From assembly GCA_001303415.1 (NCBI GenBank), contig LJTN01000032.1, positions 1 to 32,309 of the forward strand: a stretch of DNA of 32,309 nucleotides. Reading direction: 5' to 3'. Under the pieces are notes generated by a model. That model was not told the origin of the DNA. It did no database searches and saw only the letters and a program-made list of their open reading frames with translations. Source of the DNA: Myxococcales bacterium SG8_38. GTDB taxonomy: Bacteria; Myxococcota_A; Polyangia; Polyangiales; Houyiibacteriaceae. Shown piece by piece: positions 1 to 32,309 of the stretch (position 1 is its first letter; the number at the start of each line of letters is the position of its first letter). Position numbers and translations under genes: made by a program.

Positions 1-131
1 CTTATCGTCTGGGCCTGTCGACGTCCCGCGTCTCGCTGCTTCTCCGCAACGCCATGCAGAAGCGCGGCGCGCGGACACGCCCACAGCTCGTGAAGATGAC
101 TCGGGATTTGCCCGAGCCGGATCAGGCCTAA
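1..131 (+). CDS. C-terminal fragment of a probable LuxR/GerE-type DNA-binding regulator
   Basis: An open frame enters from the left edge (first full codon at base 3) and stops with TAA at 129-131. The visible 42 residues contain YRLGLSTSRVSLLLRNAMQK followed by RGARTRPQLVK. This matches the last two helices of a LuxR/GerE helix-turn-helix, where a 'GlS.stV...l..a..KlG..sR..L' pattern is usual. The recognition helix would be about STSRVSLLLRNAM. The rest of the protein, including any receiver or sensor domain, lies outside the window, so its signal cannot be judged. It ends 5 bases from the convergent CBS gene. It could also be a sigma-70 region 4 type domain, which has a similar fold. Confidence 0.5.
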   Translation, partial: YRLGLSTSRVSLLLRNAMQKRGARTRPQLVKMTRDLPEPDQA

Positions 132-136
132 CCGTC

Positions 137-550
137 CTAGCGGCCCGACCGTAGCGACTCCAGGACCGCACGCAGAACGTCGCGCCTTCCGACGACGCCC
201 ACGAGGCGATTGTCTTCGACCACCGGATATCGCCGATATTTGGTTTCGACGAAACGCGTCGCGACGTCGAGCAAGCTGTCTCCGGCATGGACAGCTTCGA
301 CCTCGCGGGTCATGTACTCGGCCACACGGCCCCCGCGCTCTCCTTGGTAGCCGGCCACCAAAGCTGCTTTCAGGAAATCGCCCTCGGTGAGCAAGCCGAC
401 CAGGTTGCCGCGCTCGTCGACGACGGGCGCCCCTGAAATCCGCCTATCGACCAGGACGCGAACGGCATCCAGCAGATCGGTCTCCGGCGTGAAGACGACG
501 GGATTGACCACCATGAAGTCTCGGACGCTGATCTCTTGAACGGGGCTCAT
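137..550 (-). CDS. Two-CBS-domain protein, last gene of the nqr operon
   Basis: The 137-residue protein consists almost entirely of a tandem CBS pair: CBS1 at about residues 7-63 (VRDFMVVNPVVFTPETDLLD, then GAPVVDERGNLVGLLTEGDF) and CBS2 at about 78-133 (VAEYMTREVEAVHAGDSLLD, then RYPVVEDNRLVGVVGRRDVL). Such Bateman modules usually bind adenine nucleotides and act as energy sensors or regulate a partner; no catalytic domain is attached here. Its ATG shares one base with the nqrM stop codon (TGATG), so it is probably translated together with the Na+-NQR genes. A role in tuning Na+-NQR by adenylate level is inference from position only. Two other CBS proteins are encoded at 7253-8976. Confidence 0.85.
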   Translation of the reverse strand: MSPVQEISVRDFMVVNPVVFTPETDLLDAVRVLVDRRISGAPVVDERGNLVGLLTEGDFLKAALVAGYQGERGGRVAEYMTREVEAVHAGDSLLDVATRFVETKYRRYPVVEDNRLVGVVGRRDVLRAVLESLRSGR

Positions 551-735
551 CAGGATGCCTTCCTCGGGCAGTCGGATGTTTCGGCCGCGCCTCTACCGCA
601 GAGCCCGCAGCTCTGACCCGGGCCGTTCAGACCGCCGCAACTCCCACGAATGCCGCCACGACCCAACAGCTGGCCCACGCCGAGGCCTAGCGCGACTAGC
701 ACGAATGCGGCGAAGCTCAGCAAGTAGACCAACAT
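550..735 (-). CDS. nqrM: NqrM-like Na+-NQR maturation protein
   Basis: This short 61-residue protein has one N-terminal membrane helix (about residues 3-24) followed by a cysteine-rich tail with Cys33, Cys43, Cys46 and Cys56 in GSCGGLNGPGQSCGLC. A single helix followed by 'GSCGGL' and four cysteines is the pattern of NqrM, the small factor needed to assemble the iron centre in the NqrD/NqrE membrane part of Na+-NQR. The ATG at 735 has a GGGAG ribosome site 9 bases upstream that overlaps the end of nqrF. The frame stays open upstream, but that part is antisense to nothing conserved and overlaps nqrF, so the short form was chosen. Location directly after nqrF supports the call. Confidence 0.85.
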   Translation of the reverse strand: MLVYLLSFAAFVLVALGLGVGQLLGRGGIRGSCGGLNGPGQSCGLCGRGAAETSDCPRKAS

Positions 736-740
736 CCCGA

Positions 741-1964
741 TTAACTCCCAAAATCGTCGAACATCACGTTCTCCTCGGGGACACCGAGATCTGCAAGCAT
801 CTTCTGAACTGCCGAAATCATCAAGGGCGGACCGCACATGTAGTACTCGCAGTCCTCGGGGGCTTCGTGGTGGACGAGATAGTCGTCGTGCACCACCTGA
901 TGGATGAAACCCACCGGACCCTCCCACCGGTCTTCCTTTCGTGGCTCGGAGAGCGCCACGACGCAGGTGAAGTTGGGGTTCTCGGCTGCAAGGTGCATGA
1001 AATCATCCCGGTAGAAGATGTCGCGTTTGCTCCGAACACCAAACCAGAAGGAGATCTTGCGATCGGTCTTGATGCGCTTCAGCTGATCGAAGATGTGTGA
1101 TCGAAGTGGGGCCATCCCAGTGCCGCCGCCGATGAACACCATTTCCTTGTCCGTATCTTTCGCGAAGAATTCGCCGTAGGGGCCCGCCACTGTGACCCGA
1201 TCTCCCGGTTTGAGCCCGAATAGATAAGACGACACGACGCCAGGCGGGACGTCGTCGCCCGACCCCGGCGGCGGCAGGGCGATGCCGACGTTGAGGAGGA
1301 CGATGCCTTTTTCGTCTGGGTAGTTAGCCATCGAATAGGCGCGGGTCGTCGGCGAGTCGGTCCCGGCCTCGAACCTCCACAGGTTGTGGCGGTCCCAGTC
1401 CTCGCGGAACCTCGGATCGATGTCGAAATCAGAGAACTTCACTCGATATCGCGGGCACTCCACCTGAACGTATCCCCCAGCCCGAAAATCCATCTCCTCG
1501 CCGGACGGAAGCTCGAGCACGATCTCCCTGATGAAGGCGGTGAGACTCCGGCTCGAGCGTACCGCGCACTGCAGCTTGCGTACCCCGAAGAGCTGATCGG
1601 GGACGCGGATGCGCGTGTTCTCTCGCAACGTGACCTGGCAGGCGAGACGGACGTGTTGCGCCGCCTCGTGCGGACCAATCAAGGACTCCTCGGTTGGCAA
1701 AAGAGGCCCCCCACCATCGAGAACGGTGACGCGGCACTGGCCGCAGGTGCCCTTGCCCCCGCATCCCGAAGGCAAGAACAGACCGACACCGGCGAGCGCA
1801 TGGAGCAACTTCCCCCCAGCGGGAACCTCGAAATCCCGGTCGTCGTTGACCAACAGATGCACGGGACCGCTCTCGACGAGCTGGGAACGGGCCAACAAAA
1901 TCAACATGGACAAGGACATCACGATGACCGTGAACACTCCGACTGCGAGCAGGATTTCGAGCAT
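741..1964 (-). CDS. nqrF: Na+-translocating NADH:quinone oxidoreductase subunit F
   Basis: NqrF is the NADH-oxidising entry subunit of the Na+ pump. The 407 residues show, in order, a membrane anchor (about 2-25), a plant-type [2Fe-2S] ferredoxin domain with Cys68, Cys74, Cys77 and Cys109, an FAD-binding barrel with RAYS at 208-211, and an NADH-binding Rossmann part with GGGTGMAPLRSH at 279-290 and YYMCGPP ending at 380. The protein closes with the expected aromatic FDDFG tail. All cofactor ligands of the family are present and length is normal. It follows nqrE and precedes nqrM. It is one of several subunits in the operon that overlap or nearly touch. Confidence 0.97.
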   Translation of the reverse strand: MLEILLAVGVFTVIVMSLSMLILLARSQLVESGPVHLLVNDDRDFEVPAGGKLLHALAGVGLFLPSGCGGKGTCGQCRVTVLDGGGPLLPTEESLIGPHEAAQHVRLACQVTLRENTRIRVPDQLFGVRKLQCAVRSSRSLTAFIREIVLELPSGEEMDFRAGGYVQVECPRYRVKFSDFDIDPRFREDWDRHNLWRFEAGTDSPTTRAYSMANYPDEKGIVLLNVGIALPPPGSGDDVPPGVVSSYLFGLKPGDRVTVAGPYGEFFAKDTDKEMVFIGGGTGMAPLRSHIFDQLKRIKTDRKISFWFGVRSKRDIFYRDDFMHLAAENPNFTCVVALSEPRKEDRWEGPVGFIHQVVHDDYLVHHEAPEDCEYYMCGPPLMISAVQKMLADLGVPEENVMFDDFGS

Positions 1965-1982
1965 GCCGAGCTCCGTCTCCCC

Positions 1983-2591
1983 TCAGAGTTGAATCCCCGC
2001 GAACGCCATGAAGCCCAAGGACATCAAACCCGCGATGATGAAAGCGATCCCGAGCCCTTGGAGGCCTGCGGGCACGTCACTGTACTTCAGCTTCTCACGA
2101 ATCCCGGCGAGCCCGACCAACGCCAGGGCCCACCCAAAACCGCTTCCGATGCCGTACACGACGCTCTCTGAAAGCGTGTAGTCCCGCTGCACGGAAAAGA
2201 GCGTTCCACCGAGGATGGCGCAGTTGACGGTGATCAAGGGCAGGTAGATGCCCAGTGCATGAAACAGCCGGGGGAAGTAGCGATCGAGAACCATCTCCAA
2301 GAGCTGCACCATGGCTGCGATGATGCCGATGTACGTCACCAGCCCGAGAAAGCTCAGATCGACGTCGGGAAGACCTGCCCAAGCGAGCGCACCCTCGTCG
2401 AGGACGAAGTGATAGAGGAACGTGTTGGTCGGAACGGTGATGATCTGCACTACGATGACCGCCGCCCCAAGCCCGAACGCGGTTTGAATCCGCTTGGAGA
2501 CGGCGAGGAACGTGCACATGCCCAAGAAAAAGGAAAGCGCCAGATTCTCTACGAACACGGCCTTGATGAAGAGCTCGACGTAACCCTGCAT
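1983..2591 (-). CDS. nqrE: Na+-translocating NADH:quinone oxidoreductase subunit E
   Basis: The 202-residue, six-helix membrane protein begins [20 protein letters not shown], a signature of NqrE. Cys26 (FFLGMC) and Cys124 ([10 protein letters not shown]) lie where NqrE contributes two of the four cysteines that hold the iron centre between NqrD and NqrE. The ATG was chosen because it overlaps the nqrD stop codon (TGATG at 2589-2593). The frame runs open far upstream inside nqrD, but that extension has no family resemblance. NqrE with NqrD forms the membrane core through which electrons pass between NqrF and NqrC. Confidence 0.96.
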
Positions 2592-3253
2592 CAGAAGGCC
2601 TCCGTTCGATGTACCTCGTGAATCCGAAACTCGGGCTGCTCGACTTGCTCCGCCTTCCAGGTGCGGAGCCCCCAGATGATGAGACCGATGACAAAAAAGG
2701 CGCTTGGCGGGAGCAGCATCATGCCGTTCGGGTTGTACCAGCCGCCTTCCGCCAGCGTCGGCAAGATGGTGTACCCGAGGAGCGTGCCAGAGCCCAGGAG
2801 CTCGCGCGTGCTGGCGACCAAGATGAGAATCAGGCTGTAGCCGAGCCCGTTTCCAATGCCATCGAGGAAGCTCAGGCCAACCGGGTTCTTCGAAGCGAAG
2901 CTTTCGGTACGGCCGAGCACGATGCAGTTGGTTATGATCAGCCCGACGAACACCGAGAGCTCTCGGCTCGTTTCGAATGCGAACGCCTTCAGCGACTCGT
3001 CGACGACGATTACAAGTGACGCAATGATGGTCATCTGGACGATGATGCGAATGCTGCTTGGAAGCACCTTGCGGATCGCGCTCACCGCCGCGTTGGAGAG
3101 TGAGGCCACCATGGTGAGGGCGAGGCACATGTAGAGGGAAGGCAGCAACGAAGTCGTCACCGCCAGCGCCGAGCAGATCCCGAGCACTTGCAAGGTGACT
3201 GGATTTTCATCGACGATGGGGTCGATGAGAGCGTGCTTGGCGGCGGAGCTCAT
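2591..3253 (-). CDS. nqrD: Na+-translocating NADH:quinone oxidoreductase subunit D
   Basis: This is a 220-residue multi-helix membrane protein. [20 protein letters not shown] near the N-terminus and [14 protein letters not shown] around residue 110 are typical of NqrD. Cys27 and Cys110 match the two cysteines that, with those of NqrE, bind the intramembrane iron centre. The loop [18 protein letters not shown] near the C-terminus is also family-typical. The ATG at 3253 overlaps the nqrC stop (ATGA). An in-frame extension upstream lies within nqrC and is rejected. It is paralogous to NqrE, as in all members of the complex. Confidence 0.96.
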
Positions 3254-4056
3254 GACTCTGTTCCTCCTCGTAACTCGCGTAAGTAGGGCCCGTATCCGTG
3301 CTCTCCGAACCAGTACTGCATCAGGTTGGTCACGCCGTTTCCGGTGAGCGTGGCTCCCGAAACTCCATCCACCAGGAATCTGGCACGTGGGTCGTCGGCC
3401 GAAACCCGACCTTTCTTCACTCGGATCGCGACGTCGCCGGATTCGTCGAACACCTGCTTTCCGCGCCAGAGCGCACGCCAATCAGGCTCGTCGATGAAGT
3501 CCCCCAACCCCGGAGTCTCCCCGTGCGAATAGAACGTGATGTCGGCGATCGTATTGCCGTCACTCTCGAGGGCGACGAATCCGTACATGGTCGACCAGAG
3601 GCCGTAGCCCCAAACCGGAAGGATGATCCTGTGTATCTCACCATGTCGGCGGACGAGGTAGACCAGGGCGCGATCGGCCCGCCGTCCCAATCGGGCGACG
3701 TCGATCTCCGGCGGAACCGCAACGCTGTGATTCGGATCACGAGCGGCTTCGATGGGATTGAACTGACTCGCATCGACGTCGTCGACGTAGGCGCCGGTCT
3801 CGAGATCGACGACGCGAGGCTCGATGCTTTCGAAGCGTTCTTCGATTCCGCCCGCTCCTTCTGGAAGATCCGCAACTTCGAGGATGTTGCGGCGCATCTC
3901 GAGCTGGGCGTTCTCGACTTGCTTGGGCTTGAGCAGCACCGCTGCCGAAGCCACGAGAGACGAGCAGACCAGGCTCACCACCAAGGCTACCCACAGCGTC
4001 CTCGCAACGGACTCCCTTCTCGCGGCGGCGCTGGGCGTTGGCTTCGGCTCAGGCAC
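3250..4056 (-). CDS. nqrC: Na+-translocating NADH:quinone oxidoreductase subunit C (GTG start)
   Basis: NqrC carries a covalently bound FMN on the periplasmic side. With the GTG start the protein has 268 residues: a Pro/Ala-rich N-terminus, one membrane helix (about 20-42) and a soluble FMN-binding domain. The flavinylation motif DGVSGAT is present at about 230-236, with Thr236 as the FMN-linked residue, followed by LTGNGVTNL. The GTG at 4056 is preceded by GGAGG with a 10-base gap and overlaps the nqrB stop by 8 bases. No ATG fits: the nearest upstream one, at 4140, would add 28 residues read from inside nqrB. No ApbE-type flavin transferase, which must load this site, is encoded in the window. 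Confidence 0.94.
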
Positions 4057-5263
4057 TTCGGCGTAACCTCCGGCCGATGTTGGCCTGCATGACGAGATGA
4101 TCGATCGTTGGAGCAAAGATGTTCGCGAACAAAATGGCAAGCATGATGCCTTCCGGAAACGCGATGTTGACCACGCGAATGACGACCGTGAGCAAGCCCA
4201 CGAGCAGACCGAAAATCCAACGTCCTAGATTCGTCACGCAGGCGGTCACGGGGTCGGTGGCCATGAAGACCGTTCCGAAGGCAAAGCCGCCCAGCACCAG
4301 ATGCCAGTACCAGGGCATGGCGTACATGGGATTGGTGTCCGACCCGATCGCATTGAATAAGGTCGCGGTCGCCGCCATCCCGAGCATGACGCCAGCGATG
4401 ATCCGCCAGGATGCGACCCCCGTGTACATGATGAACGCGCCGCCAACGAGGCAAGCGAGCGCCGATGTCTCACCGAGGGAGCCCTGAATCCCACCCAAAA
4501 ACGCGTCCATCCAGGTGACGCCCTGCTCGACGATCCCGGCAACGCCCCGTTCGGCCCCGATGGCCAGCGGTGTCGCGCCGGTCACCACGTCGACGGGCGG
4601 CACCCAAACCGACTCCCCGGACATCTCGACGGGATAGGCGAAGTACAGGAATGCTCGGCCGGCGAGCGCCGGATTCATCCAGTTCTTGCCGGTGCCCCCG
4701 AAAATCTCCTTCGCGATGACGACGCCGAACGAAATGCCGATTGCCACCTGCCAGAGCGGAGTCGTGGCAGGAAGGGTCAGCGCGTACAGAATCGACGTGA
4801 CGAAGAACCCTTCGTTGACCTCGTGGTTTCGGATGCCGGCGAACAGAACCTCCCAAAAACCACCTGCCAGGATGGTGACCGCGTACACCGGCAGGAAATA
4901 GAGCAACCCATAGAACATCGCCGCGCCGACATGGTCGGGGTCGTGTCCGATGGAAAGCGCCGCCATCAATGAGCCACGCCAATCGGCGGGAGCCGGCAGG
5001 CCGAGCTCCTGCATCGCGAGGTTGGCTTGGTAACCGGTGTTCCACATGGCAACCAAGGCACACGGCGCGACGCCGATGACCACCAGTCCCATCACACGCT
5101 TCAGATCGATCGCGTCGCGCACGTGGGGCTGATGCCGCGACACGTCCGGTGGCGAGTAGAGAAGCGTGTCAACCATCTCGTAGATCGCCTGATAGCTATG
5201 AAGACGACCACCTTGGGAGAAGTGGGGCCCCAATCGATCGAGAAGCTTTCGCAAGGGACGCAT
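4049..5263 (-). CDS. nqrB: Na+-translocating NADH:quinone oxidoreductase subunit B
   Basis: NqrB is the large membrane subunit that carries a covalent FMN and riboflavin and is central to Na+ transport and quinone reduction. The 404-residue protein has the family start (RPLRKLLDRLGPHF), GGTGKNWMNPALAGRAFLYF around 189-208, and the flavinylation motif DVVTGAT at 225-231, with Thr231 as the expected FMN ester site. About ten membrane helices are visible. PWYWHLVLGGFAFGTVFMAT and the C-terminal FANIFAPTIDHLV are also typical. The ATG overlaps the nqrA stop codon by one base (TGATG), so translation is probably coupled along the operon. Confidence 0.97.
   Translation of the reverse strand: MRPLRKLLDRLGPHFSQGGRLHSYQAIYEMVDTLLYSPPDVSRHQPHVRDAIDLKRVMGLVVIGVAPCALVAMWNTGYQANLAMQELGLPAPADWRGSLMAALSIGHDPDHVGAAMFYGLLYFLPVYAVTILAGGFWEVLFAGIRNHEVNEGFFVTSILYALTLPATTPLWQVAIGISFGVVIAKEIFGGTGKNWMNPALAGRAFLYFAYPVEMSGESVWVPPVDVVTGATPLAIGAERGVAGIVEQGVTWMDAFLGGIQGSLGETSALACLVGGAFIMYTGVASWRIIAGVMLGMAATATLFNAIGSDTNPMYAMPWYWHLVLGGFAFGTVFMATDPVTACVTNLGRWIFGLLVGLLTVVIRVVNIAFPEGIMLAILFANIFAPTIDHLVMQANIGRRLRRSA
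4067..4071 (-). promoter_or_regulatory. Ribosome binding site deciding the nqrC GTG start
   Basis: The minus strand reads GGAGG here, 10 bases before GTG at 4056. It lies inside the last codons of nqrB and is the only strong Shine-Dalgarno sequence near the beginning of conserved NqrC sequence. It therefore supports a GTG start over the distant ATG at 4140. Confidence 0.6.
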
Positions 5264-6612
5264 CAGCCGTGACTCTCAATCAGATCCAGCGCTTCGCGCA
5301 GAGCCAGACCATACTCGTACTTGCTCGAGCAGACGAAGGAGCAAAGCGCGAGATCCTCTTCATCGAGCTCGAGGCATCCAAGGGCTTTCGCGGTTTCGGT
5401 ATCCTGGACGATGAGAGCCTTGAGCAGAAGCGCGGGCAGGATGTCGAGGGGCATCACTTTTTCGAAATTGCCGATGGGCACCATGGCGCGCGGGCTCCCG
5501 TGTTGCGACGTGGTCAGCGCAAATCGGTGGCTGCGCCGACGCAGGGCCGAGGTGAACGCTCGGATCGCCGAAAAGCTGTCGAACCCGGGTGCGAGCCACC
5601 TGAGGAAGTGGCGGCTTCGATCTTCCCGAAGCACGCTGATCTGCAGGTCGTAGGGACCGAGGTACTGCGCGAGACCTGCTGCGCGGCGCCCGCCGAGGAC
5701 GGACCCCGAAATGACGCGACATTCCACCGGCTCGAGCTCGTCTTCGACGAGGTCCTGGGTGCTCGCTCCCGTGCGGGTGCGCAAGAGCCGCGGTCGTCGA
5801 ACGGCCGGGCCGCCAAGCGCGATGATGCGTTCGGTGAGTAGCTTTCCGGTCGTGAAAAGCGAGCCGATGGCGATCACGTCCTGATAGCCCAGGTGCCAGA
5901 CCGACTTGTTGGCGCTCACCGGGTCGAGGAAATGAATGTGCGTGCCGGGAAGCCCGGCGGGATGCGGGCCTTCGAAAACCACCGGAGTGATCGAGTCGAT
6001 TCTAGGCAAGCGCAGCTCGGGACCGGGTCCCTGACAGACGAAGACCTTGCCATCGGTCAACCGGCTGAGCACCGTCACGCCATCGTGAAGCTCTTGCTCA
6101 CGCTCGGCGATGACCACGCGAGGGTCCGCGGCCAGGGGATTCGTATCGATGGCGGTGACGAAGATCGAATGCGGGCTGACATCCGCGTGCGGCACTTTGC
6201 CAAAGGGGCGCGATCGGAAGGCGGTCCACGAGCCGGACGCGAGCAGGGTCGACCGGACCTCGTTTCGATCGAGCGTTGCGAGCTTCGAACGGTCGTGGGC
6301 GACGAAGGTTTCTTCTTCCTCACCCTCGAGACGGATGACCACCGATTGCAGAGACCTTCGCTCACCCCGATGAATGGCGACCACTTCGCCGCAGCCGGGA
6401 GATACGAAGCGTGCCTCCGGGTTGCTCTTGTCGATCAGCAAGGTTTGCCCGAGCCGGACACGATCACCGACTTCGACCTGCAGGCGCGGGCGCAGACCTC
6501 GATAGTCTCGTGCAACGAGCGCAACCCATCCGACCGGATTCGCGTCGCCGATGCGGTGCTCCGGCGCCCCGGCTATTGGAATGTCCAGCCCTTTTCGGAT
6601 CCTGACCCGCAT
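5263..6612 (-). CDS. nqrA: Na+-translocating NADH:quinone oxidoreductase subunit A
   Basis: This is the first gene of the operon. The 449 residues are close to the usual NqrA length. The N-terminus [13 protein letters not shown] is diagnostic, and [19 protein letters not shown] forms part of a lipoyl-like fold. Further on are [20 protein letters not shown] and the C-terminal [39 protein letters not shown], all typical of NqrA. NqrA is the soluble cytoplasmic subunit that contacts NqrB near the quinone site; it has no prosthetic group of its own. The promoter must lie in the roughly 70 bases before the divergent lipoprotein gene at 6680; no clear -35/-10 pair was recognised there. Confidence 0.96.
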
Positions 6613-6679
6613 CAGCGGCCACGGAGTCTAACCCAATTTGGGGCCTGCCCGCGGAAGACAAGCGTGCTACACGTTCGAT

Positions 6680-7219
6680 ATGCGCTGGATCGGGTTGATC
6701 TGCTTCATAATGGCAGCGGGAAGCTGCTCTGAAGACGTCTATTTCATCCCTGGGACCGGACAGCTCCCCGACTGCACCGAGGCTCCGATTCTCAACCTGG
6801 ATGGCTCGTTATGGTACGACAACGGAACGGTCACAATCCTGTCCGAGGGGTGCGAAGGCGCATCGCCCGGACAGGACTTCGAGTCCTGCGGCCTCGACTG
6901 GGCTTTCACGCAAGAGGGGAACGACGTCACCATCATCGTCGACTCGGAATACCGCATCGAGGGAAGGCTCTGCGGCGATCAGCTCTACCTGCGCGGCGGT
7001 TGGTGGTTGCCGGTGGTGGATGAAGACCTCGGCTCCTGCACCTACGACGAAGACTCGGCGGAGGAAGTGGGCATCTTGCAGGAGGGCAACGTGTTGACCG
7101 TCAGGCCGGATGTTCCGCTGGCCCCCGGCGTCGAGCAGACCGAGGATTTGATGACTGGCACGCTACAGGTCCGAGGGCGTTGTGCCGGGCAGTACGAAGT
7201 GACATTCAGGCGGAAGTGA
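6680..7219 (+). CDS. Small secreted lipoprotein of unknown function
   Basis: Starting at the ATG at 6680, the 179-residue protein has a short signal peptide (MRWIGLICFIMAAGSC) with a plausible though imperfect lipobox AGSC, so Cys16 would be lipidated. The mature part is acidic and Cys-rich, with cysteines in DCTEAP, EGCEGA, ESCGLDW, GRLCGDQ, GSCTYDED and GRCAGQY. It looks like a small beta-rich envelope domain (NLDGSLWYDNGTVTI, EGNDVTIIVDSEYRIEGRLC). No known family was recognised. An in-frame ATG 14 codons upstream would give a poor signal peptide. The gene is divergent from nqrA. Its last codons lie in a 17-bp tandem duplication that moved the stop codon. Confidence 0.7.
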   Translation: MRWIGLICFIMAAGSCSEDVYFIPGTGQLPDCTEAPILNLDGSLWYDNGTVTILSEGCEGASPGQDFESCGLDWAFTQEGNDVTIIVDSEYRIEGRLCGDQLYLRGGWWLPVVDEDLGSCTYDEDSAEEVGILQEGNVLTVRPDVPLAPGVEQTEDLMTGTLQVRGRCAGQYEVTFRRK

Positions 7220-7229
7220 CATTCAGGCG
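7196..7229 (+). repeat. Perfect 17-bp tandem duplication across a stop codon
   Basis: GAAGTGACATTCAGGCG occurs twice head to tail, at 7196-7212 and 7213-7229. Because 17 is not a multiple of three, the second copy is read in another frame and supplies the TGA that ends the lipoprotein gene at 7217-7219. Removing one copy would let the frame continue for a few more codons to a TGA in the same region. Confidence 0.95.
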
Positions 7230-7252
7230 AAGACCGGCGGGCCTGCCCTGAG

Positions 7253-8566
7253 CTAACGCGACGACTGCTCGTACAGGTAACCGAGCACGTCCTCGCGGGA
7301 GAGGATGCCGACGATCCGCTCTCCTTCCATCACGGGCAGACGCCCGATGTTGTGGGTTCGCATCTGGTCGAGCGCGTCGGTGAGCGGCGCATCGGGCTCG
7401 ATCGTCCGAACCTGATGAGCCATGCAGCTCGAGACCGGCAGCGACTCACGTCCCTCACGCTGCGCGCGCTCGACGTCGCGGCGCGAGATCACTCCCACGA
7501 GCTTGCCATCTCGCACGACCGGGGCGCCGGTGTGCCCCCACTCCTGCAAGGATTGGGCGAGCTCGGACAGCCGGGTCTCGGGCGTCACCGTCCGAACGGG
7601 GCTGGACATGAGGTCGCGCACGAGCTGCGGCTGACGGCAGCAGCGGTCCACGCCGGCGCGAATCCCGCGGACGACCTCGTCGAGGGGAACGTCGCGGATC
7701 GCCGCAGAGCCGGCGCCGGCGTGCCCTCCCCCGCCGAGATCCGCCAGGATCGCTCCGATTGGCACCGTGTCGGCCTGCGCGCGGCCGACGACGTGGATCT
7801 TGCCGTTGGGCACCCGGTACACGCAGAACAACGCGTCGTGGGGCAGGACACGAAATGCCTCCATCGATACGTCGGCCAGACCCGAGGGGAATTCATCCAT
7901 CTCCAAGACCGCAATCCCGATGGACGCGCCATGGCGAGGCAAGTCTTGGACCGCCTCGAGCAGTCGCACGAGGAGCCTTCGTTCGGTGACGCCGAGCGAA
8001 GGTCTGAGAAATTGCTGGACGAGCCGCGACTGCGCGCCTTGCCCCAACAGCCAAGCGAGCGCCATTGCGTCGCGTGAGCTCGATCGCGCGTAAGCCAGCG
8101 ATCCAGTGTCTTCGTGGATTCCTAGGGAAAAGAGCGTGGCTTCCTCGCGGTCGATGGGCGAGCCGCGTCGGCGAAGCTCCTCGACCAAGAGAGTGGTGAC
8201 GGCGCCTACGGGCTGTACGTGCTCTTCGTCGGCCCGCAAATCGTCCGTAGAGCTCGGATGATGGTCCCACACCACGATTCGGACATTCCGGCGGTTCTTT
8301 GCGGCGCGGTCGATCACCGATTCGACGTGCCTGAGGCGACTTCGTCTGCGTACGTCCGTCACGATCAGGGAATCCACTTCGGAGAGGTCGATGTCCTCAC
8401 AATGCAGCGTACGGAAGCGATCGCCGTGAAGCGTCAGATACTGGTACACGTTGGGCGCAACACCGCCCGGCAGGCCGATCACGGCGCCGGGAAACAATCT
8501 CTGCAAGGCCACGCACGATGCCAACGCGTCGAAATCGGTGGTGTCGTGCGAGGTGATTAGCTTCAC
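7253..8566 (-). CDS. DHH-family phosphoesterase with two C-terminal CBS domains
   Basis: The GTG start at 8566 overlaps the stop of the upstream CBS gene (GTGA) and gives 437 residues. The DHH domain shows its metal motifs: SHDTTDFDALAS (6-17), VTD (69-71), DHHPS (101-105) and GIHEDTGS (149-156). A DHHA1 domain follows, with GGGGHAGAG at 278-286. Two CBS domains occupy about 314-370 and 377-433. DHH/DHHA1 proteins cleave small phosphoesters such as oligonucleotides, cyclic dinucleotides or polyphosphate; the substrate cannot be told here. The order DHH-DHHA1-CBS-CBS resembles the front half of some tRNA nucleotidyltransferase (CCA-type) proteins, but the nucleotidyltransferase domain is absent. 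An in-frame ATG further upstream lies inside the neighbouring gene and is rejected. Confidence 0.9.
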   Translation of the reverse strand: MKLITSHDTTDFDALASCVALQRLFPGAVIGLPGGVAPNVYQYLTLHGDRFRTLHCEDIDLSEVDSLIVTDVRRRSRLRHVESVIDRAAKNRRNVRIVVWDHHPSSTDDLRADEEHVQPVGAVTTLLVEELRRRGSPIDREEATLFSLGIHEDTGSLAYARSSSRDAMALAWLLGQGAQSRLVQQFLRPSLGVTERRLLVRLLEAVQDLPRHGASIGIAVLEMDEFPSGLADVSMEAFRVLPHDALFCVYRVPNGKIHVVGRAQADTVPIGAILADLGGGGHAGAGSAAIRDVPLDEVVRGIRAGVDRCCRQPQLVRDLMSSPVRTVTPETRLSELAQSLQEWGHTGAPVVRDGKLVGVISRRDVERAQREGRESLPVSSCMAHQVRTIEPDAPLTDALDQMRTHNIGRLPVMEGERIVGILSREDVLGYLYEQSSR

Positions 8567-8976
8567 GCCGGTTCCAACGTCTCCTGAAGCACGCGCAGCA
8601 AGTCGACGTAGCTCACGATTCCGAGCAAGTCGCCGGTGTCGAGATCGCATACCGGTATCGCACCGACCCGATGCAGAAGCATCAAATCGACGATGTCTCT
8701 CACGTTCGTCTCGGGATCGACTCTGACCGGGTCGGTGTTCATGAAGGCTCCGATGCTCGAGGAGCGGGCGTCTTCCATGGCTTCGACCACGTCATCCTCG
8801 TTGGGCTCGGCGAAGCTGCGTAGATCGCGATCGCTCACGATGCCGACGAGCTCGGTGCCGCGCACCACGGGAAGGTGTCGAACGTCGAGCTCGTACAGCA
8901 GCCCGATCGCTTCCGCGACGGACATGAGCTCGGTCGCGGTCATGGGATTCTCAGTCATGATGTCTTTTGCGAGCAC
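8563..8976 (-). CDS. Stand-alone two-CBS-domain protein (GTG start)
   Basis: This 137-residue protein is a tandem CBS pair: CBS1 at about 4-60 (AKDIMTENPMTATELMSVAE, then HLPVVRGTELVGIVSDRDL) and CBS2 at about 76-133 (IGAFMNTDPVRVDPETNVRD, then AIPVCDLDTGDLLGIVSYVDL). The start is GTG at 8974-8976, supported by GAGAGGAG six bases upstream. Its stop overlaps the GTG of the DHH-CBS gene by a GTGA junction, so the two are probably made together and may interact through their CBS modules. It is the same length as the CBS protein at 137-550 but clearly different in sequence. Ligand and target are not visible. Confidence 0.88.
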   Translation of the reverse strand: MLAKDIMTENPMTATELMSVAEAIGLLYELDVRHLPVVRGTELVGIVSDRDLRSFAEPNEDDVVEAMEDARSSSIGAFMNTDPVRVDPETNVRDIVDLMLLHRVGAIPVCDLDTGDLLGIVSYVDLLRVLQETLEPA

Positions 8977-8982
8977 AGGCTT

Positions 8983-8990
8983 CTCCTCTC
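8983..8990 (-). promoter_or_regulatory. Strong ribosome binding site for the GTG-started CBS gene
   Basis: The minus strand reads GAGAGGAG, placed six bases before GTG at 8976. This supports GTG rather than the later in-frame ATG of MTENP as the start of the CBS protein. Confidence 0.6.
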
Positions 8991-9006
8991 AAGTGGGGAC
9001 CGAAAG

Positions 9007-9837
9007 CTAGAACATCGGGAACGGCAAGGTCGGCTCCACCGCCTCGAAATCCTGAATTATCTTTAGCGTGGTGACCACCGCTATCAACGAGCACAGATTG
9101 GCGGCCACCAGGCTCCAGCCCATCAGGCGCAAGCGGCGTGTGGTGGGGCGGAGCGCGGCCATCACCAGGACCACCAGGGCGACGGGCACCGCCGCGGCGA
9201 GCACCCAGAGGCCCACACGCGATCCAAAAGGAGCACCTACGCCCACTGCGACGACCACGAGGCATGCCAGCATCAAGAGCCCGCGCTTGAATGCAACCTT
9301 GGCATGCGCCTCCTCGGTCCTGGACTTCGTGCGTGCAACGGTCAGGCGGACGATGGACGTCCCGAGCGAAGAGGCGACGAGCCAGATCAGAGCCACGGCG
9401 ATGGTCGCCGTGATTCCGAGCCCCGCCGAAAGGCCGAGGGGGATGGCAACCGACGATAGGGCGGCCGCGGCCAACGCTTCTCCAAACATGGTCCGCTCGA
9501 GCCCCTGAATCGCCGTGAGCACCAATCCGCCGCCCAGCAGGATCGTGAAGCCAGCGGCGATTCGAACTCCACGCGGGGCGAGCACGAGCCCGGCGAGCCC
9601 GGCGCCGAGCGCGATGAGGACGAAAACGAGCAGGGCACGCTTCGCACGGCTGCTCTCTTGCCTTTTCGTGCGGGTCCCCCGCTCCCCGAGCAAGACCAAG
9701 AGCGGCTCGTTCGACACGAAGCAGGCGACGGCGGCGACCGAGAGCAGCCAAGTGGAGGTGGTGGGCGATCCGCCCAACAGAACGGTGGCAATCGGAAAGA
9801 GCAGCTCGGCGTAGGCGCCGTGCTCGCGTGGGACCAT
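9007..9837 (-). CDS. YwiC-like multi-pass membrane protein
   Basis: With the start at 9837 the protein has 276 residues. It begins MVPREHGAYAELLFPIATVL, resembling the conserved start of the YwiC-like family, where a basic-HGA-W/Y motif precedes the first helix. About nine to ten hydrophobic segments follow, with a basic loop (ERGTRTKRQESSRAKR) between two of them. The family has no firmly assigned reaction; the HGA motif is reminiscent of UbiA-like prenyltransferase relatives, but no Asp-rich prenyl-binding motif is clear. The 9837 ATG was chosen for its GGAG site six bases upstream; ATGs at 9858, 9900 and 9930 are in frame, and the last overlaps a palindrome. It is probably the first gene of the operon with the two CBS genes, 30 bases downstream. 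Confidence 0.65.
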   Translation of the reverse strand: MVPREHGAYAELLFPIATVLLGGSPTTSTWLLSVAAVACFVSNEPLLVLLGERGTRTKRQESSRAKRALLVFVLIALGAGLAGLVLAPRGVRIAAGFTILLGGGLVLTAIQGLERTMFGEALAAAALSSVAIPLGLSAGLGITATIAVALIWLVASSLGTSIVRLTVARTKSRTEEAHAKVAFKRGLLMLACLVVVAVGVGAPFGSRVGLWVLAAAVPVALVVLVMAALRPTTRRLRLMGWSLVAANLCSLIAVVTTLKIIQDFEAVEPTLPFPMF

Positions 9838-9924
9838 GCTCCGCTCCGAAGTCGTCATTCGCTGCTGGGATAGCACCGGGTGCGGTACGATCCATCGCAT
9901 TTTGCGCGTCTCGAAGGGGCCGCC

Positions 9925-9946
9925 GCGCAAGACCTGCGTCTTGCGC
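9925..9946. promoter_or_regulatory. Perfect 22-base dyad in the divergent ywiC-like / cbb3 intergenic region
   Basis: GCGCAAGAC and GTCTTGCGC form two perfect 9-base arms around CTGC. The dyad lies between the divergent YwiC-like gene and the cbb3 cluster, 70 bases before the first cbb3-cluster gene, with a TATATT -10-like hexamer touching its right end (9947-9952). It may be an operator or an RNA hairpin. The half-site CGCAAG/CTTGCG recurs in a dyad at 18857-18875. Confidence 0.5.
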
Positions 9947-10016
9947 TATATTCGGCCCCTAATGATGCTATGGGATGCCCAAGGACCGAGCGCATGATTG
10001 ACCCTAGAGGGCCGCT

Positions 10017-10736
10017 ATGTGGACGTCGGTGATTGCAGGGGCCGCCGCAGGCTTCGCGTCGATTCCCCATTGCACGGCGATGTGCGGACCGCTGGCTGTT
10101 TATGCATGTAGCGGCCGTCCCGGCGGCTCTGGACCGGCGCGGTACCAGTTGGGCCGGTTGATCAGTTATTCGGTGCTTGGCGCGCTTGCCGGTGCGGTGG
10201 GTGGAGCGACCGCCGTGAGCATGCCGGGGACTTGGGGCAGCGCGCTGCTGAGCTGGTCGCTCGGGCTCGGGCTGGGGCTTGCCGCGCTGCGCTTGTGGCG
10301 TCGGCCGCGCCAGCCTCTGGTTACGCTCCGATTCAGCAAGGCCGAAGCGACCGAATCGGTGGTCTCCCGTGCGCTCGGCGCCCTCGGCAATCACCCGTTT
10401 TGGGTCGGCCTCGGCACCGCTCTTCTGCCCTGCGGCGCGCTGGCGGCCGCGGTGCTGATCGCCGCGTCGACGGGGTCGGCATCGCTGGGTGCGTTGAGCA
10501 TGCTGGCGTTTTCGATGGTCAGCGGCTTGGGCCTGGTCGGAGCCGCCTGGCTGGCCAAGAGGGTGGCACTCCGGCCGGGCCCAACGACGTCGCGCGTGCT
10601 CGCCGTCGTGTTGGCACTCGGCGCCATCTTGTTCATCATTCGCCCGGTTCATGCGTTACAGCATGACGGCGCTGCGTCGTGCCATGCCCCCGGGCAAGAA
10701 CATCCTGCTGCTCATCAGCATACGCACTCTCCGTGA
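10017..10736 (+). CDS. SafE/TauE-like (DsbD_2-type) membrane protein of the cbb3 cluster
   Basis: The 239-residue protein has about six membrane helices. The motif IPHCTAMCGPLAVY near the N-terminus (His18, Cys19, Cys23) and LLPCGALAAAV in the middle are characteristic of the DsbD-like/SafE proteins regularly found beside CcoI and CcoS. They are thought to help copper or redox handling during cbb3 oxidase assembly. The C-terminus after the last helix is His- and Cys-rich (HALQHDG, SCHAPGQEH, HQHTHSP), which suggests metal binding. Its stop overlaps the GTG of the copper ATPase gene (GTGA), so the two are translationally linked. The name 'sulfite exporter' often given to this family is unlikely here. 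Confidence 0.82.
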   Translation: MWTSVIAGAAAGFASIPHCTAMCGPLAVYACSGRPGGSGPARYQLGRLISYSVLGALAGAVGGATAVSMPGTWGSALLSWSLGLGLGLAALRLWRRPRQPLVTLRFSKAEATESVVSRALGALGNHPFWVGLGTALLPCGALAAAVLIAASTGSASLGALSMLAFSMVSGLGLVGAAWLAKRVALRPGPTTSRVLAVVLALGAILFIIRPVHALQHDGAASCHAPGQEHPAAHQHTHSP

Positions 10737-13138
10737 CCGTTCCTCAGTCAACCGTTTGCGAAATCCCCGCCCCGCGGACCGTTTCGGTTCCGCGCTGCGT
10801 ACACTGCGCCCAGCCGCTGGTCGACGCCGCGTTCGCGCCCTATTGCTGCCGCGGATGCCGAACCGTGCATGCGATCCTGCAAAAGGCAGGCCTCACGCGA
10901 TACTACGATCTGCGTCGCGGCCCGGGGCTTCCCCCGGCTGACCTCGACTCGCGGCGTGTCGATCACAAGTGGTTGGAGCTCATCGAAGACGACCGTGCGA
11001 GCGACGGGGGCATCCGGCGCATCGAGCTCGACGTGCAAGGAATCCATTGCGCGGCCTGCGTTTGGCTGATCGAGGAGCTCTTCCGGCGACACGGCGGCGG
11101 CGCTCGTGCTGGCAGCATGTCGCTCAACCCCGCGCTCGGGCGCGTCGAGCTCCGGATCGCGCCGGAGTTCCCGTTGAGCGATTGGGTCGATTCGGTGGAG
11201 GGCCTCGGGTACCTGTTGGGCCCGGCACGCGCTTCGAACGCCAGACCTTCGGACGATTTGCTCTTGCGCGTGGGCATCTGCAGCGCGCTCGCGGCCAACG
11301 TGATGTTGTTTGCCGCCGCCGTCTACGTGGGTCTTCGCGAAGGACCGATCTACGAGCTGCTCAACCAGCTCAGCTACGCGGCGGGCGCTCTGTCCATGCT
11401 GGTCGGCGGCTCCGTGTTCATCATCTCGGCGCTGCGCGCCTTGCGTCGCGGCATGTTGCATCTCGACGTTCCGATCGCCTTGGGCATCGTTCTTGCGTTC
11501 GCCGGGTCGACCTGGGCGTTCTTCTTCGCCTCGGGCCATGCGTTATACGTCGATACGCTGACCGTCTTCATCGCGCTGATGCTGGTCGGCCGGTGGTTAC
11601 AGCAACGCATGCTCGAGCGCAACCGTGCGCAGCTTCTCGCTGACGACGGCACCGAGAGCCTTCTGACCAGAGAGGTCCATGACGGAATCGTGCGCATCGT
11701 GCATTGCCTCGGGGTGAAACGAGGCGACCGTCTGTTGGTGGCGCCGGGGGATCTGGTGCCCGTGGACCTGGTGCTGGACGACGACAGGGCCCGCTGCTCC
11801 CTCGACTGGATCGACGGGGAGAGCAGGCCGCGGACCTTCGAAAAAAGCAGCCTCGTTCCCGCGGGCGCGTTCAACGTTGGCGACCGCGCCTTCACCGGGA
11901 CGGCTGCGATGGATTTCGCGGCATCGTCGCTGGTGGGCCTGCTAGGGCGGGATCCGGCTTCTGAGGGAGACGGTCCGCTCGCAACCCGCTGGTGGTCGCG
12001 GCTTTCGCGCTACTACGTGATCGGGGTCATCGTGCTCGCCGTAGTGAGCATCGGCCACTGGTGGTGGCGCGCCAATCCGCTTTTTGCCATCGAGGTCGGC
12101 ACCGCAGTGCTGGTCGTCACCTGTCCTTGCGCATTCGGAATCGCCGCGCCGCTTGCATACGAGCTCGTCTTGACGCAATTGCGGCGCGCCGGCGTCTTCG
12201 TGCGCGTCGGAGACTTCCTCGACCGCGTGAGGACGATGACACGGATCGTGTTCGACAAGACCGGAACACTCACCACTGGCATCTTGGAGGTAGTCAACCC
12301 CTCCGTCCTCGATGGCCTGCCAGACGAGTTTATCTCCGTCCTTTACAACATGGCGGCCCGCAGCGCGCACCCGAAGAGCGTTGCTGTGCGGCGGGCCCTC
12401 GAAGGGCATCGAGCAGCGCGCTTCGCGGAGCTCGAGGTGGAAGAGCACATGGGTCACGGGCTCTCCGCGCGGAGCGGTGGGCATCGCTACCGATTGGGCG
12501 CACCAGGGTGGGCCGCCTCCGTTCGCCTCGATCAAGGCGACGTGGTGTTCTCGGTGGACGGCGCCGCGCTCGCCACCCTGCGGACGGATGAGCAGTTGCG
12601 TCCGGGCGCCCGCGCGGAAATCGACAAGCTCGAAGAGGATGGTTACGAGCTGGCCATCCTCAGCGGCGACGCGCCGTCTCGAGTGCGGGCTCTCGGCGCG
12701 AGCCTGGGGATGCGCGAGGACGCTTGCGTCGGAGGTCAAACGCCAGCGCAAAAGGCCGCCTACGTGCGGGCTCACGAGCCGGCACGAACTTTGCTGGTGG
12801 GCGATGGCCTGAACGACCAAGTCGCGATGCAGGCTGCCGCCTGCTCCGGTACTCCTGCGGTAAATCGACCTTTCATGGCTTCACGTTGCGACTTCTACTT
12901 CGTATCACCGGGCCTGCATCCGGTGGCGCAAGTTCTGCGCGCTTCCGATGTGCTCGCGCAGGTCGTGCGCCGCATCCTCGCGTTCGCAATTGCCTACAAT
13001 CTAGTCGCGGTATCGATCGCCATGGCCGGTTGGATGAAGCCTTGGGTCGCCGCTGTGCTAATGCCGCTCAGCTCACTGATCACCCTCGCATACACGGTGA
13101 TGATGCTGTCGCGAAGAGGGCTCCCATGGAGATCTTGA
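10733..13138 (+). CDS. ccoI: CcoI-type copper-transporting P-type ATPase
   Basis: CcoI exports Cu+ across the inner membrane for cbb3 oxidase assembly. From the GTG at 10733 the protein has 801 residues: a cysteine-rich N-terminal finger (CVHC at 22-25, CCRGC at 38-42), a heavy-metal-associated domain with GIHCAACVW (Cys106, Cys109), eight expected membrane helices including the CPC metal site (464-466), the phosphorylated Asp508 in DKTGTLT, a SAHPKS nucleotide-binding motif and GDGLND near the C-terminus. The actuator loop reads IDGESRP in place of TGES. The GTG start overlaps the previous stop codon; an ATG 18 codons earlier lies inside the SafE-like gene. Followed by ccoS, which overlaps its last 13 bases. 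Confidence 0.93.
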   Translation: MTVPQSTVCEIPAPRTVSVPRCVHCAQPLVDAAFAPYCCRGCRTVHAILQKAGLTRYYDLRRGPGLPPADLDSRRVDHKWLELIEDDRASDGGIRRIELDVQGIHCAACVWLIEELFRRHGGGARAGSMSLNPALGRVELRIAPEFPLSDWVDSVEGLGYLLGPARASNARPSDDLLLRVGICSALAANVMLFAAAVYVGLREGPIYELLNQLSYAAGALSMLVGGSVFIISALRALRRGMLHLDVPIALGIVLAFAGSTWAFFFASGHALYVDTLTVFIALMLVGRWLQQRMLERNRAQLLADDGTESLLTREVHDGIVRIVHCLGVKRGDRLLVAPGDLVPVDLVLDDDRARCSLDWIDGESRPRTFEKSSLVPAGAFNVGDRAFTGTAAMDFAASSLVGLLGRDPASEGDGPLATRWWSRLSRYYVIGVIVLAVVSIGHWWWRANPLFAIEVGTAVLVVTCPCAFGIAAPLAYELVLTQLRRAGVFVRVGDFLDRVRTMTRIVFDKTGTLTTGILEVVNPSVLDGLPDEFISVLYNMAARSAHPKSVAVRRALEGHRAARFAELEVEEHMGHGLSARSGGHRYRLGAPGWAASVRLDQGDVVFSVDGAALATLRTDEQLRPGARAEIDKLEEDGYELAILSGDAPSRVRALGASLGMREDACVGGQTPAQKAAYVRAHEPARTLLVGDGLNDQVAMQAAACSGTPAVNRPFMASRCDFYFVSPGLHPVAQVLRASDVLAQVVRRILAFAIAYNLVAVSIAMAGWMKPWVAAVLMPLSSLITLAYTVMMLSRRGLPWRS

Positions 13139-13326
13139 TCTTATTGATTTTCGTTTGCGTGATTTTGGTCGGCGTCGCGGTGGCGTTTTTCGCGTGGACC
13201 GTACGGCAAGGCACTTTCGATCATGCCGATCGCCTTGCCCTACTACCGCTTGACGACGAAAAGCCGGTGACCCCAACCACGGAGAGGGAAGAGGACGGGT
13301 ATGGAAACTCAGCGGATCGTTTATAA
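13126..13326 (+). CDS. ccoS: CcoS-type cbb3 oxidase maturation protein
   Basis: The 66-residue protein begins MEILILLIFVCVILVGVAVAFFAWTVRQGTFD in two parts: one N-terminal membrane helix and the conserved 'F.W....GqfdD' segment of CcoS. A short polar tail follows. CcoS is needed to insert haem b and copper into CcoN. The ATG at 13126 lies within the end of ccoI and the stop at 13324-13326 lies 26 bases inside ccoNO, so three genes are interleaved. The second half of the FDxAxR region (FDHADRLALLPLDDE) is slightly different from the usual double-Asp form. Confidence 0.88.
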   Translation: MEILILLIFVCVILVGVAVAFFAWTVRQGTFDHADRLALLPLDDEKPVTPTTEREEDGYGNSADRL

Positions 13327-15646
13327 CGACAAAGTCGTCCGCCAGTTCATCTGGGCGTCGGTGTTGTTCGGCGTCATCGGCATGCTGGTGGGGGTCATCG
13401 TGGCCCTCCAGTTGGCTTTTTGGCCTGCCAACTTGCCTCCGCTATTGACCTTCGGGCGCCTCAGGCCGTTGCACACCAACGCGGTGATCTTCGCCTTCGT
13501 GGGCAACATGCTCTTCGGCGGAATCTACTACTCCACGCAACGCTTGGTGAAGGCGCGGCTCGCCTCGGACATCTTGTCTGCCATTCATTTCTGGGGCTGG
13601 CAGCTGATCATCATTTCGGCAGTAGTCACCCTTCCCCTCGGCATCACGACTGCGAAGGAGTACGCGGAGCTCGAATGGCCCATCGACCTCGCCATCTTGT
13701 TCATCTGGGTCGTCTTCGCGGTGAACTTCTTCTGGATGCTCGCCAACCGGCGCGAAAAACATCTGTACGTCGCCATTTGGTTCTACATCGCCACGATCAT
13801 CACCGTGGCGGTCCTGCACATCGTCAATAGCTTCGAGGTGCCCGTCACTGCCTTCAAGAGCTACTCGCTTTTCGCGGGGGTGCAGGATGCGCTGGTTCAG
13901 TGGTGGTATGGGCACAACGCGGTCGCCTTCTTCCTAACCACCCCGATCTTGGGGATCATGTACTACTTCCTGCCCAAAGCAGCGGAGCGGCCGGTTTTCT
14001 CGTATCGCCTGTCGATCGTTCACTTCTGGGGCCTGGTCTTCATCTACATCTGGGCGGGCCCGCACCATCTGCTCTATACGGCCCTGCCCGACTGGGCGCA
14101 GACGCTCGGAATGATCTTCAGCCTCATGCTCTGGGCGCCGAGCTGGGGTGGCATGTTGAACGGGTTGCTCACCTTGCGGGGTGCCTGGGACAAGCTGCGC
14201 GCGGATCCCGTCCTGAAGTTCTTCGCTGCCGGCGTGACCTTCTACGGCATGAGCACCTTCGAGGGACCGCTCCTCAGCATCAAGAGCGTCAGCGGCCTGG
14301 CGCATTACACGGACTGGATCATCGCTCACGTGCACGGCGGCGGGCTCGGCTGGAACGGTTTCATGGCAGCCGGCATGTTCTATTGGGCGGTGCCGAGGCT
14401 CTACGGAACCAAGCTCCATTCGCGCGGGGCCGCGAACTTCCATTTCTGGATCGGCACCATCGGCATCCTTCTCTACATCGTTTCGATGTGGGTGGCCGGG
14501 ATCACGCAAGGCCTGATGTGGCGCGCGGTGAGCGAAACCGGCGGCCTCTTGTATCCCAACTTCGTCGAGACGCTTCTCGCGATTCAGCCGATGTACTGGA
14601 CCCGACTGGTAGGCGGTTTGCTCTACCTCTCGGGCTTCGTCCTGCTCGCCTGGAATCTGATCCTGACCGCCAAGAGCGGTGCCGCCGTCGATGGCGAGAT
14701 CGAGGTCCCCGTCGCGACCGAGCCACGCGGTTCCGAGGTGCCCTGGCCGAAGCTTCTGTTCGGTCAGCCCATCATTGCATCGATTGTCGTGATGGGATTG
14801 CTCTTCGGGATGGTGCTCTTCGACGGGCTCGTCAGCACGGTGTTGGCCATCGTTGCGCTCATGTGGGGTGTCGCGGCCGTCGCCATCAGCATTCGCGACC
14901 GGAACAGCGAAAAGGTTTCTTGGCACCGGGCGCTCGAGGGCAGAGCAGGCATCTTCACGGTGTTGGTCACCATCGGCATCTTGGTGGGCGGGATCGCGGA
15001 GATCATCCCCATGGTGGTGTCGGTCCCCGAGACCATCCGCACCACCAAGAACGTCCCCTACAGCCCGCTCGAGCTCGAAGGCCGCGACGTCTTCATTCGC
15101 GAGGGTTGCTACACCTGCCACTCGCAGATGATCCGGCCCTTCACGTGGGAGAGCGCACGCTACGGAGAGGTTTCGTCGATCGAGGATTCGATCTTCGACC
15201 ATCCTTTCCAATGGGGCTCACGTCGCATTGGTCCGGACTTGGCGCGCCTCGGGGGGAAGTACGCGGACGTGTGGCACTACAAGCACATGCTCGACCCGCG
15301 GGAGATCTCCCCGGGCTCGAACATGCCGCCCTACCCGCACCTCGCAAAGAGCACGATCGACTTCTCGAACACGCCCTCGAAGCTCAGAGCGATGCGCAAT
15401 GTCGGCGTCCCCTATCGGCCCGAGCAGATTCAGACGGCCGAGGAGGAAGCGCGAGCAACCGCTGCCGGGATCGCGGCAGGCCTGGCGGAGAACGCTCGGG
15501 TCACCACGTGCGAAGAGCCTGGCGATGGCTGCGAGCTCATGGTCAACAGCGAGCTCGTGGCGCTAATCGCCTATCTGCAGCGCTTGGGGCGCGTGCCGGA
15601 GCCGGAGTCCCTCGCCGCCGCTGAAACCGAGGAGGCCGCACGATGA
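13301..15646 (+). CDS. ccoNO: Fused cbb3-type cytochrome c oxidase subunits I and II (CcoN-CcoO)
   Basis: One 781-residue frame encodes both core subunits. Residues 1 to about 470 are CcoN: haem b ligands His58 and His345, haem b3 ligand His343, CuB ligands His205, His255 and His256, and the cross-linked Tyr249, each two places from the Pseudomonas numbering I recall. The CcoO part (about 480-781) begins with two further membrane helices, then SPLELEGRDVFIREGCYTCH with the haem c site Cys603-Cys606-His607, and includes SQMIRPF and GPDLARLGGKY. CcoN reduces O2 and pumps protons; CcoO passes electrons from cytochrome c. Fused CcoNO is known in some lineages such as Bacteroidetes and is uncommon in Proteobacteria. 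A 4-base ATGA overlap joins it to ccoQ. Confidence 0.96.
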   Translation: METQRIVYNDKVVRQFIWASVLFGVIGMLVGVIVALQLAFWPANLPPLLTFGRLRPLHTNAVIFAFVGNMLFGGIYYSTQRLVKARLASDILSAIHFWGWQLIIISAVVTLPLGITTAKEYAELEWPIDLAILFIWVVFAVNFFWMLANRREKHLYVAIWFYIATIITVAVLHIVNSFEVPVTAFKSYSLFAGVQDALVQWWYGHNAVAFFLTTPILGIMYYFLPKAAERPVFSYRLSIVHFWGLVFIYIWAGPHHLLYTALPDWAQTLGMIFSLMLWAPSWGGMLNGLLTLRGAWDKLRADPVLKFFAAGVTFYGMSTFEGPLLSIKSVSGLAHYTDWIIAHVHGGGLGWNGFMAAGMFYWAVPRLYGTKLHSRGAANFHFWIGTIGILLYIVSMWVAGITQGLMWRAVSETGGLLYPNFVETLLAIQPMYWTRLVGGLLYLSGFVLLAWNLILTAKSGAAVDGEIEVPVATEPRGSEVPWPKLLFGQPIIASIVVMGLLFGMVLFDGLVSTVLAIVALMWGVAAVAISIRDRNSEKVSWHRALEGRAGIFTVLVTIGILVGGIAEIIPMVVSVPETIRTTKNVPYSPLELEGRDVFIREGCYTCHSQMIRPFTWESARYGEVSSIEDSIFDHPFQWGSRRIGPDLARLGGKYADVWHYKHMLDPREISPGSNMPPYPHLAKSTIDFSNTPSKLRAMRNVGVPYRPEQIQTAEEEARATAAGIAAGLAENARVTTCEEPGDGCELMVNSELVALIAYLQRLGRVPEPESLAAAETEEAAR

Positions 15647-15828
15647 GCCGATTCGCTGCCGAGCTCTTTGCACAAAGCCCAGCGTTGCTCTATCCGTTGA
15701 TCGCGCTGATCCTGTTTTTCGTCGTTTTTCTCGTGGTCGTGATCCGAGTGGTCCGCATGAAGGCATCCGAAGCCGATCAATACGCGCGGATTCCGCTGGA
15801 AGAGGAGCTGGAGGTACCCCATGAGTGA
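15643..15828 (+). CDS. ccoQ: CcoQ-like small membrane subunit of cbb3 oxidase
   Basis: This 61-residue protein has one strongly hydrophobic helix (about 15-37, LLYPLIALILFFVVFLVVVI), a short basic stretch and an acidic tail (SEADQYARIPLEEELEVPHE). Size, topology and position between ccoNO and ccoP identify it as CcoQ, the small subunit that stabilises the oxidase. Sequence alone would not be enough, since CcoQ is poorly conserved. Its ATG overlaps the ccoNO stop by four bases and its stop overlaps the ccoP start region by eight bases. Confidence 0.75.
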   Translation: MSRFAAELFAQSPALLYPLIALILFFVVFLVVVIRVVRMKASEADQYARIPLEEELEVPHE

Positions 15829-16432
15829 GGCCCAACGAACGGACGAGATCCAAGGCGAGATCCTCCACGTCTATGACGACATCGAGGAAGCCGACAACAA
15901 CCTGCCGGTCTGGTGGCTGCTCACGTTCTACGGGGCCATCGCCTTCGGATTGGTCTACTGGTTCTACTATCACGAGTACGGAATCGGGAAGCTTCAGCCG
16001 CAGAAGTATGCCGATGCCGTCGCGGCCGCCGAAGCCGAGCGGAGCATCGTCACGGACGAGTCTCTGCAAGCGTTGGTCGATGACGCGGGCACCGTAGCTG
16101 CAGGTCAGGAAATCTTCACGGCTCAATGTGTCGCTTGCCACGACACCAAAGGACAGGGACGTGAAGGGCTCGGACCGAATCTAACCGACAAGTATTGGAT
16201 CCACGGGGGCGCGCCGACCGACATTCACGCCATCGTCACCAACGGGGTCGCGGCCAAGGGCATGCCTCCTTGGGCTCCGATTCTGGGTGAGCAAGGCGTC
16301 AAGGAAGTCGTCGCCTACGTCCTCACCCTTCGCAACACCGAGGTCCCAGGCAAGGCGCCGGAGGGCGAGCCATGGGAGCCTGGGGGCGCGGCGGGCGCGG
16401 CCGACGCCGCGCAAACGGCCGACACCGAGTAA
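15821..16432 (+). CDS. ccoP: CcoP subunit of cbb3 oxidase with a single haem c
   Basis: The 203-residue protein has the CcoP N-terminus (HVYDDIEEADNNLPVWWLLT), one membrane helix (about 28-50) and one cytochrome c domain: haem site Cys103-Cys106-His107 (CVACH), GLGPNLTDKYWIHGG, and the likely axial methionine in KGMPPWAPIL. Usual proteobacterial CcoP has two CxxCH sites and about 300 residues; here only one is present and the length is about 100 shorter. The Ala/Pro-rich C-terminal tail (from about residue 180) is low complexity. CcoP accepts electrons from donor cytochromes. The stop TAA shares a base with the ccoG ATG (TAATG). Confidence 0.93.
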   Translation: MSEAQRTDEIQGEILHVYDDIEEADNNLPVWWLLTFYGAIAFGLVYWFYYHEYGIGKLQPQKYADAVAAAEAERSIVTDESLQALVDDAGTVAAGQEIFTAQCVACHDTKGQGREGLGPNLTDKYWIHGGAPTDIHAIVTNGVAAKGMPPWAPILGEQGVKEVVAYVLTLRNTEVPGKAPEGEPWEPGGAAGAADAAQTADTE

Positions 16433-17820
16433 TGACCACCAAGCTGCCAGTCGTAGAAGATCCCGCCAGCTCTCTCCGGGCCGACGGCAGCCGAAACTAC
16501 GTGCATCCGGCGGACGTGCAGGGCCGCTTCACGCGAATCCGTTACATCATCTTCACGGTCCTCATCGCCATCTACGTGGTTCTGCCCTTCGTCAAGGTCG
16601 GTGGGCATCCCGCGGTGTTCATCGACATCGTGAACCGGCGATTCTACCTGTTTGGAAGCGTCTTCAACGCCCAAGACTTCTGGCTCGTGTTCTTCCTGCT
16701 GAGCGGCATCGGGCTCGCACTGATCATCGTGACGACGCTCAAGGGCCGTCTTTGGTGCGGATACGCATGCCCTCACACCGTGTTCCTCGAGGGCGTCTTT
16801 CGCCGCATCGAGCGTTGGATCGAGGGTCCACGGGCGCAGCGGCTCCGGCGGAACGCGGCCGCGCTGACCTTCGACAAGCTGTGGCGAAAAGCGCTGAAGC
16901 ACGGCATTTACATCGTTCTCGCGCTGCTACTGTCTCACGTCTTCATCAGCTATTTCGTATCTCTTCCCTCGCTGCTCGACATGGTGCAGCAGAGCCCAAC
17001 GAATCACCCGACCGCATTCACCTGGGTCGTCGTGATGTCGGGGATCCTCTGGTTCAACTTCGCGTGGTTTCGCGAGCAGCTGTGTCTCATCATCTGTCCG
17101 TACGGCCGCCTGCAGTCAGTCATGACTGACCGCGACACGATGGTGATCGGCTACGACTGGAATCGAGGCGAGCCTCGCGGCAAGGCCAGCGATCCCGGCA
17201 ATGGCGACTGCATCGACTGCAAACGCTGCGTCGTCGTCTGCCCCACCGGTATCGACATCCGGAACGGCCTGCAGATGGAGTGCGTGGGGTGCGCGGCTTG
17301 CGTGGACGCTTGCGACGAGATCATGGACAAGGTGGGGCGCCCCCGGGGTTTGGTGCGCTACGACTCGCTCAATGGGCTCGAGGGTCGGTCGAAGCACGTC
17401 GCGCGTCCGCGTTTGTTTTTCTATGCGGGCATCGTGATGCTCTGGCTCATCGGGGCCGTTTTTGCCTTTGCCCAGAGCGCGGAGTTCGAGGCGAACGTGC
17501 TTCGTCACGAAGGCGCCCCGTTCGCGATCGTCGACGGGCAAGTGCGGAACTCGATTCGAGTGCATCTGATCAACAAGACCAACGCAACGCAGACGTTCCT
17601 GATCGAGCCCGAGCCCAGCGGCAGAATCGAGTATGTGGTGCCCCAGCCGCGCGTCGAGCTGAAGTCCCTCGGGAGCACGTACGTTCCAATTCTCGCCGTT
17701 CTGCCGGTCGAGGAGATGAAGCCCGGGCTTCAGATGCAGCTCGCCATTTCGATGGAGGGACGCGAGGACCGCAAGAGCCGGCGGGTCGTCCAGGCTCCTT
17801 TCGTCGGCCCCGGTCCCTAG
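16432..17820 (+). CDS. ccoG: CcoG/FixG-type iron-sulfur membrane protein, cupric reductase for cbb3 assembly
   Basis: The 462-residue protein has about five membrane helices, the conserved WCGYACPHTVF (Cys109, Cys113) and CLIICPYGRLQ motifs, then two [4Fe-4S] ferredoxin motifs, CIDCKRCVVVCP and CVGCAACVDACD. After the last helix comes a periplasmic immunoglobulin-like domain (NKTNATQTFLIEPEPSGRIE). CcoG reduces Cu2+ to Cu+ for delivery to the oxidase. The ATG at 16432 overlaps the ccoP stop; an in-frame ATG 20 codons upstream lies inside ccoP. The usual ccoH neighbour is missing: the cluster ends here and the next gene is convergent. Confidence 0.93.
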   Translation: MTTKLPVVEDPASSLRADGSRNYVHPADVQGRFTRIRYIIFTVLIAIYVVLPFVKVGGHPAVFIDIVNRRFYLFGSVFNAQDFWLVFFLLSGIGLALIIVTTLKGRLWCGYACPHTVFLEGVFRRIERWIEGPRAQRLRRNAAALTFDKLWRKALKHGIYIVLALLLSHVFISYFVSLPSLLDMVQQSPTNHPTAFTWVVVMSGILWFNFAWFREQLCLIICPYGRLQSVMTDRDTMVIGYDWNRGEPRGKASDPGNGDCIDCKRCVVVCPTGIDIRNGLQMECVGCAACVDACDEIMDKVGRPRGLVRYDSLNGLEGRSKHVARPRLFFYAGIVMLWLIGAVFAFAQSAEFEANVLRHEGAPFAIVDGQVRNSIRVHLINKTNATQTFLIEPEPSGRIEYVVPQPRVELKSLGSTYVPILAVLPVEEMKPGLQMQLAISMEGREDRKSRRVVQAPFVGPGP

Positions 17821-17830
17821 ACCGAGTACA

Positions 17831-17862
17831 CCCTGAGCTGATCCGCCCTCGAAGCCTCAGGG
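17831..17862. terminator. Possible bidirectional stem-loop between ccoG and uspA
   Basis: CCCTGAG (17831-17837) pairs with CTCAGGG (17856-17862) across an 18-base loop, right after the ccoG stop and touching the end of the convergent usp gene. The arms are short, the loop is long and there is no T-run, so termination here is only suggested. Confidence 0.2.
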
Positions 17863-18267
17863 GACCGACATCACGATGGCGCCACTCTTGTGCACGAGCT
17901 CGTGAGACACGCTCCCGAGCAGCGTGCGGGCGACTGCGCCCTTGCCAGTCGTTCCGCAGATGATGAGAGGCGCGTCGATCTCTCGGGCCATCGACACGAT
18001 GGCCTCGGCCGGGTGCCCACTCAGTGCATGACACTTGATGTCGACGTCGTCGGTCTTCACCGTGCCGCAGGTTTTCATCTCTAGAAGCTGGCGCAGATCC
18101 CGGAGCTCTTGCTCGGCGCCCGGAGCGCCCGCACTACCCGGGTCCAGCACGGTGACGACGTGAACCTCGGCGTCGAGCTGCCGACCCATGAATACTCCGA
18201 GCTCGAAGGCTCGGCGCGCTGGGTCGGAAAAGTCGTACGCCACGACCAGACGTGGAATCATCGACAC
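17857..18267 (-). CDS. Single-domain universal stress protein
   Basis: This is a 136-residue UspA-fold protein. The N-terminal strand RLVVAYDFSDPARRAFELG carries the usual Asp for nucleotide binding, and the C-terminal ATP-binding motif G-2x-G-9x-G-S is complete in GTTGKGAVARTLLGSVSHEL. ATP-binding Usp proteins are induced under energy, oxygen or redox stress; their targets vary. It lies 3 bases after the next usp gene (18271-18750), so the two form an operon. Its closest relative in the window appears to be the second half of the tandem Usp at 19442-20335, which shares VVAYDFS-like and GTTGK sequence; this hints at an old local duplication. Confidence 0.9.
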   Translation of the reverse strand: MSMIPRLVVAYDFSDPARRAFELGVFMGRQLDAEVHVVTVLDPGSAGAPGAEQELRDLRQLLEMKTCGTVKTDDVDIKCHALSGHPAEAIVSMAREIDAPLIICGTTGKGAVARTLLGSVSHELVHKSGAIVMSVP

Positions 18268-18270
18268 GGG

Positions 18271-18750
18271 CTACTCCCCCCCTTTCGATTGTTGCTCCTC
18301 GCGACCGCGAACCACCAGCACCGGACAGGGCGCATGGCGTACGACGCGTTCGGCGACGCTTCCGAGAAACGCCCGGGACAGCCCGCTGCGGCCGTGAGAG
18401 CCCAGAATGATCAGATCCACGTCCTCGTCCTCGGCCAGCTCGACGAGCGCCCGCCCGGGAGAGGGGTGCTGAATCACGCCGAGCTCGACCTCCGGAACTC
18501 CCTTGAGAAACTCGGCGGTTTTGCCGGACAGAGTTTCGCGAATCGCATCTTCGATCTCGACTCGGATGCTCCGTTCGAGCAAATCCGGCCGCGACCATAC
18601 GACGGGGGGTATGTTGGGCGTCGGGTCGAACACGTGAGCAACCAACACGCGGGCATGGAAGCTCTTCGCGTAGAGCGCTGCCGCGCGCAGGGCTTCGTCC
18701 GAGATGTCCGAAAAGTCGGTTCCGACGAGAATGGTTCGGGGCTGGTCCAT
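18271..18750 (-). CDS. Single-domain universal stress protein
   Basis: The 159-residue UspA protein starts MDQPRTILVGTDFSDISDEAL, with the nucleotide-contacting Asp in strand 1, and ends with a complete GSHGRSGLSRAFLGSVAERV ATP-binding motif. A loop containing SRPDLLERSIRVEIEDAIRE is longer than in its neighbour. An in-frame ATG 18 codons earlier is possible, but the added residues are not Usp-like. It is the first gene of the leftward usp pair and is divergent from the hemerythrin gene. A near-consensus sigma-54 element at 18764-18780 would place the transcript start about two bases before this ATG. Confidence 0.9.
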   Translation of the reverse strand: MDQPRTILVGTDFSDISDEALRAAALYAKSFHARVLVAHVFDPTPNIPPVVWSRPDLLERSIRVEIEDAIRETLSGKTAEFLKGVPEVELGVIQHPSPGRALVELAEDEDVDLIILGSHGRSGLSRAFLGSVAERVVRHAPCPVLVVRGREEQQSKGGE

Positions 18751-18763
18751 GGTCTGTATCCTA

Positions 18764-18780
18764 TCAAGCTTCGTGCCAGA
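18764..18780 (-). promoter_or_regulatory. Weak sigma-54-like -24/-12 element before the leftward usp pair
   Basis: The minus strand reads CTGGCACG, then AAGC, then TTGAT: a perfect -24 box with correct spacing but GA in place of the nearly invariant GC in the -12 box. The start point would fall around 18752, only two bases before the ATG, giving an almost leaderless mRNA. Probably degenerate or incidental. Confidence 0.25.
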
Positions 18781-18856
18781 CGGCGGACACGGCCTGGGTC
18801 GCAAAGCATAACGAAAAACGCGCAGCTTCTGCGAAAGATTCGGTCCCGGCGCAGAT

Positions 18857-18875
18857 CTTGCGTGTCACGCGCAAG
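18857..18875. promoter_or_regulatory. Dyad CTTGCG-N7-CGCAAG, possible activator site
   Basis: The 19-base element has arms CTTGCG and CGCAAG, and inside them further pairing is broken by one mismatch only. Its centre lies about 54 bases upstream of the predicted sigma-54 start of the hemerythrin/Usp unit. The same half-site, in the opposite arrangement, forms the dyad at 9925-9946. Confidence 0.4.
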
Positions 18876-18892
18876 GAAATCCTGCTAAACCA

Positions 18893-18909
18893 TTGGCGTG
18901 CTATTTGCA
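18893..18909 (+). promoter_or_regulatory. Predicted sigma-54 promoter of the hemerythrin/Usp unit
   Basis: TTGGCGTGCTATTTGCA matches the consensus YTGGCACG-N4-TTGCW with exact GG-to-GC spacing; only two non-core bases of the -24 box differ. A start near 18920 leaves a leader of about 27 bases containing the strong GGGGAGG ribosome site at 18935-18941 before the ATG at 18947. Sigma-54 dependence would require an enhancer-binding activator. Confidence 0.65.
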
Positions 18910-18946
18910 CGAGCTCGTATGACACCATCCTGACGGGGAGGCCCCC

Positions 18947-19408
18947 ATGAGCGACAAACCGTTGATGCCCTCCGAAGTTCGACGAAAGGTGCTGAGCCAG
19001 CATCGCGAAATCGAGCAGATGCTTTCCGAGCTAGAAGCCGGCGTAGCCCGGCTAGGCGAAGGCGGGGTCGATGCGGAGCAGGTCAAACGCGCGGCCTACG
19101 CGCTTCGAGGCATCCTCGAGCTTCACATGAATTTCGAGGAGCTTCACATGCTCCCCGCAATCACCGAAGCGGACGGGTTCGGTCCCGAAAGGGCCCGCCA
19201 TCTCAATACGGAGCACCAGGAGCAGCGAAAGCAACTCGACCTGCTGGTCGACACGATTCGGGAAGCCAGCTCCATCGATGACTTGGCCGGCAGCGTGGCG
19301 AAGCTGGCCCAAATGCTCCGCGACGACATCGAAGAAGAAGAGCGGGAGTACGTCACCGACAAGCTCTTGCGCGATAACATCATTCCCACCGATACGTTCG
19401 GCGGCTGA
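18947..19408 (+). CDS. Hemerythrin-like HHE-domain protein
   Basis: The 153-residue, all-helical protein has the pattern of the HHE cation-binding family: His19 (SQHREIEQML), His60 with Glu64 (ELHMNFEELHMLP), and His85/His90 (RHLNTEHQEQ). In the last helix the usual His before I-E-E-E-E is replaced by Asp127 (LRDDIEEEEREY), so the di-iron site may be altered. Such proteins bind O2, NO or iron, or act as sensors; the real ligand here is open. A strong ribosome site precedes the ATG. It is followed 33 bases later by the tandem Usp gene, and both are probably transcribed from the sigma-54 promoter upstream. Confidence 0.82.
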   Translation: MSDKPLMPSEVRRKVLSQHREIEQMLSELEAGVARLGEGGVDAEQVKRAAYALRGILELHMNFEELHMLPAITEADGFGPERARHLNTEHQEQRKQLDLLVDTIREASSIDDLAGSVAKLAQMLRDDIEEEEREYVTDKLLRDNIIPTDTFGG

Positions 19409-19441
19409 CCGGCCCCCACCACTCAAAACCGGGACGAAACC

Positions 19442-20335
19442 ATGCAGATCAACCAAATCCTAGTGCCCACGGATTTTTCCGAGAACGCCGAGCGTGCGCT
19501 GCGCTATGCGATCGAGCTTGCCAAACAATGCTCCGCAAAGCTCCATCTGCTCCATACCCCCGTGATCCCCACGTACTTGCTGATGGATCTGTCCTACAGC
19601 CCGGGCCCCGAGGCGGTCACCCGCATCCTGAATGACGCCCAGGATGCATTGGACCGACAATCGAAGATCGTCGAAGAAGCCGGAATCGAGCACTTTTCCG
19701 TAATTCGAGAGGGGACCGTCCACGAGGTGATTCGCGACTATGCGAGGGAGCACGACTTGGACTTGGTGGTCGTAGGCACCCACGGGCGGACCGGAGTCTC
19801 CAAGCTGATGTACGGGAGCGTGACCGAACGCGTGATCAAGACCGTGCACACGCCGATCATCATCGTTCCGCCGGATGGTGGAAAGGTCCCGAGCTCGATG
19901 GTGATCGCCTACGATTTTTCGGGGCCGTCCAAACGCGCTGCTGAGGTCGCACGCGCGATCCATGGCGTGTGCCACGGCCCGCTGCACCTGGTGCACAGCT
20001 ACCTCGACGTCTGGGGCGAATACACCGACCGAGGTGCGGTCATCGGGGAGGCCGCCGAGAAGCGGCGCGAGGCGCTTCGTTTGGGGCTCGAGGAGATGCT
20101 TCAGGCCGAGGCCGAGGAGCTCTTTTCGATCGACGCGCAGGCCATTCAGACGCACCTGGTGACCGGCGATCCCGCAGACGGCATCCTAAAGATCGCCGAA
20201 CGCGTGGGCGCGACGCTCATCTGTGCGGGCACGACGGGCAAGAGCGGCATCGAGCGGCTGCTCATTGGAAGTGTGGCGAGGCGGCTCCTCCACGACAGCC
20301 CGGTCCCCCTACTCTTGGCCCACGATAGCGATTGA
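19442..20335 (+). CDS. Tandem-domain universal stress protein
   Basis: The 297-residue protein consists of two UspA domains. Domain 1 (about 1-145) begins MQINQILVPTDFSENAERAL and has GTHGRTGVSKLMYGSVTERV. Domain 2 (about 150-297) begins SMVIAYDFSGPSKRAAEVAR and has GTTGKSGIERLLIGSVARRL. Both ATP-binding motifs are complete, so both halves can be expected to bind nucleotide. Tandem Usp proteins are taken to be equivalent to a Usp dimer. The gene follows the hemerythrin gene on the same strand. With the two divergent genes there are four Usp domains within 2.5 kb. Confidence 0.92.
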   Translation: MQINQILVPTDFSENAERALRYAIELAKQCSAKLHLLHTPVIPTYLLMDLSYSPGPEAVTRILNDAQDALDRQSKIVEEAGIEHFSVIREGTVHEVIRDYAREHDLDLVVVGTHGRTGVSKLMYGSVTERVIKTVHTPIIIVPPDGGKVPSSMVIAYDFSGPSKRAAEVARAIHGVCHGPLHLVHSYLDVWGEYTDRGAVIGEAAEKRREALRLGLEEMLQAEAEELFSIDAQAIQTHLVTGDPADGILKIAERVGATLICAGTTGKSGIERLLIGSVARRLLHDSPVPLLLAHDSD

Positions 20336-20383
20336 TCGCATAGGTCTTGAACGAACGGCCGAACATCGCATGATAGGGGCGAC

Positions 20384-21193
20384 ATGGTCGGGCGGGTCAT
20401 GGTGCTGGTGCTGGCAATCGCGTGGTGCGCAGGGTGCACCTGCGACCGAAAGGACACGTCACCGGAGGCCGGCAGTGGAATCCCCGAGGGCTTCGACCAG
20501 GTCATGCAGGACCATGCCGCTCTGTCGATCGCAACGCGGGACGCTCTGATCAGGGACGAGCTTCCGGTCGCGCAACAGGCGATGCGCAAGCTCGCGTTCT
20601 TCATGGAGCACGTGCCGCCCCCCGAGCAGGGCAAGCACTACGCACGAATCACCCAGGAGCTCGCCCAGCAGGTTCGGGAGGCTGGCGACCTCGAAGAGGC
20701 GTGCATGGCGTTTGCCCGGCTCTCGCATGCCTGCGGACAGTGCCACCATGCGCTGGACCGAGGCCCGCCCATCAAGCTCGAGCCCGCCCCTGGCGGCAGG
20801 GACTTGCAAATGCACATGCGTCGGCACTATTGGGCGGTCGAACGGATGTGGGAGGCACTATTGAGCAACTCGACGACAGCGTTCCAGATTGCAGCAGAGA
20901 TGCTCGCCGAAGCCCCGCTGTCTGGGCCGCGCGAACCCGATGAAGAGAGCCCCCCAGGGGTGACTCGGCTTGCCTACGAGGTGCACGACCTCGCGTTCTC
21001 AGCCGCAGTCGAGGGCACCGTGGAAGAGGAAGAATACGTGCCCAGACCGGGGGAGCCCATCAAAGACGAGCCCACCAGCCGCGGTCAGGCGGAAATCTTC
21101 GGTCGCCTTCTGTCGACCTGCAATCATTGTCACACCTTGATCGGCGTGAAGCCCTCGCTCACCGCCCGGGAGCGTGACCAGGTGTCTCAATGA
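20384..21193 (+). CDS. Two-haem lipoprotein resembling duplicated cytochrome c'
   Basis: The 269-residue protein has a lipoprotein signal ending in CAGC, so Cys18 would be lipidated. The mature protein is helical and contains two c-type haem sites, Cys117-Cys120-His121 (CGQCHH) and Cys246-Cys249-His250 (CNHCHT). Each lies at the end of a helical segment of about 100 residues, as in cytochrome c', in which the haem site sits on the last helix of a four-helix bundle. The upstream helices of each half show similar patterns (DHAALSIATRDAL and QMHMRRHYWAVERMWEAL). Duplication of a cytochrome c'-type unit is inference. Its role may be electron transfer or NO/gas binding. The stop overlaps the next ATG (ATGA). 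Confidence 0.75.
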   Translation: MVGRVMVLVLAIAWCAGCTCDRKDTSPEAGSGIPEGFDQVMQDHAALSIATRDALIRDELPVAQQAMRKLAFFMEHVPPPEQGKHYARITQELAQQVREAGDLEEACMAFARLSHACGQCHHALDRGPPIKLEPAPGGRDLQMHMRRHYWAVERMWEALLSNSTTAFQIAAEMLAEAPLSGPREPDEESPPGVTRLAYEVHDLAFSAAVEGTVEEEEYVPRPGEPIKDEPTSRGQAEIFGRLLSTCNHCHTLIGVKPSLTARERDQVSQ

Positions 21194-21504
21194 AGGTCTT
21201 GGTCGTGTGGGTCATCGCCGGATGCGTGATCGCGATGTCGGCCGGATGTGCCAGCGGACGGGTGCGCGTCGGTCAGGGCACGGAAATGCAGCAAGAAAAA
21301 GAATATGAGCCCGAGCAAAAAGTAAACCCCCCTGAAGGCAACATCAGCCGGGTGTCGGGACCGGTCACGGGGACACCCACCCCTCCTCCCGTCATCGAAA
21401 TCGACCTCGAGCGACGAAAACCACCACCGCCGCGTGAGCCCGGTCTCGAGCCCGAGCCCGAGCCCGGGCCCCAGCCTGAACCCGAACCCGAACCCGAACC
21501 CTGA
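21190..21504 (+). CDS. Small lipoprotein with a Pro-Glu repeat tail
   Basis: The 104-residue protein has a lipoprotein signal (MKVLVVWVIAGCVIAMSAGC, Cys20 lipidated). The mature part is polar and without regular folding signals (VRVGQGTEMQQEKEYEPEQK), then Pro-rich (TPTPPPVIEI, RRKPPPPREP), ending in an alternating Pro-Glu tail. Pro-Glu tails are stiff and extended and may span the periplasm or contact basic proteins or peptidoglycan. It is translationally coupled to the two-haem lipoprotein by an ATGA overlap. The function is unknown. The repeat-coding DNA (21448-21501) is likely to vary in length. Confidence 0.7.
   Translation: MKVLVVWVIAGCVIAMSAGCASGRVRVGQGTEMQQEKEYEPEQKVNPPEGNISRVSGPVTGTPTPPPVIEIDLERRKPPPPREPGLEPEPEPGPQPEPEPEPEP
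21448..21501 (+). repeat. Hexanucleotide repeat tract encoding Pro-Glu
   Basis: Imperfect copies of CCCGAG/CCCGAA follow one another for 54 bases, in two blocks separated by a CCCGGGCCCCAGCCT interruption. In the lipoprotein frame they code for alternating Glu and Pro. In the +1 frame they code for Pro-Asn/Ser-Pro and stay open into the CoA-transferase gene. Confidence 0.9.
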
Positions 21505-21514
21505 TCGATCTGCG

Positions 21515-22783
21515 ATGTCGAAGCTCTGTTCTGCCCAAGAAGCGGCCAATCACATCAATTCCAACCAGCGTGTCTTCGTCCACGGCGGGGCGGCGACGCC
21601 CACAGCGTTGATCGACGCGATGGTGGAAGAGGCGAGCCGTCTGCGCGATGTCGAGCTGATCCACCTCCACACGTACGGAGACGCACGATACGCCGATCCC
21701 GAATACGCCCGGTCCTTTCGCGTAGCGAACCTGTTCGTCGGGCACAACATGCGCGGCAAGCTGGACGGGGATCGCGTCGACTATCTGCCCTGTTTTCTCT
21801 CCGAGATCCCGCAGTTGTTCCGATCGGGTCGCCGGGCGCTCGACGTCGCGCTGGTCCAGGTCTCGCCACCGGACAAGCGAGGCTATTGCAGCCTGGGGGT
21901 GTCCGTGGACGTGGCGCGGGCGGCGGTGGACTCGGCCAAGGTGGTGATCGCACAGGTCAACCGTCACATGCCGCGGGTGCATGGCGACGGGTTCGTGCAC
22001 ATCGATGAGCTCGACTGGCTGGTCGAGCACGACAAGCCTCTGCCAGAGGCTCCCCCGACGCCGCCAAGCGACGAAGAGCAAGCGATTGGACACCATGCGG
22101 CAGAGCTCATCGAAGATGGGGCGACGCTTCAGATGGGCATCGGCGCCGTTCCTGACGCGGTCTTGGCTGCGCTCAAAGGGCATCGCCACCTGGGCGTTCA
22201 CACCGAGATGTGGTCGGACGGCCTTCTGCCCCTGTTGGAATGCGGCGCCGTGGACAACAGTGAGAAAAAAATCCACCCGGGGCGGACTGTCTCGGGCTTC
22301 GTCATCGGGACGAAGCGCGTGTATGACTACATCGACGACAATCCGAGCGTGAGCCAATACGACATCGGTTACGTGAACCGGGTCTCGGTGATCAACCGCA
22401 ACCCCAGGGTTACGGCGATCAACTCCGCCATCGAAATCGACCTTACCGGGCAAGTCTGCGCCGATTCGATCGGCCACCGGGTAATCTCCGGCGTTGGAGG
22501 CCAAATGGACTTCATCCGGGGGGCGATGACCTCGGAAGGCGGGAAGCCCATCATCGCCCTCACGAGCCGTACCCGGAAAGGGGTGCCTCGAATCGTGCCG
22601 ACGCTACGGCCGGGAGCAGGCGTCGTGACGACGCGAGCGCACGTCCGTTTCGTGGTCACCGAGAACGGCGCAGTGGACCTTTTTGGCAAGACACTGAACG
22701 AGCGGGCACAGCTGCTCATCTCCATCGCCCACCCAGATGACCAAGAAGCACTCGAGCGGGCGTGGCACGAGGCGCGCAGTTGA
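21515..22783 (+). CDS. Acetyl-CoA hydrolase/CoA-transferase family protein
   Basis: From the ATG at 21515 the protein has 422 residues with the two-domain layout of the family that includes 4-hydroxybutyrate, acetate and succinate CoA-transferases. Key features are QVSPPDKRGYCSLGVSVD (about residues 115-132), the glycine loop LQMGIGAVPDAVLAAL, HTEMWSDG with the probable catalytic Glu231, NSAIEIDLTGQVCADSIG and GVGGQMDFIRGA. The enzyme moves CoA between short acyl-CoAs and acids through a glutamyl-CoA intermediate; the substrate pair is not visible. The frame is open 27 codons upstream, but that part is the repeat tract read out of frame. It starts 10 bases after the lipoprotein stop. Confidence 0.9.
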   Translation: MSKLCSAQEAANHINSNQRVFVHGGAATPTALIDAMVEEASRLRDVELIHLHTYGDARYADPEYARSFRVANLFVGHNMRGKLDGDRVDYLPCFLSEIPQLFRSGRRALDVALVQVSPPDKRGYCSLGVSVDVARAAVDSAKVVIAQVNRHMPRVHGDGFVHIDELDWLVEHDKPLPEAPPTPPSDEEQAIGHHAAELIEDGATLQMGIGAVPDAVLAALKGHRHLGVHTEMWSDGLLPLLECGAVDNSEKKIHPGRTVSGFVIGTKRVYDYIDDNPSVSQYDIGYVNRVSVINRNPRVTAINSAIEIDLTGQVCADSIGHRVISGVGGQMDFIRGAMTSEGGKPIIALTSRTRKGVPRIVPTLRPGAGVVTTRAHVRFVVTENGAVDLFGKTLNERAQLLISIAHPDDQEALERAWHEARS

Positions 22784-22786
22784 GAT

Positions 22787-22838
22787 GGCGCATTGGTTGC
22801 GCCCCGTCGACTCACATCCGCATCCATTGCGCATGCGG
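22787..22838. promoter_or_regulatory. Two GC-rich dyads upstream of the glycogen operon
   Basis: GGCGCA (22787-22792) pairs with TGCGCC (22798-22803), and CCGCAT (22818-22823) pairs with ATGCGG (22833-22838), with a perfect CGCATGCG palindrome inside the second. They lie about 85-135 bases before the predicted sigma-54 start, where enhancer-binding activators usually sit. The first could instead be a weak terminator of the CoA-transferase gene. Confidence 0.35.
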
Positions 22839-22893
22839 GCTTTGAGAATGTTGGTTAGTTGTGATGGAATGAGGGCGTTTCGCAGGACAAGGT

Positions 22894-22910
22894 TTGGCAC
22901 GCCTCCTGCT
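22894..22910 (+). promoter_or_regulatory. Predicted sigma-54 promoter of the glycogen operon
   Basis: TTGGCACGCCTCCTGCT matches YTGGCACG-N4-TTGCW with a perfect -24 box, exact spacing and the invariant GC at -12; the -12 box is CTGCT. The predicted start is near 22921, giving a 24-base leader with GAGGGG at 22930-22935 before the GTG at 22945. It lies in the only sizeable gap (161 bases) before the operon. Confidence 0.7.
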
Positions 22911-22944
22911 TCGGGAAAGGATCTCAAATGAGGGGAAGTGTGTC

Positions 22945-24936
22945 GTGATTTTGCCAAGTTGGTTTCCGTCTCGCTCGGAGGGATCGGGGGTTCGCCTGTT
23001 GTCCCGGGCGCCGGATAGCGACGATTCCGCCGCCGCTTCCACGGCCACCATCAGCCCGGATGCCGAATGGTTGGCTACGAACTCGGGCGGATCTTTTGCG
23101 ATGGGCACCATCGATCGCTGCCCGCGCCGGAAGTACCACAGCCTCCTGACCGTCCGCGAGCCGGGTGTCGGCGAGCCGCTCAACGTGGTGGCCGAAGTCG
23201 AGGAGTGGTTTCACGTCGGCAACGCAAGAGTTGCGCTCCACAGCTACAACTGGGGCAAGACGATCGAGCCAAAAGGCATCGAGCACCTCACGCGGTTCGA
23301 GCCGTTGCCGCGCTGGACCTATCATTTCCATGGACTCACGGTGACCCGCGAGCTCTGGCTCGAGGATGGTGCGGACGCCGTCTGGATCCGTTACTCGATC
23401 GAGGGGCTCCAGAAGCCCGTCGATTTGAGGCTTCGTCCACTCATCCGATGCCGTCCGCTCCACAAGCTGACCTTCGCCAATCCGTTCCTGAACGGCGAGA
23501 TCGGCGTGGAGGATGGCGACTCGCTTCGCGTCGTGATGCGTCCGTACAAAGACGTGCCTCCGCTGATCACGAGCCTCCACGGCGTCACGGGTGCGTTTCG
23601 CGCAGACGGGCACTGGTACGAGGGCGTGCACTACGAGTGGGAGCGCGACCGGGGTTACGACGACGCAGAAGACCTGTTTACCCCCGGGGAGTTTCGGCTG
23701 GAGCTGCGCCACGATGGCGCGTTTTCCATCCGGCTTGGGACCACGCCGCCGGCGAGCCACGAGCCTCAGGTGTTGAGCTCTCCCCTCGGCCTGCGTCGCT
23801 CCTTCGTCCAAGAGCTCGAAGACGCATCCGAGGCCTATCTGGTCGAGCTGGAGGGCAACCGCCGAGGCGTCATCGCGGGGTACCCGTGGTTTGGCGAGTG
23901 GTCGCGCGACACCTTGATCGCCCTGCCCGGTCTTTGCCTGGCCCGGGACGAGGTCGACCGCGCGCTCGGCATTCTCGAGTCGCTGGCAGACCGCCTCGAA
24001 AACGGCTTGGTGCCCAACATCCCGCGGAGCGGCGACGTGCCTTCGAACGCCGACTCGATCGACGCCTCGCTGCTGTTCGTCCGAGCCGTCGCGCTAAGCG
24101 CAAAACGAACCCGCAGCCGCCGAATCGTGCCGCTTCAAGCGACCTGCCTCGACCTCATCGACCGAATCGGAGAGGGCGCCGACCCTCGAGCTCACGTGGA
24201 CGCGCAGGGCTTCTTGTTCGTCGATGCGGGGCCCTGGGCGCTGACCTGGATGGATGCCCTCGTCGATGGCTGGCCGGTAACCCCTCGGCATGGATACGCG
24301 GTCGACCTCAATGCCTTGTGGTTGTCCGCTCTGGTGACCGGGCTGCGGTGGGCCAAGAAGTTACGGCCCGACTTCATAGAAAAGTGGGACGAAACGGCGA
24401 AGAAACTGTCTGAACACTTCGAGGAAAAGTTCTGGTTGCACGATCACGGCTTCTTGACCGACACGCACGATGGACACGGCCCCGACGGAAAGCTCCGGCC
24501 CAATCAGCTGTGGGCTCTCGTGCTGCCAGGCGTGCCCATCGACAAAGCCAACAAAGCACGGGCGCTCGCCCGGGTGCGCGAGAAGCTCCTCACGCAGGTC
24601 GGCCTTCGAACTCTCTCTCCGGATGACCCCTCATACCAACCTTTCTATCGTGGCCGTCAGGTCGAACGAGACCGGGCGTATCATCAGGGAACGGTGTGGC
24701 CTTGGTTGCTCGGCCTGTATGCCGATGCGGTCACGGCGATCGAAGGCCCCGATGCGGCGAAGGAAGAGATGATCCCGGTGCTTGCTGCGCTCAGCGCACA
24801 TCTCAGAACCGAAGGGTGCATCGGCCAGATCGGTGAGGTGTTCGACGGGGAGCCGCCGCATCGCCCAGGCGGGGCGCCGGCGCAGGCGTGGAGTGTGTCC
24901 GAGGTCCTGAGAGTCGCAAAGATGGCGGGCCCATGA
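22945..24936 (+). CDS. Glycogen debranching enzyme, amylo-alpha-1,6-glucosidase type (GH133)
   Basis: The enzyme removes alpha-1,6 branches of glycogen. With the GTG start it has 663 residues: an N-terminal domain of bacterial/archaeal debranching enzymes (EWLATNSGGSFAMGTIDRCP, RRKYHSLLTV) and a C-terminal (alpha/alpha)6 barrel, with YPWFGEWSRDTLIALPGL around 313-330, GPWALTWMDALVDGWPVTPR and YHQGTVWPWLLGLYADAV from about 579. Usual family length is about 650-700. GTG at 22945 was chosen because GAGGGG lies nine bases upstream; a TTG at 22894 would begin inside the -24 promoter box. Its stop overlaps the next ATG (ATGA), the first link of a four-gene glycogen operon. Confidence 0.92.
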   Translation: MILPSWFPSRSEGSGVRLLSRAPDSDDSAAASTATISPDAEWLATNSGGSFAMGTIDRCPRRKYHSLLTVREPGVGEPLNVVAEVEEWFHVGNARVALHSYNWGKTIEPKGIEHLTRFEPLPRWTYHFHGLTVTRELWLEDGADAVWIRYSIEGLQKPVDLRLRPLIRCRPLHKLTFANPFLNGEIGVEDGDSLRVVMRPYKDVPPLITSLHGVTGAFRADGHWYEGVHYEWERDRGYDDAEDLFTPGEFRLELRHDGAFSIRLGTTPPASHEPQVLSSPLGLRRSFVQELEDASEAYLVELEGNRRGVIAGYPWFGEWSRDTLIALPGLCLARDEVDRALGILESLADRLENGLVPNIPRSGDVPSNADSIDASLLFVRAVALSAKRTRSRRIVPLQATCLDLIDRIGEGADPRAHVDAQGFLFVDAGPWALTWMDALVDGWPVTPRHGYAVDLNALWLSALVTGLRWAKKLRPDFIEKWDETAKKLSEHFEEKFWLHDHGFLTDTHDGHGPDGKLRPNQLWALVLPGVPIDKANKARALARVREKLLTQVGLRTLSPDDPSYQPFYRGRQVERDRAYHQGTVWPWLLGLYADAVTAIEGPDAAKEEMIPVLAALSAHLRTEGCIGQIGEVFDGEPPHRPGGAPAQAWSVSEVLRVAKMAGP

Positions 24937-26396
24937 AGATCTTGATGCTCGGTTGGGAATACCCGCCGCACATCAGCGGCGGCCTCGGGACGGCCTGCGA
25001 GGGTCTCACGACTGCATTGGCCAAGCGTGGAATCCAGATCGACTTTCTCGTGCCGCGGGTCTATGGCGCGGAAAACGCACCACACATGCACTTGCTCGGA
25101 GCCGATTCGCATCGAGCCATTGCGGAGGAACGCCCTTTCCGCGGCTTCGACGCGCTCGCCAAATTGATCGCCTTGGAGCCCTCGCTAGCCACCGACCCGA
25201 TTTTCACCGCTGCAGTCGAGGGTGCGCGCGCCCACGCACGCGGCGCCGAGTCGCTGCTGCGCACGCTCTACGTGCCGGCGCGGCTCAAACCCTATTTGGA
25301 CCAGACGACCTATCGAGAGCTCCTGCGCTCGGGCGCGCTCCGAGAAAGCGACGTCGACGAGATCCTCTCGACGCAGATCGCACACCCGATTCCCGGACCG
25401 CCGAGCCACCGGCTCCAGCACGTGCGCATTCCAGGCGAAAGCACCCGCGAAGCGGGCCCCGCAACCGGGGCGCACTACGGAGAGGATCTCTTCTCGGAGG
25501 TCGCGCGCTATGCCATGGCGGCCGTTCGTCGCGTGGCCGGGGAGCACTACGACTTGGTCCATGCGCACGACTGGATGACCTTTCCTGCAGGCATCGAAAT
25601 CGCACGACGCATTAGAGCGCCTCTATTGGTGCACGTTCACAGCCTCGAATACGACCGGGCAGGCCACGGTGCGGATCACGACATCGTGTCGATCGAGCGT
25701 CAGGGTCTCGAGCACGCGACTCGGGTCATCGCGGTCAGCTACTACACCCGAAGCCTGATTCATCGCGTGCACAACATCTCGCTCGACAAGATCTCCGTCG
25801 TGCACAATGGCGTCTACGCGCGCGAGACGGTCGAGGCCTACACCGAGCAGCGAGGCTCGAAAGGGCCCGTCGTTCTGTTCTTGGGGCGCGTCACTTTTCA
25901 AAAGGGTCCGGAATATTTCGTCCAAGCGGCAGCGCGGGTTCTCGAGCACGTCCCCGATGCGGTGTTCGTGATGGCGGGCTCGGGCGACATGCTTCCCAGG
26001 ATGAAGGAGCTCGTCGAGGATCTCGGCATCACGAGCTCCTTCCGTTTTCCGGGCTTCGTCCGAGGAGCCGAGCTCGAGCGAACCTTCTCCACCGCAGACG
26101 TCTACGTGATGCCTTCGGTATCCGAGCCTTTTGGGATCGCACCGCTCGAAGCGATGAGCCACGATCGACCGGTCATCGTCTCGAAACAGTCCGGTGTGTC
26201 CGAAGTCCTGCGAAACGCGCTCAAGGTCGACTTCTGGGACGTCGACAAGATGGCCAGTCAGATCGTGGCCCTTCTCGAGCTGCCAGAGCTGAGGCGCGTC
26301 ATCGTCGAGCGCGCGCGCGAGGAGATTCGGAACATTCACTGGGACGCGGCCGCCGAAAAGCTCGTTCCCATTTACCATTCCGTAATCCACGGCTAA
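24933..26396 (+). CDS. GT4-family glycosyltransferase of the glycogen cluster
   Basis: The 487-residue GT-B protein starts MKILMLGWEYPPHISGGLGT, with the glycine loop that binds the nucleotide sugar. VHAHDWMTFPAGIEIARRIR and HVHSLEYDRAGH follow at the end of the N-terminal Rossmann domain. The C-terminal domain has FLGRVTFQKGPEYFVQAA and EPFGIAPLE, with Glu398 and Glu406 as the conserved donor-binding E-x7-E pair. An insertion of about 130 residues (about 70-200) without clear motifs lies in the N-terminal half. Such proteins sit beside GH57 and debranching enzymes in Bacteroidetes-type glycogen clusters and probably extend alpha-glucan chains. Starch-synthase-like activity is likely, not proven. 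Confidence 0.88.
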   Translation: MKILMLGWEYPPHISGGLGTACEGLTTALAKRGIQIDFLVPRVYGAENAPHMHLLGADSHRAIAEERPFRGFDALAKLIALEPSLATDPIFTAAVEGARAHARGAESLLRTLYVPARLKPYLDQTTYRELLRSGALRESDVDEILSTQIAHPIPGPPSHRLQHVRIPGESTREAGPATGAHYGEDLFSEVARYAMAAVRRVAGEHYDLVHAHDWMTFPAGIEIARRIRAPLLVHVHSLEYDRAGHGADHDIVSIERQGLEHATRVIAVSYYTRSLIHRVHNISLDKISVVHNGVYARETVEAYTEQRGSKGPVVLFLGRVTFQKGPEYFVQAAARVLEHVPDAVFVMAGSGDMLPRMKELVEDLGITSSFRFPGFVRGAELERTFSTADVYVMPSVSEPFGIAPLEAMSHDRPVIVSKQSGVSEVLRNALKVDFWDVDKMASQIVALLELPELRRVIVERAREEIRNIHWDAAAEKLVPIYHSVIHG

Positions 26397-26404
26397 GGTA
26401 GATC

Positions 26405-27607
26405 ATGCCTTCGGTCTGTTTCTACTTCGAGGTGCACCAGCCGTACCGACTCAAGCCGTACGGAGCCCTTCAGGTAGGCCGGGACCACGAGTATTTCGAT
26501 GACGGCCTCAATGCGGAGGTGCTCCGAAAGGTCGCCAGCAAGTGCTACCTGCCCGCGAACGAGTCGATGCTTCGCCTCATCGAGAAAACCGACGGTCGTT
26601 TTTGCATCTCTTACGCGATAACTGGGGTTTCGATCGAGCAGATGAAGCGCCACGCACCGGCGGCTCTAGACAGCTTCATCCGGCTCATCAAGACCGGTGC
26701 CGTCGAGATCGTCGCGGAAACCTACTATCACAGCCTCGCCGCCCTCTACGACAAGGACGAGTATCGGGAGCAGATCGAGCTGGAGCTCGGACTGGTGAAG
26801 AAGGAGTTCGGGCAAACGCCACGTGTCTTTCGCAATACCGAGCTCATCTACAACGATGAAATCGGACGATACATCTCGGACCTCGGATTCGACGCCATTC
26901 TCGTCGAAGGTGCCGATGACATCCTCGCGTGGCGAAGCCCCAATTTCGTCTACCGCGTGCCCGGCCGCGAGACCCGCTTGCTCGCCAAGAACTACAAGCT
27001 ATCGGACGACATCGCGTTCCGCTTCTCGAACAGGGCGTGGAACGAGTTTCCGCTGACCGCGGAGAAGTTCGCACGCTGGGTGCACGGGCACAGCGGCGCA
27101 GGCGACGTGATCAACCTGTTCATGGACTACGAGACCTTCGGTGAGCACCAGTGGCGGGAAACGGGGATCTTCGATTTTCTCGAGCATCTTCCCGACCTGC
27201 TGTTCACGCACCCGCACTGGGATGTCTTGACCCCGAGCCAAGCGATCGACCGCTACCCTGCACTGGGTGATCTCAGTTTCCACCGTACGGTATCCTGGGC
27301 CGATGTAGGTCGGGACATCACCGCATGGCAAGGTAACGCGATGCAGCAACGCGCGCTTTCGGAGGTCTATGCCCTGGGCCCCGAGATCAAGCGCCGCAAC
27401 AACTCTCATTTGTTGGCGCTCTGGCGGCGTCTGCAGACCTCGGACCACTTCTACTATATGTCCACCAAGTCCTCCTCCGATGCGGAGGTCCACGATTATT
27501 TCAGCCCATATGAGGGCCCTTACGACGCTTTCATTCATTATATGAATGTGATGAAGGACCTGAAGCTCTCGGTGCTCGCGCCCAGCGAGAAACAGATCGG
27601 CCTATGA
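26405..27607 (+). CDS. GH57-family alpha-amylase or glucanotransferase
   Basis: The 400-residue protein begins with the GH57 motif FEVHQPYRLKPYG (His11). Other motifs are AETYYHSLA, FRNTELIYND with the nucleophile Glu146, and FMDYETFGEHQ with the acid/base Asp241. The C-terminal part (HLLALWRRLQTSDHFYYMSTK) is the helical segment common to the family. The enzyme acts on alpha-1,4-glucan, either hydrolysing it or transferring glucan pieces; branching activity is possible but the characteristic longer GH57 branching-enzyme layout is not obvious. It begins eight bases after the GT4 stop and its own stop overlaps the next ATG by four bases. Confidence 0.9.
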   Translation: MPSVCFYFEVHQPYRLKPYGALQVGRDHEYFDDGLNAEVLRKVASKCYLPANESMLRLIEKTDGRFCISYAITGVSIEQMKRHAPAALDSFIRLIKTGAVEIVAETYYHSLAALYDKDEYREQIELELGLVKKEFGQTPRVFRNTELIYNDEIGRYISDLGFDAILVEGADDILAWRSPNFVYRVPGRETRLLAKNYKLSDDIAFRFSNRAWNEFPLTAEKFARWVHGHSGAGDVINLFMDYETFGEHQWRETGIFDFLEHLPDLLFTHPHWDVLTPSQAIDRYPALGDLSFHRTVSWADVGRDITAWQGNAMQQRALSEVYALGPEIKRRNNSHLLALWRRLQTSDHFYYMSTKSSSDAEVHDYFSPYEGPYDAFIHYMNVMKDLKLSVLAPSEKQIGL

Positions 27608-30600
27608 GCAAGGCGGTATTCTTCGAGATTTCTTGGGAAGTCTGCAACATGGTCGGTGGTATCCACACCGTGTTGGCGAGCCGCGTCGCTGAAGTGCAGG
27701 AACGCCACGGTGAAGACGGATACATCACGATCGGGCCCGACATTCCGAGGACGGAAGGCGTGGCGGCGGAGTTCAGACCGGATCTGTGGAATCCGGAGCT
27801 CGCCGAATCCCTGAAGGACCACGAGGTGAGCGTGCTGATGGGACGCTGGCTCGTTCCGGGCGAGCCTCGCTGTCTGCTAATCAACTATTCGCGTCTCTAC
27901 CAGCGCAAGGACGAAATCCTCGGTCGCTACTGGGAGAAGCACGGGCTCGATTCTCTGTTCGGAGCCTGGGACTACTACGACCCGGTGCTTTTCGCGCACG
28001 GCGCAGGCATGATCATCGAACACATACGCGACCGATATCTGCTGCCGGGGCGGCAGAAGGCGATCGTGCAAGCCCACGAATGGATGTCGGCAGCGGCAAT
28101 CCTTCATCTTCAAGGCGCAGCCCCCGAGATCGGCACCGTATTCACCACGCACGCAACGATGCTTGGCCGCTCGCTTGCGGGGCGGCGGGCGGATCCGAAC
28201 TTCTACAAGTCGCTCGCCGACATCGACCCCGAAGTTGCGGCCAAGCAGTTGAACGTCTCGTCCAAGCACTCGATGGAAACCGTCGCAGCCCGAGAAGCAG
28301 ACGTCTTCACCACGGTGAGCGAGCTCACCGCCATCGAATGCGAGCATCTCCTCGGCCGCAAGCCGGATGTCGTCCTGCCAAACGGCTTCGGCGCGAAACC
28401 GGTCGATGCGGAAAAGAGGCAAGACGCCCGGGACGAGCTCTTCAGGCTGGCCGAGCTCACCACCGGCGACAGGTACGACCGAGAAAACACGCTGATATTC
28501 GCCCTAGCAGGCCGCTACGAGTACGTGAACAAAGGCGTGGACGTGTACCTCCACGCGGTGTCGTCCCTTGCCGCCGAGTTGGCGTCTCGGGACGGCAAGC
28601 GAGTCATCGCATATGCCATGCTTCCCGCCGGCCACGCCGAGCCCAAGCGCGCGCTGTGGGATCGTGCGCACGGCGGGTCCGCCGGTCCACCTCTACGTTG
28701 CACGCACGACCTGGTCGATGAAGCGAATGATCCGATCACCAATCAACTCAACGCGTTGGGCTTCGACAATCATCCGGGCGCCCGAGCGCACGTGGTGCAC
28801 GTGCCGATCTACCTGGACGGCACCGACCCTCTGATTCGACACAAGTACTGGGATCTGCTCCCCGGAGCCGATCTCGGCGTGTTCCCATCATTTTACGAGC
28901 CTTGGGGATACACGCCCCTCGAAGCCGTGGCGTTCGGAGTTCCCGCCATCACGACGGACCGTGCTGGCTTTGGAAGATGGGTCGCTGCACAAGGCGACCG
29001 CAAACGAACCGGGGTACGGGTGCTCCAGCGGGAAGGAGTGCCATTTACCGAGGTCGGCACTTCGCTTACCAAGGCCCTCCTCGAGTTCGTCGACCTCTCC
29101 CCCGCGGATCGAGAAACCCTAGGCCAGGCTTGTCTCGAAACCGCTGCGCTGACCGACTGGTCGAACTTCATGGACCACTACGAGGAGGCGCACGATCTCG
29201 CACTGAAGGCAGGTGCCGCACGGCGCAAAGAGCTGCCGATGGAGCGCTTGAGCACGCCGTCGATGCCGGCCGTGTCCGCCGACTCCGGGGTATTTGGGCT
29301 ATTCGTCGTGCCGCCCCCCAAAGAAGGAGAAGAACCAGCTCCGTACAGGCGCACCTTCAACGTGGCCAATGCGCTGCCCGAAGAGCTGCAGCCTTTGGAG
29401 GCGCTCGCATCCAACCTCTGGTGGCGCTGGCATCCCGAGGTCGCCTCGCTGTTCAAGCGAATCGATCCATCGCTTTGGTTCAAGCTCAAGGAGAATCCTC
29501 ACTCCTTGCTCGAGCAGGTCAAGCCAGAGCGGCTGATGGATCTGGCGATGGACAAGGAATACGCCGCCAACGTCGCGCGTGCCCATCAGGAGATGCTCGA
29601 ATCGACCCAGAAGCAGGAGCCTCGGATCGCGTACTTCTGCATGGAGTTCGGGGTTGCGGGATTCCTGAAGATCTATTCGGGCGGCTTGGGCATCCTGGCT
29701 GGGGATCACCTGAAGGCCGCAAGCGACCTCGACCTGCCTCTATGCGCGGTAGGCCTCGCGCACAAGGAAGGCTACTTCCGTCAGATGATCGATCGCGATG
29801 GTCGACAAGAGGACCTCGCCGACACCAACGATTTCGAAAGCCCGCCGTTCGAGCCCGTTATGTCGGGGCGGTACGCTCCTCTGCGGGTGACCGTACCGCT
29901 GCCCACGGGGCAGGTGCAGGTCGGCGCATGGCAACTCCGGGTCGGCCGCGTCCCGCTCTATCTGCTGGACACCAATCTCCCAGAGAATCGCCCCGAGGAT
30001 CGCGCGATCACCAATCGACTGTATGGAGGCGATGCGACGCACCGGCTTCGGCAGGAGATGATCCTCGGCCTCGGCGGCTATCAACTGCTCGCGGAGATGG
30101 ACATCGAGCCCGATGTCTACCACATGAACGAGGGACACAGCGCGTTCCTTCTCCTCGCGAGGGCGGCCCATCTCATCCAGCGGCACGGGCTGCGCTCGCA
30201 GGAAGCGTTCGAATACATCCGAAACACGACCGTCTTCACGACCCATACGCCCGTGCCCGCCGGCCACGACCACTTCCCGGAGGAGATGGTCCGGCCATAC
30301 CTTACGCGCTTCGAGAACGTCCTCCGCATGGATTGGCCACGGTTGATGGCGCTCGGGCAGTCCGCCGAAGCGGGCCCGGGCAAGTTTGGCACGACGGCGC
30401 TCGCCGTGCGGAGCTCGGAGCGCATCAATGGCGTGAGCGCCAAGCACGGTGAGGTCGCCCGGGACATGTTCCTCGACCTCTACCCGGACTTGGACGAGTC
30501 CGATGACGTGCCTTGCACCAGCATCACGAACGGCGTGCACGTCCCGACATGGGTGGCCCCTCGCTGGCAGCGGTTGTTCGAGCGCGAGATGGGGCGCGAT

Positions 30601-31857
30601 TGGCGAAATCAGATCGAAGATCGGTTCCGCTGGCAATGGCTGCGGGAGCATGATTCGGCCGAGATTTGGGCGATCCATCGGCAGCTGCGCGCCGACTACG
30701 TCGAATGGCTCAAGGAACACCTGACCGAATCGTGGGCTAGGCGCCGCGAGGATCTATCACTCCTACGCGACATCATCGATCAGCTCGACGAAGATCGGCT
30801 TTTCGTAGGGTTCGCGCGAAGGTTCGCCCCCTACAAGCGCGCCGATCTGTTGCTGAGCGAGCCTGAGCGGTTGGCCAGGATTCTCAACGGCCAGCCCGGA
30901 ATGACGATGATCTACGCGGGAAAGGCGCATCCTGCTGACGGCCTCGGCCAAGCCCTGCTGCAGAGAGTCTACCAGGCAACCAAGCACCCCGACCTGGTCG
31001 GACGGCTGATCTTCGTCGAGAACTACTCGATCGATGCGGCACGCCGCATGGTGGCTGGCTCCGACGTGTGGCTGAACACGCCGGCACGGCCGCTCGAGGC
31101 GAGCGGCACCTCCGGAATGAAAGCGGCGATGAACGGCTGCTTGAATCTCAGCGTCGATGACGGTTGGTGGCTCGAAGGGTACCAGGAAGACAACGGTTGG
31201 GTCATCGATCTTCCCTCCACGTCGGTCCACGACCCAAGCGCCTACGATCGCGCGCTGACCATGGCGCTGCTCGAAGGCGAGATCCTACCGATGTACCACG
31301 ACCGCAACGAGGCAGGCGTTCCGTTGGAATGGGTCAAACGGATGAAGGCGAGCATGGCCAGCATCATTCCCAACTTCTCGGCCCGGCGCATGGTCACCAA
31401 CTATGCAGACACCTTCTACGAGCCGGCGATGCAAGACGCGGTGGCCTTGCGCGACTCGAACTACCGTCCGCTTTTTGCATTGGCGGACTTGGTCGAGGAC
31501 ATTCGAGCGCACTGGAACACGATCGCAATGGAGAGCGTGCGGTTCGGCGGCCTGAGCGGCGACGAGATCACAGTCGGCACGACCGTTTCGGCAGAGGTCA
31601 CGCTGCATCATCCCAATCTGGACGCAAGAGAGCTCGAGGTCCAAGCGGTGGTCACGTTCGGCAGCCGGATGCAAGACCGTCCTTCGCGTTTCGTGGTGCC
31701 TTTCGAATCGGATGGCTCCAAAGATCGAAGCACTTGGCAAGGTGTGTTCGTCGTCGAAGCAAGCGGCGCGCACGAGCTCCGCTTCCGCGTCCGCCCGAAA
31801 GACCGCTCCCCTCTTCGCCCCGCCTCACTCGGCCTGCACATCCAAAAGTGGCTGTGA
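27604..31857 (+). CDS. Fusion of GT3 glycogen synthase and GT35 alpha-glucan phosphorylase
   Basis: One 1417-residue frame joins two opposing enzymes. Residues 1 to about 540 resemble eukaryote-type glycogen synthase: VFFEISWEVCNMVGGIHTVL at the start, and FYEPWGYTPLEA with Glu432 and Glu440 in the catalytic domain. A linker of about 40 residues follows (LSTPSMPAVSADSG, PPPKEGEEP). From about 580 the protein is a DUF3417-type alpha-glucan phosphorylase: NLWWRWHPEVASLF, CMEFGVAGFLKIYSGGLGIL, HMNEGHSAFL, and EASGTSGMKAAMNG with the pyridoxal-phosphate Lys1173. The last 90 residues form a beta-rich tail. The synthase adds glucose from a nucleotide sugar; the phosphorylase releases glucose-1-phosphate. 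No stop or frame change was found between the halves. Confidence 0.93.
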   Translation: MSKAVFFEISWEVCNMVGGIHTVLASRVAEVQERHGEDGYITIGPDIPRTEGVAAEFRPDLWNPELAESLKDHEVSVLMGRWLVPGEPRCLLINYSRLYQRKDEILGRYWEKHGLDSLFGAWDYYDPVLFAHGAGMIIEHIRDRYLLPGRQKAIVQAHEWMSAAAILHLQGAAPEIGTVFTTHATMLGRSLAGRRADPNFYKSLADIDPEVAAKQLNVSSKHSMETVAAREADVFTTVSELTAIECEHLLGRKPDVVLPNGFGAKPVDAEKRQDARDELFRLAELTTGDRYDRENTLIFALAGRYEYVNKGVDVYLHAVSSLAAELASRDGKRVIAYAMLPAGHAEPKRALWDRAHGGSAGPPLRCTHDLVDEANDPITNQLNALGFDNHPGARAHVVHVPIYLDGTDPLIRHKYWDLLPGADLGVFPSFYEPWGYTPLEAVAFGVPAITTDRAGFGRWVAAQGDRKRTGVRVLQREGVPFTEVGTSLTKALLEFVDLSPADRETLGQACLETAALTDWSNFMDHYEEAHDLALKAGAARRKELPMERLSTPSMPAVSADSGVFGLFVVPPPKEGEEPAPYRRTFNVANALPEELQPLEALASNLWWRWHPEVASLFKRIDPSLWFKLKENPHSLLEQVKPERLMDLAMDKEYAANVARAHQEMLESTQKQEPRIAYFCMEFGVAGFLKIYSGGLGILAGDHLKAASDLDLPLCAVGLAHKEGYFRQMIDRDGRQEDLADTNDFESPPFEPVMSGRYAPLRVTVPLPTGQVQVGAWQLRVGRVPLYLLDTNLPENRPEDRAITNRLYGGDATHRLRQEMILGLGGYQLLAEMDIEPDVYHMNEGHSAFLLLARAAHLIQRHGLRSQEAFEYIRNTTVFTTHTPVPAGHDHFPEEMVRPYLTRFENVLRMDWPRLMALGQSAEAGPGKFGTTALAVRSSERINGVSAKHGEVARDMFLDLYPDLDESDDVPCTSITNGVHVPTWVAPRWQRLFEREMGRDWRNQIEDRFRWQWLREHDSAEIWAIHRQLRADYVEWLKEHLTESWARRREDLSLLRDIIDQLDEDRLFVGFARRFAPYKRADLLLSEPERLARILNGQPGMTMIYAGKAHPADGLGQALLQRVYQATKHPDLVGRLIFVENYSIDAARRMVAGSDVWLNTPARPLEASGTSGMKAAMNGCLNLSVDDGWWLEGYQEDNGWVIDLPSTSVHDPSAYDRALTMALLEGEILPMYHDRNEAGVPLEWVKRMKASMASIIPNFSARRMVTNYADTFYEPAMQDAVALRDSNYRPLFALADLVEDIRAHWNTIAMESVRFGGLSGDEITVGTTVSAEVTLHHPNLDARELEVQAVVTFGSRMQDRPSRFVVPFESDGSKDRSTWQGVFVVEASGAHELRFRVRPKDRSPLRPASLGLHIQKWL

Positions 31858-32309
31858 CGGCGCAAGGACCGGGCTCGGAAAAACGCGACACGAGGTTCCA
31901 CGGAACGGGGCGGGCGCAAGCCGGGGCTTGGCGGAACACGACACGGGGATGTGTCGAACGGCTCGGCTTGCAAAGTTGGCCGGAAGCACAGGTGAGGTTA
32001 GGCCAAGCAAGCCTCGCCTCGGAGCTCGCGCCCAATCGGAGGTGGTTGCATGCATGCCGCTTGTCACTCGCTACGTCGCCCCATCCCCGCATCGCGTTCC
32101 GCCAAGCCCCTGCGTACGTCGACTGGCACGCAGAAGGACGAGTCGAGATGGGCCGCACACCCCATCCGCGCAACCTACAGATCCCGATCCTCGATCCGCG
32201 CACCTCAATGTCCGGAGAGGTCGACGTATGGAGGGCTCGGAAAAACGCGACATGAGGTGGAGCGGACGTGCGAAGTGCCAATCGGCATGCATGCAACCAC
32301 CTCCGATTG
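31858..32309. repeat. Non-coding region of diverged direct and inverted repeats
   Basis: These 452 bases after the glycogen operon hold no convincing gene. GGGCTCGGAAAAACGCGACA occurs at 31871-31890 and again, identical, at 32233-32252. GGGGCTTGGCGGAAC at 31923-31937 is the exact reverse complement of 32096-32110. CAAGCC-GG-GGCTTG (31917-31930) is a local hairpin. The copies share the pattern CG[CT]GTT...CCG.C.AGCCC, so all seem to be versions of one repeat family. Both strands are open over long stretches, but the predicted peptides are only the repeats translated. Confidence 0.8.
32033..32309. repeat. 277-bp inverted-repeat unit, MITE-like, running to the window edge
   Basis: The first 27 bases (32033-32059) and the last 27 (32283-32309) are perfect reverse complements; they contain the palindrome GCATGCATGC. 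Similarity continues inward at lower identity to GTCGACGTA / TACGTCGAC, giving arms of about 91 and 90 bases (32033-32123 and 32220-32309) around a 96-base centre. No transposase and no clear gene lie inside. Because the window ends exactly at the right terminus, a target-site duplication or a larger array cannot be checked. Confidence 0.7.

Follow-up and report, generated by a model that had tools for sequence, protein, structure and literature searches.

The short mobile palindromes known from bacteria are simple hairpins, and the msr-msd region of retrons has the outline of a closing stem with two hairpins. Within the myxobacteria, Nannocystis is reportedly the source of msDNA-like repeats (Lampson and Rice, 1997). 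That paper is included in the reference list of PMC6868368. REPs are described, in passages of two papers, as single hairpins of about 20–40 nt (PMC3733652, PMC8266576), and one of these texts likewise places them near gene stop codons or 3′ ends (PMC3733652); a rayt gene is depicted with its cognate REP on both sides, in two inverted copies (PMC2817692).

By analogy, the REP/RAYT system appears to be the nearest counterpart of the repeat units described here. Like REP, BIME and REPIN sequences, these units are dispersed, intergenic and palindromic, occur in alternating orientation or in divergent pairs and lie near gene 3′ ends; as in REPs, they are predicted to fold on one strand, show compensatory changes in their stems and carry a short 5′ tag at the base of the stem. 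Unlike REPs, which are single hairpins with a GTAG/GTGG head, the units are 185–190 nt long and branched, and their tag in the genus studied is mostly GGAG. We found no such repeat family described in the titles and abstract openings listed from one open-licence library.

The window, i.e. the whole stretch of DNA analysed, is an entire contig (C94, positions 1–32309) of a 3.62-Mb draft genome (G000). A 1417-residue ORF on its plus strand (27604–31857) is a synthase–phosphorylase fusion: PF05693 marks a glycogen synthase portion and PF00343 a phosphorylase portion, and DUF3417 is present as well. The glgP protein stretch is 81% identical to the closest named record found, a MAG labelled 'Deltaproteobacteria bacterium'. 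The repeat region starts at 31859, 1 base past the glgP stop codon, and continues off the contig end. A preliminary description of this DNA listed exact repeats of 27, 20 and 15 bases, all of which we recovered, each as part of a longer match. The perfect 27-base inverted repeat (32033–32059 and 32283–32309) lies within a 77-nt pair (32033–32109 and 32233–32309) that is 75% complementary; the 20-base direct repeat (31871–31890 and 32233–32252) falls within a longer repeat of 26 bases, 25 of them identical, which has a third copy (73%) at 31924–31949; and the 15-base inverted repeat (31923–31937 and 32096–32110) is a portion of a 43-nt pair (81%). A 19-base piece of the repeat, with up to two mismatches allowed, matched just its two sites in the window, and two matches were seen in 0 of 100 shuffles. 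The core 26-mer (up to three mismatches) had 57 matches in the 3.62-Mb genome, versus 0 for a reversed control pattern.

The same description took the 27-base repeat for the terminal repeat of a MITE-like unit of 277 bp. At 32309 the contig breaks off within a unit; it is the end of the assembly that makes the 27-base repeat terminal, and the feature extends beyond this position. The repeat is the P2 region of two separate units, F2 and F1, that point apart, and the 277-bp MITE has to be abandoned, whereas the dispersed, REP/BIME-like behaviour that had also been suggested was borne out in part. In the predicted fold of a unit, a closing stem (P1, 24 counted pairs) carries two arms, P2 and P3, the latter with a 4-nt bulge. 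The features of the region are as follows (R1 is the covariance model described below).

31859–31914, minus strand: 3′ fragment of an F1 unit (3′ arm of P1 and 3′ flank), matching the 3′ ends of F1 at many loci
31923–32110, minus strand: complete F2 unit of 188 nt, predicted three-way junction; R1 match at 31941–32091 on the minus strand, E 1.7e-33
about 32083–32110 (5′) and about 31923–31950 (3′), minus strand: arms of P1 of the F2 unit
32033–32063, minus strand: P2 hairpin of F2, containing the left-hand 27-base repeat and one broken P2 pair (coordinates from the sequence)
31960–32022, minus strand: P3 arm of F2 with its 4-nt bulge (coordinates from the sequence)
32111–32232: spacer separating the two divergent units
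32233–32309, plus strand: 5′ part of an F1 unit (5′ arm of P1, and P2 as far as the right-hand 27-base repeat), truncated at the contig end

The core arms are inverted pairs with nearly fixed spacing. Among the fetched loci of this genome, the pairings span exactly 185 nt in 13 of 18 F1 copies and 187–188 nt in six of eight F2 copies. F1 and F2 have a mean identity of 70% in this genome and can be aligned over their full length with units from other species; judged by these alignments, they are one family of ∼ 185–190-nt units. Divergent pairs were present in the window, at six other places in this genome (several of these pairs are cut by a contig end or have a partial partner) and at three loci in other genera (L145 and L154 in G046, L147 in G068). 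The preliminary description suspected that the frames running through the repeats mimic genes. Three window ORFs that lie over the repeats were tested and had no Pfam match, which led us to reject a gene remnant, and the conserved signal appears to be base pairing and not a reading frame.

The fold was derived from an alignment (A1) of 51 units from 17 genomes. It includes 13 of the 18 F1 and five of the eight F2 extractions from this genome (deleted, F3-interrupted, doubly matched and contig-edge copies were omitted) and 33 of 41 further rows (eight were dropped, two each for runs of N, duplication, partial matches and weak secondary matches). RNAalifold predicted 58 pairs, 32 of which had changed on both sides. 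Pair counting gave 97.5% paired cells versus 85.3% after shuffling, and the covariation score was 0.366 as compared with 0.141 for shuffled alignments and 0.047–0.084 when the partners were slid by 1–3 columns. None of 500 shuffles equalled any of the five measures, a count that is not a probability because the shuffles ignore relatedness; these controls also lean towards the fold, since the structure comes from the same sequence-based alignment. Folding of single sequences from other genera is more independent of A1 than the shuffles are, and 15 such stretches mostly produced the same three arms, with a weaker P1 in one G041 copy (L153). A search of the window region against Rfam release 15 returned no family at its gathering score; there were four sub-threshold matches, the best being to a plant microRNA precursor family (29.8 bits versus a cut-off of 168), which we read as an effect of the long hairpin. 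Eight unit-bearing loci gave nothing in Rfam at E up to 0.5. What is new here is a conserved branched one-strand fold that occurs across an order and has no Rfam family above threshold.

The pairing is asymmetric with respect to strand. On the unit strand, A1 contains 201 G.T versus 13 A.C cells, and a structure predicted without G.U still has 37 versus 8; for 49 of the 51 units, folding of this strand has the lower predicted energy. The excess of G.T over A.C on one strand suggests that the units probably function as a single folded strand of either RNA or single-stranded DNA. In REPs, the frequency of G.T pairs has been argued, in a passage of PMC3733652, to be a sign of transcription. For the units, strand-specific folding fits RNA as well as single-stranded DNA.

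We see about an even chance that the unit family is a non-autonomous mobile repeat working as a folded single strand. The strong covariation, the conserved core, the one-strand G.T pairs and the preservation of the fold across genera would equally be expected of a structured putative non-coding RNA that has an RNA-level function and was multiplied by ordinary DNA rearrangement. Such an RNA could, for example, be transcribed from the 5′ spacer towards the 3′ end of the neighbour and act in antisense or in 3′-end stability, and the 3′ ends of the units are indeed often near the stop codons of genes on the opposite strand. We regard this explanation as possible but on balance rather unlikely, given the distribution of the units among species and the make-up of their neighbourhoods, described below.

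Gene positions near the units were obtained with a codon-usage script trained on seven ORFs of the window. In the genus set (39 units), the neighbour on the 3′ side had its stop codon facing the unit in 27 of 37 cases, at a median distance of 64 bp, and its start in the other 10; in the other-genus set (24 units), the corresponding figures were 14 of 20 (median 31 bp) and six of 20. Median distances to the 5′-side neighbour were 226–438 bp. Convergent neighbours surrounded 15 of the 27 genus units that had both. Adjacency to stop codons and this share of convergent pairs are what one would expect if the units were long hairpins kept as bidirectional terminators or as protectors of gene 3′ ends and spread passively. 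A terminator, however, would need neither a three-way junction nor conserved P2 and P3 sequences nor a strand preference, and congeneric glgP loci manage without a unit, so that we consider this explanation very improbable. We scanned 92 of 93 neighbouring ORFs (the one overlapping a unit was left out) for a shared partner gene; of the 144 Pfam families found, none had more than three members among the 25 commonest listed, and this lack of a common neighbour family speaks against the RNA-level function as well.

P1 has a sharply defined A|G...C|G foot. An A precedes P1 in 45 of 51 genus and 17 of 19 other-genus units, the first base of P1 is G in 46/51 and 19/19, respectively, and the base following P1 is G in 44/51 and 18/19; some of the exceptions arise because the extension of P1 was halted at an internal mismatch. 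The head tag in the genus is GGAG in 25 of 51 units and GTAG in two, and all five G020 copies tested have GTAG, one of them one base inside the P1 limit. Outside the genus, the sequence of P1 itself is much less constant: within five other genomes, the 5′ arms of different copies share 39–62% of positions on average. In 32-base arm segments, which take in some flank beyond P1, most copies nevertheless pair at 18–28 of 32 positions (L153 at 14). The arm comparison and the foot count each used 19 other-genus matches, with L153 in the arm set and L149 in the foot set. Outside the genus, then, the P1 arms at the outer ends of the units differ strongly from copy to copy and it is the core fold that persists; recognition by a sequence-specific transposase would call for the reverse.

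Analysis of the phylogenetic distribution was based on model R1 (150 positions, 43 pairs), which was built on 39 of the 51 A1 units. Units were found in at least 18 of 19 congeneric genomes, with 0 to at least 41 copies per genome, in line with the dispersed intergenic family of the preliminary description and far from a single-copy sequence. The search of the order gave matches (E ≤ 0.01) in at least 26 of 183 genomes. At least eight of these genomes lie outside the genus, and in three of the eight (G039, G070 and G071) all matches were weak, with best E values of 3.8e-8 to 6.2e-6. In a phylum-wide draw of 377 genomes, at least 10 had R1 matches, all of them in this order among the matches listed. 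The fragment 31859–32309 had no match in a plasmid collection, and one exact repeat pattern had none in viral contigs. Nine contigs of G000 (C12, C39, C42, C57, C62, C83, C94, C96 and C99) have a repeat match within 45 bases of an end; it is thus probable that units interrupt the assembly and that the copy numbers are too low.

Copies appear to have multiplied within genomes. Of 47 copies, 72% had their nearest relative in the same genome, compared with a shuffled mean of 14% and a shuffled maximum of 38%; with this genome excluded, the figure was 55% of 29 copies. Presence and absence between species were compared at one locus, glgP, where the site could be read across the stop codon in seven congeneric orthologues. 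Only that of G009 had a unit (1/7), and a profile search of the seven loci likewise found a unit in G009 alone; by eye, the spacers of G007 and G002 are longer, with other sequence, and those of G001, G003, G004 and G005 are short. At a site equivalent to the window repeats (L053, ∼ 4548 in JAFDAJ010000030.1), glgP runs into the end of a convergent CBS-type gene with neither a stop codon nor a spacer, a junction left either by a deletion or by collapse of the assembly. In two genomes with few copies, G016 and G018, the copies sit between different ORFs, so that no shared parental locus was seen, and a parental single-copy RNA gene in these genomes was rejected. A range from 0 to at least 41 copies among congeneric species, the lack of units in G008 among the matches listed and presence or absence at one and the same site all count against an RNA-level function. 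Taken together, the sequence comparisons demonstrate a predicted one-strand three-way junction, intergenic scatter, species-variable number and a site that is filled or empty depending on the species.

In this genome, several F1 units are embedded in composites of 292–532 bp with near-perfect 23-base inverted ends (CCCCGGAGGACGGGTCGCGACGG and its complement), which bound five of the 12 stretches examined on both sides. Their flanks show no clear target duplication and are themselves repetitive. Within the composites, a second palindromic module lies upstream of the F1 unit, and a third module (TAGGCGCTAGCG...) breaks into some units; both the nesting of modules and the alternating orientation of core copies had been pointed out in the preliminary description. 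Several further details were observed at individual loci. The composites L030 (1787–2291), L033 (530–891) and L036 (1778–2239) have the near-perfect inverted ends CCCCGGAG(G/A)ACGGGTCGCGACGG. The second palindromic module has a conserved inner GGGCAGCACAG motif, an altered form of which occurs at the G007 and G009 glgP sites. In L030, L036, L042 and L029, the linker between the upstream module and the unit contains arrays of the degenerate hexamer CAGYGR, and another palindromic module (TAGGCGCTAGCGTGGGGG...) is nested in units or arms at L022 (∼ 11709), L042, L045 and L046.

The family shares features with MITEs: the units are non-autonomous, multi-copy and intergenic, and some of them are enclosed by near-perfect inverted ends. 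A classical MITE would have these ends as the terminal inverted repeats recognized by a DDE transposase, with the three-way junction as cargo. In contrast to MITEs, however, it is the inner fold of the units that is conserved, whereas the outer arms vary between copies outside the genus. The window copies and other F2–F1 pairs have no composite ends beside F2, and other genera share the fold, yet their P1 arms and flanks differ. In spite of the ends on both sides of those five stretches, we therefore find a classical MITE quite improbable.

If the units are mobilized as folded single strands, the enzyme would have to be supplied in trans. The preliminary description suggested looking for a cognate transposase with similar ends, but none sharing the ends of the units was seen among the Y1 loci and neighbouring genes. 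Six RAYT-like loci of 2.0–3.3 kb each contained no unit, and the three examined have their own inverted repeats of 39–68 nt; these RAYTs were rejected as the cognate enzyme because their loci lack units and their inverted ends differ. The arrangement thus departs from that of a REPtron, in that the RAYT-like genes are not flanked by units and have other inverted repeats. RAYT-like stretches of 109 residues scored 37–39 bits against REP_Tyr_transpos (cut-off 80), and the RAYT-like gene of this genome is a weak candidate for the mobilizing enzyme. At L122 (1350–2198, contig C101 of this genome), the RAYT-like Y1 gene is accompanied by its own 67-nt, 78% inverted repeat (CTAGGGGACACTCTCC...). In G009 (L107), ends that by eye resemble those of L122 bracket the three-way-junction unit next to glgP. 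RAYT loci carrying GGGTCNGACCC palindromes were sought in 16 loci, and none was found. Unit copy number did not differ significantly between genomes of the genus with and without a Y1_Tnp gene (p 0.15), and outside the genus Y1_Tnp was present in 4/8 unit-bearing versus 69/156 other genomes (p 1.0); both comparisons involve incomplete genomes.

Reverse transcription was considered as well, in the form of retron-like (msr-msd) copies such as those proposed for Nannocystis. Both sets of sequences are repeated and structured, the unit outline is similar to that of msr-msd, and a myxobacterial chromosome provides a reported precedent. Unlike retrons, the units occur in a genus without a general reverse transcriptase: RVT_1 (PF00078) was found in two of the 19 congeneric genomes and not in the other 17, which include this one, while units are found in at least 18; several of the 19 genomes are incomplete. 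A reverse transcriptase was accordingly largely rejected as the general partner, and a retron-like origin is extremely unlikely.

A non-autonomous mobile repeat acting as a folded strand might spread as follows. When the unit strand becomes single, during replication or as a transcript, it would fold, and the folded unit with its sharply defined A|G...C|G foot would be recognized by a trans-acting enzyme. This enzyme would insert new copies, of which those directly behind stop codons would persist, presumably because they do the least harm there. Divergent pairs, such as that in the window, would correspond to REPINs on a larger scale. More tentatively, and we doubt it more than we believe it, the units may represent a new class of mobile elements in which selection acts on a branched strand (RNA or single-stranded DNA) with a three-way-junction core, copy-variable closing stems with complementary arms and the A|G...C|G foot. 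Such elements would spread in trans, in a SINE-like manner, behind genes through the order, by means of an enzyme outside the known partners of REPs, MITEs and retrons.

Contig breaks and false short ORFs in these genomes would be explained by the units, and a covariance model like R1 could be used to mask or annotate the copies. Compensatory changes that keep a ∼ 190-nt branched fold in many copies and species would mean that a complex single-strand shape, and not sequence, can determine mobility or an RNA function carried along with it.
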